Assembly: GCA_020845575.1 (NCBI GenBank)
Contig: JADLFL010000027.1
Location: 1-64,000 of the forward strand
Origin: Acidobacteriota bacterium
Lineage (GTDB): Bacteria; Acidobacteriota; Vicinamibacteria; Vicinamibacterales; Vicinamibacteraceae
DNA length: 64,000 nt
Reading direction: 5' to 3'
This document shows, piece after piece, positions 1-64,000 of the stretch. Position numbers and translations under genes: made by a program. The notes under the pieces are model-generated. The model saw only the letters and a list, made by a program, of their open reading frames with translations. It did no database searches and was not told the DNA's origin. Numbering within the stretch: position 1 is the stretch's first letter; the number at the start of each line of letters is the position of its first letter.

Positions 1-984
<984 letters not shown>

Positions 985-1854
985 CTAGAGCGCCTGCGCG
1001 CCCGATACCACTTCGATGATCTCGCGCGTGATGGCGGCCTGTCGCACCTTGTTCATGTACAGCGAGAGCTTGTCCACCATCTCCTGCGCGTTGCGCGTGG
1101 CCGCATCCATGGCGGTCATCCGCGCCGCGTGTTCGGACGCCGCCGACTCGAGCAGCGCACGATACACCTGGATCTCCACGTGCCGGGGCACGATCGTCGT
1201 GAGGATCTCCTCGGCAGACGGCTCGTAGAGGTAGTCCACGAGCGGTCCTTCCACGCCGCCGTTCTCGGGCGTGAGCTCCGGGATCGGCAAGAGGCGCTCG
1301 ACCACCACGCGCTGGGTCATCGCCGACTTGAACTCGTTGTACAGCAGGTACACCGAGCTCACGCGGCCCTCGGTGAACTGCTCGATCGCGGCGTCGGCGA
1401 CGTGTTGCGCGTGCGAGTGCTTCACGTGCTGGAAGACGTTGACCGCTTCGTAGCGGACGTCGAGCCCGCGGCGCACGAAGAAGTCGCGCGCCTTGCGGCC
1501 GACCAGCGCGAGCGCGACCTCACGATCGGCCGAGTGCTGCACGAACGACGAGGCTTGCTTCACGATGTTGCTGTTGAAGCCGCCGCACAGCCCGCGATCG
1601 GCCGAGACGACGATCAGCAGCGTGGGCGCGCCAGGAACCTCGGACTGCCGCAGCAGCGGGTGCAGCGACGGATCGACGCGACGCGCCACGCTGCTCATCA
1701 CGCGCAGCGCCTGGTTGGCGTACGGCCGCGCGTGGACGATGCGCTCCTGGGCCCGGCGCAGCTTGCTGGCCGAGACCATCTTCATCGCCTTGGTGATCTG
1801 CTGCGTCGACTTGACGGCACGGACCCGGCGACGGATGTCGATGAGGGAAGGCAT
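985..1854 (-). CDS. atpG: F-type ATP synthase gamma subunit
   Basis: Gamma is the central rotor shaft that couples the c-ring to the alpha3-beta3 catalytic head. The 289-residue length matches the family. The N-terminal helix carries the hallmark segment RRRVRAVKSTQQITKAMKM, and the conserved C-terminal helix contains ATRNAQEMVDKL. It lies between atpA (12 bp upstream) and atpD (19 bp downstream), the normal delta-alpha-gamma-beta order. Nothing unusual is seen. Confidence 0.97.
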   Translation of the reverse strand: MPSLIDIRRRVRAVKSTQQITKAMKMVSASKLRRAQERIVHARPYANQALRVMSSVARRVDPSLHPLLRQSEVPGAPTLLIVVSADRGLCGGFNSNIVKQASSFVQHSADREVALALVGRKARDFFVRRGLDVRYEAVNVFQHVKHSHAQHVADAAIEQFTEGRVSSVYLLYNEFKSAMTQRVVVERLLPIPELTPENGGVEGPLVDYLYEPSAEEILTTIVPRHVEIQVYRALLESAASEHAARMTAMDAATRNAQEMVDKLSLYMNKVRQAAITREIIEVVSGAQAL

Positions 1855-1866
1855 GTGACCTGATGC

Positions 1867-3402
<1,536 letters not shown>

Positions 3403-3441
3403 ACGTCAGCGTTCGGATGGGTGCTGAGTGTCGCGGCAGGC

Positions 3442-3984
3442 TCAGCCCTGCTGCGCGATCTGCTCCTTCAAGCGGGCGAGTTGTCTGGCGAGGCTGCCGT
3501 CGTAGACGAGGCTGCCCACGCGCGTGATGGCGCCGCCGATGACGGCGGGATCGACCTTCGTGGTGATCGCGACCCGGGATCCGAGGGCCTGCGCCAGCGC
3601 GTCCTGCAGGCGCGACGTTTGGCCCTCATCGATCGCCACCGCCGTCGTCACGTCGACGTCGACGCGGCGTTCCTCGCGGTGCACCAGCGTCTCGAATTCC
3701 CTGACGATGGCGGGGAGGTCGTCGGCGTGCCTGGTGTCGGCCAGGATCGTGAGGAGCGTGCGCGCGGCAGGCGGCGCCCCGATCGCGTCGGCGACCTGCT
3801 CGACGATCGCGCGCTTGGCGGCGGGCGGTACGAACACCGACATCACGGCGTCGCGGAGTTCGCCATGCGAGTCGAGCAACGCGGTGAAGGCGTGGAGGCC
3901 ATCGAGCGTCTGACGCGCGATGCCCTGGTGCTGCGTCGCCTGGAAGAGCGCGCGGCCCGCACGTCTGGCTTCGAGGGACGTCAT
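3442..3984 (-). CDS. atpH: F-type ATP synthase delta subunit
   Basis: Delta links the peripheral stalk (b subunits) to the top of the F1 head. The 180-residue protein matches the OSCP/delta family: an N-terminal helical bundle and a C-terminal segment with the family pattern around KVDPAVIGGAITRVGSLVYDGS. It starts 4 bases inside the end of atpF, implying translational coupling. Delta sequences diverge widely, so the assignment rests on this C-terminal signature, the length and the position between b and alpha. Confidence 0.93.
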   Translation of the reverse strand: MTSLEARRAGRALFQATQHQGIARQTLDGLHAFTALLDSHGELRDAVMSVFVPPAAKRAIVEQVADAIGAPPAARTLLTILADTRHADDLPAIVREFETLVHREERRVDVDVTTAVAIDEGQTSRLQDALAQALGSRVAITTKVDPAVIGGAITRVGSLVYDGSLARQLARLKEQIAQQG

Positions 3985-4646
3985 GCCAGGTTCCTCATGC
4001 GTGTCGCGTAATCATCCACCAACGCATGCTGCTCGGCGTGCGTCAGCGTGGCGCGGAGGCGCGCATCGGCGACGTCGACAATGAGTGCGGCCGCTTCGGC
4101 GCGGAGCTCGGTGCGCGCGTGGCGCGTCTGCGCGGCGATCTCGCGGCGTGCCTGATCGACGAGACGGTCGCGCTCGACTTCGGCGGCGGTCCTGATGCGC
4201 GTGCGCTCCGCGTCGAGCTCTTCGGCCCCTCGGCGGCGGAGATCCTCGAGTTCGCCCGGGAGCGCGGCGAGACGGGCTTCGATCGTCGCGAGGCGTTCGG
4301 TGGCAGCGGTGCGCATCTCCGCGGCGTCGACGAGATCCTTGCGGATCTGCGCGCCGCGCGCGGTGAGGTGATCGGCGAGCGGCTTGCGGGCCAGCCAGTA
4401 GATGACACCGACGAGGATCGCGAAGTTGGCCAGGCGCGCCAGCGTCACGAGCACGCTCTCGCCGTGCTCCTCGCCGTGGCCGGCCGGCGCGTGAGCGTCG
4501 GTCGCGTGCGCGGCCGCGGCACCGTGATCGTCAGCGGGCTGTGCCTGAAGCGCTGGCGCAAACGACAGGAGTGCCGCGACGGCGAGCGCTGCCGGCATCA
4601 GGCGCAGAAAGGTCGTTGGCGTGGCGTTGGACATCGCGGTGCGCAT
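3981..4646 (-). CDS. atpF: F-type ATP synthase b subunit with an N-terminal extension
   Basis: This is the peripheral-stalk b subunit of Fo. At 221 residues it is longer than the usual 155-170. The extra part is a hydrophobic, signal-like stretch ending near ALQA (about residues 11-35) and a His/Ala/Asp-rich linker (about 36-62). The normal single membrane segment follows (FAILVGVIYWLA, about 73-84), then a long charged coiled coil. The first of two possible starts (MRTAMSNATP) overlaps the stop region of the second b-type gene; MSNATP is the alternative. A tandem b/b' pair is usual in organisms with heterodimeric stalks. Confidence 0.88.
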   Translation of the reverse strand: MRTAMSNATPTTFLRLMPAALAVAALLSFAPALQAQPADDHGAAAAHATDAHAPAGHGEEHGESVLVTLARLANFAILVGVIYWLARKPLADHLTARGAQIRKDLVDAAEMRTAATERLATIEARLAALPGELEDLRRRGAEELDAERTRIRTAAEVERDRLVDQARREIAAQTRHARTELRAEAAALIVDVADARLRATLTHAEQHALVDDYATRMRNLA

Positions 4647-5068
4647 CAGTGGGTCCGCCCGGCGAGACGATCGGCCACCTGCTGACCGAGCTGTTGCGCG
4701 TCCTGCTGGAGCTGGGCGCGGGCCGCGGCCGTGTCTGCGGCAAGGGTCCGTCGCGCCGCGGCGAGCTCCTGCTCGGCCTGCGTCCGGGCCGACGCGATCA
4801 TCTCGGTGCGCTCGTCCTGCGACTGCTTCCGCATGTCATCGAGCTCGCGATAGAAGGAGGCGCGGGCCGCGGCGGTCTTGGCGTCGAACTCCTCACCCGC
4901 GCGATGGGCCTCCGCCGCGCTGCGCTCCGCCATGACGCGCGCGGATCGCACGGCGTCCTCCCGCGCGTGCATGACGCGCAGCAGTGGCTTGAAGAACAGC
5001 TGCTGAAGGACGACAGTCAGCAGCAGCACGAACGCAATGACCCACAGGACCGACAGGTCCGGTAACAC
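4646..5068 (-). CDS. F-type ATP synthase b-type (b') subunit
   Basis: This second peripheral-stalk subunit has 140 residues. A single membrane helix lies near the N-terminus (LWVIAFVLLLTVVLQQLFF, about residues 7-25) and the rest is a charged coiled coil rich in Ala, Glu, Arg and Gln. The chosen start is GTG at 5068, because GGAGG lies 4 nt upstream and the protein then begins just before the membrane segment; an in-frame ATG at 5161 would add an unlikely Arg-rich leader. It is the first gene of the visible operon; no atpB (a) or atpE (c) gene lies upstream before selD. Confidence 0.85.
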   Translation of the reverse strand: MLPDLSVLWVIAFVLLLTVVLQQLFFKPLLRVMHAREDAVRSARVMAERSAAEAHRAGEEFDAKTAAARASFYRELDDMRKQSQDERTEMIASARTQAEQELAAARRTLAADTAAARAQLQQDAQQLGQQVADRLAGRTH

Positions 5069-5164
5069 GGTGCCTCCGGGAGTATGCCGACGAGGGCGGG
5101 CTGCACCCCGCCGCTGGCAAGACGCGGGCACTGGGGCGACTCGGCGTGCCCGCCGAAACACAGA

Positions 5165-5194
5165 CTTATACCACTATCGCCGGCAGACGTGCAA
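5165..5194 (-). promoter_or_regulatory. Candidate sigma-70 promoter for the atp operon
   Basis: Read on the minus strand, a TTGCAC hexamer (5189-5194) is followed after 18 nt by TATAAG (5165-5170), about 95 nt before the b' start. This is a reasonable housekeeping promoter for the b'-b-delta-alpha-gamma-beta operon. The surrounding gap (5069-5364) shows no convincing gene. Confidence 0.45.
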
Positions 5195-5364
5195 TACAAG
5201 GGGGTTTGCCGTCGTACGGGGATGGACGGCGGCGCACCACCGCAGGTGGCGTGGCTTGGCGTGCCCACCGAGTCATGCGACGTCTCTCCAGGGGGCTGGC
5301 GCGGAGAGCCGGCCTGCCGTCTGTGGCGGGAGGGGGGGCGGCCCTCCGGCCCCGACCGTAGGCG

Positions 5365-6402
5365 TCAGATCAAGCGGACGGCCGGGGGTCCAACAGCGGG
5401 TTCGACCCGGCCGACGAGGGCGGCCAGGACGCCGCGGGCCTGCAGGGCAGTGCGGACGGCGTCGACCTGCGTGGGGTCGACCGCGGCCAGCAGGCCGCCC
5501 GACGTCTGGGGGTCGAACGCGAGCGCGCTCAGATCGGCCGGGACATCCGCACCCTCGACCACCGATCCACCGAAGTGCTTGCGATTGTTGACCATGCCGC
5601 CGGTCTTGTTCCCCAGCGCGAGGTCGCGCGCACCGGGCAGCAGGGGCATCGACGCCGTGTCGATCGCGATCGCGACACGGCTGGCGAGGGCCACTTCGCA
5701 CGCATGGCCGGCGAGCCCGAACCCCGTGACGTCGGTACACCCGTGGACGGCGCCGGGCACCGACAGGAACGCCTCCGCTGCCGCCTGGTTGGTGCGTCGC
5801 ATCGACGCGATGGCGGCGTCGAGCGTGGCGGCGTCGGTGCGCGCGAACTTCGCCGCCGTCGCGATCACGCCCGTGCCGAGTGGCTTGGTGAGAATCAGGG
5901 CGTCGCCGGGACGTGCGCCGGCGTTGGTCCACACGGCATCGGGCGAGGCAGTGCCCGTGACGGCGTAGCCGAACTTGACCTCCATGTCCTGCACCGTGTG
6001 TCCACCGAGCAGCGCGATGCCGCACTCCTGCAGCACGGACATCCCACCGGCGAAGATCGACTTGACGATGTCGGGCGGGAAGGCCTTCGTTGGAAACGCT
6101 GCGATGGCCAGTGCGGTGATCGGGCGCGCGCCCATGGCGTAGACGTCGCTGACGGCGTTGGCCGCGGCAATCCGTCCGTACGCGAACGGGTCGTCCACGA
6201 TGGGCGTGAAGAAGTCCACCGTCTGCACCAGTGCCACATCCCCCACGACGAACACACCTGCATCGTCCGCGTTCCGGTAGTCGACCAGGACACGGGGATC
6301 GGTGGGGACGGGCAGGTCGCTCAGCACCTGAGCGAGCTCGCCAGCGGCGAGCTTGCTCGCTCAACCAGCGCAGGCGGCGAAATCGGTCAGGCGACGGTTC
6401 AT
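5365..6402 (-). CDS. selD: Selenide, water dikinase, itself a selenoprotein (TGA = Sec at codon 14)
   Basis: SelD makes selenophosphate from selenide and ATP, the selenium donor for Sec-tRNA. The conserved body is clear: DPRVLVDY, NADDAG, DFFTPIVDDPFAYGRIAA, GGHT, TDVTGFGLAGHACEVA and DPQTSGGLLAAV. The body frame is closed upstream by a TGA at 6361-6363. Reading through it reaches an ATG at 6402 and gives LTDFAACAG-U-ASKL, which aligns with the family active site AGCGCK: U14 takes the place of the catalytic Cys and K17 that of the essential Lys. The full length is then 345 residues, normal for SelD. The second Cys of the motif is Ser here. A plain reading that starts at codon 32 would lose the active site. 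A strong stem-loop begins at the TGA. Confidence 0.93.
6329..6363 (-). promoter_or_regulatory. Bacterial SECIS-like hairpin in selD
   Basis: On the minus strand the 35 nt starting with the TGA codon fold almost perfectly. TGAGCGAG pairs with CTCGCTCA (8 bp), then a 4-nt bulge CAAG on the 5' side, then CTCGCC pairs with GGCGAG (6 bp), closed by a 3-nt loop GCT at 6343-6345. The apical loop begins with G and lies 15 nt after the TGA, close to what is known of bacterial SECIS elements read by SelB. The stem lies within coding sequence, as expected for bacteria. Confidence 0.8.
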
Positions 6403-6403
6403 G

Positions 6404-6424
6404 GCTTACGGCTTACGGCTTACG
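6404..6424. repeat. Heptamer tandem repeat, 3 x GCTTACG
   Basis: Three exact head-to-tail copies of a 7-bp unit lie immediately upstream of the selD start, in its presumed leader. Similar heptameric arrays with a different unit occur near serS and pdxH. No gene lies between here and vapC (6425-6539). Confidence 0.85.
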
Positions 6425-6539
6425 GACAAAGGCTCAAAGGATCAAGGGGCTTCACAAATCGGCATTCGCGGCATCGCGGCATTCTCAGGGGCTCAGTATA
6501 GAGGTGCCCAACAGCAGATCGCGCGAAACAGCCCCGGCG

Positions 6540-6977
6540 TCACGCGGGGCGCGGAGTCGCACGCTCCCAGGGGTTGATGATGTCCACGCTCATGGGGATG
6601 AAGTCGTCCACGTCGCGAGTGACCACGGTGAGCCCATGGACGAGTGCGGTCGCCGCGATGAGCGCATCGCGAACAGGTCGCGGATCCGGCACGTGCAGCG
6701 CGGCGGCCCGTCGAGCAACGAGCGTGTCGATCACGAGAACTCGCTCGGCGAATGTCGGGAGCACGTGCTCATCAAGCCACGTCCGCAGGATTCTGCCTTG
6801 CGTCGTATCGCGTCGCTCGACGAGCAGCGTGCCATGCTCCAGTTCCTGGACCGTGATGGCGGACAAGAAGAGGGTTGGGGCGGACACACGTCTGGCCCAG
6901 TGCGCAACATTCGCGTCCGCCTTGCCGGACTTTACTTTCCGCAATTCCGACACGACGTTGGTATCGAGCAGGTACAT
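6540..6977 (-). CDS. VapC-family PIN-domain toxin (FitB-like)
   Basis: This 145-residue PIN-domain protein is probably an endoribonuclease toxin of a type II toxin-antitoxin pair. The four acidic positions are visible: LLDTNVVSE at the N-terminus, QELEHG in the middle, VRDALIAATA and VVTRDVDDF near the C-terminus. The start ATG at 6975-6977 shares one base with the TGA of the upstream antitoxin frame; a GTG one codon earlier is also possible. Pairing with a Phd-type frame supports the toxin role. The antitoxin frame has no ordinary start codon, so whether the pair is functional is uncertain. Confidence 0.85.
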   Translation of the reverse strand: MYLLDTNVVSELRKVKSGKADANVAHWARRVSAPTLFLSAITVQELEHGTLLVERRDTTQGRILRTWLDEHVLPTFAERVLVIDTLVARRAAALHVPDPRPVRDALIAATALVHGLTVVTRDVDDFIPMSVDIINPWERATPRPA

Positions 6978-7240
6978 CACCGAAGGTCCGCGGGACGAGC
7001 GCCGTCGCGGAGCCGCGGGACCACCAGTTCGACGTCTTCAATGCCTTCCGGCTGTCCCAGCCGGTCGACGATGGAGCCTTCGCCGCTCGCGAGCTTCTGG
7101 TAATCCTCGAAGGTCAGAAGGACGTGCGCGGGGCGCCCGCGGTCGGTGATGACAACCGGCCCCCGACGGGCTGCATGTTTGGCTCGGCCGGTGTCCTGGT
7201 TGAATTCGCGACTCGAGAGTCTCGTGATCGCCGTGACAGC
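6977..7240 (-). pseudogene. Phd/YefM-type antitoxin frame with no canonical start codon
   Basis: The frame reads AVTAITRLSSREFNQDT, then a HAARRGPVVITDRGRPAHV segment and FEDYQKL, the classic Phd/YefM antitoxin pattern, and ends in TGA overlapping the vapC ATG. About 87 residues are readable, a normal length. A TAG lies just upstream in frame, and no ATG, GTG or TTG occurs between it and the conserved N-terminus. A GTG at 7242-7244 is out of frame by one base; one added G would restore a normal start. Either one base was lost, the start is non-standard, or there is a sequencing error. Confidence 0.6.
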
Positions 7241-7248
7241 ACCCCTCT

Positions 7249-7270
7249 ATGTAGAGATGTTACTACATCT
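7249..7270. promoter_or_regulatory. Palindromic operator candidate for the vapBC-like pair
   Basis: Two overlapping inverted repeats lie just upstream of the antitoxin frame: AGATGT/ACATCT (7255-7260 and 7265-7270) and ATGTAG/CTACAT (7249-7254 and 7263-7268). Antitoxins of this type usually repress their own operon by binding such palindromes. The gap to parB otherwise holds nothing recognisable. Confidence 0.5.
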
Positions 7271-7324
7271 GGGTGCATGGCTCGAGGCAGCCAGCCCGCA
7301 AGCCGCCGCCACGCCCGCCTGCGT

Positions 7325-8218
7325 TCATCGTTCCACGAGATATTCGAACAGGCGGATCAGCTCGTCTTCGTTGACGAAGTCGATTTCCACGCGGCCGCCC
7401 TTCCCTTTTCGGCGGATGGCCACGCGGGTGCCGAGGGCCACGCGGAGGCGCTCTTCGGCTTCGCGCGTGTGTACGTCCTTTTTCGGCGGTTCGGGTGTCT
7501 CGGTCGTATCGGCCGGCTCGACCAGCTTCTTCGCGAGGGCCTCCGTGGCGCGCACCGACAGGTCTTCGGCAACGACCTTGTCGGCGGTCCGCACCAGCAG
7601 GGCCTCGTCCTCGATCGCCAGTAGCGCACGGGCGTGTCCCATCGACAGCTCGCCGGAGACGACCCGATGGCGGACCTGATCTGGTAACCGCAACAGACGC
7701 AAGTGGTTAGCGACAGTCGCGCGATCCTTACCGACAGCCGCGGCGATCTGTTCCTGCGTGAGGCCCGACTGCTCTCCGAGCCGCTTGTAGGCCAGCGCTT
7801 CTTCGATGGGGTTGAGGTCCTCGCGCTGGATGTTCTCGATGAGGGCCGCCTGGAGCAGCCGTTCATCGCTGATGTCGCTGATGTGGACCGGCAGCTTCAG
7901 CAGTCCGGCGATCTGCGCGGCACGCCAGCGGCGCTCGCCAGCCACGATCTCGAACCTGTCGCCCTTGCGGCGCACGACGATCGGCTGAACGAGACCGGAC
8001 GCGCTGATCGACTCGGCGAGCTCCTGAAGCTTCACCTCATCGAATCTCGTCCTTGGCTGCAAGGGATTGGGGTCGATCAGGTCGAGATCCACATCCCGTT
8101 GTGGTTGTGCCGATTCCTTCGACGCCGCCTGAGGCGGGGCGACGGCTATCGGTTTCTCCGGGATCAGGGCGCTGAGGCCTCTTCCCAACGCAGGTCGTTT
8201 GTCTGATTTCTGGGCCAC
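7325..8218 (-). CDS. parB: Chromosome-partitioning protein ParB (CTPase, parS-binding)
   Basis: ParB loads at parS sites and spreads on DNA as a CTP-dependent clamp to segregate the origin. The 297-residue protein shows the order expected: N-terminal LGRGLSALI (contact with ParA), the CTP-binding GERRWRA at about 94-100, ENIQREDLNPIEEA at about 128-141, a helix-turn-helix around LTQEQIAAAVGKDRATV (about 153-169) and a C-terminal dimer domain. It lies 9 bp after parA and within 2 kb of two parS sites. Confidence 0.97.
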   Translation of the reverse strand: MAQKSDKRPALGRGLSALIPEKPIAVAPPQAASKESAQPQRDVDLDLIDPNPLQPRTRFDEVKLQELAESISASGLVQPIVVRRKGDRFEIVAGERRWRAAQIAGLLKLPVHISDISDERLLQAALIENIQREDLNPIEEALAYKRLGEQSGLTQEQIAAAVGKDRATVANHLRLLRLPDQVRHRVVSGELSMGHARALLAIEDEALLVRTADKVVAEDLSVRATEALAKKLVEPADTTETPEPPKKDVHTREAEERLRVALGTRVAIRRKGKGGRVEIDFVNEDELIRLFEYLVER

Positions 8219-8227
8219 GGGCGTCGA

Positions 8228-9022
8228 TCAGGAGGTGGTTGTGGTGGCCGCTTTGCGCGCCACGCGGGCGCCGTTGCGAGCCAGGAGTTCGTGTGCGAGC
8301 GAGACATAGGCCTCTGCCCCGCGCGAGCGTGGATCGTAGAGGAGCACGGGCAGGCCGTGACTTGGCGCCTCGGCGAGCCTGATATTGCGCGGGATGACGG
8401 TGTCGAACACCTTCGACTCGAAGAAGCCGCGGATCTCCTTCGCCACCTGATTGCCGAGGTTCGTCCTGTCGCCGAACATGGTCAGGACAACCCCTTCGAT
8501 GTCGAGGGCGGGGTTGAGCCCATTGCGGATCCGCGTGAGTGTGGACATGAGGTCCGCGAGGCCTTCGAGCGCGAAGTACTCGCAGTGCAGCGGGATCAGG
8601 ACGGTATCTGCGGCAACGAGTGCGTTCAGCGTCAGCAAGCCGAGCGACGGCGGCGTATCGATGAAGATGAAATCGTAGCGATCTCGCACTGACGCGATCA
8701 GGCGCTGCAGGCGCTGCTCGCGTTCCTCCAAGGGCACGAGTTCCACTTCAGCGGCGGCCAGATGGCGGTCCGCCGGTACGAGGTGCAGGTTGTCGACGGC
8801 TGTCTGAAGAATGGGCAGGTCTGCGTCACCCACAAGCGCTTCATAGACGGTCTGTTCAGAGCCTGACTTCTGGCCGAGACCACTCGTGAGGTTGCCCTGG
8901 GGATCCATGTCGACCACGAGCACGCGCTGATCCGCCATCGCAAGCGACGCCGCGACGTTGATCGTGGTGGTGGTCTTCCCCACGCCACCCTTCTGATTTG
9001 ATACAGCGATGATCTTGCTCAT
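8228..9022 (-). CDS. parA: Chromosome-partitioning ATPase ParA (Soj)
   Basis: This MinD/ParA-class ATPase moves ParB-parS complexes along the nucleoid. The 264 residues begin MSKIIAVSNQKGGVGKTTT, the deviant Walker A motif at about 11-19. DMDPQGNLTSGLG and the Walker B-type segment FIFIDTPPSLGLL follow. It sits in the canonical order rsmG-parA-parB, with two parS sites in the gap just upstream. Confidence 0.97.
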   Translation of the reverse strand: MSKIIAVSNQKGGVGKTTTTINVAASLAMADQRVLVVDMDPQGNLTSGLGQKSGSEQTVYEALVGDADLPILQTAVDNLHLVPADRHLAAAEVELVPLEEREQRLQRLIASVRDRYDFIFIDTPPSLGLLTLNALVAADTVLIPLHCEYFALEGLADLMSTLTRIRNGLNPALDIEGVVLTMFGDRTNLGNQVAKEIRGFFESKVFDTVIPRNIRLAEAPSHGLPVLLYDPRSRGAEAYVSLAHELLARNGARVARKAATTTTS

Positions 9023-9070
9023 GGGCGGGAACGATCAGGGTAGCACACGCCTACGCGCCTTTGGATCCGA

Positions 9071-9086
9071 TGTTCCACGTGGAACA
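9071..9086. promoter_or_regulatory. parS centromere site 1
   Basis: The perfect 16-bp palindrome TGTTCCACGTGGAACA matches the bacterial chromosomal parS consensus, differing from the Bacillus form only by the paired GG/CC change. It lies in the parA-rsmG gap. Confidence 0.93.
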
Positions 9087-9107
9087 AGAGCGCATTCTGG
9101 CGCCAAA

Positions 9108-9123
9108 TGTTCCACGTGGAACA
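9108..9123. promoter_or_regulatory. parS centromere site 2
   Basis: This is a second identical copy of the same 16-bp palindrome, 37 bp (start to start) from the first. It ends one base before the stop codon of rsmG. Confidence 0.93.
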
Positions 9124-9124
9124 T

Positions 9125-9784
9125 TCATGCCCCCACGCGAGAGAGAACTACCAACCGGCTCCGTAGAGACTCCAGAAGGGTGCGCTCTCTGGTGAGAGCC
9201 AGGCCAGACGGGATTGCCGGAAGAGGCTGGCCAGGGCCAAGAAACCACAACTGCTGACCTCCCGGTCTCAACGCGTCCCGGAACAGCTCGAGTTGGGCCT
9301 CTTCGGCACGCACGGCGCGGATGGAGATGACATCTACCTGTTCGCGAACCAGTGGATCGACCAATGCCTGCTCGAAGCGCGACGTGACAACGCGACAGGA
9401 CGCCAGATCGAGGTGCCTCACGACCTCCCTCAGGAAGACAGACTTCCGCGTCCTGACCTCCACCATGGTGAGGGAAAGGTCTGCCCGGGCGATCTTCAGT
9501 GGGATGGCAGGCGATCCGCCACCAGATCCGATGTCAACAAGGGCCCTGGCGGCGGGGTTGATCTCGGTGGCGGCCAGGGTCGGCTCCACGAGCAGGCGAT
9601 CGATGGCCTCGTCCGGATCGTCGAGCGCCGTCAGGTTCATCCGCGCGTTCCAGCGCTCGAGAAGATCCAGGTACGCGAGGAGTTGATCAATCTGGACGTC
9701 AGACGCGCGCGCACCAGCCAGCGACAGCCGCTTCTCCAGTCGCCGACGGGCGTCTCGCGCGGTACCAGAATTACGAGAAGTCAC
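9125..9784 (-). CDS. rsmG: 16S rRNA (guanine527-N7)-methyltransferase RsmG
   Basis: RsmG methylates G527 of 16S rRNA using S-adenosylmethionine. The 219-residue protein has the N-terminal helix pattern LERWNARMNLTAL (about 43-55), the SAM-binding motif LVDIGSGGGSPAIPL (about 82-96) and the ISIRAVR segment further on. It starts with GTG at 9784, which overlaps the TGA of a small upstream frame (GTGA). Its stop lies directly beside parS site 2. Confidence 0.95.
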   Translation of the reverse strand: MTSRNSGTARDARRRLEKRLSLAGARASDVQIDQLLAYLDLLERWNARMNLTALDDPDEAIDRLLVEPTLAATEINPAARALVDIGSGGGSPAIPLKIARADLSLTMVEVRTRKSVFLREVVRHLDLASCRVVTSRFEQALVDPLVREQVDVISIRAVRAEEAQLELFRDALRPGGQQLWFLGPGQPLPAIPSGLALTRERTLLESLRSRLVVLSRVGA

Positions 9785-9954
9785 TGCATCGTCTCGAAGG
9801 CGCTAAAGAGCCTGTGAAGGAATCGCGTGTCGGTGCGGGTGGCGCCGGACGCGGCCGCCCCGCCCGCGCGCAGGCGCGTCAGTCGTACAAGGGCCGTTCG
9901 CGCCGAGGGCGGGTGGGGCTGTCCGGCGACAGGACCCGCGCCTCCGGAAACCAT
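9781..9954 (-). CDS. Possible small protein between mnmG and rsmG
   Basis: I do not recognise this 57-residue frame, which begins MVSGGAGPVAGQ and ends FLHRLFSAFETMQ. It is rich in Ala, Arg, Gly and Thr, with a slightly hydrophobic C-terminal helix. Its stop overlaps the rsmG GTG start by four bases, and a TTG 21 bases upstream overlaps the mnmG stop. This tight packing is what a coupled small gene would look like, but chance open frames are common at this GC content. Otherwise the gap is empty. Confidence 0.25.
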   Translation of the reverse strand: MVSGGAGPVAGQPHPPSARTALVRLTRLRAGGAAASGATRTDTRFLHRLFSAFETMQ

Positions 9955-9971
9955 GGTCTTCCCAACCTCTC

Positions 9972-11828
9972 TCAACTCCCATGCTCGGCTGGCATCGTCC
10001 GCCTGGCGAGGGCGGCGCTGATCAGGGCGAGGGCGGCTGGCGTGACACCGGGGATGCGGCCGGCCGAGGCGACTGTCGGTGGACGGGCTTCGGACAATCG
10101 CTGCTGCAGCTCCGTCGACAGGCCCGCCAGACCCTCGAACGCAAATCCGTCAGGAACGCGCTGCGCCGCGTAGCGCTCGGCACGCTGCACTTCCCTGTTC
10201 TCACGCTTCAAGTACCCAACATATCGACAGTCTGCGTCAAGCGTCGCAATATCTAGTGATGGCACGAGTGGATCGAGCGTCAGATCGAGGCTCGATTCTC
10301 GCGTCACCAACTCGGCCAACCTGACCGCCGGGTTCCGCAACGCCTCCGCCGCCGGCACACGGTCTCCCGAAGGCGTCTTCACGAGCGTCGAGCGCAGGAC
10401 CTCTTCGTTCCGCGCGTACCTGGCGCGACGCGCATTGAACCGACCCCACCGATCCTCGGTCACGGTCCCGATTTCTCGCCCCTTCGGCGTGAGCCGCAGA
10501 TCGGCATTGTCGATCCGCAGCCGCAGCCGGTGCTCGGCCCGCGAGGTGAACATCCTGTACGGTTCCAGGCACCCGCGCGTGACGAGGTCGTCGACGAGAA
10601 TCCCGATGTAGCTCTCGTGCCGCTCCAACACGACTGGCCCCCTCCCCCCTGCCCGCCGCGCCGCGGTGACGCCAGCCACCCACCCCGGAGCGGCCGCCTC
10701 CTCGTAGCCGGACGTCCCGTTGATCTGACCAGCCAGATAGAGCCCTGCCGTAGCTCGAACCTCCAACGTATGGTGTAGTCCCGTCGGCTGGACGAAGTCG
10801 TACTCGACGGCGTACCCCGGCCTGATCAGCTCCGCGCGCGACAAGCCCGGAAGCGCCCTCACGATGGCTTCCTGGACCTCGGCCGGGAGACTCATCGAAT
10901 ACCCGTTGATGTAGACCTCGTCCACATCGAGCCCCTCCGGCTCCAGGAAGAGCTGGTGGGCCTCCTTCTCCGGGAAGCGCATCACCTTGTCTTCCAGCGA
11001 CGGGCAGTAGCGCGGGCCAATGCCCGTGATCTGGCCGTTGTACAGCGGCGACTCGCCGATGTGGTGCCGCACCAACTCATGCACGCGCGCCGTTGTCCTG
11101 GCGGTGTGGCAGTGGACCTGCCGCAAGGGCAGTTCCGTTGTCAGGAACGACAGCGGCACGGGTTCGGCATCACCAGGCTGTTCCTGGAGCGCGTCGAAGT
11201 CGATCGATCGCCGGTGCACGCGCGGTGGGGTTCCCGTCTTGAGGCGACCAACTGGCAGCCCGAGGGCTCGAATCGACTCTGCCAGCGACACGGCAGCCGG
11301 CTCATCGAACCTGCCGGCGCGACGCTGCACGGGGCCGATGTGGATCAATCCGTCGAGGAACGTCCCCGTCGTCACCACCACCTGCCGGGCGGCGATCTCG
11401 CCGCCACCATCCAGGCGCACGCCCCACACCGCACCGCCCTCGACAATGAGGGCCGACACATGGCCGTAAACCAGTGCGATCGAGGGCTCGCGCTCGAGCA
11501 CCGCGCGAACCCACGCCGCGTAGCGCTGCTTGTCTGCCTGCGCGCGCGGCGACCACACGGCGGGGCCGCGACTCCGGTTCAGCAACCGGAACTGGATGCC
11601 CGTGGCATCGATCGCCTGCCCCATCAGACCGCCGAGCGCGTCGATCTCCCGTACGAGATGGCCCTTCGCCGTCCCACCGATTGCGGGATTGCACGGCATC
11701 TGGCCGATCGTCTCGGGCGACAACGTGCACACCACGACCGACGCGCCGAGGCGCGAGGCGGCCCACGCGGCTTCGATGCCAGCGTGTCCGGCACCAATCA
11801 CGATGACGTCAGCGTGTGGCGGCGACAT
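9972..11828 (-). CDS. mnmG: tRNA U34 carboxymethylaminomethyl synthesis protein MnmG (GidA)
   Basis: MnmG is the FAD-dependent partner of MnmE in making (carboxymethyl)aminomethyl-U34 in tRNA. The 618-residue protein has the dinucleotide-binding GAGHAGIEAA at about 12-20, the catalytic Cys segment MPCNPAIGGTAKGHLVREID (about 44-63), NGQITGIGPRYCPSLEDK with the second conserved Cys, and the C-terminal MnmE-binding helical domain. It lies 17 bp after mnmE. No anomalies are seen. Confidence 0.97.
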   Translation of the reverse strand: MSPPHADVIVIGAGHAGIEAAWAASRLGASVVVCTLSPETIGQMPCNPAIGGTAKGHLVREIDALGGLMGQAIDATGIQFRLLNRSRGPAVWSPRAQADKQRYAAWVRAVLEREPSIALVYGHVSALIVEGGAVWGVRLDGGGEIAARQVVVTTGTFLDGLIHIGPVQRRAGRFDEPAAVSLAESIRALGLPVGRLKTGTPPRVHRRSIDFDALQEQPGDAEPVPLSFLTTELPLRQVHCHTARTTARVHELVRHHIGESPLYNGQITGIGPRYCPSLEDKVMRFPEKEAHQLFLEPEGLDVDEVYINGYSMSLPAEVQEAIVRALPGLSRAELIRPGYAVEYDFVQPTGLHHTLEVRATAGLYLAGQINGTSGYEEAAAPGWVAGVTAARRAGGRGPVVLERHESYIGILVDDLVTRGCLEPYRMFTSRAEHRLRLRIDNADLRLTPKGREIGTVTEDRWGRFNARRARYARNEEVLRSTLVKTPSGDRVPAAEALRNPAVRLAELVTRESSLDLTLDPLVPSLDIATLDADCRYVGYLKRENREVQRAERYAAQRVPDGFAFEGLAGLSTELQQRLSEARPPTVASAGRIPGVTPAALALISAALARRTMPAEHGS

Positions 11829-11845
11829 CCCGAATAGTGAAGACC

Positions 11846-13261
11846 CTACTTACCAATACAGAACGACGAGAAGATGGTCTCGAGCACATCGTCGGGCGTC
11901 TCCACGCCGCGCAGATCCTCGAGGGCCACGAGCGCGTCGTGGAGGTCGGCAAGAATGTACTCCTCCGAGCCCTCGTCGACTGCCGTGGCACGCGCACGCG
12001 CGATCGCGTCGGCGCACGCCGTCACGAGCGATCGATGCCGTGCGCGCGTCAGAATTGCCCCGTCCCACCGTGCCTGTCCGAGTTCGGCGGCCAGACGCTC
12101 CGAGAGCGTGTCGATCCCCCGCCCTGTCAGCGCACTCACCATGATGGCATCTGCCGGGCACCAGTCCGGCACGCCGTGCGTGCCACGGGCTGAAGCCCCA
12201 GGCGTCCAGTTCTCCATCGCGCTGGCGTCAGTGCCCTGCGCCCTCCACTTGTCCATCTTGTTGAGCACGCACAGGCGGGCGCGGCCGTCGAGCGTGGCCC
12301 ACAACGCCTCCGATCCTTCGCGATCCTCGTCCGTGCCCGACGGATCAACGACGAGGATCACGAGGCTGGCAGACGCCGTCGCTTCCTCCGCGCGCGCCAC
12401 GCCCTCCTGCTCCACGGGATCTGTCGTGTGACGCACGCCGGCCGTGTCGATCAACTGCACCGGGACGCCGCCGAACACGGTGCCCTCCGCCAACACGTCT
12501 CGCGTCGTTCCCGCCACCGGGGTCACGATCGCGCGCGGCCGCTTCAACAGACCGTTGAACACGCTCGACTTCCCTGCGTTGGGCCGTCCGGCGATCACCA
12601 CACGCGCGCCGTCATGGAGTCGCTGCCCCGCATCCGCCGACTCCAGCAGACGCACGCACGCGTCGTGCACAAGCCCGAGACGCGCCACCAGGTCGCCCCG
12701 CTCGATGAAGTGGAAGCCCTCGTCCGGGAAGTCGAGCGACGCTTCCAGCAGCGCCCGCACCCGCGCGATGTCGTCGCCGATACCGATGATGGCTGCGCTC
12801 AGCGCACCTTCGAGATGACGCGACGCCACGCGGACCTGCGCCCGCGTCGTCGCGGCGATGACATCAGCGATCGCTTCGGCCTGGAGCAGATCGATGCGGC
12901 CATTCAGGTACGCCCGCCACGTGAACTCACCTTCGCGCGCCAGTCGCGCGCCCCCGTCGATGCACGCCTGCAGCACCGCATCGACGATCACTGGCCCCCC
13001 GTGCGTGTCGATCTCCACGCACTCTTGTCCCGTGAATGATTGTGGCGCCACGAACGTCGTGACCAGAGCCGTCTCCGTGAGGTCGTCCGGCGGCAGGCGC
13101 AACGTGACCAGCGTTGCCGCGCGCGGCGCGAAGTGCGTGCGGCCCGCGAGGCGCGACGCCAGCGCGATCGCGCCCGCACCGCTCAGACGAATCGTGGCAA
13201 GTGCGCCGCGTCCCTGCGGTGTCGCGAGCGCGACGATGAGGGTCTCCGGGGTCGAGACCAT
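11846..13261 (-). CDS. mnmE: tRNA modification GTPase MnmE (TrmE)
   Basis: MnmE works with MnmG on U34 of tRNA. The 471 residues show the N-terminal formyl-THF-binding domain (LIVALATPQGRGAL), a helical domain, and an inserted G domain with P-loop GRPNAGKS (225-232), GTTRD (251-255), DTAG (272-275) and NKMD. The extreme C-terminal CIGK motif is present. The start chosen is ATG at 13261, because it gives the conserved N-terminus; a 39-residue Arg-rich upstream extension is unlikely. It is 13 bp after jag. Confidence 0.97.
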   Translation of the reverse strand: MVSTPETLIVALATPQGRGALATIRLSGAGAIALASRLAGRTHFAPRAATLVTLRLPPDDLTETALVTTFVAPQSFTGQECVEIDTHGGPVIVDAVLQACIDGGARLAREGEFTWRAYLNGRIDLLQAEAIADVIAATTRAQVRVASRHLEGALSAAIIGIGDDIARVRALLEASLDFPDEGFHFIERGDLVARLGLVHDACVRLLESADAGQRLHDGARVVIAGRPNAGKSSVFNGLLKRPRAIVTPVAGTTRDVLAEGTVFGGVPVQLIDTAGVRHTTDPVEQEGVARAEEATASASLVILVVDPSGTDEDREGSEALWATLDGRARLCVLNKMDKWRAQGTDASAMENWTPGASARGTHGVPDWCPADAIMVSALTGRGIDTLSERLAAELGQARWDGAILTRARHRSLVTACADAIARARATAVDEGSEEYILADLHDALVALEDLRGVETPDDVLETIFSSFCIGK

Positions 13262-13274
13262 GAGGTCCCGCGCG

Positions 13275-13730
13275 TCAGCGCAGCGAGATGATGACGGTCT
13301 TGACCTGTCCGTCGCCCTGACTCTCGGACGACACGGCCGGATCGAGGGACACCTCGAGGTGGACCAACCGCCGCGCATACGAGTTCAGCGGTCCCATCTC
13401 CTGCGGCGTCCCTGTCGTCTTCGCCTTCTCGATGAGGAACTTCGCCATCTGGCGCAGTTCGGCGTCCTTGCCCTTCCTGAAACCCAGGCAGTCCACGACG
13501 ATGCGGCCGTCGCGGCCCGTCTGCTCGCGCCAGATGCTGTTCACCAGGTGCTGCAGCGCGTCGAGCGCTTCACCCTTGCGCCGCACGAGGAGTTCGCCCT
13601 CCTCGCCCGTGATGTCGACCTCGACGCCCTCGTCGGTGGCCTTCGACGCCACGGTGACGGAGATACCCATCGCCGTGACGACGTCGGCGACGAACGCGGC
13701 GATCTGCTCGTGAAGACTCTGCGTGGTCAT
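13275..13730 (-). CDS. jag: Jag/KhpB-type RNA-binding protein (KH + R3H)
   Basis: This 151-residue protein is encoded right after yidC, the usual place for Jag (KhpB), an RNA-binding protein linked to cell-division and envelope regulation. A KH domain occupies the middle (GEEGELLVRRKGEALDALQ, about 42-60), with the family's NSIWREQ following. An R3H domain at the C-terminus carries the expected SYARRLVHLEV. The short Jag-N domain of Firmicutes is absent, as in many other phyla. Confidence 0.92.
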   Translation of the reverse strand: MTTQSLHEQIAAFVADVVTAMGISVTVASKATDEGVEVDITGEEGELLVRRKGEALDALQHLVNSIWREQTGRDGRIVVDCLGFRKGKDAELRQMAKFLIEKAKTTGTPQEMGPLNSYARRLVHLEVSLDPAVSSESQGDGQVKTVIISLR

Positions 13731-13749
13731 GGCTCGTGGCTCCGTCGAA

Positions 13750-15438
13750 TCAGGCGCGCACCGGCTTGGCGGGAGGCACGATCCTGTTGGTAAGGTACTG
13801 CTGACCGATTGTCAACAGGTTGCTGAACAGCCAGTAGATCACCAGGCCGCTCGGCGCCCACAGGAAGAACACCAGGAACATCAGCGGCATGAGCATCATG
13901 ATCCGCTGCTGCGCGGGGTCCATGCTCGCCTGCGGCGTGATCCACTGCTGCCACAGCATCGTCGCGCCCATGATGACGGGCGTGATGTAGTACGGATCGT
14001 GTTGCGACAGGTCGTGGATCCACAGCGTGAACGGCGCACCGCGCAGCTCGATTGCCACGCTCAGCAGCGAGTAGAACGCGAACAGGACCGGCATCGTGAG
14101 GAGCATCGGCACGCAGCCACTGGCGGGGTTCACGCCGGCAGTCTTGTACAACTCCATCAACTCGGTGTTCATCTTCTGCTTGGCGGGATCGGTCGCCTTC
14201 AGGCCGGCATAGCGATCCTGGATCGCCTTCACGCGCGGCTGGATCTCCTGCATCTTCCGCATCGAGACCACGCTCTTGTGGCGCAGCGGGAAGATGGCGA
14301 CGTTGATCAGCACCGTGAGGACGACGATCGACCAGCCGTAGTTGCCGACGTAGCCGTTGATCCACTTGAGCGCGCGCAGCAGCGGCACCACGAGCCACGC
14401 GAACCAGCCGAAGTTGATCGTGCGCACGAGTTGCTGGTCGGCGCGCTGCAGCAGGTCGAAGTCCTTCGGTCCGAGATAGACCTTCACTTCGCTCGGCGAC
14501 TGCGCGAAGCCGAGCGCGTACGAGACGAGCGACCGCGGACCCGCCGGGGTCTGCACGGCGTGCGTCGCGTACTCCACGCGCGTCTGCCTGTCCAGCAGTG
14601 CCGCGGCGAGGAAGTAGTGGTCGTCGGCGCCCGCGTAGCGGTACGACTTCTCGAACACGCGCTGGGTGGCGAAGCTGTCGGCCGTGTGGCGCTCGATCTC
14701 GTCGCTGTACGCGATTCCGGCAGGCGGCTGGTAGTACGTGCCGAACATGAAGCCGCCCGACGGCTGCGCGCGTTCGATGTCGCCCACGCCTGGCCCCGAG
14801 TGGATCGCGAAGTTCTGCGGCTGACCGTTGTTGACGACCTGCGCGGAGAAGCCGACGAGGAACGGCTGTCCGTCGCGCTGGAACACGAACTCCTTGGTCG
14901 CGCGCAGGCCCGACGGATCGCTGTAGTCGAAGCGCAGCGTCCGCGGTCCCTCGCCGCTCAGGTCGAGCGACGGCGCGCTCGGGGTGAAGTCGGCGGTCGC
15001 GAGCGTGCTCGAGATGGCCGCGTCGTTGGTGGTAATCGAGAACGCCGGACGCACGTTCGTCTCAGGCGCGTCCGCGATCAGGTCGAGCGGCTCGCCCTGG
15101 CTGCTCGGATAGTGCTTGAGCGTCCAACTGAGGAGCACGCCGCCGCGCGTCGAGAACTCCGCCCGGAAGTCGTTGGACTCGACCACCACACGTGCGCCGG
15201 CCGTCGCGGCCTGCGCCGCTGCGACAGGTGTCGCCGGCGATGTCGATGGCATCGCGGCGGTCGGCGCTGCCGCGGTCGGCGCGCTGGCCGGTGCCTGACC
15301 TGCCTCGACCTGACCTGTCATCGCCGCCGGCTCGGTCGCCGCCTGCGCGGGTTGTGGCGGACGAGGGGCCAAGAAGCTCTGATACAGCAGCAGCACCGCC
15401 AACGACAGCAAGACGGCCTGCAGGACGCGATTTTCCAT
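13750..15438 (-). CDS. yidC: Membrane protein insertase YidC
   Basis: YidC (Oxa1 family) inserts membrane proteins, including Fo subunits, alone or with Sec. The 562-residue protein is the Gram-negative long form: an N-terminal anchor (MENRVLQAVLLSLAVLLLY), a large periplasmic beta domain (about 100-330) and the five-helix insertase core at the C-terminus with NASGCVPML-like segment NPASGCVPMLLTMPVL. The start at 15438 is chosen because it puts the anchor at the N-terminus. It is 26 bp after yidD. Confidence 0.96.
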   Translation of the reverse strand: MENRVLQAVLLSLAVLLLYQSFLAPRPPQPAQAATEPAAMTGQVEAGQAPASAPTAAAPTAAMPSTSPATPVAAAQAATAGARVVVESNDFRAEFSTRGGVLLSWTLKHYPSSQGEPLDLIADAPETNVRPAFSITTNDAAISSTLATADFTPSAPSLDLSGEGPRTLRFDYSDPSGLRATKEFVFQRDGQPFLVGFSAQVVNNGQPQNFAIHSGPGVGDIERAQPSGGFMFGTYYQPPAGIAYSDEIERHTADSFATQRVFEKSYRYAGADDHYFLAAALLDRQTRVEYATHAVQTPAGPRSLVSYALGFAQSPSEVKVYLGPKDFDLLQRADQQLVRTINFGWFAWLVVPLLRALKWINGYVGNYGWSIVVLTVLINVAIFPLRHKSVVSMRKMQEIQPRVKAIQDRYAGLKATDPAKQKMNTELMELYKTAGVNPASGCVPMLLTMPVLFAFYSLLSVAIELRGAPFTLWIHDLSQHDPYYITPVIMGATMLWQQWITPQASMDPAQQRIMMLMPLMFLVFFLWAPSGLVIYWLFSNLLTIGQQYLTNRIVPPAKPVRA

Positions 15439-15464
15439 TGAGGAACCTGGTGATTCGGGTGCGG

Positions 15465-15719
15465 TCATCGCGGAGACGGCGGAACGGGATCGAACCCGGA
15501 TCCGCCAAACGGGTGACAGCGTGCGAGTCGCCTGACGGCGAGCCACGCACCCCTGAGTAGTCCGTGTTGCTCGAGCGCCGACATCGCGTACCGGGAGCAC
15601 GAGGGCTCGAACCGGCAGCTTCCGGCGAACAAGCGTGACAGCGTCAGCTGATAGACCCTCACGAGGGCCATCGCGACGCGCGCGCCGGGGCCTGGCGTCA
15701 CGGCGCCGGGTCCTGACAC
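15465..15719 (-). CDS. yidD: Membrane protein insertion efficiency factor YidD
   Basis: YidD is a small membrane-associated helper of YidC. The frame encodes up to 84 residues with the conserved core [17 protein letters not shown] and a C-terminal [13 protein letters not shown]. The GTG at 15719 overlaps the end of rnpA by 22 bases; an ATG at 15671 would give a 68-residue protein beginning MALVRVYQL, closer to relatives. I give the longer frame and consider the start unsettled. Confidence 0.9.
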
Positions 15720-16066
15720 GACGGTTGGGTCCTGACCTTCAGCCGGCGGAGCCCGGCCAGAAAGTCGGCGACCAGTTCGGGCTGGGAGACCGTGTCGAAA
15801 CCGCGTCTGGGAATGATCACGAGGTCGATGCCGGGGAGGGGCTTGTGGTGCCTGAACAACTCCCGTGCGCGCCGCTTGGCCCTGTTCCTGACGACAGCCG
15901 GCCCGAACTTTCGCGTGGCCGACACGCCGAGGCGGGCTACAGCTGCGGTCGACGCACAGGCGAACATCGTCATGAATCGCGCGTGGTGCTTGCGACCCTG
16001 CTCGTACGCGCGCAGGAACTCGGGCCGTCGGCGGACCCGCTCGGCGGGTCGCAGGGTATGCCGCAT
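15698..16066 (-). CDS. rnpA: Ribonuclease P protein component
   Basis: This small basic protein supports the RNase P RNA in maturing tRNA 5' ends. The 122 residues include [19 protein letters not shown], the RNR motif ([15 protein letters not shown], about 60-74) and a C-terminal basic tail. It is 12 bp after rpmH, the classic pairing. Confidence 0.95.
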
Positions 16067-16078
16067 GGCGGCAGGCGA

Positions 16079-16225
16079 CTAGCGCTCCGAGGAGACCGTC
16101 AGGCGCTTGCGGCCCTTGGCGCGACGGCGCTTCAGGACCAGGCGGCCGTTCTTCGTGCTCATGCGCACGAGGAACCCGTGGGCCTTGGCGCGGCGGCGAT
16201 TGTTGGGCTGAAAAGTACGCTTCAT
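16079..16225 (-). CDS. rpmH: 50S ribosomal protein L34
   Basis: L34 is a 48-residue, Arg/Lys-rich ribosomal protein. It begins [18 protein letters not shown], the family hallmark, and ends [15 protein letters not shown] at 16225 is preferred over an upstream in-frame start that adds a non-conserved leader. It is the first gene of the leftward origin cluster and diverges from dnaA. Confidence 0.97.
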
Positions 16226-16617
16226 GGCTGCTGGCGATTCCGTGAGCGTGACCGGGACTGCCGGGCGCTCGATGTCAGCGGCCACACCTCGACCGCGAAC
16301 TGCCGATGGTAGTCCAGCGCTGCCGCGCTGTCAACGCCTGACGCCCGCTTCCGGCACCTCTGGCGCTCTGTTACACTCGCCGTCCGGCCCGACCCGACAG
16401 GCGATTTCGTGCCAGTTTTCCACAGCTGTGGAAAAAACTGTGGAAAAGATCGGGCTTTCGCCTGCTTGTCGACTATCCGCCTGCGGAAAATCGGCCGTCG
16501 TCATGTAAGCGATGGCCGAAACGTGGCTCTTTTAGGCTATTTTCGTGATTTTCGCCCCGTCACACCGGCGTCACACATGTCCCCCGGTGTTCGGCGAAAG
16601 TCACCCCGGCAGATGAC
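16226..16617. other. Putative oriC, left part (rpmH-dnaA gap) with three DnaA boxes
   Basis: The divergent rpmH-dnaA gap holds no gene. Three exact TTTTCCACA boxes, each matching TTWTNCACA, cluster within 32 bp: plus strand at 16416-16424, minus strand at 16427-16435 and 16439-16447. A T-rich stretch (about 16528-16556) lies between them and the dnaA start and could serve as the unwinding region. Position between rpmH and dnaA is a common oriC site in bacteria. Confidence 0.75.
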
Positions 16618-17961
16618 ATGAGCGAGCAGATCTGGGACCGTGTGCTGGCGCGTGTCGAGGCCAAGCTGAACCGTCACACGTTCCTGACGTGGTTCAAGCC
16701 CACCCGCTTCATCAGAGACGATGGCGACACGCTCATTGTCGAGGTGCTGGATGGCACCGTGCGCGACTGGATGTTGCGCCATTACGCGTCGATCCTGACC
16801 GAATCCCTGGCCGAGATCGGCAGGCCGGGGGTGGTGGTGTCGTTCGTTCCCGGTGACGGCACGCGCCTGGCAGAGCCCTCGCCCGATGAGGAGATCCTCA
16901 TCCACCAGCAGGCTGATCCCGAGGCGGTCGACTCCCGATCCCAGGACCCATCCGGCCTGAACCACCGCTACACCTTCGAGACGTTCGTTGTCGGACCGTC
17001 GAACCAGTTCGCCAACGCGGCCGCCCGCGCCGTGGCGGAGGCACCGGGCCGGTCGTACAACCCCCTCTTCCTCTACGGCGGCGTGGGCCTGGGCAAGACG
17101 CACCTGATGCACGCGGTCGGACAATACGTCGACCGACATCATCGCCAACTGGCGCTGACCTACATCTCGTCGGAGCGCTTCATGAACGAGATGATCAACG
17201 CCATCCGCTACGAGCGCATCATCGAGTTCCGCGAACGGTATCGCAACGTCGACGTCCTGCTCGTGGACGACGTGCAGTTCCTGGCAGGGAAGGAAGCGAC
17301 CCAGACCGAGTTCTTCCACACGTTCAACGCGCTCTACGACGCCGGCAAGCAGATCGTCATCAGCAGTGACAGACCGCCGCACGAGATTCAGGCGCTCGAA
17401 GAACGCCTGCGATCCCGCTTCAACTGGGGCCTCATCGCAGACATCCAGCCACCGGATCTCGAGACGCGCGTGGCGATCCTCGAGAAGAAGGCCGATGCCG
17501 ACGGCGTGCCGCTGCCAGACACGGTGGCGCACTTCATCGCCACCAAGATCAAGTCGAATATCCGCGACCTCGAAGGCTCGCTCATCAGGCTCGTCGCGTA
17601 CGCGTCGCTCACCGGCAAGGACATCACCGTCGCCCTTGCGCAGGACGTGCTGCGCAGCGTGATCGGCACCGACGAGAGGGCCGTCACCATCGACACGCTC
17701 GTGAAGTACGTGGCCGAGTACTACGGCGTGCGCCCCGGCGAACTCAAGGCCGCCGGCAACTCGCGCACCGTCGTCATCCCCCGCCAGGTGGCGATGTACC
17801 TCTGCAAGAGCCTGACGGCGGCCTCGCTTCCCGACATCGGACGCGCCTTCGGCAAGCACCACTCCACGGTCATCCATTCGATCCGGAAGGTGGAGGAGGA
17901 ACGGAAGAAGGACGCCGATTTCAACAGTCAGATCAACGCGATGCTCGACAATTTTCGCTAG
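16618..17961 (+). CDS. dnaA: Chromosomal replication initiator DnaA
   Basis: DnaA binds DnaA boxes, unwinds the origin and loads the helicase. The 447-residue protein has the N-terminal DnaB-contact domain (IWDRVLARVEAKLNRHTFLTWF), a short linker, the AAA+ domain with Walker A GGVGLGKTH (about 155-163) and Walker B LLVDDVQFL (about 214-222), and the C-terminal DNA-binding domain with signature FGKHHSTVIHSI near 411. The signature has KHH where E. coli has RDH. Boxes on both sides suggest autoregulation. Confidence 0.98.
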   Translation: MSEQIWDRVLARVEAKLNRHTFLTWFKPTRFIRDDGDTLIVEVLDGTVRDWMLRHYASILTESLAEIGRPGVVVSFVPGDGTRLAEPSPDEEILIHQQADPEAVDSRSQDPSGLNHRYTFETFVVGPSNQFANAAARAVAEAPGRSYNPLFLYGGVGLGKTHLMHAVGQYVDRHHRQLALTYISSERFMNEMINAIRYERIIEFRERYRNVDVLLVDDVQFLAGKEATQTEFFHTFNALYDAGKQIVISSDRPPHEIQALEERLRSRFNWGLIADIQPPDLETRVAILEKKADADGVPLPDTVAHFIATKIKSNIRDLEGSLIRLVAYASLTGKDITVALAQDVLRSVIGTDERAVTIDTLVKYVAEYYGVRPGELKAAGNSRTVVIPRQVAMYLCKSLTAASLPDIGRAFGKHHSTVIHSIRKVEEERKKDADFNSQINAMLDNFR

Positions 17962-18133
17962 AGCGCGCGAGCGCGAGCGCTGTTTTCCACAGCCCGGTGC
18001 ACGCGCGCGTGTGCATCACCTGTTGAACGCCGGTCCGCGACAGGCCGCCCACAGAACGGCCCACGGTTTTCCACAGATCGCCTCCACACGGTAAGTAACT
18101 GTCGCATCGGGCTTTACCACGTGCTTCCACAGC
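17962..18133. other. Putative oriC, right part (dnaA-dnaN gap) with two DnaA boxes
   Basis: Two more exact TTTTCCACA boxes lie at 17983-17991 and 18067-18075, both on the plus strand. A partial match (CTTCCACAG, around 18124) follows. Together with the boxes before dnaA this gives a bipartite layout flanking dnaA. No gene is seen here. Confidence 0.6.
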
Positions 18134-18162
18134 TTCAACCGCCCTTCGATCTCTGGTATACT
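18134..18162 (+). promoter_or_regulatory. Candidate promoter of dnaN
   Basis: TTCAAC (18134-18139) and TATACT (18157-18162) are separated by exactly 17 nt, about 92 nt before the dnaN start. A small inverted repeat GGAGAA/TTCTCC follows in the leader around 18182-18195. Confidence 0.6.
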
Positions 18163-18254
18163 TACTTTCTTGTGATCTCTCTGGAGAAAGTTCTCCTGAG
18201 GGACGTCGCGCGTCGCACAGGGCTTCAGAGCCCCGCTCACGAGGAATCGACTGC

Positions 18255-19355
18255 ATGGAACTGGTGGTCCGCAAGAACGATCTGCTTCGCGAACTGCAGT
18301 TGTTTCAAGGCATCGTCGAACGCAAGAACACGATGCCGGTCCTGGCCAACGTGCTCCTGCGCGCCGATGGAGAGCAGGTCGAACTGGTGGCCACCGACCT
18401 CGACGTGGGCTTGCGCAGCGCCTGTCCCGTGCAGAGCATCGCCAAGCCGGGCACCCTGACGCTGCCGGCCAAGAAACTGTTCGAGATCGTGAAGGCCCTG
18501 CCCGAGACCGACATCCGGATCGAGCAGAACCGATCGGGCGTCACCGTTGCCGCCGAGCGTTTCGAGTCGCACCTCTCGACGCTGCCGGCCGACGACTTCC
18601 CGCAGTTGCCGACGACAGGCGACGTGGTCGCCACGCTGAAGCGCGATCCCATTCGCCAGATGGTCTCCAAGACCATGTTCGCGATCACCGGCGAGGACAC
18701 GCGCTACTACCTGAACGGCGCACTGTTCGTCCTCAAACCCGACAGCATGAGTCTGGTTGCGACCGACGGACATCGTCTCGCGCTCGTGACGGTGACGATC
18801 GAGACGGATGTGGCCGAGACCAAGGCGCTCCTGCCCAAGAAGACGATGCAGGAGTTGAGTCGCCTGCTGGCCGATGGCGACGGCGACGTCGTGTTCGAGC
18901 GCGCAGAGAATCATCTCTTCTTCACGGTTGGTGGCAGGCGTCTCTTCTCGCGGATGATCGACGCGCAGTTTCCCGCGTACGAGCGCGTCATCCCGAAGAA
19001 CAACGACAAGGCCATCGAGTTCGAGCGCGACCGCCTCACGAGCGCGATTCGCCGTGTGTCGCTGCTCTCCAACGACCGGTCGCGCGCGGTGCGCCTGCTC
19101 ATCAGCAACGGCAAGGTCGAGGTCACGTCGCAGAGCCCGGATGTGGGCGAAGCCCGTGAAGAGTTGCTGGTGACCTATGAAGGCCCAGACGTGCAGATCT
19201 GCTTCAACGCACAGTACGTGACCGACTTCCTGGCGGCGGTCGAGACCGAGCAGGTCAGCCTGTCGTTCAGGGACGAGATGAGCCAGGCCGTGATGCAGCC
19301 CGTTGGCGCCGACGGCTACGAGTACACGTACGTGATCATGCCGATGCGGCCGTAA
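18255..19355 (+). CDS. dnaN: DNA polymerase III beta sliding clamp
   Basis: The beta clamp tethers DNA polymerase to DNA. The 366-residue protein has the three-domain clamp pattern, starting MELVVRKNDLLRELQL, with the family segments FLIT-like MFAITGEDTRYYLNGALF and SLVATDGHRLALV in the middle and the C-terminal hydrophobic-pocket ending YVIMPMRP. A GAGGA lies about 10 nt before the ATG. It follows dnaA; gyrB comes next with no recF between. Confidence 0.98.
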   Translation: MELVVRKNDLLRELQLFQGIVERKNTMPVLANVLLRADGEQVELVATDLDVGLRSACPVQSIAKPGTLTLPAKKLFEIVKALPETDIRIEQNRSGVTVAAERFESHLSTLPADDFPQLPTTGDVVATLKRDPIRQMVSKTMFAITGEDTRYYLNGALFVLKPDSMSLVATDGHRLALVTVTIETDVAETKALLPKKTMQELSRLLADGDGDVVFERAENHLFFTVGGRRLFSRMIDAQFPAYERVIPKNNDKAIEFERDRLTSAIRRVSLLSNDRSRAVRLLISNGKVEVTSQSPDVGEAREELLVTYEGPDVQICFNAQYVTDFLAAVETEQVSLSFRDEMSQAVMQPVGADGYEYTYVIMPMRP

Positions 19356-19447
19356 GCGCCAGCTTCCGCATCAGCCGCGCGCCTCGTCAGGCGCGCCGCG
19401 CTCGTGGCCGGAATCTGATCAGTGGATTCCGGTGAACGATCCTGTGA

Positions 19448-22030
<2,583 letters not shown>

Positions 22031-22076
22031 CGCGCGGGCCAATCCCGCACCCGACACCCGAGATCAGCCTGCTTCT

Positions 22077-24671
<2,595 letters not shown>

Positions 24672-24700
24672 CCTCGCTCGGGACTACGCCCTTCGACTCC

Positions 24701-24728
24701 GCGAGATCGCCACTGGCGGCGATCTCGC
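24701..24728. terminator. Hairpin between convergent gyrA and pcrA
   Basis: An 11-bp perfect stem (GCGAGATCGCC with GGCGATCTCGC) and 6-nt loop lie in the 69-bp gap between the two converging genes. No U-tract follows, so it may stop transcription weakly or protect 3' ends in both directions. Confidence 0.5.
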
Positions 24729-24740
24729 GTCGCTCAGGAC

Positions 24741-27044
24741 TTACGCTGGTTGCAGGCGCGCGTACTTCGCGATCAGCTTCTTGGTACCCACCGTGGCGAA
24801 ATGGACGGTGAGCTTCATCTCGTCGCCCTTGCCATCCACCTCTCGCACGGTGCCGACGCCGAACTGCGCGTGGCGGACCTTCTGGCCCGGCTTCGGCCGT
24901 GACCCGTCGCTCGACTGGTCCTCCTCTTCGTAGCGATACGCCGGCGGAGGCGCGTCTTCGCGCACGCTCGACCGGCGCGCGTACGGGTTGGGCCGCGATT
25001 CGTATGCGGCTCGCCCACCGTACGTCTGCGTGCCGAACGTGCGTCCCCTCGTGTACGACGGCACTTCGACGATGAGCGATTGTGGAACTTCTTCGAGGAA
25101 CCGTGATGGGGCCGTCGCCTGGTACTCGCCGAACACCCGCCGCCGTGCGGCGCTCGTGAGGATCAGTCGCGCCTGCGCGCGCGTCATGCCCACATAGCAC
25201 AGGCGCCGCTCTTCCTCGAGCTGCTCCTGATCCTTCTCGGCACGCGAGTGCGGGAACAGCCCCTCTTCCATCCCCGCCAGCGCCACAACGGGGAACTCGA
25301 GCCCCTTGGCCGCGTGCATCGTCATCAACCAGATGCGCGCACCGCTGGTGCCCTGTGATTCGTCGGCTTCCGACAGCAGCGACAGCCGATCGACGAATCC
25401 GCCAATCGACGACTCCGGTTCGCGCTCTTCGTACTCGCGCGCGGAGTTGACGAACTCGGCGAGGTTCTGTGCCCGGCTCTCGGCTTCCTCGCTGCCGTCC
25501 TCGCGCAGGGCCTTCATGTAGCCTGACCGATCGAGCATCTTGCCGATCAGCGCCGAGACGGTCTCCTGCTTCGCAAGCGCGATGAGACCGTCGACGAGCT
25601 CGACGAACTGCTTCAGCGCGTTGTGACTGCGCGCGGGCAGCGACCGCGACACCAGCAGTTGCGTGGCGCGTGCCCACAACGAACGTGAGGCCGCCACCTC
25701 GAACAGGCCCGCCGCCATCATCGGTGGCGCGCTACCTCCCGTCGCGCCGTCCTCGTCCTTCTCGAGCGCGTCCATCACCGCCTTGCCGATGCCGCGCGCG
25801 GGGACGTTCACCACGCGCCTGAAGCTCACATCGTCATGCGGGTTGATGACCAGCTTGAGGTACGCGAGCGCGTCCTTCACTTCCTTGCGCTCGTAGAAGC
25901 GGACGCCGCCGATGATGCGATACGGCGTGCCGTCGCGGATGAACTGATCTTCGAGCGCGCGCGACTGCGAGTTGAGGCGATACAGGATGGCGACGGTCGC
26001 GTCGCGTCGCAGCGTGAGCTCCTTGCGCAGCTCGCGCGCGATGAACGAGGCCTCCTCGAGCTCGTCCTCGCCACGGAACGCCGTGATGAGATCGCCACCG
26101 CCCTGATCGGTCCAGAGCCTCTTCTCCTTGCGATCGGTGTTGTTGGCGATCACGGCGCCAGCCGCGTCGAGGATGTTCTGCGTCGAGCGGTAGTTGCGTT
26201 CGAGGCGGACGGTGGCGGCTTCCGGGAAATCGTGCTCGAAGTCGAGGATGTTGCGCAGGTCCGCGCCGCGCCACTTGTAGATGGACTGATCGGGATCGCC
26301 CACGACGGCGAGGTTGTGGCGATCGCCGACGAGATGCTTGATCAGGAGATACTGCGGACGGTTCGTGTCCTGGTACTCGTCGACCATCACGTACCGGAAC
26401 TGCCGCTGGTACTTGGCGCGCACGGTGGCGTTCTCGAACAGTTCCACCGTCTTCAGGAGCAGATCGTCGAAGTCGAGCGCGTTGGCGCGGGCGAGGGCGT
26501 CGACGTAACCCTCGTAGATCTTCGCGAACTGCTCGTCGCGATATCCGCCATCGCCGACGGCATCAGGCGTCTCCATGCGGTTCTTCGCATGGCTGATGCG
26601 CCCGAGCACCTGGCGCGGCTGCATGATCTTGTCGTCGACGCTCAGGTCGCGCATCACCTGCTTCACCGCGCTCTGCTGATCGCTGGAGTCGTAGATCACG
26701 AAGTCGCGCGAGAGACCGATCGCCGGTGCCTCGCGGCGCAGCAGTCGCGCGCAGAGCGCGTGGAACGTGGAGACCCACACGTCGCGCGCCTCGTCGCCGA
26801 TGAGGTGCGCCACGCGCTCGCGCATCTCCTCGGCGGCCTTGTTGGTGAAGGTGACGGCCAGCACCTCGAACGGCCGCGCGAGCCCGCTGCCAATCAGGTA
26901 AGCGATCCGATACGCGATGACGCGCGTCTTCCCCGAGCCGGCCCCCGCAAGGATGAGCAGCGGCCCTTCCGTGTGCAGCACCGCTTCGCGCTGCTCGGGA
27001 TTGAGGCCAGCCAGGAAGTCAGTTGCCGGGAGGGCGCCCGTCAC
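24741..27044 (-). CDS. pcrA: UvrD/PcrA-type ATP-dependent DNA helicase
   Basis: This superfamily 1A 3'-5' helicase acts in repair and replication-fork restart. The 767-residue protein begins VTGALPATDFLAGLNPEQREAV; Walker A AGAGSGKT is at about 33-40, VDEYQDTN is the Walker B region, and VVGDPDQSIYKWRGA, LERNYRST and WLMTMHAAKGLEFP mark later motifs. The C-terminus carries the UvrD/PcrA Tudor-like domain (GQKVRHAQFGVGTV). The start is GTG at 27044, overlapping the glmU stop as GTGA. The long open frame beyond it belongs to another reading of glmU. Confidence 0.95.
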   Translation of the reverse strand: MTGALPATDFLAGLNPEQREAVLHTEGPLLILAGAGSGKTRVIAYRIAYLIGSGLARPFEVLAVTFTNKAAEEMRERVAHLIGDEARDVWVSTFHALCARLLRREAPAIGLSRDFVIYDSSDQQSAVKQVMRDLSVDDKIMQPRQVLGRISHAKNRMETPDAVGDGGYRDEQFAKIYEGYVDALARANALDFDDLLLKTVELFENATVRAKYQRQFRYVMVDEYQDTNRPQYLLIKHLVGDRHNLAVVGDPDQSIYKWRGADLRNILDFEHDFPEAATVRLERNYRSTQNILDAAGAVIANNTDRKEKRLWTDQGGGDLITAFRGEDELEEASFIARELRKELTLRRDATVAILYRLNSQSRALEDQFIRDGTPYRIIGGVRFYERKEVKDALAYLKLVINPHDDVSFRRVVNVPARGIGKAVMDALEKDEDGATGGSAPPMMAAGLFEVAASRSLWARATQLLVSRSLPARSHNALKQFVELVDGLIALAKQETVSALIGKMLDRSGYMKALREDGSEEAESRAQNLAEFVNSAREYEEREPESSIGGFVDRLSLLSEADESQGTSGARIWLMTMHAAKGLEFPVVALAGMEEGLFPHSRAEKDQEQLEEERRLCYVGMTRAQARLILTSAARRRVFGEYQATAPSRFLEEVPQSLIVEVPSYTRGRTFGTQTYGGRAAYESRPNPYARRSSVREDAPPPAYRYEEEDQSSDGSRPKPGQKVRHAQFGVGTVREVDGKGDEMKLTVHFATVGTKKLIAKYARLQPA

Positions 27045-28423
27045 GACCTTCTTCCCCGCGCCCAGCCGTCCTTGTTCTCCTGCCGGCTGCGCGCGATGGC
27101 GAGGCTCCCTTCCGGGACGTCCCTGGTGATGGAGGAGCCGGCGGCAACGAAGGCGCCGCGGCCGACGGTGACGGGTGCGACCAGCTGCGAGTCGCTGCCG
27201 ATGAAGGCGCCGTCGCCGATCACGGTGGGGTGCTTGTGCGTGCCGTCGTAGTTGCAGGTGATGACGCCCGCGCCGACGTTGACGTCGGTGCCGATCGTGG
27301 CGTCGCCCAGGTACGTGAGGTGACTGGCCTTCGACTTCGCGCCGAGCGTCGTCTTCTTGAGTTCGACGTAGTTGCCCACGCGCGCGTCCTCGCCCACGTC
27401 GCTCCCCGGGCGGATGTGGGCGAATGGCCCGAGCTGCGCGTGCGAGCGGACGTGCGACTCGGCGATCACGCAGTAGTTGAGCACCACGACGTGATCCTCG
27501 AGGGTGGCGTCGACCAACCGCACGCCCGCGTGGATCTCGCAGGCCGCGCCAACCTTCGTGCGGCCCTCCAGGTAGACGTTGGGATGCAGGACCGTGTCGT
27601 GGCCCACGTCGACGTCCGGACCCACGTAGGTCGTGGCCGGGTCGATGATCGTCACCCCGGCCGCCATCAGTTCCTCGCACTTGGCTTGTCGCATCATGGC
27701 GCTGGCCTCGGCCAGTTCGGTCTGGCTGTTGATTCCGCGGATCTCGTACGGCACCGCCGGCGCAATCGCGTCGATCTCGTGACCCTGTCGCCGCAGGACC
27801 GCGACCACCTCTCCGAGCGTACGCTCACGTTCGACGGTGTCCCAGTCGAACGTCGCCAGCGCATCGCGCAGCGCCGACGATGAGCAGGCGAAGACACCGC
27901 TCGTACACTCCCGGATGGCCCGCTGCTGCCGCGAGGCATCCTTCTGCGAGACCAGACCGATGACCTCGCCGCTCTCCTGGCGCAGCACGCGCATCAGGCC
28001 GTACGGGCGTTCCGAGACGGCCGACACGAGCGTCATGGCGCTGGTGGCCTGAGCCCGGTGCGCCACGAGCGCGCGCAGTGTTGCCGCGCTCAGCATCGGG
28101 ACGTCGGCGGGGAAGATCAGGAGCGTCCCCTCATCGGTCGAGTCCGGCGACGCGACTGCCGTCATGGCGTGGACGGGACCCAGCAGCGGTTCCTTGGTGA
28201 TGACCTCGACACCCCGCCCGTCGACGAGGGGAGCGATGAACTCTGCTGAATACCCGAGAACGGCCGTCGTTCGGCTCGGCCCGCCCCCCCCGACTGCCCG
28301 GAGAACCCACTCCAGCATGGGCAACCCCGCGAGAGGCAGGAGCACCTTGGGCGTTCGCGTGCCCATCCGGAGGCCGCGTCCGCCGGCCAGGATCGCGATG
28401 TGCAGCGGCGGGGCGGACGTCAC
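27041..28423 (-). CDS. glmU: Bifunctional GlmU-type UDP-GlcNAc pyrophosphorylase/acetyltransferase
   Basis: GlmU makes UDP-N-acetylglucosamine for peptidoglycan and LPS. The 460 residues divide into a nucleotidyltransferase (LAGGRGLRMGTRTPKVLLP at about 11-29, with FPADVPML) and a left-handed beta-helix acetyltransferase (GPFAHIRPGSDVG, KKTTLGAKSKASHLTYLGD, GAGVITCNYDG, GSSITRDVPEG). The front motif AGGRGLRMGTRTPK has Thr-Arg-Thr-Pro-Lys in the position of the usual MxSxxPK. It shares four bases with rsmI upstream and pcrA downstream. Confidence 0.93.
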   Translation of the reverse strand: MTSAPPLHIAILAGGRGLRMGTRTPKVLLPLAGLPMLEWVLRAVGGGGPSRTTAVLGYSAEFIAPLVDGRGVEVITKEPLLGPVHAMTAVASPDSTDEGTLLIFPADVPMLSAATLRALVAHRAQATSAMTLVSAVSERPYGLMRVLRQESGEVIGLVSQKDASRQQRAIRECTSGVFACSSSALRDALATFDWDTVERERTLGEVVAVLRRQGHEIDAIAPAVPYEIRGINSQTELAEASAMMRQAKCEELMAAGVTIIDPATTYVGPDVDVGHDTVLHPNVYLEGRTKVGAACEIHAGVRLVDATLEDHVVVLNYCVIAESHVRSHAQLGPFAHIRPGSDVGEDARVGNYVELKKTTLGAKSKASHLTYLGDATIGTDVNVGAGVITCNYDGTHKHPTVIGDGAFIGSDSQLVAPVTVGRGAFVAAGSSITRDVPEGSLAIARSRQENKDGWARGRRS

Positions 28424-29292
28424 GAGTCAGCCAACCGCGCCTTGCGGCGTTCGAGCGCGTCGAACACGTCGCGCGTGCGCACATGAAAGCGCCGAGCCAC
28501 CTCGCTCATGGCTTCCCGCCTGCCAGAATTCAACTTTTCTGTTATTCGATCAAACTCGCTCACCCATTCGGCCTCGCCAGCGAGCGACACCTGGGCAGTT
28601 GCATCGGGAACGTCAAGAATGCACGTGAATTCGCCAACTGGCTCTGCGATCGACGGATGGCGTACGATCTCCGCGAGACTCCCACGCACGAGTTCTTCGT
28701 GCTTCTTGGTGATTTCGCGGCACACGGCAACGCGCCTGTCGCCACCGGCCACCTCCTTGAGCATGTCGAGCGTGTGTGTGATGCGGTGCGGTGCCTCGAA
28801 GAAGACGACCGGGTGGCGATACGCCACAGCATCCTCGCACCATCGTCTCCGTGGACCGCTTTTAACGGGCGGAAACCCTAAAAACGTGAACTGGCTGGCA
28901 GGAACACCACTCATGGCAAGCGCCGCAAGCACGGCACTGGGACCCGGAACGGCCTCGACGGGGATCCCCTCGTCGAGCGCTGCCCGGATCACGTGGTCGC
29001 CCGGGTCCGAGAGCAGCGGCGTCCCGGCATCGGTCACCAGCGCCACCGACTCGCCCTGCCGCAACCGCTCCAGCAGGCCGGGGAGTCTGGCGACTTCGTT
29101 GTGGGCGTGTACGCTCACCATCGGCGTCTCGATCCCGGCGTGGGCCAGGAGCTTCGCCGTGCGCCGCGTGTCTTCGGCGGCAATCACGCGCACCTCGCGC
29201 AGCACCCGCAGCGCACGCAGCGTGATGTCCTCCAGGTTGCCGATGGGGGTCGCCACGACGTACAAACGTCCGGGCGACGGCCGGGGGAGCAC
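28420..29292 (-). CDS. rsmI: 16S rRNA (cytidine1402-2'-O)-methyltransferase RsmI
   Basis: RsmI, a tetrapyrrole-methylase-fold enzyme, 2'-O-methylates C1402 of 16S rRNA. The 290-residue protein has the N-terminal GRLYVVATPIGNLEDITLRAL, the AEDTRRTAKLL segment, TDAGTPLLSDPG and VEAVPGPSAVLAAL, all diagnostic. The C-terminal GREAMSEVARRFHVRTRDV helix-turn-helix-like tail is typical. Its stop overlaps glmU by four bases. It diverges from the DUF885 gene. Confidence 0.96.
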   Translation of the reverse strand: MLPRPSPGRLYVVATPIGNLEDITLRALRVLREVRVIAAEDTRRTAKLLAHAGIETPMVSVHAHNEVARLPGLLERLRQGESVALVTDAGTPLLSDPGDHVIRAALDEGIPVEAVPGPSAVLAALAMSGVPASQFTFLGFPPVKSGPRRRWCEDAVAYRHPVVFFEAPHRITHTLDMLKEVAGGDRRVAVCREITKKHEELVRGSLAEIVRHPSIAEPVGEFTCILDVPDATAQVSLAGEAEWVSEFDRITEKLNSGRREAMSEVARRFHVRTRDVFDALERRKARLADS

Positions 29293-29363
29293 GGGAGATA
29301 TTGTACATTGGGAGATTGGGCCACACCGGCCCTTCGGCCCTCTTCACTTGTCCGTGCGAGCGC

Positions 29364-31025
29364 ATGCGATCTGCTGAGACCCTTCCGCACTTTGCGGCTG
29401 ACTACCTGGCCTGGCGCCACGAGGTGCAACCGACGGCGGCCACCTTCGACGGCGTGCACGTCCACGACGACCTCCTCGAGGACTTCAGCCGCGCCGCCAT
29501 CGACCGTCAGGTCCGCGACCTGAACGGATTCGCGCGCCGCCTCGCGTCGATGACCATCGATGCCATTCCCCCGGGCGAGCGTGCCGATCACGCCGCGCTC
29601 GTGGCCAATACGCAGGCGCGTCTCTACGAGCTCGAGACCATCCGTACCTGGGAACGCGATCCGCAGCTCTACGCCGACACGATCGCCACGAGCCTCGCCG
29701 CACAGGCGCTCTTCACGTACGCTCCTGCCGCCGAACGCGCGCGCCGCCTGCTCTCGAAGCTCCGTCAGGTGGCGGGCGTGCTCGACGCGGCCGGCGCCAA
29801 CGTGCGCGAACCGGCCGGCATCTTCATCAAGACCGCCACGGAAACGCTTCGCGGCGTGGTGAACTTCCTCAACCGCGACCTGCCTCGCGCGCTGCGCGAA
29901 GTGGACGACCTCTCGCTCCTCGCCGACCTGGACGATGCGGCGACGGGGGCGCGGACGGCGATCGAACGGTACGTGCGGGATCTGGAGGAGGAACAGGCGC
30001 CGAAGGCCAAGGCCAGCTTCCGTCTCGGCAAGGAACGGATCGAACAGAAGCTGAAGCTCGAGGACGGCATCACGCTCGACACCGACGCGTTGCTGCGCAT
30101 CGCCGAGCGCGAGCTTGCCGCCACGCGCGAGCGCTTCGCGGCAGTGGCCGCCAGACTGGGCAAGGGACCAGCAGACGAGGTGTGGGCGAAGGTCAAAGCC
30201 ACGCACGTCGAGCCCGGCGGACTCGTCACGCGCGTTCGCGAGCAATGCGCCTCGCTCTACACCTTCCTCCGCGACGCGGGCATCGTCACGGTGCCCGACG
30301 CGGACGCGCTGGTCATCGCGCCGACGCCGCCGTTCTATCGGTGGACGTTCGCCAGCCTGTGGGCGCCGGGCGCGCTCGAGGCGCGGCCGCAGCGCTCGTA
30401 CTACTACATCACCGACGCCGATCCGAACTGGCCGCAGGAGCGGCAGGCCGAGCACATGCGCGACATGAACGACGCCGTGCTCTGGGCGATTTCCATGCAC
30501 GAAGCGCTGCCCGGCCACTTCCTGCACTTCGAGCACCTGCGCAAGGTTGCGGCGCCGTGGCGCAAGGCGATGGTGCTCGCGCCGCTATCGACCGTCGAAG
30601 GCTGGGCGCACTATGCCGAGCACCTCGTCATCGAACAGGGTTTCGCGAAGAAGGATCCGGCGATCGAACTCGGGCAGCTCGCCGAGGCGCTCGTGCGGCT
30701 CTGCCGTCTCGTCGTGGGGCTGCGCCTGCACGCGGAGGATCTCTCGGTGGAGCAGGGCGTGCGGTTCTTCCGCGAGGAGGCGATGCTCGAGGAGGGCAGC
30801 GCGCGCCGCGAGGCCGAACGCGGTGCGTTCGATCCGGGTTACGTGATTTACGCGCTCGGCAAGCTGATGCTGCTGAACCTGCGCAAGGACGTCGAAGCCA
30901 CGCGAGGCGCGGCCTTCGATCTGCGCCGTTTCCACGATGAGTTCCTCGGCCACGGGCTGTTGCCGTTCGGCGTCATGCGCAAGCAGATGCTCGGCGATGC
31001 CGACAGCGGCGTGGTCCTCGCCTGA
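29364..31025 (+). CDS. DUF885-family metallopeptidase-like protein
   Basis: This 553-residue protein belongs to DUF885, a family common in Acidobacteriota and related to HExxH peptidases. The motif HEALPGHFLHFEH, with HExxPGH starting near residue 379, would bind zinc, and EGWAHYAEHLV about 30 residues later supplies the further conserved Glu and His. No signal peptide is seen, so a cytoplasmic role is likely; the substrate is unknown. ATG at 29364 is preferred to 29301 because the added residues are unconserved. It diverges from rsmI. Confidence 0.85.
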   Translation: MRSAETLPHFAADYLAWRHEVQPTAATFDGVHVHDDLLEDFSRAAIDRQVRDLNGFARRLASMTIDAIPPGERADHAALVANTQARLYELETIRTWERDPQLYADTIATSLAAQALFTYAPAAERARRLLSKLRQVAGVLDAAGANVREPAGIFIKTATETLRGVVNFLNRDLPRALREVDDLSLLADLDDAATGARTAIERYVRDLEEEQAPKAKASFRLGKERIEQKLKLEDGITLDTDALLRIAERELAATRERFAAVAARLGKGPADEVWAKVKATHVEPGGLVTRVREQCASLYTFLRDAGIVTVPDADALVIAPTPPFYRWTFASLWAPGALEARPQRSYYYITDADPNWPQERQAEHMRDMNDAVLWAISMHEALPGHFLHFEHLRKVAAPWRKAMVLAPLSTVEGWAHYAEHLVIEQGFAKKDPAIELGQLAEALVRLCRLVVGLRLHAEDLSVEQGVRFFREEAMLEEGSARREAERGAFDPGYVIYALGKLMLLNLRKDVEATRGAAFDLRRFHDEFLGHGLLPFGVMRKQMLGDADSGVVLA

Positions 31026-31042
31026 CGATTCACCTCAACGCC

Positions 31043-31360
31043 ATGCCACTGTACGAATACGAATGCGATGCGTGCGGTCACCGTTTCGAGGTGATCCAGA
31101 AGTTCTCGGACGACCCGCTCACCACCTGCCCCAAGTGCGGCGGCAGCGTGCGCAAGCTCCTGTCGTCGCCCGCGATCCAGTTCAAGGGCTCCGGCTGGTA
31201 CATCACCGACTACGCGAAGAAGACGGGAACCGGCGCCGGGAGCACCGCGAAGTCCGAGTCGTCGGGCGAGAAGTCGTCGACGGGATCGAGCGAGGGCAGC
31301 ACCGCGTCACCGGCGCCGAAGTCCGACGCGCCGGGCAAGTCGTCGACGCCCTCGTCATAG
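31043..31360 (+). CDS. FmdB-family zinc-ribbon protein
   Basis: This 105-residue protein begins MPLYEYECDACGHRFEV, the hallmark of the FmdB/CxxC_CxxC_SSSS family. Two CxxC pairs (C8/C11 and C29/C32) would hold one zinc. The C-terminal half (about 60-105) is low-complexity Ser/Gly/Lys/Pro, probably disordered. The family is named after a putative regulator of formamidase, but its function is not established. It is 17 bp after the DUF885 gene, likely co-transcribed. Confidence 0.88.
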   Translation: MPLYEYECDACGHRFEVIQKFSDDPLTTCPKCGGSVRKLLSSPAIQFKGSGWYITDYAKKTGTGAGSTAKSESSGEKSSTGSSEGSTASPAPKSDAPGKSSTPSS

Positions 31361-31373
31361 CGGGCGCGCGGCG

Positions 31374-32249
31374 TCACCGGCGATCGAGCAGCTCCTGCAG
31401 GTAGTGCGCGAGCGGCTCGCGCAGCTCGGGCCGTTGCATCGCGAAGTACATCGACGCCTTCAGGAACCCCGCCATCGTGCCGGTGTCGTGCCTCGTGCCC
31501 TGCACCTCGCACGCGTAGATCGGCCGTTGGCGCAGCAGCGTGCGAAGGCCGCTGGTCAGCTGGATTTCGCCGGTCCTGTCTTCGTGGACGTCCGCGAGGA
31601 TGTCGAAGACGTCCGGCGTGAGCACGTAACGGCCGATGATCGCGAGATCCGAGGGTGCCTGCGCGCGCGTGGGCTTCTCCACCAGATCGATCACGCGGTG
31701 GACGCCGTTGCCGAGCGGCTCGGCGCGGACCACGCCGTACTGGCTGATCTGATCGAGTGGCACGCGCTCGACGGCGAGCACGGGACCCTGCACGCGCTCG
31801 AACACGTCGATCACCTGACCGATCGCCGGTGGCGAGGCGTCGATCACATCGTCTGCGAGCACGAGCGCGAACGGGTTGTCGCCGACGAGATCGCGCGTGA
31901 TGCAGACCGCGTGACCGAGACCCCGCGGGCGACCCTGACGCACCGCACCAAGACGTGTGAGTGACGAGACGTGTCTCACGGCCGCGAGGTGATCGAGCTT
32001 GCCGCGCTCTTCGAGGAACGTCTCGAGCTCGACGTCCATGTCGAAGTGGTCGATGAGCACGTCCTTGCCGCGCGCGGTGACCATCACCACCTGCTCGATG
32101 CCGGCCGCCACCGCCTCTTCCACGGCGTACTGGATGATCGGCTTGTCGACCAGCGGCAGCATCTCCTTCGGCATCGTCTTGGTGGCCGGAAGGAAACGTG
32201 TCCCGAGTCCCGCCGCGGGAAACACGGCGGTCCTGACGCTCAGTGTCAC
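31374..32249 (-). CDS. galU: UTP-glucose-1-phosphate uridylyltransferase
   Basis: GalU makes UDP-glucose for surface polysaccharides. The 291 residues begin VTLSVRTAVFPAAGLGTRF; the nucleotide-binding GLGTRFLPATKTMPKEM lies at about 14-30 and VDKPIIQYAVEEA follows. ALVLADDVID carries the metal-binding Asp. The start is GTG at 32249, with AAGGGG 4 nt upstream; a longer frame to 32444 crosses repeats and the serS promoter. It converges on the zinc-ribbon gene with only 13 bp between. Confidence 0.94.
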   Translation of the reverse strand: MTLSVRTAVFPAAGLGTRFLPATKTMPKEMLPLVDKPIIQYAVEEAVAAGIEQVVMVTARGKDVLIDHFDMDVELETFLEERGKLDHLAAVRHVSSLTRLGAVRQGRPRGLGHAVCITRDLVGDNPFALVLADDVIDASPPAIGQVIDVFERVQGPVLAVERVPLDQISQYGVVRAEPLGNGVHRVIDLVEKPTRAQAPSDLAIIGRYVLTPDVFDILADVHEDRTGEIQLTSGLRTLLRQRPIYACEVQGTRHDTGTMAGFLKASMYFAMQRPELREPLAHYLQELLDRR

Positions 32250-32272
32250 GCAGCCCCTTTCGCACTGTGCAG

Positions 32273-32293
32273 GGGCGACCCTCGTGGTCGCCC
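32273..32293. repeat. GC-rich palindrome GGGCGACC/GGTCGCCC upstream of galU
   Basis: An 8-bp perfect inverted repeat with a CTCGT loop lies 24 bp upstream of galU. It resembles the second palindrome of the REP-like elements near 59,400 and 61,270, which are also built on GGGGCGAC/GTCGCCCC-type arms. Confidence 0.6.
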
Positions 32294-32368
32294 TGTCTTC
32301 GGAGTGGGTCACGGTAGCACACCGCAGGGGCCGGCAACCGGCAGGGTTCGTGAAGACCGGAGGCCCAA

Positions 32369-32401
32369 CCGGTTGCCCGTTGCCGATTGCCGGTTGCCGG
32401 G
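32369..32401. repeat. Heptamer tandem repeat, CCGGTTG-type units
   Basis: Four 7-bp units (CCGGTTG, CCCGTTG, CCGATTG, CCGGTTG) and a partial fifth lie in the galU-serS gap. The same three unit types in a different order occur on the opposite strand at 34373-34407. Confidence 0.85.
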
Positions 32402-32419
32402 CTCCTCCGCCCTGTTCCG

Positions 32420-32425
32420 TACAAT
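32420..32425 (+). promoter_or_regulatory. -10 hexamer TACAAT directly before serS
   Basis: The hexamer ends 8 nt before the serS ATG, so transcription would begin at or next to the start codon. No good -35 lies at 17 nt; TTGCCG within the heptamer array is 20 nt away. Confidence 0.45.
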
Positions 32426-32433
32426 GAGGCAGC

Positions 32434-33714
32434 ATGCTCGACACCGCTCAACTCCGCGATGCCTTCGACGACACCCGACGCCGGCTCCAGACACGCGGGC
32501 CTGGTGCCGATGCGGTGCTCGATCGCCTGCACGAGCTCGACCGCCTGCGCCGTGACCTGCTGCCGCGCGTGGAGACGCTGAAGGCGGAGCGCAACAGGAC
32601 GGGCGAGCGCATCGCCCAGACGAAGAAGGCCGGCGAGGATGCCTCGGCGTTGCTCGCGGAGAACAAGCAGCGCGCCGACGAGATCAAGGCGCTCGACGCG
32701 CAGCTGGCCGCGCTCGAGGAAGAACGCGCGCCGCTGCTGCTGGCGCTGCCCAACACGCCGCACGCCAGCGTGCCGGAGGGACGCGGCGCCGAGGACAACG
32801 TCGAGGTGCGCCGCTGGAGCACGCCGCGGGCGTTCGACTTCGAGCCGAAGGCGCATTGGGACCTCGGCCCGGCGCTGGGCATCATCGACTTCGAGCGCGC
32901 CGCACGCATGTCCGGCGCACGCTTCTCGGTGCTGATGCGCGATGGCGCACGACTGGCGCGCGCGCTCATCAACTTCATGCTCGACCTGCACACGCGCGAG
33001 CACGGTTACGTGGAAGTCGAGCCGCCGTTCCTCGTCAATCGCGCGGCGCTGACGGGCACGGGGAACCTGCCGAAATTCGAGCAGGATCTCTTCGGGATCG
33101 CGGGGGAGTGGGATCTGTTCCTGATCCCCACCGCCGAAGTACCGCTCACCAACCTCCATCGCGAAGAGACGCTGGAGGACGCCACGCTGCCGCTGCGCTA
33201 CACGGCGTACACGCCGTGTTTCAGGAGCGAGGCGGGGAGCTACGGGGCCGACGTGCGCGGACTCATCCGCCAGCACCAGTTCGACAAGGTCGAACTCGTG
33301 AGCTTCACGGCGCCGGAGCAGTCGTTCGAGGAACTCGAACGCCTCACGGCGTGCGCGGAGACGGTGCTGCAGAAGCTCGACCTGCCGCACCGCACGATGC
33401 TGCTCTGCACGGGCGACATGGGCTTTGCGTCGGCCAGGACGTACGACATCGAGGTCTGGCTCCCGAGCCAGGGCGTGTACAGGGAGATCTCCTCCTGCAG
33501 CAACACCGAGGCGTTCCAGGCGCGTCGGGCGGGCATCCGCTACAGGCCGGCGGGCGGCGGCAAGCTCGGATTCGCGCACACGCTCAACGGATCCGGCCTC
33601 GCCGTCGGACGCACGTTGATCGCGATCATGGAGAACCACCAGCAGGCCGACGGCAGCATCACGATCCCGGATGCGCTCGTGCCCTACATGGGTGGCGTGA
33701 CGCGGATAGGGTAG
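32434..33714 (+). CDS. serS: Seryl-tRNA synthetase
   Basis: This class II synthetase charges tRNA-Ser (and tRNA-Sec, in an organism that decodes Sec). The 426-residue protein has the N-terminal coiled-coil arm (about 27-100) that contacts the long variable arm, motif 2 [21 protein letters not shown] and motif 3 [20 protein letters not shown]. The start lies directly behind a -10-like hexamer, with no Shine-Dalgarno site, suggesting a leaderless transcript. A tRNA-Ser gene lies 1.2 kb downstream. Confidence 0.97.
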
Positions 33715-33723
33715 GGTCGAGCC

Positions 33724-34371
33724 GTGGCAGAGAGCGATCCACTTCCTGGCCTGCGCAAGGACTACGTGCTCGGCGCGCTCGATGACGCGGAAGTCGATGC
33801 CGAGCCGCTGGTGCAATTTCGCGAGTGGTTCACGCAGGCGCTGAACGGCGGCGTGCCCGAGCCCAACGCGATGACACTCGCCACGGTGGGCGTCACCGGC
33901 AGGCCGTCGAGCCGCCCCGTCCTCATCAAGGATTTCGACGCCCGCGGCATCGTCTGGTACACGAACTACGAGAGTCGCAAGGCGGACGATCTCGCGGCGC
34001 ATCCGTTCGCCGCGCTGCAGTTCCACTGGGTGGAGCAGGAGCGCGTCGTGCGCATCGAGGGGCGCGTCGAGAAGGTGTCGGACGAGGAGTCCGACGCCTA
34101 CTTCGCGAGCCGCCCGCTCGCGAGTCGCCTTGGCGCATGGGCGTCGCCGCAGAGTCGCGAGATCGAGAGTCGCGCCAGCCTTGCCGCGAAGGCCGCGGAG
34201 TATGGCCTGAAGTTCGGCCTGCACCCTCCGCGTCCGCCGCACTGGGGGGGGTATCGCCTGATTCCAGACTACTGGGAGTTCTGGCAGGGCCGTGCCTCCC
34301 GCCTGCACGATCGCATCACGTATCGCCTGCAGCCGGACGGCAGTTGGAGAAAGGCAAGGTTGGCACCATGA
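33724..34371 (+). CDS. pdxH: Pyridoxamine/pyridoxine 5'-phosphate oxidase
   Basis: PdxH uses FMN to oxidise PNP or PMP to pyridoxal 5'-phosphate. The 215-residue protein has the expected [21 protein letters not shown] (about 46-66), [20 protein letters not shown], the WASPQSR segment and the C-terminal [19 protein letters not shown] with the substrate-binding Arg and His. It starts with GTG at 33724, 9 bp after serS, so probably in the same transcript. Confidence 0.94.
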
Positions 34372-34372
34372 A

Positions 34373-34407
34373 CAACCGGCAACGGGCAATCGGCAACCGG
34401 CAACCGG
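34373..34407. repeat. Heptamer tandem repeat, 5 x CAACCGG-type units
   Basis: Five consecutive 7-bp units (CAACCGG, CAACGGG, CAATCGG, CAACCGG, CAACCGG) begin right after the pdxH stop. On the opposite strand these are the same units as in the array before serS. Confidence 0.88.
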
Positions 34408-34431
34408 AGAGCGGTCAGTGAGCGAGGAGCG

Positions 34432-34950
34432 ATGAAGCCAGAAGTGTGGATGCGCGGGCCGGTGGACGGGTACGCGCGCGAGTTGCAGCCTGTCGTGCAC
34501 GCGTTGCTGCAGGTGCGCGAAGAGGTGGACGCACACGCGTCGGATCTCACGGTCGAGGAACTGTGGGCTCGGCCCGGAGGCGCTGCGGCGATCGGCTTCC
34601 ATCTGCGCCACATCGCGGGTGCGACCGATCGCCTGCTGACGTACGCGCGAGGCGAGTCGCTCACGCCGGAACAGTTCGCATTCCTGAAGGCCGAGGGCCT
34701 TCCGGGCGATCCACCGGCGACCGCGGCCGACACGCTGGCGATCGTGCTCGCCGGCATCGACGCCGCGCTCGAACACGTCCGCCGCACGGACGCCGCGACA
34801 CTGTTCGAGCCACGCGCCATCGGTCGTGCGAAGCTGCCGACCACGGTGATCGGACTCATCTTCCACACCGCCGAGCACGCCGCCCGCCACGCCGGCCAGA
34901 TCGCCACCACGCGCAAGGTGATCGGGAAACCGGCCCCCGCCGTCGAGTAA
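34432..34950 (+). CDS. DinB-fold (four-helix) metalloprotein
   Basis: This 172-residue protein fits the DinB/YfiT-like four-helix family, whose members bind a metal through three His and often act as thiol transferases. Likely ligands are His60 in GFHLRHIAGATDRLL and His149/His153 in HTAEHAARHAGQ. The substrate is unknown. A GAGGAG-type ribosome site precedes the ATG. It lies between pdxH and tRNA-Ser. Confidence 0.85.
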   Translation: MKPEVWMRGPVDGYARELQPVVHALLQVREEVDAHASDLTVEELWARPGGAAAIGFHLRHIAGATDRLLTYARGESLTPEQFAFLKAEGLPGDPPATAADTLAIVLAGIDAALEHVRRTDAATLFEPRAIGRAKLPTTVIGLIFHTAEHAARHAGQIATTRKVIGKPAPAVE

Positions 34951-34960
34951 ACTCGCGCGT

Positions 34961-35050
34961 GGAGGGATGGCCGAGCGGTTTAAGGCAGCGGTCTTGAAAA
35001 CCGCCGTAGGGGAAACTCTACCGTGGGTTCGAATCCCACTCCCTCCGCCA
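34961..35050 (+). tRNA. tRNA-Ser (anticodon UGA), CCA encoded
   Basis: A 90-nt type II tRNA. The acceptor arm GGAGGGA pairs with TCCCTCC, the anticodon loop is CTTGAAA with anticodon TGA, a long variable arm follows, and the T-arm contains GGTTCGAATCC. The gene encodes its own 3' CCA. Its last 18 nt are part of a 98-bp duplicated segment. Confidence 0.97.
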
Positions 35051-35228
35051 CATTTCGCGTTGCTCAATTGGCGGCGGGAGCCGGCTTCAGGCTTCGGCCG
35101 CCTCGCCTTCGGCTCGTCGCTCTCGGCACGATCCCACGCCCTCCGCCACATTTCGCGTTGCTCAATTGGCGGCGGGAGCCGGCTTCAGGCTTCGGCCGCC
35201 TCGCCTTCGGCTCGTCGCTCTCGGCACG
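35033..35228. repeat. 98-bp tandem duplication that begins in the tRNA-Ser 3' end
   Basis: Positions 35033-35130 and 35131-35228 are two head-to-tail copies with one difference I can find (T at 35040, G at 35138). Copy one starts inside the tRNA T-arm, so copy two carries an 18-nt piece of the tRNA end including CCA. The rest of the unit is a GC-rich, partly palindromic sequence without a gene. A tRNA end repeated downstream recalls an integration site, but simple slippage duplication would look the same. Confidence 0.9.
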
Positions 35229-35409
35229 CCATCGACGGGCCGAGCGGTTGTTGCTGTCGTCTGGCGACGTCCCATTGCGATCCCTCGACGCACTGCACGT
35301 CGCTACGGCTCTGGACGCCGATGCCGCAACGATCGTGACGTTCGACCCAGGACTCGGCGCGGCTGCGGCGAGACAGGGTCTGTACGGGGCCGGCGTTCCA
35401 GGAAGATGA
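35229..35409 (+). pseudogene. C-terminal remnant of a VapC-type PIN toxin
   Basis: The frame from about 35229 to the TGA at 35407-35409 reads RRAERLLLSSGDVPLRSLDALHV, then ATALDADAATIVTFDPGLG. This is the C-terminal half of a PIN-domain toxin with its conserved Asp in SLDALH and VTFD. The N-terminal half and any antitoxin are missing; upstream the frame runs into the tandem duplication. It looks like a toxin-antitoxin pair eroded next to the tRNA. Confidence 0.75.
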
Positions 35410-35410
35410 A

Positions 35411-36868
35411 CTACACCTGATCCTCCAGGATCGCGGCGATCTGTTCCATCGCGCGGCGACGGAGGCCGCGGCGCTTCCAGCGATCGAGGGTGACTTCCAC
35501 GCACGCCTGCATGTCGTCGTGGAAGGCGCGCTCGAAGCGTGCGGCGATGTCGCTGTCGTAGACGCACACGTTGCTCTCCTCGTTGTGCGCGAACGAGCGG
35601 TTGTCGAAGTTGGCCGTGCCGACGGTGGCCCACAGGCCATCGACGACCATCACCTTCTGGTGCAGCATGCTGCGGTCGTACTCGAGGATCGTGACGCCCG
35701 CCGCGAGCAATTCGCCGTAGAGGCGCACGCTGTTGTGGCGCGCGAGCCAGTTGTCGTTGCGGACACCGGAGACCATGATCCTGACGTCGACGCCGCGCTG
35801 CCTGGCTTCGATCAGCGTCTGCAGCGCCACGGCATCCGGCACGAAGTACGGGTTGGCGATGAGGATCGAGCGACGTGCGCAGACGATCGCCAGATAGTGG
35901 ACGATCTGCACGCTCGAGGCGCCTGACTCCGCGTTGCTGAGGATCACCTGCAACGCGTACGGCCCGCGCACGCCGACGCGCGGATAGTACGCGTCGCCGC
36001 TGAGCAGTTCCCCCGTCGCCTGCTGCCAGTTCAGCGCGAAGCCGCTCTGCAGCCCCTGCGCCGCGGGACCTTCGATGCGCACCTGCACGTCGCGCCACTC
36101 ACGCTCGTTGCGCGCGTTGCCGAGCCAGTGGTCGGCGATGCCCGCGCCGCCGGTGTACGCGATCGCACCGTCGACCACCAGCGTCTTGCGATGCGTGCGG
36201 TTGTTGACGCGGCCGAGATCTTTCCACCGCAGCGGGTTGTACCAGGCTACGTGGCACTGACCGTGTTCGAGCTTCGACAGAATGTCGTCGCCGATGTTCG
36301 ACGAGCCGACGGCGTCGAGCAGCAGCACCACGCGCACGCCTGCCCGCGCGCGCTCGGCGAGCGCATCGGCGAACGTCAGGCCGATGTCGCCGGTCCAGTA
36401 GATGTAGGCCTCCATCGTGATCGACTCGGTGGCCGATCTGATGTCGGCGAGCATGCGCGGATAGAACGCATCGCCGTTGTTGAGGATCTCGAACGCGTTG
36501 CCGGGGACGAATGGCGCACCCGTCGCGCCCGCCATCGTGCCGAGGAACTCCGGCGACCGCGTGTCGAACTCGTGGTCGAGGCCGATGCTCGGGGGCTCGG
36601 CCTGTGGCCGCGCGAGGTGCGTGAGCGCGGTGAGGAAACCCGCCGCAAGGCCCCACACCCATCGACCCGTCGCAACGAGGACGAAGCTGGCCGCTCCCCA
36701 GATCCACCACGCCCAGAGCAGACGGCGCAGCCGCGTGGCCAGCGACGTGCGGCCCTTGCGCTCGAGCTCTGCCAGGGGCCGCCACGCCAGGCGCCGGCGT
36801 GGCCGCGCGGCCGCGCGCCACAGCGGCGGTCGACTCTTCGGACGATGCCTGCCGTGGCGCGACGACAC
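35411..36868 (-). CDS. Cardiolipin synthase-type phospholipase D
   Basis: This 485-residue protein probably makes cardiolipin from phosphatidylglycerol. Two HKD motifs are visible: HRKTLVVDGAIAYTG and HQKVMVVDGLWATVGTANF. An N-terminal hydrophobic stretch (WAWWIWGAASFVLVATG) anchors it to the membrane. The start GTG at 36868 directly follows the GlsB-like gene (2 bp apart); a longer frame would overlap that gene. RNNRTHRKT before the first motif is typical of bacterial Cls. A related PLD transferase is the alternative. Confidence 0.88.
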   Translation of the reverse strand: MSSRHGRHRPKSRPPLWRAAARPRRRLAWRPLAELERKGRTSLATRLRRLLWAWWIWGAASFVLVATGRWVWGLAAGFLTALTHLARPQAEPPSIGLDHEFDTRSPEFLGTMAGATGAPFVPGNAFEILNNGDAFYPRMLADIRSATESITMEAYIYWTGDIGLTFADALAERARAGVRVVLLLDAVGSSNIGDDILSKLEHGQCHVAWYNPLRWKDLGRVNNRTHRKTLVVDGAIAYTGGAGIADHWLGNARNEREWRDVQVRIEGPAAQGLQSGFALNWQQATGELLSGDAYYPRVGVRGPYALQVILSNAESGASSVQIVHYLAIVCARRSILIANPYFVPDAVALQTLIEARQRGVDVRIMVSGVRNDNWLARHNSVRLYGELLAAGVTILEYDRSMLHQKVMVVDGLWATVGTANFDNRSFAHNEESNVCVYDSDIAARFERAFHDDMQACVEVTLDRWKRRGLRRRAMEQIAAILEDQV

Positions 36869-36870
36869 GC

Positions 36871-37116
36871 CTACTTGAAAACGCCGATGGCCTTGAGCAG
36901 GAAGATCAGGATCGAGGCGCCGATGATGGAGAAGAACACCGAGAGGAAGCCCGATCCGCCCATGTTGAGCGCCGTCGCCAGGTACCCGCCGATCACGGAT
37001 CCGACGATGCCCACCGCGACATTGGCGATGACGCCCATCTGGGCGTTCGTCTTCATCACCATGCTCGCCAGCCAACCGATGATCCCGCCGACAACGAGCT
37101 GAACGATCAGGTTCAT
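36871..37116 (-). CDS. GlsB/YeaQ/YmgE-family small membrane protein
   Basis: This 81-residue protein is nearly all membrane helices: [18 protein letters not shown], then [18 protein letters not shown], then a third helix [18 protein letters not shown]. The GGIIGWLAS pattern defines the transglycosylase-associated (YeaQ/GlsB) family, often linked to envelope stress. GGAGG lies 5 nt before the ATG. It is 2 bp from the phospholipase gene, so the two are likely an operon. Confidence 0.9.
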
Positions 37117-37236
37117 ACGTCCTCCGTCTGTGCAATGACGCGCGAGAGATGGCCGGTCGGCCGGATCGCGCAGCGAGGGGCTTCAGGCCATGCTACACCC
37201 CTCCATCTTCACCAACTATCAATTGTACTTATGGGA

Positions 37237-37271
37237 TTGCCATCAATGAGGTCGCGAGAGTTATACTCTCG
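37237..37271 (+). promoter_or_regulatory. leuC promoter with palindrome over the -10
   Basis: A TATACT hexamer (37262-37267) sits inside the perfect inverted repeat CGAGAGT-TAT-ACTCTCG (37255-37271), only 7 nt before the leuC GTG. A TTGCCA (37237-37242) is a weak -35 at 19 nt. A protein bound to the palindrome would block the polymerase. The upstream stretch 37209-37250 is AT-rich and repeats ATCAAT twice, as an activator site might. Confidence 0.6.
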
Positions 37272-37274
37272 ATC

Positions 37275-38708
37275 GTGGGACACACGCTTCTCCAGAAGGT
37301 CTGGGACCTGCACACGGTGCGGACGCTCCCGACGGGGCAGACGCAACTCTTCATCGGCCTCCACCTCGTCCACGAGGTGACGTCGCCGCAGGCGTTCGAC
37401 GACCTGCGGCGCCGATCGTGGCCGGTGCGGTTTCCGCAGCGCACGTTCGCCACCGTCGATCACATCGTGCCCACGGGCAGCCTCGCGCGTCCGTTTCAGG
37501 ACACGATGGCCGAGGCGATGCTGTCGGCGCTCGAGCGCAACTGCCGTGACTTCGGCGTGCCGCTCTACGACCACTCAACGGGCCGCCAGGGCATCGTCCA
37601 TGTGATCGGACCCGAACTCGGGCTCACGCAGCCGGGCATGACGATCGCGTGCGGCGACAGCCACACGTCGACCCACGGCGCGTTCGGTGCCGTGGCGTTC
37701 GGCATCGGTACCACGCAGGTGCGCGACGTGCTCGCGAGCCAGTGTCTTGCGATGGAACCGCTGAAGGTGCGCCGCATCCGCGTCGAAGGCTCGCTGCAGC
37801 GTGGTGTCTACGCCAAGGACGTCATCCTCAAGATCATCCAGGTGCTCGGCGTGAAGGGTGGCGTGGGCTACGCGTACGAGTACGCGGGTTCGGCCGTCGA
37901 AGCGATGTCGATGGACGAGCGCATGACGATGTGCAACATGTCCATCGAGGGTGGCGCGCGCGTCGGGTACGTCAATCCCGACGAGACGACGTTCGCGTAC
38001 ATGGAAGGCCGGCCGTTCGCGCCGCAGGGAGAGGCATTCGATCGCGCTCGCACCTGGTGGCGCTCGATCGCCAGCGACGCCGACGCGCGCTACGACGATG
38101 ACGTGGCGCTGGAGGCGGGTTCGCTGAGCCCCGTGGTGACGTGGGGTCTGCATCCGGGACAGTCGGTGGGCGTGGACGAACGTGTGCCGACGCCAGGCGA
38201 TGTCGACCCCGGCGATCGGCCGCTCGTCGACGAGGCATTGCAGTTCATGGGCTTCGCGCCGGGGCAGGCGATCGAAGGCACGCCGATCGACGTGGCGTTC
38301 GTCGGGTCGTGTACGAACTCACGCCTGTCGGATCTGCGCGAAGCCGCGCGGTTCGTGCGCGGACACAGGGTGGCCTCGCGCGTGCGCGCGATGGTCGTGC
38401 CGGGATCGCAAGCGGTGCGCGCCGCGGCCGAAGCGGAAGGTCTTCACGAAGTCTTCATGGAAGCCGGGTTCGATTGGCGCGGATCGGGCTGCTCGATGTG
38501 CCTCGGCATGAATCCCGACAAGTTGCAGGGCCGCGAGATGAGTGCCTCCTCGTCGAATCGCAACTTCAAGGGACGGCAGGGCAGTCCCACTGGGCGCACG
38601 CTGCTCATGAGTCCGGCGATGGTGGCGGCGGCCGCGGTGGCCGGTGAAGTCGTGGACATCAGGAAGGTGGAACCTGCGGCGGCAGCGCTCCCGGGAGGCC
38701 GGGCATGA
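37275..38708 (+). CDS. leuC: 3-isopropylmalate dehydratase large subunit
   Basis: With LeuD this 4Fe-4S enzyme isomerises 2- to 3-isopropylmalate. The 477-residue protein has [11 protein letters not shown] with Cys346 and [12 protein letters not shown] with Cys406 and Cys409, the three cluster ligands, and [13 protein letters not shown] in the N-terminal half. The GTG start gives [13 protein letters not shown], the conserved N-terminus, and lies 7 nt after a -10-like hexamer, so the mRNA is probably leaderless. It overlaps leuD by four bases. Confidence 0.96.
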
Positions 38709-39316
38709 GTGGCGCCGTTCGGATCGATCGCGTCGAAGGTCGCCTGATCCCGCTGCGCGGACAGGACATCGACACCGATCGCATCATTCCCGCGCGGTTC
38801 CTTCGCGTCATCACGTTCGACGGTCTCGAGCGTCACGCCTTCGAGGATGACATCGCGTCGCGCGCGCAGGCGGGCGATCCGCATCCGTTCGCGCAGGACC
38901 GCTTCGCGGGTGCACGCATCCTCGTGGTGAACCGCAACTTCGGGTGCGGGTCCTCCCGCGAGCACGCGCCGCAGGCCCTCCAGCGGTGGGGCATCTCCGC
39001 CATCGTCGGCGAGTCGTATTCGGAGATCTTCTTCGGCAACAGCCTCGCGATCGGACTCCCGTGCGTCAGCGCGACACCGTCTGATCTGGAGTGGCTGCAG
39101 ACGCTCGCCGAAACCGGTGATGCCGGAGAGGCCGTCCTCGACCTGACCACGATGACGCTCACTGCCGGCGACCGCACGATTGCCGTCAACGCGCCGAAGC
39201 CGGCCGTCGAAGCCTTCGTGACCGGCGCATGGGACGCCACGGGACTGCTGCTCGAAGACAAGGCGGCCGTGGAAGCCACAGCCGCGCGCCTGCCGTACGT
39301 GTCCAGCTTCAGGTGA
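38705..39316 (+). CDS. leuD: 3-isopropylmalate dehydratase small subunit
   Basis: LeuD supplies the swivelling domain that completes the LeuC active site. The 203-residue protein shows [13 protein letters not shown] (about 22-34) and [17 protein letters not shown] (about 76-92), both diagnostic, and [15 protein letters not shown]. Its ATG overlaps the leuC stop (ATGA), ensuring coupled translation. It converges with lysR. Confidence 0.96.
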
Positions 39317-39340
39317 CGCGCCGATCAGTCGATCGGCGCG
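39317..39340. terminator. Hairpin between convergent leuD and lysR
   Basis: A 10-bp perfect stem (CGCGCCGATC with GATCGGCGCG) and AGTC loop overlaps the end of the lysR coding region and starts at the base after the leuD stop. No U-tract is present; it could act as a bidirectional terminator. Confidence 0.5.
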
Positions 39341-40236
39341 ATGTCCCTTGCCACGTCCTTCTCGAACGTCCGCGCAACGTCGAGGAAGGCGAGGGCGGCG
39401 TGCGAGAGTTGCGCCTGCTCGGGATACACGAGTCGCAGGTGGCGGGGCAGTCGCACCTGCGCCACGGGAACCGCGACGAGCCGCCGGCTCGTGAGCTCCG
39501 CGATGGCGCATCGGCGGGGCAGTAGCGCCACACCGAGATCCATCTCCACCGCGCGCTTGATGCCGTCGAGGCTGGGCAACGCGAGCGTGATGTTCAGTTG
39601 CTCGTGACGCTGCTCGAACAACCGCAGCACGCGTTCGCGCGCGGGCGAGGCTTCGTTGTGCGCGATGACGTTCTGCCGGCCGAACTCGGCCATCGTGACC
39701 TGCGTCCTGCCTGCCAGCGGGTGGTCCGGCGACGTCAGCATCACCAGCTCATCGTCTCCGATGAGGATCGACGCAAGGCCCTTCTCGGCGGGTGGAAAGC
39801 TGAGCACGCCGACGTCGAGGCTGCGCTGCAAGACCTCGACGCCGATCTGCCGGCTCGGCACGCGCCTGATGTCGACCTGCACGCGCGGATGGGCCTGGCG
39901 GAACTGCTCGACGACAGGCAGCACCACGTGGACGGCGGCTTCGTTGGCTCCGATGAGCACGCGTCCGCGCTGGAGGTCGCGCAGTTCGCGGACGGCACTG
40001 TCGGCTTCTTCGGCGAGCCGCATCAGACGCTGCGCGTAGTCGAGCAGCACGCGTCCGGCCTCGGTCAGCTTGCCGTCCTTGGCGGCCCTGTCGAACAGCC
40101 GTTCGCCGAGGTCGTCCTCGAGGCGGCGGATGGCCTGGCTGACGGCCGGCTGCGTGCGGTGCAATCGCGCCGCCGCCTTCGAAAAGCTCCGTTCCGAGGC
40201 GACCGTCAGAAACACCTGCAGCTCAGCGAGGTCCAT
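39325..40236 (-). CDS. LysR-family transcriptional regulator, divergent from leuA
   Basis: This 303-residue protein has the LysR winged helix-turn-helix at the N-terminus (SFSKAAARLHRTQPAVSQAI, about 17-36, then LEDDLGERLFDR) and a type 2 periplasmic-binding-like effector domain from about residue 90. It lies between leuD and leuA, on the opposite strand, and shares an AT-rich 123-bp gap with leuA that carries a palindrome. By position it is the likely regulator of the leucine genes; the effector (perhaps isopropylmalate) is inferred. AGGAAG precedes its start. Confidence 0.9.
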   Translation of the reverse strand: MDLAELQVFLTVASERSFSKAAARLHRTQPAVSQAIRRLEDDLGERLFDRAAKDGKLTEAGRVLLDYAQRLMRLAEEADSAVRELRDLQRGRVLIGANEAAVHVVLPVVEQFRQAHPRVQVDIRRVPSRQIGVEVLQRSLDVGVLSFPPAEKGLASILIGDDELVMLTSPDHPLAGRTQVTMAEFGRQNVIAHNEASPARERVLRLFEQRHEQLNITLALPSLDGIKRAVEMDLGVALLPRRCAIAELTSRRLVAVPVAQVRLPRHLRLVYPEQAQLSHAALAFLDVARTFEKDVARDIAPID

Positions 40237-40280
40237 TGCCTTCCTCTGCCGCAGGCGATGAAAGCCCCTGCCGCGAGACT

Positions 40281-40305
40281 GATTATAATTCCAGAAAGAT
40301 TATAA
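40281..40305. promoter_or_regulatory. Palindromic operator between lysR and leuA
   Basis: TTATAAT (40283-40289) and ATTATAA (40299-40305) form a perfect 7-bp inverted repeat with a 9-nt spacer; the unit GATTATAA also occurs as a direct repeat (40281-40288, 40298-40305). This AT island stands out from the GC-rich surroundings and fits a LysR-type site. A TTGACT at 40309-40314 may be a -35 for leuA. Confidence 0.6.
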
Positions 40306-40359
40306 CCTTGACTAACAGGTGCTGCTCCGTGGAATGTGACATTCAGGAGACCAGTCCGC

Positions 40360-41559
40360 ATGGCTACCGACGTCCGCGTCTTCGATACCACTCTTCGTGA
40401 TGGCGAGCAGGCACCCGGGTTCTCGCTCCGTGTGCCGGAGAAGCTGGTGCTCGCACACCGGCTCGCGTCGCTCGGCGTGGATCTCATCGAGGCCGGGTTC
40501 CCCATCGCCTCGATAGACGATGCAGAGGCGGTGAGGCAGGTTGCGCAAGAGGTGCAAGGCCCCACGATTGCCGCCCTCGCACGCTGTACCACGGCAGACA
40601 TCGAGTGCGCGGGCAAGGCGATCGCTCCCGCTCGCAAGGGCCGCATCCACACCTTCATCGCCACGTCCGACCTTCATCTCGAACGCAAGCTCCGCATCTC
40701 GCGCGACCAGTGTCTCGAGACCGCCGTCAAGGCCGTCACCCTCGCCAGGCAGTTCACAGACGACGTGCAGTTCTCGGCCGAGGACGCCACGCGCAGCGAC
40801 ATGACGTTCCTGGCGCAGGTGATCGAAGCCGTCGTTGCCGCCGGCGCGACGACGATCAACCTGCCCGACACGGTGGGGTACTCGACACCTGACGAGATCC
40901 GCGAGTTCTTCGCATCGATCATCGCGGCCGTGCGCGGCAGCGAGCACGTGATCTTCAGCACGCATTGCCACGACGACCTCGGACTTGCGGTGGCCAACAG
41001 CATTGCGGCGCTGCACGGTGGCGCGCGTCAGGTCGAGTGCACGATCAACGGCATCGGCGAACGCGCCGGCAATGCCGCGCTCGAGGAAATCGTGATGATC
41101 ACGAAGGTGCGCCAGGATCGCGCTCCCTTCACCACCCGTGTCGAAGCGCGTGAGCTGTATGGCGTGAGTCAGCTGCTCACCGAGCTCACGGGTGAAGCCG
41201 TCCAGGCCAACAAGGCCATCGTCGGGCGCAACGCGTTCGCGCACGAGTCGGGCATCCATCAGGACGGCATGCTGAAGGACCGCCGCACGTACGAGATCAT
41301 GTCGCCAGACAGCGTTGGCGTGCCGAAGACGACGCTGGTGCTCGGCAAGCATTCAGGGCGTCACGCGGTGCAGCAGAAGTGCGAAGCGCTCGGCTTCACG
41401 TTCGGCAAGCGCGAACTGGATCAGGTGTATCGCCAGATGGTGGCGCTGGCAGACACGCAGAAGCACGTGTCGGACGAGGAGCTGGCGGCCATCGCCGCGC
41501 AGGTGCGCGCCGAGAGCGCGCACGTGCCCACGCCGGTCGGTTACGGACACGGCGTGTAG
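40360..41559 (+). CDS. leuA: 2-isopropylmalate synthase, short form lacking the regulatory domain
   Basis: LeuA condenses acetyl-CoA with 2-oxoisovalerate, the first step of leucine synthesis. The 399-residue protein starts DVRVFDTTLRDGEQAPGFS, with NLPDTVGYSTP, the metal-binding THCHDDLGLAVAN, GIGERAGNAALEE and LGKHSGRHAV. It ends where the catalytic and linker parts end: the roughly 130-residue leucine-binding domain of classical LeuA (over 500 residues) is absent. The genomic setting (leuCD before, leuB after) supports LeuA over homocitrate or citramalate synthase. ATG at 40360 follows an AGGAG 10 nt upstream. Confidence 0.9.
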   Translation: MATDVRVFDTTLRDGEQAPGFSLRVPEKLVLAHRLASLGVDLIEAGFPIASIDDAEAVRQVAQEVQGPTIAALARCTTADIECAGKAIAPARKGRIHTFIATSDLHLERKLRISRDQCLETAVKAVTLARQFTDDVQFSAEDATRSDMTFLAQVIEAVVAAGATTINLPDTVGYSTPDEIREFFASIIAAVRGSEHVIFSTHCHDDLGLAVANSIAALHGGARQVECTINGIGERAGNAALEEIVMITKVRQDRAPFTTRVEARELYGVSQLLTELTGEAVQANKAIVGRNAFAHESGIHQDGMLKDRRTYEIMSPDSVGVPKTTLVLGKHSGRHAVQQKCEALGFTFGKRELDQVYRQMVALADTQKHVSDEELAAIAAQVRAESAHVPTPVGYGHGV

Positions 41560-41597
41560 ATCGGATCGTCTCCTCTTTTCCTCTTGAAGGTTCCTGC

Positions 41598-42662
41598 ATG
41601 AATCGTTCGCTCGTGCTGCTTCCCGGAGACGGTATCGGCCCGGAGGTGGTGGCGGCGGCTGGAGTCGTGCTCCAGGCCGTGTGCCGGAAGTTCTCGCACC
41701 AGATCGACACACGGTCGTTCGACATCGGCGGCGCGGCGCTTCGCGCGGGCCTGCCCGTGTATCCCGACCAGACGCGCGCGGCGTGTACGGCTGGCGATGC
41801 TGTGCTGCTCGGCGCCGTTGGCGATCCCGCGTTCGATCACCTGCCGCGCGAGCAGAAGATCGAGACGGGCCTGCTGGCGCTGCGCTCGTCGATGGGCGTG
41901 TACGCGAACCTGCGGCCCGCGCGTGCGTGGGCGGGTCTCGAAGACGCGATCTCGTTCAAGCCGGAGCGCACCGCGGGCACCGATCTGATCATCGTGCGCG
42001 AGCTGCTCGGCGGTCTCTACTTCGGCGAGCCGAGAGCGATCGAGGCAGACGGGCAGTCGGCATACAACACGATGCGGTACTCGGTGGCCGAGGTGCAGCG
42101 GGTGGCGCGCGTGGCGTTCCAGATCGCGCGGATGCGCCGCAAGCGGCTGCTGTCTGTGGACAAGGCGAACGTGCTCGAGACGTCGCAGTTGTGGCGGCGG
42201 ACGGTGACCGCGCTGGCGGCGGAGTATCAGGACGTGGCGCTGGAGCACCAGTACGTCGACGCGTTCGCGATGAACCTCGCGCTCGATCCCACGCGCTACG
42301 ACGTGGTGCTCACCGAGAACCTGTTCGGCGACATCCTGTCGGACGAAGCGGGCGCGATCAGCGGATCGCTGGGTCTCCTGCCGTCGGCGAGTCTTGGCGA
42401 TGGCGGTGCGTTGTACGAGCCCGTGCACGGATCGGCGCCGACGCTTGCAGGTCGCGACGTGGCCAATCCCGCAGGCGCGATCGGCTCGCTCGCTCTGGTG
42501 TTCCGTCACAGCTGGCAGTGCGAGGACGAAGCCCGCGCGATCGAGACGGCCTTGGCGAGCACGATCAGCGAGGGCCACCGCACGGCCGACCTCGTGCGCG
42601 CCGGCCAGCCCGCCACATCGTGCTCGGCCTTCGCCCAGCTCGTCGCCGACCGCATCGGTTAG
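41598..42662 (+). CDS. leuB: 3-isopropylmalate dehydrogenase
   Basis: LeuB oxidises and decarboxylates 3-isopropylmalate with NAD+. The 354-residue protein has LPGDGIGPEVV at the N-terminus, LRSSMGVYANLRPAR, RELLGGLYFGEP, VDKANVLETSQLWR and NLFGDILSDEAGAISGSLG, the family set. ATG at 41598 is 38 bp after leuA, so leuA and leuB form an operon; a longer in-frame opening runs back into leuA and is not used. It converges on greB. Confidence 0.96.
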   Translation: MNRSLVLLPGDGIGPEVVAAAGVVLQAVCRKFSHQIDTRSFDIGGAALRAGLPVYPDQTRAACTAGDAVLLGAVGDPAFDHLPREQKIETGLLALRSSMGVYANLRPARAWAGLEDAISFKPERTAGTDLIIVRELLGGLYFGEPRAIEADGQSAYNTMRYSVAEVQRVARVAFQIARMRRKRLLSVDKANVLETSQLWRRTVTALAAEYQDVALEHQYVDAFAMNLALDPTRYDVVLTENLFGDILSDEAGAISGSLGLLPSASLGDGGALYEPVHGSAPTLAGRDVANPAGAIGSLALVFRHSWQCEDEARAIETALASTISEGHRTADLVRAGQPATSCSAFAQLVADRIG

Positions 42663-42663
42663 G

Positions 42664-43155
42664 TCAGCTGGTAAGCGGGTCGTATCGGATCTCGACGACC
42701 TCCAGTTCTTCATCACCTCGAGGCGCGCGCACGACGACCGTGTCGCCGACACGCGCCTTGAGGAGCGCCCGCGCGAGCGGAGACCGCCACGAGATGCGCG
42801 TGTCTCCCGCGTCGAGTTCGTCCATGCCGACGATGGTCACGGTGCGCTCGCGATCGCTCGCGCCGATGAACGTCACCGTCGCGCCGAAGAGCACGCGGTC
42901 GAGGCCCTTGCCGCTGTTGTCGACCACTACTGCGTTGTCGAGACTGCGCGTGATCTGCCTGATGCGTCTGTCGATCTCGCGCAGTCGCTTCTTGCCGTAG
43001 ATGTAGTCGCCGTTCTCCGACCTGTCGCCATTGCCCGCCGCCCAGGCGACAGTCGTCACGACGGACGGCCGCTCCGTCTTCCAGAGATGGGCCAACTCAT
43101 CCTGAAGGCGACGGAACCCGCCCGGTGAGATGTAGTTCTTGATCTCGTCAGCCAT
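42664..43155 (-). CDS. greB: Transcription elongation factor GreB
   Basis: GreB rescues backtracked RNA polymerase by stimulating transcript cleavage. The 163-residue protein has an N-terminal coiled coil with the tip acidic residues (GDRSENGDYIYGKKRLREIDRRIR, visible in parts at about 43-66) and a C-terminal FKBP-like domain with ISWRSPLARALL. The NYISPGGFRRLQDEL start is closer to GreB than GreA. It converges with leuB, a single base between the stops. Confidence 0.92.
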   Translation of the reverse strand: MADEIKNYISPGGFRRLQDELAHLWKTERPSVVTTVAWAAGNGDRSENGDYIYGKKRLREIDRRIRQITRSLDNAVVVDNSGKGLDRVLFGATVTFIGASDRERTVTIVGMDELDAGDTRISWRSPLARALLKARVGDTVVVRAPRGDEELEVVEIRYDPLTS

Positions 43156-43350
43156 GCCTTACGCGGCCTGGAGCGACTCGTACTCTCTCGTGGCCATGGT
43201 CCAGCGCTCGTACGCGATCGCATTCTAGCTCTCGCCTTGCTTTCCACGAGGCCTTTGCGGATACTCGGCGGCATCCAGCAAGTGGCGGGGTCGATCCCTT
43301 TCCTTCGTTGACAGTCCTGGACAGGGGTCATACCGATATCGTGGCACGCA

Positions 43351-43482
43351 TGGGCGAGCCAGTACGTCCTGTCGTACGAGCTCGCGCGGCTGTCGCCGGG
43401 GTGGCGCCGGCTGGAGGTGCACGTGACGCATCCTGGCGCACGAGTGCGCGCGCGGGACGGGTATCTCGCGACCGCGCCGTGA
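43351..43482 (+). pseudogene. C-terminal remnant resembling a VWFA-related protein
   Basis: Between greB and the DUF4160 gene the only coding-like stretch is a 43-residue frame ending in TGA: QYVLSYELARLSPGWRRLEV, then HPGARVRARDGYLATAP. This resembles the last residues of Acidobacteriota VWFA-related proteins (a YxLsYe strand, then a VRARxGY ending). No start or upstream domain survives. The remaining gap (43156-43350 and 43483-43540) holds nothing I can assign. Confidence 0.5.
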
Positions 43483-43540
43483 GGCCGCGGCGACTCGCTA
43501 CGATAGCGCCCATCGCGAGAGCGGACGGGACGGTGAGACC

Positions 43541-43802
43541 ATGCCGGAGATTTCGCGATTCTTCGGAATCATCATTTTCGATCAACTACAACGACCATCC
43601 GCCGCCGCACTTCCATGTCCGGTATGCTGAACAACGGGCGATCGTGGCCATCGACACGTTGACCCTGCTCGAAGGCAGGCTGTCGCCGCGCGCCCTTGGA
43701 CTCGTCATCGAATGGGCGGCTGCACACAGGCAGGAACTGATCGACGATTGGAATCTGGCCCGGCAGCAGCAGCCGCTGAGGCCGATCGCCCCTCTGGAGT
43801 AA
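43541..43802 (+). pseudogene. DUF4160-family gene with a +1 frameshift
   Basis: The ATG at 43541 opens MPEISRFFGIII, the canonical DUF4160 start. The frame then shifts at a TTTT run (43575-43578). Removing one T joins it to INYNDHPPPHFHVRYAEQRA and onward to LEGRLSPRALGLVIEWAA and the TAA at 43800, giving about 86 residues of normal family length. DUF4160 genes often precede DUF2442 genes, as here. The gene may be broken, recoded, or mis-sequenced at the T run. Confidence 0.75.
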
Positions 43803-43809
43803 GAGAACC

Positions 43810-44091
43810 ATGTTGAGAGACGTCGTCTCGGTCCAGCCGCTCGCGGAGTATCACCTGCGCGTACGATTCGACGACGGCTCGGAGGGTGTCGTCGATGTTG
43901 CGCAACTCGTGACGTTCACCGGAGTGTTCGAGCCGTTGCGGGATCCGGAGTTCTTCGCCAAAGCCACGGTCAATGCGGAACTCGGAACCGTGTGCTGGCC
44001 GAATGATGCGGATCTGGACTCCGATGTGCTGTTCTCGTTGGTGACGGGCACGCCCGTTCCCTCGTACGAGGCCGTCAGGCGCCCGGCCTGA
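43810..44091 (+). CDS. DUF2442-family protein
   Basis: This 93-residue protein begins MLRDVVSVQPLAEYHLRVRF and contains DGSEGVVDVAQLV and TVCWPNDADLDSDVLF, which match DUF2442. It is 7 bp after the DUF4160 gene. DUF4160-DUF2442 pairs are widespread in two-gene cassettes that look like toxin-antitoxin modules; the function is not proven. It converges on the P-type ATPase gene. Confidence 0.85.
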   Translation: MLRDVVSVQPLAEYHLRVRFDDGSEGVVDVAQLVTFTGVFEPLRDPEFFAKATVNAELGTVCWPNDADLDSDVLFSLVTGTPVPSYEAVRRPA

Positions 44092-44143
44092 TTCTGGCAC
44101 GCCCCTCGCGCGTCAGGATTTTTCTCGGCAGGGTTGGTCCGGG

Positions 44144-46042
44144 CTAGTAGTCGCTCAACTCGCCACCAGGAACGGCGGCGCGCAGGGCGTTGAGCACGGC
44201 GGCCAGGTCGATGACTTCCTGGAAGATCGCTCCGCCGACCGGCGGCAGCCATCCGCCGAAGGCGATGAGCATCCCGACCACGCTCAACGCCATTCCTCCA
44301 ACGGCGCTCTGCAGTGCGATGCGCCGCATGCGGCGCGCCAGGTGGAACAGCTCGTCGACGCGCTTGAGCGACGTGTCCATGATCACGGCCCCTGCGGCTT
44401 CGGTGGTGATCTCGCTCTGGTGACCGAAGGCCAGGCCGACGGTTGCCGTCACGAGCGCGGGCGCATCGTTGATGCCGTCGCCGATGAACAGCGTTGGTGC
44501 ACGCGCCGTTTCCGCGCGCGTGATGGCGACCTTCTGCTCCGGCGTCTGTCCGGCGTAGATTTCCTCGATACCGACCTGGTCGGCCAGGTAGCGCACTTCG
44601 CTCTCCCGATCGCCAGAGACGAGCAGGATGCGTTCGATCTGGTGTCGGGGACGAAGATGCGTGACGAACGAGCGGCTGTCGGCACGAGGCGCATCGTGGA
44701 AGCGATACGTGGCCGCGTATCGGCCATCGAGCAGGATCACGCACTCCAGCCCAGTCGCGATTGGCGGCAGCGCACCGCCGTGTCCCTCGGCTTCGGCCTG
44801 ACGCCTGCCGATGACGCGCACGTGCCGCCCTTCGACCTGGCCGGTGAGACCTTCACCGGGCCGTTCGCGCACTTCGGTCGCGTCGACCAGAGCCACCTGC
44901 GCCCGCCCGGCGGCGTCCACGAGCGGCTTCGCGAGCGGGTGCTTCGAGTACCGCTCGAGGCTCGCCGTCACGCGCAGCACCATCGCATCGTCCATGCCCG
45001 GTGCCGTGAAGCGCTCCGTCAACGTGGGTTCGCCGTACGTCAGCGTCCCCGTCTTGTCGAGGACGATGGTGCGGCATCGATCGATGCGCTCGAGCACGGC
45101 AGGGTCGCGGATGATGATGCTCCGCTTGGCCGCGAGAGAGATGGCTCCGATGATTGCCACCGGGATGCCGATGAGGAGCGGGCACGGCGTGGCGACCACG
45201 AGCACGGCGAGGAACCTGATCGGATCGCCGCTCCACGCCCAGGCCGCGATGGCCACGCCGAGCGCGATCGGCGTGTACCACGCGCCGAGCTGATCGCCAA
45301 GTCGACGGAGCTGCGGGCGCCGCTGCTCCGAGTCCTGCATGACGCCCATGATGCGGGCATAGCGTGAATCGACAGCCAGTCGGCTCGCACGAAGCGTCAG
45401 CGCGCTCTCACCATTGATCGCGCCCGAGAACACCTCGGACCCGGGCGCCTTCACCATCATGAAAGGCTCGCCCGTGAGGTACGACTCGTCCATCACGCCA
45501 TGGCCGTCGACGATCACGCCGTCGACGGGACAGATCTCGTGCGGGTACACGATCAGTTCGTCGCCGATGCGGACGTCCGCCAGCTCGATGTCGGCGATCC
45601 GGCCTTCGACGCGACGATGGGCAGCGAGCGGCATGCGGCTGGCAAGCGCCCGAAGGACCGACGAGGCGCGTCCGAGCGCGCGCGCCTCGACGGCTTCGCC
45701 ACCGGAGAGCATCAGGACCACGAACGTCGCCGCCAGATACTCCTGGAGCAGCACGGCCGCCACGATCGAGATCCCGGCGAGCAGGTCGGAGCCGAACTCG
45801 CGGCGCGCGAGCGCGAGCGCGAGCGACACCACGAGCGGCACGCCTCCTGCGACGAGCACGACGTAGAGCGGGAGGGCTTGCGCGAATGGCGACGCGTTGG
45901 TGCCCCAGCGGAGCACCAGGTGCGTGAGGATGCCGGCGAGGGCCAGCGCCGCGATGCCCGTCGTCCGCACGGCGGTACGTGACCACCAATCACCTGCAAC
46001 ATGTCCGGACCGTGCCGGGGGTGCGCTCGATTCGGTCACCAC
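44144..46042 (-). CDS. P1B-like P-type metal ATPase with TPC motif
   Basis: This 632-residue ion pump resembles heavy-metal P1B ATPases. The phosphorylation motif DKTGTLT has its Asp near residue 329, TGEPFMM is the actuator motif, SKHPLAKPL supplies the P1B His-Pro, and [10 protein letters not shown] the hinge. The membrane motif is TPCPL (about 284-288) in place of the CPC of copper and zinc pumps. No N-terminal metal-binding domain is present. Two GTGs (46042, 46039) are possible starts. The metal cannot be told from sequence; it diverges from the diguanylate cyclase. Confidence 0.85.
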
Positions 46043-46162
46043 TCGATTACGACTCCCGCTCGACGCGCGCGCGCGCCATGATCTCGACGACGCCGACATC
46101 GGCGCCGGCGTCCGCCTCGACAGTGACACGTGGACCCGGAGGCCGACTATCGTAGCCCGGGC

Positions 46163-46168
46163 TAGGAT
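46163..46168 (+). promoter_or_regulatory. -10 hexamer TAGGAT before the diguanylate cyclase gene
   Basis: The hexamer ends 8 nt before the ATG at 46177, suggesting a leaderless message. No clear -35 is seen 17 nt upstream. Confidence 0.35.
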
Positions 46169-46176
46169 CGAACGCG

Positions 46177-49149
46177 ATGCGCTGCCGCCGAGGCCTCGCC
46201 GCCCGTACGCTCGGCCTGCTCCCGGGCCTGGTCGTCGCCACCGTCGCTGCGACGCCCCTGGCGGCGCAGCCGCGTCACGATTCGCCGGTGCTGCAGCAGT
46301 ATCTTCGCGCCGAGGGTCTTGGCAACCTTGGTGTTTCGGCGCTGCACCAGGACGCGGAAGGCACGCTGTGGGTTGCCACCGAGGGCGGCCTGTACCGGCA
46401 CGACGGGGACCGCCTGCGTGCGGTGTCCGTGCCCGTGGAGGATCGCGGCGGTGTGGTGCGCGGCGTGGTCGCCGATGGCGAGGGCGGTCAGTGGATCGCC
46501 ACGGCAGGCAGGCTGCTGCACCGCCGTTCCGACGGCACGCTGCGGCAGGTGTCGGCACCTGGTCGCGTGCTGCGCCCGCTGGCCTGGCAGCCGATGCAGC
46601 AGCTCGGTGGCGGCCGCCTGCTGGTCAACGCACTCGACCCCGCGACAGGGGGACGCGACCTGTTTCTCGTGCAGCGGACCGGCGACGGCTGGGAGGTCGC
46701 GCCGGCGCTTGCCGACCAGATGGCGACCTGGAGTGAGGCCGACAGACAGGTGCGGCTCATCGCCGTGGCACCCGATGGCACGTGGTGGTTCGGGTGCGGC
46801 GCGTTCCTCTGCAGCCGTACCGGCACGTCGCTCCAGCAGTGGTCCGTGCCCCTCGATGACTATGTGCCTACGGCGCTGCGTCAATTGCTCCCGGTCGCCG
46901 ACGGGTCACTGTGGGTACTCACGCAGGGCGCGCTGCTGCACATGCAGGACGGGCGGTTCACCGACATGACGCCGCCGGCCTTCCGCGCCAGACAGGACCG
47001 CGCATCTCCGGCGCTGATCCAGGACCATGCGGGCCGCATCCTGTTTGCCAGCCAGGACACGCTCTATCGCCTCGACGGCACGACGTGGCGATCGTGGGGG
47101 CCGGAGTCAGGACTCGTCACCGGCTCGCAGATCAATGCGCTGCTCCAGGACGCCGACGGCGATCTCTGGTACGGCAGTCTGGGCCAGGGCCTCCTGCGCT
47201 GGAGCGGCTACCGTCACTGGACGGCGTGGACGGCGGGCGAGGGACTGTCCAACGCATCGGTGTGGGCCATCGTGGCCGACAGGGCCGGCACGATGTGGCT
47301 GGCCACGGTTCGCGGACTGGCGCGGTCGTCACGGATGTCGCCGCTGGCCTTCGACATGGCGGCATCCGAGCTGGACAGCCGTGCCGACATCACCGATCTC
47401 ATCGCCGATGCCGAAGGCGTCCTCTGGACGTACGACCCGAGCCGCGGCCTGCTCCGTCGTCCCGCCGGCGGATCGTGGACGCAGGTTGCCGAGCCCATGC
47501 CCGACGTGATGCGGATGGCCGTTGCCGGTCCGATGGCGTGGATCATCACGGCACAGGGCTTGTGGCAGGTAGACACCAGCCTGCCGCCGCCCGTGACACC
47601 CCGGCGGGTCGAGATCCCCGCGAGGACCGGTCCGCTGGAGATGTTCGACATGTGCGTGGACGGGCGCCAGCAGGTGTGGATCGCACACCGCAACGGCCTG
47701 CTCCTCCACGACGCCGACGGGCTGCGCGCAGCCACGGTGGAGGGACTTCCGCCGCGATCGGGAGCTTCCATCCTGCGCTGCGACACCGACAGCGTCCATG
47801 CGATCACCTTCGACGAAACGCTCATCGAGATCGACATCCGCCGCCGGCGCGCGCAGCGCATCGAGGTGCCCCGACACGACGGGATGATCCTGCTCTCGGT
47901 CCTGCGCGACAGGCGGGACAGGCTGTGGGTGGGCACCGATCGCGGCGTGCTGGTCCGCGCCGACGGGCAGTGGCGACTGTTCGACCATGGCGACGGCCTG
48001 GTGTGGGACGACACCAACCAGTGGGCGCTCGACGAGGGGCCCGACGGCGCCATCTGGATCGGTACCAGCCGCGGCCTCGGGCGCATCGATGATCCCGACG
48101 CTCTCCTGCAGAAGGCCGACGCGCCGCTGCCCCTGCGCGTGGTCGACGCCAGCTATGGCGACCAGACATTCCGTCAGGGAGAGGCGTCGCAGGTCCTGCA
48201 ATGGACGCGACGTCCGCTGACAGTCCGCTGGTCCGTGCCGTACTACGGCAATCGCGCAGGCCTGCACACGCGCTACAGGCTGCTCGGCCTGGACGACGAG
48301 TGGCAGGAGACGGCGATCGGCGAGATCCAGTACGCCGCACTGAGCCCGGGGAGCTACACGCTGGAACTGCAGGCGGTGGACCGATTGAACGGTCGGCGCA
48401 GTGCGGTGATCACGAGAGCCTTCGAAGTGGCAGCGCCGTGGTGGCGCAGTGCGCCGGCGTCGATCGCCGGCGGGCTTGTCGTCCTCGGCGTGGGCTGGGG
48501 GGCGCTGCGGTGGCGCCTGAGTCATCTCGTGCGTCGGCAGACGGAACTCGAAGCGCTCGTGCAGGAACGCACGCGCGCGCTCGCCGACTCGCACGCCGCC
48601 CTCGAGCGTCTGGCCCTGACCGACGCCTTGACGGGGACGATGAATAGGCGGGCCGTGATGGGGGCGGCCGAGGCCCAGGTCGCGCAACTGCTTCGGCGCG
48701 GCGGCGCACTGACGCTCGTGCTCGCCGACCTCGACGACTTCAAGCGGACCAACGACGTGCACGGGCACCTCGTGGGCGACGCGCTGTTGCGGGCCGTTGT
48801 CATCCGCCTCCAGCACGCGTTGCGCGAGGGCGACCTCCTCGGGCGCTACGGTGGCGAGGAGTTCCTGATCGTGCTGCCGGGCCTGTCCATGGACGATCCC
48901 GCCGGGGCGGCACGTGTTCGTGCGGTGTGCCAGACCGTTGCCGCACAGCCCTTCGACGTGGGAAGCGCCGAGCCGCTGGGCGCGACCTGCAGCATGGGTG
49001 CCGCCAGCCTTCGCGTCTCGTCCGATGGCTCCACGGCCGCCGCGGCACCAGTGCTGACCGCACTCATCACGCGGGCCGACGCCGCGCTTTATCGCGCCAA
49101 GGCCGCGGGGCGCAACCAGGTGGTGACGGCCGACGAATCAGCGCCGTGA
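46177..49149 (+). CDS. Propeller-sensor diguanylate cyclase (Reg_prop, Y_Y_Y, GGDEF)
   Basis: This 990-residue membrane sensor probably makes cyclic-di-GMP. A signal peptide ([15 protein letters not shown]) leads to a large periplasmic two-component-type beta-propeller with repeated blades such as [16 protein letters not shown] and [19 protein letters not shown] domain (about 675-745), one membrane helix (about 755-775), a coiled-coil linker and a GGDEF domain (from about 815) follow. The active site is GGEEF near 892, and REGD five residues before it is the inhibitory I-site. No receiver or histidine kinase is present. The ligand is unknown. Confidence 0.92.
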
Positions 49150-49173
49150 ACGTGCGGCCGTCCGGAGGATGCG

Positions 49174-49200
49174 TGTCACACGGCGTGGCTATGTCACACG
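49174..49200. repeat. Direct repeat TGTCACACG (two copies) before the TonB leader
   Basis: TGTCACACG occurs at 49174-49182 and 49192-49200, 18 bp apart, in the gap after the cyclase gene. It could be a regulator site for the receptor operon; nothing else supports this. Confidence 0.35.
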
Positions 49201-49275
49201 TCAGGCTTCTCTTTCCAATCCAACCGCGTACGCTGTGAAGACCGGCGTGCGGCAGGTGCCGCGCCCGTGAACGCC

Positions 49276-49380
49276 ATGCACATCCTTCGCAGCCTTCGTC
49301 AGCGCCGCCCATCGACAGTTGCCCTCGCCGGCACCTGCTGTATGGCACCCGCCGCCTGTCGTCCCTGCGCCTGTAGGTAG
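49276..49380 (+). CDS. Possible Cys-rich leader peptide upstream of the TonB receptor
   Basis: A 34-residue frame starts MHILRSLRQRRPSTVAL and ends in a Cys-rich tail, TCCMAPAACRPCACR, with five Cys in the last 14 residues. A GTG three codons earlier is also in frame. It lies 157 nt before the receptor start, and the segment between is full of inverted repeats. Short Cys-rich ORFs of this kind serve as cysteine-sensing attenuators in mycobacteria; the match here is only in layout. No strong ribosome-binding site is seen. Confidence 0.4.
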   Translation: MHILRSLRQRRPSTVALAGTCCMAPAACRPCACR

Positions 49381-49478
49381 CCTCGCGCGCGTCCGACGCG
49401 CGGGGTTCAGCCATCGAACAGTGCGAACGGCTCGACGAGCCGTCGCTATCCGGTTCCCCTGAAGGGCGACGTGTCGCG

Positions 49479-49526
49479 CGATGCGCGTGCGGACGCCCTC
49501 CGGCGCGGCGTCCGCGTCGCGCATCG
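49479..49526 (+). promoter_or_regulatory. 18-bp leader hairpin abutting the receptor ribosome-binding site
   Basis: CGATGCGCG (49479-49487) pairs with CGCGCATCG (49518-49526), and GCGGACGCC (49489-49497) with GGCGTCCGC (49507-49515), around a 9-nt loop; only one T faces GT in the stem. The Shine-Dalgarno GAGAGG begins at the last stem base, 49526. Smaller inverted repeats (GCGAC/GTCGC at 49466-49477, CGGCTC/GAGCCG near 49430) could form alternatives. Confidence 0.65.
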
Positions 49527-49537
49527 AGAGGATTTCC

Positions 49538-52348
49538 ATGTCTGCGTTCCGCTTCCATTCGAGTTGGCCGGTCTGGCTGCCTGTCGCGATCCTCCTCCTG
49601 CTGCCCCTTCCAGGTCGTGCGCAGCCGGCAGCCGGCATCGTTGGCGTGGTGGTCGACGATCAGGGCCGCGTCCTTCCCGGGGTGACGGTGGACGTCACGA
49701 GCCCCGCGCTCATCGAGCGCAGCAAGACGACCGTCACCGCGGAGGACGGGCGGTATCAGGTCGTGGACCTGCGCCCGGGTCAGTACGAAGTCACGTTCAC
49801 GCTGGAGGGGCTCCAGACCGTCCGCCGCACCGGCATCGCGCTCAGCACCGGCTTCACGGCGACAGTCGATGCGCGTCTGTCCATCGGACAACTCCAGGAC
49901 GAGGTCACGGTGCGCGGCGGCGCGCCTGTGATCGACACGCGATCGGGCACGTCCGAGCGTCCGCTGCACCAGGAACTCATCGAGGGCATTCCCGTCGGCC
50001 GCGTGCCCAATGTCGCCGTCAGTCTCGTTCCGGGTGCAGTGACGGCACGGCCCGACATCGGTGGATCCGAGACGGGCCAGACGGCAGGCGTCTCGATCCA
50101 CGGCTCGCAGACGCGCGATCTGATCTGGAACACCGATGGGCTGAACACGACGTCCAACACCGGCAGCGGCGGCGTGTCGGGGCAGTATCCGAACCAGAGC
50201 GCCATCCAGGAGATCGTCGTGCAGACGCGGGCGCTGCCGGCCGAGATCGGCGCGGGCGGCGTGAGCGTCAACATGATCACCAAGGACGGCGGCGCCACGT
50301 ATCGCGGCACGTTGTTCGGCACCTACACCAACAACAACTTCCAGAACGCGAACGTCAGCGACGACCAGGCCGCGCGCGGGTTGGTCGCGCCGAGCGCCAT
50401 GGACACCTTCTACGACCTGAACGGCGGGATCGGCGGACCGATCGCGCGCGACTCGCTGTGGTTCTTCGCGAGCGCCAGGCGGTTCCGCGTGGATCGCTTC
50501 GAGGCCAACACGTTCAACCCCGACGGCTCGCAGGCGCTCGACGAGAACCTGATCTGGAACGCGGGTGGCAAGGTCACCTGGCAGGTCAACTCGGCCAACA
50601 GGCTCTCGAGCTTCGTGGACTACAACTACAAGATCCGCGAACACCGCCGCGAGATCACCTCGACGTACCAGTTCGTCTCTCCCGAGGCGAGCTACAACTC
50701 GCCGCTGTGGGGACCGGTGGCCAACGTGAAGTGGACGTCGACGCTGGGCCCCACGGTGCTGCTGGACGCGGGCGTGTCGTGGTACTACGTGCCGTGGTCG
50801 CTCGACTATCAGCCCGATCTCGATTCGAACGCGTTCGCGCGCAACGACCTCGCGCTGTCGACGCTGACGGGCGCACCGCCGCCCTCGATGGTACGTGCCA
50901 ACCAGGAGCGGCGCACGGCGAGCGCCGTCGTGTCGTGGTTGCCCCGCTTCCGCGGTGAGCACCAGATCCGGGGCGGCGTCCAGTTCGAGCACGCGCCGTA
51001 CGGGCAGACGTTCGACTCGCTCGGCCACGGCGACTTCATCGCGCGATACCGCAACGGCGTGCCCGACTCGGTGATGGTCTACAACACGCCGGTCGAGACC
51101 AACCTGCAGCAGTCCGATCTCGGCGTCTTCGTGCAGGATGCCTGGGCGATCAGCCGCCGGTTGACGCTCAATCTCGGCCTCCGGTACGAGCGCCACACGG
51201 GCGGGCTCGGCGAGCAGTCGGCGGGCGCCGGACAGTTCGTGCCGGCGCGCAGCTTCGAGGCGCAGAAGGACCTCGTCGTGTGGAACACGATCGTCCCGCG
51301 TCTGGCGGCAACCTACGACATCTCGGGCCAGGGACGGACCGTCGTCAAGGTCAGCGCCAGTCAGTACACGCAGCGGCAGGGATCGGCGCTCATCAACCAG
51401 TTCAGTCCGATGCGGCAGAACAGCGAGGTACGGTCATGGGTCGACGGCAACGGCGACAGCGTGCCGCAGCTCGGCGAAATCGGCCCGTCGCTCGGCGGCC
51501 TCGATCGCGGCGCGACGGTGCGTATCGATCCGCAGCTCCGCCGGCCGACGCAGTGGGAATACGCGGCGACCGTCGAACACCAGCTCGGCACCGACTTCGC
51601 CGTCGCCCTGAGCTATTTCCACCGGCGCTACAAGAACCTGACGGCCGTCGTGAATGCCGCCGTGTCGTTGGACGACTACACGCCGCTCGAGATCACGAAC
51701 CCGCTCGACGGGTCGCCGCTCACGATCTACAACCAGACCGCCGCGAGCATCGGCCGCGTCGACAACGTGCTCACGAACGTGCCGACCCTCGAGCAGACCT
51801 ACCATGGCCTCGAAGCCACGGTGAACCGCCGGTTCAGCGACGGCCTCACGCTGTTTGGCGGCGTGACGCTCGGCCGCAACCGCGCGACGAGCCTGTCGGC
51901 GGTGGGCGGCAATCCGAACGGCTACATCAATGCCAACGGTTTCGACCTGCTCGACTCGCCGCTCATCGTCAACGTCTCGGGCATCTACCAGTTGCCCTGG
52001 CAGGTGTCGCTGTCGGGACACCTGGGCTACTACACCGGCCAGCCGCTGCGCCGCCTGTACACCGTCACGCGCACGATCGCGCCGACGCTGCGCCAGGTGA
52101 GTCAGGAAGTCGCGTTGCTGCCCGCCGGCGACCAACGGAAGCCCAATCAGACGCTGCTCGACCTTCGCGTCGGCCGCAGCTTCCGCCTCGGTCGCGGCCT
52201 CTCCGTGGAGCCGCTGCTCGAGGTCTACAACCTGCTGAACGAGAACGCCTCGGTCACCGAGGTGGAACAGGTCGGCCCGGCACTCGGCCGCGTCTCCCGC
52301 AACCTGGACGGACGTCTGCTGCGCGTCGGCGTGAAGGTTGCCTTCTGA
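49538..52348 (+). CDS. TonB-dependent receptor with carboxypeptidase-regulatory domain
   Basis: This 936-residue outer-membrane protein is a TonB-dependent-type receptor of the Acidobacteriota style. A signal peptide (VAILLLLPLPGRAQ) is followed by a carboxypeptidase-regulatory-like beta-sandwich (about 31-110: GVVVDDQGRVLPGVTVDV, DGRYQVVDLRPGQY), a plug region (about 115-260) and a long barrel ending in VGVKVAF with the terminal Phe. No clear TonB box is seen. The start at 49538 has GAGAGG 6 nt upstream. The ligand is unknown; it is followed by the M29-like lipoprotein, probably in one transcript. Confidence 0.88.
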   Translation: MSAFRFHSSWPVWLPVAILLLLPLPGRAQPAAGIVGVVVDDQGRVLPGVTVDVTSPALIERSKTTVTAEDGRYQVVDLRPGQYEVTFTLEGLQTVRRTGIALSTGFTATVDARLSIGQLQDEVTVRGGAPVIDTRSGTSERPLHQELIEGIPVGRVPNVAVSLVPGAVTARPDIGGSETGQTAGVSIHGSQTRDLIWNTDGLNTTSNTGSGGVSGQYPNQSAIQEIVVQTRALPAEIGAGGVSVNMITKDGGATYRGTLFGTYTNNNFQNANVSDDQAARGLVAPSAMDTFYDLNGGIGGPIARDSLWFFASARRFRVDRFEANTFNPDGSQALDENLIWNAGGKVTWQVNSANRLSSFVDYNYKIREHRREITSTYQFVSPEASYNSPLWGPVANVKWTSTLGPTVLLDAGVSWYYVPWSLDYQPDLDSNAFARNDLALSTLTGAPPPSMVRANQERRTASAVVSWLPRFRGEHQIRGGVQFEHAPYGQTFDSLGHGDFIARYRNGVPDSVMVYNTPVETNLQQSDLGVFVQDAWAISRRLTLNLGLRYERHTGGLGEQSAGAGQFVPARSFEAQKDLVVWNTIVPRLAATYDISGQGRTVVKVSASQYTQRQGSALINQFSPMRQNSEVRSWVDGNGDSVPQLGEIGPSLGGLDRGATVRIDPQLRRPTQWEYAATVEHQLGTDFAVALSYFHRRYKNLTAVVNAAVSLDDYTPLEITNPLDGSPLTIYNQTAASIGRVDNVLTNVPTLEQTYHGLEATVNRRFSDGLTLFGGVTLGRNRATSLSAVGGNPNGYINANGFDLLDSPLIVNVSGIYQLPWQVSLSGHLGYYTGQPLRRLYTVTRTIAPTLRQVSQEVALLPAGDQRKPNQTLLDLRVGRSFRLGRGLSVEPLLEVYNLLNENASVTEVEQVGPALGRVSRNLDGRLLRVGVKVAF

Positions 52349-52373
52349 TCCCTGTACGAGAGGAGCATCGACT

Positions 52374-53558
52374 GTGAATTCCCAGATGTACGCGGCCGCT
52401 TCGGAGCGCCGTTTCCAACGTTCCCGGACTGCCGCGGCGGTCCTCGTCCTCGCGCTCGGTGCCGGCGCATGCTCGTCGCCTGCCGAGTCGCCGGCGCCCG
52501 CGACCTCTGCGCCCGCACCCGCGAGCGGCTTCGCGTACCCGTACCCCGCGCTGGCGACGCGCATCGTCGACGCGCTGAAGCCGTCGGCCGGCGAACGCGC
52601 GCTGCTGCGCTACAACCCGAACCAGCTCGGGCCGCTCGAAGCCGAATTGAAGCGGCAGCTCGAGGCGAAGGGCGTCGTCGTGCGATCGCAGCTCTATACC
52701 GACAGCACCGACTTCGCGGCGCGTCTCGCGGAGACCGACATCTACGTGTGGCTGCCGGCGGGTGACACGCCGGCGGCGGCCGAGGATCGGGCTCTGCTCG
52801 CCAAATGGCTGGACGAGGGCCGCGGCCGCCAGATCCACTTCCACTGGGAAGGCGGCACGCGCGACGCCGACGGCCTGCAGGTGGCGCACTCAGAGGCCTA
52901 CGACCGGGTGTACGTCGACGCCCTCGACATCGACTACGCGGCACTCAGCCAGCGGCAGGACCGCGCGATCGCGATCCTGCGTGCGGGTGAAGTGCACGTG
53001 ACCTCGCCCGAGGGCACGGACCTGCGTTTCACCATCGGTCCCGACCGTCCGTTCAGCAAGCAGGACGGCGACGCATCGGCCGAACGCATGAAGACGGCGA
53101 AGGTGCGTGTGGACCGCGAGATCGAGCTGCCGGCCGGCGTGCTCCGCGTGGCGCCGCTCGAGGAGACGGTCAACGGCACGCTGTTCGTGCCGCGCGCCCG
53201 CTTCGGCGACGTGACGGCCACGGGTATCCGACTCACGTTCACGAAGGGCGTCGTGTCCGATGTGACGGCCGAGACCAACCTCGATGCCGTGAAGGGGTTC
53301 CTGGCGTCGGCACCCGGCGCGTCGCACTTCCGTGAGCTGTGCCTCGGCTTCAATCCGAAGCTGAACGTGCCGGCTGGCCAGACGGCGCTGCCCTATTACG
53401 GCTACGGCGACTCGGTTGCGCGGCTCGGTCTCGGTGACAACTTCGAGGTCGGCGGCAACGTGCGCGGCGGCGGTGTCCGCTGGCTCTTCTTCCCCAACAC
53501 GACGATCACCGTGGGCGACACGGTGCTCGTGAAGGACGGCAAGCTGACCGGCATCTGA
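52374..53558 (+). CDS. Lipoprotein with an M29 aminopeptidase-like domain
   Basis: The N-terminus has a hydrophobic stretch ending LALGAGACSS, a plausible though imperfect lipobox, then a Pro/Ala linker. The roughly 340-residue domain resembles M29/aminopeptidase T proteins: ALKPSAGERALLRYNPNQL, VNGTLFVPR, RELCLGFNPKL and GDNFEVGGN. Where M29 enzymes end with metal-binding HxD, this has RWLFF, so some ligands may be lost and activity is doubtful. GTG at 52374 follows AGGAG by 8 nt; ATG at 52386 is the alternative. It is 25 bp after the receptor gene. Confidence 0.6.
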   Translation: MNSQMYAAASERRFQRSRTAAAVLVLALGAGACSSPAESPAPATSAPAPASGFAYPYPALATRIVDALKPSAGERALLRYNPNQLGPLEAELKRQLEAKGVVVRSQLYTDSTDFAARLAETDIYVWLPAGDTPAAAEDRALLAKWLDEGRGRQIHFHWEGGTRDADGLQVAHSEAYDRVYVDALDIDYAALSQRQDRAIAILRAGEVHVTSPEGTDLRFTIGPDRPFSKQDGDASAERMKTAKVRVDREIELPAGVLRVAPLEETVNGTLFVPRARFGDVTATGIRLTFTKGVVSDVTAETNLDAVKGFLASAPGASHFRELCLGFNPKLNVPAGQTALPYYGYGDSVARLGLGDNFEVGGNVRGGGVRWLFFPNTTITVGDTVLVKDGKLTGI

Positions 53559-53576
53559 CGCGCTCGATCGTGTTGC

Positions 53577-53599
53577 GGGTCGGGCTCGGAGCCCGGCCC
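53577..53599 (+). terminator. GC-rich hairpin after the M29-like gene
   Basis: GGGTCGGGCT and AGCCCGGCCC pair over 10 positions (one G-T wobble) around a CGG loop, 18 bp after the stop. No U-tract follows. It may end the receptor transcript, or be one of the REP-like palindromes. Confidence 0.45.
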
Positions 53600-53664
53600 G
53601 CCTGCCCTGCTTCTGCCCCGCGGGGTTGCCCGTGAGTGGCAACCGTACACAATAGGGCAGTTGC

Positions 53665-55965
53665 ATGAGTACGAGCCCCTTCCACATCGCTGTCGTTCTG
53701 GCGCCATTTCTGGCGATTCCGCTCGTTTTCTGGGCGAGCCACCAGCGTCGCGTGCGGGCGTGGCTGCCCGCCCTGATCCCCGGCCTGCTGACGGTCTGGT
53801 TCGCCTCCGCGTTTGTCGCCGTGCGCAACGGCGGTCCCTTCAGCATCGCGATGGAGTGGGCGCCGGCCCTCCGCCTGTCGCTGTCGTTCCGGTTCGACGG
53901 CCTCAGCACGCTGTTTGCGACCCTGATCGCCTTTGTCGGGACGCTGGTCCTCATCTACGCGGCGAAGTACTTCGAGGACCATCCCTACGCCGGGCGATTC
54001 ACCGCCACGCTCTTCGCCTTCATGGGCTCGATGCTCGGGCTCGTCCTGAGCGATAACGTGATCGCGCTCTTCGTGTTCTGGGAGCTCACGGGCTTCACGT
54101 CGTTCCTGCTGATCGGGTTCGAGCACGATCGGCCGGAGGCGCGCCGCGCCGCCACGCAGGCGCTCATCGTCACCGGTGGTGGAGGACTGGCCCTCCTGGC
54201 CGCTGGCATCCTCATGCTGCAGGCCGGCGGCACGCCACAACTGTCCGAGCTTGCGGCGAGCGGAGGCCTTACCGCGCATCCCACCTACGTCGGCATCGCG
54301 TCGTTGCTGATGCTGGCGGCGTGCACCAAGTCGGCGCAGTTCCCGTTCCACTTCTGGCTGCCCAACGCCATGCAGGCACCCACGCCCGTGAGTGCCTATC
54401 TGCACTCGGCCACGATGGTGAAGGCCGGCGTCTATCTCGTTGCGCGCATGACGCCGATCGTCGGCGGCACGATGCTGTGGACCGGCGCCATCACCGTCAT
54501 CGGCACCGCCACCATGCTCGTCGGTGCGACGCGGGCGTTGATGGAGACGGATCTCAAGCGGATCCTCGCCTACTCGACGATCAGCGCGCTCGGCGTCCTG
54601 ATGCTGCTGTTCGCGCAGGGAACACCCGTGGCGGCGACGGCAGGTCTCGCCTATCTGCTCGCGCACGCCTGCTACAAGGGTGCGCTGTTCCTCGTGGCCG
54701 GCACCGTCGAACACGAGACAGGCTCGCGAGATGTCGCGGCGTTGGGCGGTCTGCGCGCGGCCATGCCCGTGACGGCGCTGGCCGCCGGCCTTGCCGCCGC
54801 GTCGATGGCGGGGCTTCCGCTGTTTGCCGGCTTCATCGCGAAAGAGCAGTTGTACGACACGCTGAGGGCCGTCGCGCTGCCGGGCGCATGGTCCGACGTG
54901 CTGACGATTGCCGGCGTCGCGGCCAGCATGGCGCTCGGGGCCGCCGGATTGGTCGCCGGTATCGCACCGTTTCGCGGCAGTTCGATGCCGACACCGGCGC
55001 CACATGACGCGCCGCCCCAGCTGTGGCTCGGGCCCCTGGTGCTCGGCGTCGTCGGCGTGACCCTGGGAGTGGCGCCTGGTCTGTTGACGACGCCGCTCGC
55101 CCTGGCCGTGTCGGCGGTGACAGCAACGTCGCACGACACCACGCTGTCGCTCTGGCACGGCTTCACGCTCACGCTCGCGCTCAGTGCCGTGACGGTGGCT
55201 GGTTCGATCGCCCTGTTCACGTCTCGCGCGCAGTTGTGGCGGTGGACATGGCCGCGGGCACTCCACACCGAAGGCCTGTACTCGTCGACACTCGCGTTGC
55301 TGGACGGTGTCAGCCGCCGCATCGGACCGCCTCTTCAGAGCGCATCGCTGCGGTCCTACGTCCTGGTCGTGGCGTTGACGGCCGTCACGCTGGTGACGAC
55401 GGCGCTTGCCATGAACAGCGCGCTGCCGGAAGCGAGACGCACGACGTCGGTGGAGTTCCACGAAGCCATGCTGGCGACCCTGATCGTCGCCGGCGCCCTC
55501 TCGGCCGTCGTCGCGCGAACGACGATGGCCGCCGTGCTGTCGCTCGGCGTCGTGGGCTACGGCGTGGCGGTGATGTATGCGCTGCTCGGTGCGCCGGACC
55601 TGTCGATGACGCAGTTCGCCGTGGAGACGCTGACCGTCGTCATCTTCGTGCTCGTGTTCGCCAACCTGCGGGGGTTCGCCGATCTCTCGTCGCGGTTCGT
55701 CCGCGCGCGCGACGCTGCTGTTGCCATCGCCGCGGGTGCGGTGGTCACGACGCTGGTGTTGTTCATCGGTTCGTCGGGGACGACATCGAGGCTCTCGGCG
55801 TACTTTGCCGACGCCGCGCCGCGTCTCGCGCACGGCCACAACATCGTCAACGTGATCCTGGTGGATTTCCGCGGCTTCGACACCATGGGTGAAATCACGG
55901 TGCTCGTGACCGTCGCGATAGGCGTAAGAGCATTGTTACTGATCTCACAGGAGGGCACCCGATGA
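53665..55965 (+). CDS. mrpA: Mrp Na+/H+ antiporter subunit A
   Basis: MrpA is the largest subunit of the multisubunit Mrp cation/proton antiporter, related to complex I NuoL. The 766-residue protein is almost all membrane helices. The NuoL-like core has the key Glu in [14 protein letters not shown] (about 138-151) and Lys in [13 protein letters not shown] (about 247-259). After about residue 620 it carries the extra C-terminal domain ([17 protein letters not shown]) that distinguishes full MrpA. It is the first of seven genes. Confidence 0.95.
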
Positions 55966-56423
55966 CGCCCTTGCCCTCACCCGCATCGACGCCGACACCG
56001 ACGTCGACGATCCTGATGACGGCGGCGCGCGTGCTGATGCCGCTGTTGCTGTTGTTCGCCGTGTTCCTGTTGTTGAGAGGACACAACCAACCGGGAGGCG
56101 GCTTCGTGGGCGGGCTCGTCGTTGCCGCATCCCTGGTCCTGTACGCGATTGCCGCCGGTGTGTCAGCGGCACGTCGTGCCCTGCTCGTCAGTCCGTCGAC
56201 GCTGCTCGGGGTTGGCCTGCTTGTGGCGCTGGCCAGCGGCATGCCGGCCGTCATCGCCGCCAAGCCGTTCATGACGGCGTTGTGGACCGACGTCGGTGTC
56301 GGATCGACGGAACTCGCCGTCGGGACGCCGCTGGTGTTCGATATCGGCGTCTTCCTGGCCGTGATTGGCGTGGTGCTGACCATCGTGTTCACGCTGGCCG
56401 AGACGGTCCTGGCCGAGGAGTGA
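55962..56423 (+). CDS. mrpB: Mrp antiporter subunit B
   Basis: A 153-residue membrane protein with the diagnostic [20 protein letters not shown] (about 43-62) and four predicted helices. It overlaps the mrpA stop by four bases (ATGA), so the two are translationally coupled. The C-terminal end ([18 protein letters not shown]) is typical of MnhB. Confidence 0.95.
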
Positions 56424-56424
56424 G

Positions 56425-56796
56425 ATGGAACTGTTGTTGGCGATTGTCGCGGGAGTGCTGTATGCGGCCGGGCTGTATCTGATGCTCAGGCGCCGCCTCG
56501 CGCAGCTCATCATCGGACTCAGCCTCCTGTCGAACGGATCGAACATCCTGATCCTGTCGGCGGCAGGTGTGACGCGCGCGAAGCCACCGCTCGTCACGCA
56601 GGGCATTCCGTTGGAACACTACGCCGACCCTGTTCCGCAGTCGCTCATCCTGACGGCCATCGTCATCGGGTTCGGCGTGCTGGCGTTCGCGCTCGTTCTC
56701 GCCTACCGCGTCCGTCAGTCCGTTGGCACGGACGACATCGATGCGGTAGGTCCTGATTTCGTCACGGCGAAGTCGGGCACGGTGGATCGCGCGTGA
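56425..56796 (+). CDS. mrpC: Mrp antiporter subunit C (NuoK-like)
   Basis: A 123-residue NuoK-like protein with three membrane helices. [14 protein letters not shown] (about 32-45) and the loop [13 protein letters not shown] (about 71-83) are the conserved features. It starts 1 bp after the mrpB stop and overlaps mrpD. Confidence 0.94.
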
Positions 56797-58301
56797 TGCT
56801 CCTCACGCTTCCCATCGTCCTGCCGCTGTTGACGGCGATCGTGCTGCACCTGCTCCCGCAGCGGAGTCGTCTGCTCCGCGTGGTCGCGTTCGCCGGGTCG
56901 CTGGCGACGCTCGCGGCCGCCATCGGCATCTTCATCAGGGTCCAGGAGACGGGCATCGAGGTGCTTCAGGTCGGATCGTGGCCGGCACCATTCGGCATCA
57001 CGCTCGTTGCCGACCTGCTCAGCGCGATGATGATCGTGGTCGTCGGCGTGATCGGCGTGGCGGTCACCGGCTCGTCGTTCGCCGGCGTCGATCCACGTCG
57101 CGAGTCGCTCGGGTATCACCCGCTGATTCAGGTCATCCTCATGGGAGTGGCCGGTGCGTTCCTCACGGGCGACATCTTCAACCTGTACGTCTGGTTCGAG
57201 GTGATGCTGATCGGCTCGTTCGTGCTGATGGCGCTCCACCGGACGCGCGCGCAACTGCACGCGGCGTTCACGTACGTCGGCCTCAACCTGCTGGCGTCTG
57301 CGTTCCTGCTGACCGCGATCGGTCTGCTCTATGGGCAGGCGGGCACGCTGAACCTCGCCGATCTCGCGCAGGCCTGGCCGGAGCGCCGTACGCCGGGGCT
57401 CGACGCGGCGCTGTCGATGCTGTTCCTGACCGCCTTCGGGATCAAGGCCGGCCTGTTCCCGTTGTTCTTCTGGCTGCCGGCCTCGTATCACACGCCCCCG
57501 GCCGCCGTCGGCGCGCTGCTGGCGGGGTTGCTCACCAAGGTCGGTGTGTACGCGATGATGCGCGTGTTCACGCTGCTGTTCCCCGACCCGGGCAGTCACG
57601 TGTACAACGTCCTGCTGGTACTCTCGGCGCTGACGATGGCGGTGGGGCTCATCGGCGCGCTGGCCCAGCGGGATTTCCGGCGCGTGCTGTCGTTCAACCT
57701 GGTCGGGCACATCGGCTTCACGACCGTCGGCCTCGCGTTGTGGACGCCCGCGGCGCTCGCCGGATCGATCCTGTACGTGCTGCATCACATGCTCGTCATC
57801 TCGACGTTGTTCCTCGTCAGCGGTTTCTTCCTCAGGCAGCGACGGACCACGGATCTCGGCGCGCTCGGCGGGCTGTATCGATCGCAGCCCGGGATCGCCT
57901 GCCTGACGCTCATTCCGCTGTTCTCGCTCGCGGGCGTGCCGCCGCTGTCGGGGTTCATCGCGAAGGTCGGCGTGATCACGCCGATCCTCGGCACGGGCCA
58001 CTACCTGGTTGCCGCAGTGGCGCTGTCGGTGAGCCTGCTCACCGTGCTCTCCATGGCGCGACTCTGGGAGGAGGCGTTCTGGAAACCGGCGCCGGAGCCG
58101 TCATCGCATCCGGTGCCGCAGACGCGCCTCGGGGCGACGGTCGTCCTCCCTGTCGCGTTCCTCGCCAGTCTCACGATCGCGCTGACGGTCTTCGCCGGCC
58201 CGGTGTCGGGCCTGAGCCTGCGGGCGGCCGAACAGCTGCTCGAGCGGAACACGTACATGCGTGCCGTACTCGGAGAGGGGGTGCCGCGTGCTGCTCGGTA
58301 A
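56796..58301 (+). CDS. mrpD: Mrp antiporter subunit D (NuoN/NuoM-like)
   Basis: A 501-residue proton-channel-type subunit with about 14 helices. The conserved Glu lies in YVWFEVMLIGSFVLM and the Lys in LLTKVGVYAMMRV. The ATG at 56796 shares its first base with the mrpC stop; a GTG one codon earlier is also possible. Late residues FIAKVGVI and SLAGVPPLSGF are typical of this family. Confidence 0.95.
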   Translation: MLLTLPIVLPLLTAIVLHLLPQRSRLLRVVAFAGSLATLAAAIGIFIRVQETGIEVLQVGSWPAPFGITLVADLLSAMMIVVVGVIGVAVTGSSFAGVDPRRESLGYHPLIQVILMGVAGAFLTGDIFNLYVWFEVMLIGSFVLMALHRTRAQLHAAFTYVGLNLLASAFLLTAIGLLYGQAGTLNLADLAQAWPERRTPGLDAALSMLFLTAFGIKAGLFPLFFWLPASYHTPPAAVGALLAGLLTKVGVYAMMRVFTLLFPDPGSHVYNVLLVLSALTMAVGLIGALAQRDFRRVLSFNLVGHIGFTTVGLALWTPAALAGSILYVLHHMLVISTLFLVSGFFLRQRRTTDLGALGGLYRSQPGIACLTLIPLFSLAGVPPLSGFIAKVGVITPILGTGHYLVAAVALSVSLLTVLSMARLWEEAFWKPAPEPSSHPVPQTRLGATVVLPVAFLASLTIALTVFAGPVSGLSLRAAEQLLERNTYMRAVLGEGVPRAAR

Positions 58302-58761
58302 CATGCTGCTCGCGCTCACGTGGGCGGCGCTGCAGAGCGAGTTCTCGCTGTTCACGCTCTTCACGGGACACGTCCTCGGGTACGTGATCCTCGTGGCGCT
58401 GGTGCGTGGCGGCGTACTCGCGCCGTCGCCGTACATCGGGCGCGTCCATCGCGTGATCGGCCTCGCCGGACACTTCCTCTACGAGCTCGTGCGGGCGAAC
58501 ATCCGCCTCGCGCTCGATGTCGCGACGCCGCGATTCCAGATGAAGCCGGGCATCGTCGCGGTGCCGCTGGATGCCACCGAAGACGGCCAGATCCTGCTTC
58601 TCACGATGCTGATCAACACGACGCCGGGGAGTGTCGCGCTCGACGTGTCGCCTGACAGGAAGACGCTCTACGTGCACGTCATGTACATGGACAGTCCGGA
58701 CGCCGCGCGCGAGGAGATCAAGCAGGGCTTCGAGCGGCGCGTGCTCGACGTCCTCGGGTGA
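58288..58761 (+). CDS. mrpE: Mrp antiporter subunit E
   Basis: A 157-residue protein with two N-terminal helices and a soluble tail. LYELVRANIRLALDV and TPGSVALDVSPDRKTLYVHVMY are the MnhE signatures. The GTG at 58288 lies 14 bases inside the end of mrpD with AGGGGG upstream; earlier starts would add non-conserved residues. Confidence 0.93.
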   Translation: MLLGNMLLALTWAALQSEFSLFTLFTGHVLGYVILVALVRGGVLAPSPYIGRVHRVIGLAGHFLYELVRANIRLALDVATPRFQMKPGIVAVPLDATEDGQILLLTMLINTTPGSVALDVSPDRKTLYVHVMYMDSPDAAREEIKQGFERRVLDVLG

Positions 58762-58765
58762 TCCG

Positions 58766-59029
58766 ATGCCGAGTCTTGCCTTTCTCGCTGCGCTGACGAT
58801 GCTCTCGGTGGCCGCGGCCCTGACCTTCATCAGGCTGGTCAAGGGACCGACGCTGCCCGACCGGGTCATCGCCATCGACCTCATCGGCGTGCTGCTGGTG
58901 TGCCTCCTCGTCCTGATGGCCGGCAGGACGGGGCAGGAGGCCTTCCTCGACGTGGCCATGGTCGTGGCCCTCATCAGCTTCGTCGGAACCGTGGCGTACG
59001 CGCGTTACATCGAACGGGAGGGGTCGTGA
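58766..59029 (+). CDS. mrpF: Mrp antiporter subunit F
   Basis: An 87-residue protein of three helices. RLVKGPTLPDRVIAIDLIGV (about 23-42) is the diagnostic MrpF stretch, and the C-terminal GTVAYARYIERE is typical. It starts 4 bp after mrpE and overlaps mrpG. Confidence 0.95.
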   Translation: MPSLAFLAALTMLSVAAALTFIRLVKGPTLPDRVIAIDLIGVLLVCLLVLMAGRTGQEAFLDVAMVVALISFVGTVAYARYIEREGS

Positions 59030-59367
59030 TCGAGTGGGTGTCCGGCGCGCTGTTCGTCATCGGCGGGACGCTGGCCCTGCTCGCCGGCATCGGCGTGTAC
59101 CGCATGCCTGACGTCTTCACGCGCATGCAGGCGTCAACCAAGGCGTCGACGCTCGGCCTCGGCTGCCTCCTGATGGGCGTCGCACTCCGTAACCCGGAGC
59201 TTTCCTTTGTCGTCCGCAGCGCGAGCATCGCGGCGTTCATGCTGCTGACGACGGCGGTGTCCGCGCACGTGATCGCGCGAGCGGCGGCCCGCAGTGGCGC
59301 ACCGATCTGGCGCGGCACCGTCGTGGACGAGCGCCCCGACCCGGGCGACAGGTCGCAGCACCACTGA
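59026..59367 (+). CDS. mrpG: Mrp antiporter subunit G
   Basis: A 113-residue protein that begins with GTG overlapping the mrpF stop (GTGA), preceded by GGAGGGG. GIGVYRMPDVFTRMQASTKA (about 25-44) is the MrpG hallmark; three helices are visible. It completes a full mrpABCDEFG set, which would exchange cytoplasmic Na+ for protons. Confidence 0.94.
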   Translation: MIEWVSGALFVIGGTLALLAGIGVYRMPDVFTRMQASTKASTLGLGCLLMGVALRNPELSFVVRSASIAAFMLLTTAVSAHVIARAAARSGAPIWRGTVVDERPDPGDRSQHH

Positions 59368-59387
59368 AAGAGCCCGAGACAGCCTGG

Positions 59388-59413
59388 TGTAGCCGCCGGA
59401 TCTCATCCGGCGG
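59388..59413. repeat. REP-like palindrome after mrpG
   Basis: GTGTAG leads into CCGCCGGAT-CTC-ATCCGGCGG, a perfect 9-bp inverted repeat. A related element lies on the opposite strand at 61221-61246. It could also serve as a terminator or 3'-end stabiliser for the mrp operon. Confidence 0.7.
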
Positions 59414-59487
59414 GCAGGACGCGGGCGTCGCCCCTATGCGGGCGGGCAAGTCGCACCGGCGGTGGCCTGCGACGCGGCGGACGATGT

Positions 59488-59493
59488 TACGAT
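59488..59493 (+). promoter_or_regulatory. -10 hexamer TACGAT before the Uma2 gene
   Basis: The hexamer ends 7 nt before the ATG at 59501, which would make the message leaderless and argues against the in-frame ATG at 59492 inside the hexamer. Confidence 0.4.
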
Positions 59494-59500
59494 GCGAGTC

Positions 59501-60118
59501 ATGTCGACAGCGACGCGGGAGTCGGTGCCGGGGGTGGTTTCGAACGACTACCCGCAGGCTCGCCGGCTGACGCGCGAAGAGTTCGAACGTGCGGGCGAGC
59601 TCGGGTTGTTCGGGCCCGAGGAGCGGCTGGAGCTCATCGACGGCATCGTGGTGCGAAAGATGACTCCGCAGAACCCTCCCCATGCGAGCGGGATCGCCTT
59701 CGTCGAGCGGGCGCTGCGAGCGCTCGAACTCGCTGGTGTCCACCTGCGCATCCAGCTTCCCCTCGCACTCGGAACGCACGCGGAACCAGAGCCCGACATC
59801 GCCGTCGTGGACGGAGACGCAGCGGACTACACGCGCGATCACCCGGCCAGTGCGCGACTCGTCGTAGAGGTGTCCGACACGACCCGACAGTTCGATCGAA
59901 CGAACAAGGCCAGTCTCTATGCCAGTGCCGGGATCCCCGAGTACTGGATCCTGGACCTGCCCGATCGCGCCCTCGAAATCATGCGCGACCCGGCGCCGAG
60001 GACTGGTGAGCCGTTCGGCGCGCACTACCGCAGCGTCACGCGTCACACCGGAACCGACAGCGTTCGGTCGCTGCTCTCGAATCGCGACATCGCCGTCGCG
60101 GCGCTTCTTCCTCGCTGA
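59501..60118 (+). CDS. Uma2-family (DUF820) PD-(D/E)XK nuclease-like protein
   Basis: A 205-residue protein of the Uma2 family, whose fold resembles restriction endonucleases. RLTREEFERAGELGLF and ERLELIDGIVVRKM form the front half; EPDIAVVDGD and ARLVVEVSDTT supply the acidic catalytic positions; EYWILDLPDRALEI follows. The family is very common in cyanobacteria and some soil bacteria, often in many copies; its biological role is unknown. It stands alone between two repeats. Confidence 0.85.
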   Translation: MSTATRESVPGVVSNDYPQARRLTREEFERAGELGLFGPEERLELIDGIVVRKMTPQNPPHASGIAFVERALRALELAGVHLRIQLPLALGTHAEPEPDIAVVDGDAADYTRDHPASARLVVEVSDTTRQFDRTNKASLYASAGIPEYWILDLPDRALEIMRDPAPRTGEPFGAHYRSVTRHTGTDSVRSLLSNRDIAVAALLPR

Positions 60119-60151
60119 GGCGCGCGTCGACCGACTGCGCGCACGCTGTCT

Positions 60152-61138
60152 CTACTTGAGGAGGCTTTCCAGCGTCGGTCCCATCGCCTCCGCCCAGATG
60201 GCGTAGCCCTTCGCGGTGGGATGCAGGTAGTCGTACATCACGTCCTGCGAGATGGAGCCATCGGCGTCGAGGAAGCGCGCGCCGATGTCGAGGAAGGTGA
60301 TGCCGTTGCGGCCATCGAGTTGCGCGAGACGCTCGTTGACGGCGGCGACCTTCGCGCGCGTGGCGTCGGGCTTCACGCCGCGCGGGAAGATGCCGAGCAG
60401 CAGGATCCTGGTTGAAGCAGATCGCCGATGAAGTTCGGCGCAGATGGCCTCGACGCCCTGGGCGATCTCGTCGACGGTATTGATCCCCATGTTGTTGGTG
60501 CCGATCATCACCACGACAACCTTCGGCGCGACGCCGTCGAACTCGCCATGCGTGAGTCGCCAGAGCACGTTCTCGGTGCGATCCCACCCGTACCCGAGAT
60601 TGACCACCCGCCTGCCGGCGAAGACGCGGTCCCACACCTCCACGCCCGTGCGCCTGCCGCTGGCGGGATCGCCGCCCCAGAAGTGCGTGATCGAATCGCC
60701 GAGCATGACGATCTCCGGCTGTCGCTCCCGCATCAGATCCACGATCGCCGCGTGGCGCGCGGACCAGTCGTAGCTGCGCCAGTCGCGATTCTGCGTGAGC
60801 GGGACCAGCGTTGATGGCTTGCGCGTGCCGGTTGGCGGAGTCCAGGCCACGGTCCAGCCGACGCCAGTGCCGTCCGGCGTGAACAGTCGCGCCCTGGCCG
60901 TGTATCCGGCCGGCACATCGATGGGCTCGAGCCACTCACCGGCGTCCCTGCCCGGCTCGCTCCCGTCGAGCGTGTAGCGAATCACCATGCCGGCAGGTGG
61001 CGCGGCGGCCGTGAGTATGCCGTCAGCGCGCAGCGATATCGCCGGAGCCTCGGCGTGAACGGGCGTGGCCACCTGTGCCCACGCCGCGAGCGGGACACAC
61101 ATCAGGGCTCCTGTGAGAGCCAGTCGTCGAAGCATCAT
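60152..61138 (-). CDS. Secreted GDSL/SGNH esterase with an N-terminal beta-sandwich
   Basis: This 328-residue protein has a signal peptide (LALTGALMCVPLAAWAQ). An N-terminal domain with VIRYTLDGSEPG (about 50-61) resembles chitobiase C-terminal (CHB_HEX_C) modules that sit next to sugar-active domains. The SGNH hydrolase follows: IVMLGDSITHFWGG (block I with the catalytic Ser), GYGWDRTENV, VMIGTNNMG and DYLHPTAKGY (catalytic Asp and His). This suggests a deacetylase or esterase acting on polysaccharide; the substrate is not known. ATG at 61138 has GGAGGG upstream. Confidence 0.87.
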   Translation of the reverse strand: MMLRRLALTGALMCVPLAAWAQVATPVHAEAPAISLRADGILTAAAPPAGMVIRYTLDGSEPGRDAGEWLEPIDVPAGYTARARLFTPDGTGVGWTVAWTPPTGTRKPSTLVPLTQNRDWRSYDWSARHAAIVDLMRERQPEIVMLGDSITHFWGGDPASGRRTGVEVWDRVFAGRRVVNLGYGWDRTENVLWRLTHGEFDGVAPKVVVVMIGTNNMGINTVDEIAQGVEAICAELHRRSASTRILLLGIFPRGVKPDATRAKVAAVNERLAQLDGRNGITFLDIGARFLDADGSISQDVMYDYLHPTAKGYAIWAEAMGPTLESLLK

Positions 61139-61220
61139 GTCAGTGCGTCCCTCCGTCTCGACACCTTGTCGACCGCCGCCAAGCATAGACCGCGTCGTGA
61201 CCTTCGACACGCATCACTGA

Positions 61221-61281
61221 CTGCCGGACAAAGTCCGGCAGCTACACCACTTGTCCCGTAGGGGTCGGGCTTGCCCGACCC
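61221..61281. repeat. REP-like double palindrome
   Basis: CTGCCGGAC-AAA-GTCCGGCAG (61221-61241) and GGGTCGGGC-TT-GCCCGACCC (61262-61281) are two perfect 9-bp inverted repeats separated by 20 bp. On the minus strand the first is preceded by GTGTAG, exactly as in the element at 59388, which is itself followed by a GGGCGTCGCCCC-type palindrome. The gap to the next gene (61282-61364) holds nothing else. Confidence 0.75.
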
Positions 61282-61364
61282 GTCGCGCATCGCGGCGGTG
61301 GCGTCGACACGCGAATTCTGATACGAGTGCGTGACCAATCATCGTTGAGTCGCGGAGGCCGAGA

Positions 61365-61796
61365 GTGAAGACGGCATACCTTGTCGCGTTGGTGCTCCTG
61401 TCGATCGGGTTCGCGCTGTTGGCAGGCGCCGGTTACATGCGCTACCAACGCGGCAGGTTCGAGGCGAGCGCCGCGCGCGCGTCGGGTCGCGTGCTGGAGA
61501 TCGTCGTCACCGAGTCGGGCAGCGAGCGATGCCTCGCGCCGCGCGTGCGCTTCGACGTGCAGGGAACCGCGCACGAGTTCGTGCCGTCCGTCCGCGCCTG
61601 TCCCAACGATGGCGGCCCAGACGTGCGCTGGTCGGTAGGCGACGAGGTGACGGTGCTCTACGAGCCCGCGAATCCGTCGCGGGCAGACATGGGAGGCGGC
61701 ATGAACAGCTGGCTGCCGACCATCGTGCTCGGCATCTTCGGCGTCGTGTTCGTTGCATGTGGTGCCTTCTCCGTTCACATCGGGCGGGATTCGTGA
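61365..61796 (+). CDS. DUF3592-family membrane protein
   Basis: A 143-residue protein with an N-terminal membrane helix (LVALVLLSIGFALLAGAGY), a beta-rich extracytoplasmic domain (SGRVLEIVVTE, PRVRFDVQG, GDEVTVLYEPANPSRA) and a C-terminal helix (TIVLGIFGVVFVACGAF). This matches DUF3592; VLYEPANPSRA is the usual signature. The function is unknown. Confidence 0.85.
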   Translation: MKTAYLVALVLLSIGFALLAGAGYMRYQRGRFEASAARASGRVLEIVVTESGSERCLAPRVRFDVQGTAHEFVPSVRACPNDGGPDVRWSVGDEVTVLYEPANPSRADMGGGMNSWLPTIVLGIFGVVFVACGAFSVHIGRDS

Positions 61797-61864
61797 ACGA
61801 CGCAGACACCGGGCGTCCGACCCGCGACGCGCGTGGATGCGATGGTGCGCAAGAGCGCTGGGCG

Positions 61865-63703
61865 CTACGATGGCCGCCCGTGGCGCTTGTCTCGCAGCCA
61901 GCGGCCGACGGGGGGCTCTTCGCGCTCGTGGAGCTCGTCGAGCCTGTCGGCGTGCGCACGCAGCAGATCGCTCCGCGTGAGGATCCCGACCACGGTCCTG
62001 CGACCGCGATCGATCACCGGCAGACGTCCAACGCCATGGCGCACCATCTCGTCGGCGGCCTCTCGCAGCGACCAGTGGGGGTAAGCCACCACGGGTGACC
62101 GCGTCACGGCCTCGCCGACCAGTGTCTCGCCGGCGCGGTCGCCGAGGAGATTGCGGCGCGTGACGACGCCGAGCAGGGTGCCATCCTGCGCCACGACGGG
62201 GAAGCCCTGGTGCGTGAGCGACGGCTTGCCGTTGAGCCGATCCCTGACCTCGTCGAACGTCTCGTCGGCTCCGAGCGTCACGACAGGCGCCGTGGCCCAG
62301 TCCCTGACGTGCTGCTGGCGCAGGTAGTCCACCTCGTAACCGCGCGCGACGGGGATCCCGCGCCGCACGATCTTCTCGGTCATGATCGAGTAGCGCATGT
62401 TGAGCATCGACACGAGGTAGGCGGCCGCGCAGCCACCGAGCAGCGGGAGGAGACCCACGGGCTGCCGTGTCGTCTCGAAGGCGAACACCACCCACACGAG
62501 CATCGCGTGCGACGCGCCCGTGAAGAGCGCCGCCATCCCGACGAGCGCTGCAAGACGCGCATCGACACCAGCCTGAGGAAGAAGCGCGGCAAGCGCGATC
62601 CCGCACGCGCCGCCAATCGCCCCACCGACGGTGAAGAGCGGCGCGAGCGTCCCGCCAGACGTCCCGCTGCCGAGCGCGAGCGACCACGACACGAACTTCA
62701 GCGTGCCGAGCAGGAGCAGGCCCTTCCACGAGATGAGGCCCTGGAGGATCTGCTCGATGTTCTCGTAGCCGACGCCCAGCGTGGCGGGCTCGACATAGCC
62801 GACGAGGCCGACGGCAAGACCGCCGATGATCGGCCACCACATCCAGTGCAGCGGCAGGTGCTCGAACGCGTCCTCGACGGCGAACACGGCGCGCGTGACG
62901 GCCACGCCCACGAGGCCCATGAACGCGCCGAGCGCGATGTAGGCGGCGATGGCCAGGCCATCCGGTTGCGGGACGACGGGCATGGCGAACACGGGAGCCG
63001 AGCCGTGGAACGCCAGACGCACGGCCGTCGCCGTTGATGTGGCCAACGCCACTGGGATCGCGGATCGCGCGCGAAACTCGAAGAGCAGCAGCTCGACGGC
63101 CAGCAGCACGCCGGCCACGGGTGTCCCGAATGTCGCGGCCATGCCGGCCGCCGCGCCCGCAGCGAGCAGGATCTTGCGCTCGACGGACGTGACGGTGATC
63201 GCCTGGCCCACAAGCGACCCGAGCGCGCCGCCCGTGGCGATGATCGGGCCTTCGGCGCCGAACGGTCCGCCCGTGCCGATCGCGATTGCCGCAGACACCG
63301 GCTTGAGAATGGTGAGTCGCGGAGGGATCCGGCTGCGGTTGGTGAGCACCTGCTCCATGGCTTCGGGGATGCCATGCCCGCGGATGGCCGCGGATCCGAA
63401 TCGCGCCATGAGCCCCACGACAAGCCCCCCGACCATCGGCGGGACGATGACGAACAGGCCGAGATGATGGTGGGCGGGTGAGGAGGGCGCGAAGGACCAC
63501 TGCCCGTAGAACGACAGGTTGGTGACGATCGCGATGAGCCGCGTCAGCGCCTCGGCCACGAACGCGGCGGCGACGCCGAGCACGAGCGCGATGCCGCTGG
63601 TGTAGAGCACGCGGCCGTCCACCGGGGGCGCCGGGTCCACGTGCGCCAGCTCGAGCTCCGGCCCCAGCGACGGGGCGATGGGCACGCTGCGGTCCATCGT
63701 CAC
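61865..63703 (-). CDS. ClC-type chloride channel/transporter with CBS domains
   Basis: This 612-residue protein is a ClC-family chloride channel or Cl-/H+ exchanger. The filter regions are GHGIPEA (about 109-115), GPFGAEGPIIA with the gating Glu at 151, and GSGTSGGTLAP. Two CBS domains occupy roughly 470-590. The Ser of the usual GSGIP is replaced by His. GTG at 63703 overlaps the marR stop (GTGA) with GGAGA upstream, so the two are coupled. The exchanger or channel mode cannot be told here. Confidence 0.92.
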   Translation of the reverse strand: MTMDRSVPIAPSLGPELELAHVDPAPPVDGRVLYTSGIALVLGVAAAFVAEALTRLIAIVTNLSFYGQWSFAPSSPAHHHLGLFVIVPPMVGGLVVGLMARFGSAAIRGHGIPEAMEQVLTNRSRIPPRLTILKPVSAAIAIGTGGPFGAEGPIIATGGALGSLVGQAITVTSVERKILLAAGAAAGMAATFGTPVAGVLLAVELLLFEFRARSAIPVALATSTATAVRLAFHGSAPVFAMPVVPQPDGLAIAAYIALGAFMGLVGVAVTRAVFAVEDAFEHLPLHWMWWPIIGGLAVGLVGYVEPATLGVGYENIEQILQGLISWKGLLLLGTLKFVSWSLALGSGTSGGTLAPLFTVGGAIGGACGIALAALLPQAGVDARLAALVGMAALFTGASHAMLVWVVFAFETTRQPVGLLPLLGGCAAAYLVSMLNMRYSIMTEKIVRRGIPVARGYEVDYLRQQHVRDWATAPVVTLGADETFDEVRDRLNGKPSLTHQGFPVVAQDGTLLGVVTRRNLLGDRAGETLVGEAVTRSPVVAYPHWSLREAADEMVRHGVGRLPVIDRGRRTVVGILTRSDLLRAHADRLDELHEREEPPVGRWLRDKRHGRPS

Positions 63704-64000
63704 GAGGGGTCTCCGGATTCGAGGAACATCGGCGGGCGCCTGGCGGCGGCCATCGCGTCTGCGACGCGGTCGAGCGCCCGCGCCGTCGCGCGCCTCGACG
63801 CCGGCGACATCGCCACGACGGCGCCGACGAGCAGCTCCTGCGCGGCGCCTGGCGCGGCCTCCAGTGCGCGGCGGCCCGCGGGTGTCAGCACGATCAGTCG
63901 TCGTCGCCCGTCGTCGGGATCGACCCGACGCCTGACGAGCCGACGCGCCTCGAGGCGCGACGCGACGACGGACACGGAACTCTGGTGTGTGAAAGTCCTG
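63700..64000 (-). CDS. MarR-family transcriptional regulator (partial, N-terminus off the window)
   Basis: The visible 99 residues cover the recognition helix and wing of a MarR winged helix: RTFTHQSSVSVVASRLEARR, LVRRRVDPDDGRRRLIVLT and PAGRRALEAA. The dimerisation helix follows, and the stop overlaps the clc GTG. The start lies beyond base 64000. Being coupled to clc, it may regulate that gene. Confidence 0.9.
   Translation of the reverse strand, partial: RTFTHQSSVSVVASRLEARRLVRRRVDPDDGRRRLIVLTPAGRRALEAAPGAAQELLVGAVVAMSPASRRATARALDRVADAMAAARRPPMFLESGDPS

Follow-up and report, generated by a model that had tools for sequence, protein, structure and literature searches.

A cysteine-rich frame upstream of a TonB-dependent receptor gene

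In the 64-kb stretch of DNA analyzed here, which we call the window, a gene for a TonB-dependent receptor with a CarboxypepD_reg N-domain lies on the forward strand at positions 49538–52348 (PF25183, PF00593 and PF13620). It is followed on the same strand by a gene for an M29-type metallopeptidase (52386–53558); PF02073 matches part of this protein with an E-value of 2.9e-9, and its start appears lipoprotein-like, with a candidate lipobox. Upstream, also on the forward strand, Pfam identifies a Reg_prop propeller/Y_Y_Y/GGDEF diguanylate cyclase gene (46177–49149), which is not part of the element described here. ATG 49538, from which a signal-peptide-like sequence is read (MSAFRFHSSW...), is the most likely start of the receptor; the longest open reading frame formally runs from ATG 49481. 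A contig search with the receptor returned no close relative, and plasmid and PDB searches returned no informative one; the weak plasmid matches of the receptor included Granulicella and Acidisarcina.

With the receptor start taken as ATG 49538, the gap between cyclase and receptor is 388 nt long (49150–49537). It contains a forward-strand mini-ORF at 49276–49380, consisting of 34 codons and a TAG stop (49378–49380) and encoding the peptide MHILRSLRQRRPSTVALAGTCCMAPAACRPCACR; an in-frame GTG at 49267 is an alternative start that would give 37 codons. Five Cys codons (49336–49374; TGC TGT ... TGT ... TGC GCC TGT) begin at 49336, 49339, 49357, 49366 and 49372. Three are UGU and two UGC, and all fall within the last 14 codons. 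The first-pass annotation had described a frame of 34 codons, five of them for Cys and near its end, in a 388-nt gap, and this description is borne out. The mini-ORF has no clear Shine-Dalgarno sequence and no match in Pfam or NCBIfam, and a search of the whole window against the Rfam cis-regulatory families at the gathering score gave no match, with tRNA as the only hit.

In 2000 dinucleotide shuffles of the window gap, a frame with at least five Cys in its last 24 codons arose in 0.3%. Across both strands of the whole 64-kb window, nine frames have a like Cys content, so that the Cys-rich frame alone would be weak evidence; it is conservation that makes the evidence strong.

Upstream of the mini-ORF, the forward strand carries a direct repeat of TGTCACACG (49174–49182 and 49192–49200; 49174–49200 overall), the two copies standing 18 nt apart. 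Judged from its sequence, the repeat is a possible regulator site. The sequences TATGTCACA, upstream of the leader in G001, and TATGCCACAC, in G003, occur at nearly the same distance as in the window, some 85 nt before the ATG of the leader (loci L005 and L004).

Conservation of the leader beside receptor orthologs

Receptor orthologs were sought in 60 relatives, 50 of which had a match at an E-value of up to 1e-40, and then in 162 genomes of the order, 18 of which had a match at up to 1e-160. Three other orthologs with 66–75% identity were found, two in the same genus (G003 and G001) and one in another family of the order (G059). An M29-type peptidase with 60–69% identity stands beside the receptor in all three (L053–L055), and no cyclase ortholog was present in the 2.5–4.2 kb upstream of them. 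Counting the window, a Cys-rich mini-ORF with 5–8 Cys lies upstream of four of four receptor orthologs, and a counterpart of the frame is thus found beside every ortholog. The mini-ORF peptides of the three other orthologs, all ended by TAG, read ...RMTMCACCCPSCICR, ...RMTMCACRCSCPCCH and MVRLPFFCCCCCRSPRGRCHVQG.

With the threshold set at five or more Cys among the final 20 residues of a frame no more than 700 nt upstream, all four orthologs were positive. Among 37 other sampled receptors none reached four Cys and three reached three, these controls being a sampled subset of the receptor matches that does not include a receptor of a different kind in G075, which has a Cys leader. The starts of the controls were placed by alignment, and a 38th receptor (L064), which is truncated, was left out. 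In shuffles of the four orthologs' gaps, five or more Cys were reached in 0.3%, 3.6%, 0.25% and 0.1%.

Comparison of the gaps located the conserved sequence. The best local match between the window and G003 lies at 49356–49388 on the forward strand and runs over the final three Cys codons and the stop into TAGCCTCGCGC; it was equalled in 0.5% of 1000 shuffles. Between G003 and G001 the best match is an 84-column block comprising the Cys tail, the stop and the next bases, which none of 1000 shuffles equalled. The match between the window and G001 is not significant (p 0.33), yet it spans both mini-ORF start codons, and the three comparisons with the G059 gap gave no significant match. In the multiple alignment two tail codons are missing in the window and the frame is kept.

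When the 34-residue peptide was searched in the 60 relatives, it found its own locus, and all other matches had E-values of 0.01 or worse; none of the 19 other matches inspected stood, by reading alone, before a recognizable TonB gene. A profile built from the 17 other leaders of the set described below ranked the window peptide 430 of 1411 and did not recognize it. This miss says little, because hold-out profiles placed just 8 of those 17 leaders at rank 1 and missed nine, including those of G003 and G059. Another profile, A2, missed the window at E 0.05 despite containing it.

These results bear on the reading that the frame arose by chance in a G+C-rich gap, or is a decayed leader, and has no function in the window whatever relatives do. 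The abundance of such frames in the window and the failure of the profiles to recognize the peptide are in its favor. Against it, the best match to G003 coincides exactly with the Cys tail and its stop, the aligned indel preserves the frame, and such a frame accompanies every ortholog and none of the 37 other receptors. We therefore consider a chance or decayed frame unlikely.

At the G003 locus (L004, reverse complement, approximately 1100–1145) there is a further upstream frame, (V)VPACCCQPGPLHHGH followed by a stop, with a GTG start just after TATGCT. On its sequence, this frame may be an additional Cys uORF that precedes the receptor leader, with TATGCT as a candidate -10 box.

Related leaders ahead of sulfur genes

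The pattern M-x-M-C-x-C-x-C was searched in the 162 genomes of the order and matched 11 places in nine genomes, against four for a reversed-pattern control. The matches include the receptor leaders of G001 and G003, a leader before a TauE/SafE sulfite-exporter-family gene in G085 (tauE-cysD), and two leaders in G075, one before an ATP-grasp-like gene accompanied by a luciferase-like monooxygenase gene and the other before another TonB-type receptor. The G075 ATP-grasp protein has no Pfam match of its own at 1e-5 and is named by its likeness to a G394 protein that matches RimK. Five of the 11 places (L100–L104) were taken as non-leaders, and TGYTGYTGYTGY was dropped as a search motif because it is too common.

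Extending the search to 396 genomes of the phylum added four leaders, located before an ATP-grasp gene (G394), the homocysteine synthase gene metY (G401), cysD (G450) and, in G240, a gene of the NirA/sulfite-reductase family that scores below the curated cut-offs. These four came from 18 inspected loci; in eight others a single conserved enzyme-like gene is overlapped by the frame that was matched, and six were not accepted. One of the six, L180, stands before a peptidase-like frame and is perhaps a leader after all. Since the raw pattern count in the phylum, 21 places versus 15 for the control, is not strongly above background, it is the context of the leaders that carries the argument. Searches with profiles A1 and A2 produced further weak matches.

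The leader before the second TonB-type receptor of G075 (L225, G075:C177, reverse complement 2150–5293) encodes MAMCMCCCACMPRRVGVV followed by a stop. Its promoter is good, and the start of this different receptor is preceded by GC hairpins in tandem, with T-runs. At L226 (G075) and L234 (G394), which represent two families of the phylum, a Cys leader and a terminator precede the pair of RimK-like ATP-grasp and luciferase-like monooxygenase genes; from its gene content, this two-gene unit is a candidate for an unknown sulfur pathway.

The context of sulfate assimilation was surveyed with PF01507 (CysD/CysH), which gave 28 matches in 14 of 18 chosen genomes. A Cys-rich mini-ORF stands before the first gene of the PF01507 cluster in G005, G006, G029, G050 and G085; outside the window's genus, cysH is one of the genes headed by a leader. 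In the genus of the window, leaders precede operons of a sulfonate transporter (ssuA-type) and cysH in G001, G002 and G004, the SsuA family being assigned above cut-off in G001 and G004 and by likeness in G002. Of the 14 genomes that have PF01507, 8 thus carry an accepted leader, and G007 and G022 a possible one; within the stretch scanned, no convincing leader precedes PF01507 in G015, G043, G059 or G075. G001 carries both kinds, an ssuA leader (RRVCACCC...) and a receptor leader (RRMTMCACRCSCPCC...), and the ssuA leader of G004 and the receptor leader of G003 both contain ATGTGCGCCTGTTG(T/C)TGTC.

Together with the receptor leaders these make a set of 18, outside of which were kept G022 (L204/L231) and G007 (L214), where the first gene is not fixed, and a weak case before cysM in G059 (L240/L250). 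Because Cys content and position guided the selection of the 18, which was made by eye, the number of Cys in them is no evidence. U-tracts, folding of the gap and the share of UGU played no part in the choice.

UGU, the rarer Cys codon, is over-used in the set. It makes up 60 of 103 Cys codons in the 18 leaders versus 86 of 426 in genes of the sampled loci (Fisher p 2e-13), a background made up of ORFs that were selected on GC3 from the window and from loci of the order, with family f24 not included. For the four receptor leaders the share is 13/25 against the same 86/426 (Fisher p 7e-4), and for the window alone it is 3/5, which is not significant (p 0.07). In G085 the outer ATG was used as the start for codon counts and the inner ATG for the promoter and profile tests.

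Codon usage also bears on a different explanation, modelled on CruR (DUF2946). The portion of the CruR report available (PMC9426467) describes a uORF that lies upstream of the TonB receptor BfrG in Bordetella pertussis and responds to copper, with a Rho-dependent read-out, and a predicted exported protein of 145 residues that has a CXXC motif and a C-terminal RAPP. By analogy, the window mini-ORF would encode a metal- or redox-sensing nascent peptide whose Cys residues bind copper or another metal and alter arrest, and the codons would not be read. The likeness is that both are Cys-containing uORFs upstream of a TonB-dependent transporter gene, and the window peptide contains CRPC. Of the CruR traits, a CxxC is the only one the mini-ORF has: it does not match DUF2946, lacks RAPP, is 34 residues long and shows no visible export signal. 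Moreover, the leaders of relatives head sulfur-assimilation genes, and a signal at the level of the peptide does not need over-use of UGU. A CruR-like sensor is therefore very unlikely, and reading of the Cys codons is the interpretation we carry forward.

The stretch between leader stop and gene folds more stably than expected. Its mean z-score is -2.6 (n = 18) versus -0.4 for 37 control receptor upstream regions (Mann-Whitney p 2e-6), where leader gaps of 89–287 nt are compared with the 150 nt before each control receptor. The four receptor leaders have z-scores of -2.4, -2.5, -0.9 and -2.0 (p 0.001 versus controls). A hairpin with a U-tract, defined as one no weaker than -10 kcal/mol whose next nine bases include five or more T, is found behind 13 of the 14 other leaders, one of the four receptor leaders and 4 of the 37 controls. 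Among the receptor leaders there is no intrinsic terminator between mini-ORF and receptor in the window, G003 or G001; G059 alone has a hairpin within these limits, and doubtfully so. A sigma-70-like promoter (at least 8/12 matches) ends 7–13 nt before the start codon in 7 of the 18 leaders, and this proximity suggests leaderless starts there. The window, where the scan found no promoter-like site near the mini-ORF start codon, is not among the seven.

Leader folding and a proposed cysteine read-out

Directly 3' of the mini-ORF stop, a forward-strand hairpin, CCTCGCGCG/CGCGCGGGG, occupies 49381–49405; its 5' arm, GCC(T/G)CGCG, also occurs in G003 and G001. Farther downstream, an 18-bp stem without a U-tract (49479–49526, forward strand) precedes the receptor Shine-Dalgarno sequence GAGAGGA (49526–49532, forward strand). 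The stem consists of two perfect 9-bp blocks, 49479–49487/49518–49526 and 49489–49497/49507–49515, with a mismatch or bulge between them, and it ends on base 49526, with which GAGAGGA begins. The inverted repeats and the stem ending on this base, both reported in the first-pass annotation, are therefore confirmed. Over the whole region (49150–49570) folding is only mildly more stable than in shuffles (z -1.7).

The same annotation proposed that ribosomes stalling at the Cys codons could switch the leader between alternative folds and expose or hide the receptor start; in the full form of this model, the 18-bp stem would open or form as a result. A strong stem does end at the Shine-Dalgarno sequence, the last 70 nt of the window leader fold better than shuffles (z -2.5), and the predicted Shine-Dalgarno accessibility is low, at 0.13–0.19. 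Alternative pairings are also present in the leader; equilibrium folding shows no switch between them. With a ribosome parked at any of the codons tested, the accessibility in the window stays at 0.19–0.20, unmoved by the blocked footprint in a calculation that ignores co-transcriptional paths. In the three receptor orthologs a ribosome on the last Cys codon changes accessibility by -0.01, 0.00 and -0.08, and in G059 a ribosome at one earlier codon lowers it from 0.45 to 0.27, that is, toward hiding the site. When all 18 leaders were examined for such switching at the last Cys codon, a shift above 0.1 was seen only for G002 ssuA (+0.25) and G240 (+0.15). The stem, furthermore, lies outside the significant conserved blocks of the window–G003 and G003–G001 comparisons. 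Together with the lack of an intrinsic terminator, these results make a stalling-controlled start switch improbable. Conservation in homologous leaders, which had been named as a check, holds for the mini-ORF and its Cys codons, and no significant block takes in the stem. Of the attenuator reading, the Cys-codon leader is upheld by the orthologs and by the sulfur genes of relatives, and the stem-based start switch is not supported.

We conclude that 49276–49380 is probably a cysteine-sensing leader of the receptor-peptidase pair and a member of a wider set of Cys leaders that precede sulfur-assimilation operons in the window's genus, order and phylum. The sensing half of this model is well supported. 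From the sequences we infer that the mini-ORF is translated, that it responds to cysteine, and in which direction. A translating ribosome would gauge charged Cys-tRNA at the Cys codons of the mini-ORF. With plentiful cysteine it would reach the stop and leave, and expression of the receptor-peptidase pair would be cut off early; with cysteine in short supply it would halt at the Cys codons that immediately precede the stop, and the receptor and peptidase would be expressed.

For the last step in the window we tentatively favor Rho-dependent termination, relieved by the stalled ribosome, because there is no U-tract and because the four receptor leaders have gaps of 157–287 nt in which C is at or above G in all four; mycobacterial leaders and CruR offer comparisons. 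A block of translation initiation is somewhat less likely, and a terminator that works without a U-tract slightly less likely still.

Classical attenuators of the trp/his type combine a run of regulatory codons with a terminator and an antiterminator. The Cys codon cluster of the window and the terminator-like hairpin of most related leaders resemble this arrangement, whereas the window itself has no detectable terminator. The fit between the amino acid and the function of the operon, another trait of these systems, is seen in the related sulfur operons.

Polycysteine leaderless short ORFs of mycobacteria were reportedly described by Canestrari et al. in 2020. Mycobacterial polycysteine short ORFs are marked by contiguous Cys codons; the G059 ortholog has CCCCC, and the window has CC and then CxxCxC. 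According to the portions available of papers citing that work, the mycobacterial ORFs are cysteine-responsive attenuators (PMC9031893, PMC9094748, PMC13236596). Seliverstov et al. (2005) predicted cys leader peptides and, in the part of their text available, suggested Rho for mycobacterial ones without a terminator (PMC1262725), a situation like that of the window, G003 and G001. Shared with both are the short ORF, the Cys codons near the stop, the sulfur genes (in relatives) and the proposed cysteine read-out. Unlike the mycobacterial leaders, those described here belong to another phylum, have an outer-membrane receptor and a peptidase behind them in the window, and are followed by a U-tract hairpin in 13 of the 14 related cases.

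The first-pass annotation considered a cysteine-responsive leader before an outer-membrane receptor to be new. Its elements are known separately: Cys-rich regulatory uORFs occur in mycobacteria, and the copper-responsive CruR is a uORF that precedes a TonB receptor. The combination was not found: a partial literature search returned no cysteine leader peptide described in Acidobacteriota and none before a TonB receptor. A 2010 survey, in the part available, assigned almost no function to the predicted attenuators of the phylum (PMC2965389).

On a larger scale, the evidence is evenly balanced as to whether there is a phylum-wide cysteine-attenuation regulon in Acidobacteriota, in which terminator leaders would control sulfate and sulfonate assimilation and which would have been extended at least twice to outer-membrane importers, namely the receptor-M29 pair and the TonB-type receptor of G075, with the window pair scavenging cysteine-containing peptides or organic sulfur of other kinds. 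The PF01507 survey returned no gene from the window genome (G000, 95.8% complete) or from G003 (94%), and two each from G001 and G059. A receptor and peptidase for organic sulfur, as a candidate substrate class, would fit this distribution, with the reservation that the correlation holds for only two of the four ortholog species. Scavenging of organic sulfur may be most important in the species of the window, where no CysD/CysH-family gene was found. For the eight PALP (cysteine-synthase family) genes of the window genome, a scan reaching 700 nt from the domain match gave no Cys leader that is convincing.

The leader probably serves as a gauge by which import rises when cysteine is short; relatives keep it in the same position and also use such leaders ahead of sulfur-assimilation genes. 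If this is true, cysteine-reading leaders run sulfur assimilation in a large soil phylum, for which we found no prior report, and a Cys leader would provide a sequence handle on TonB receptors, predicting sulfur import by the receptor behind it.
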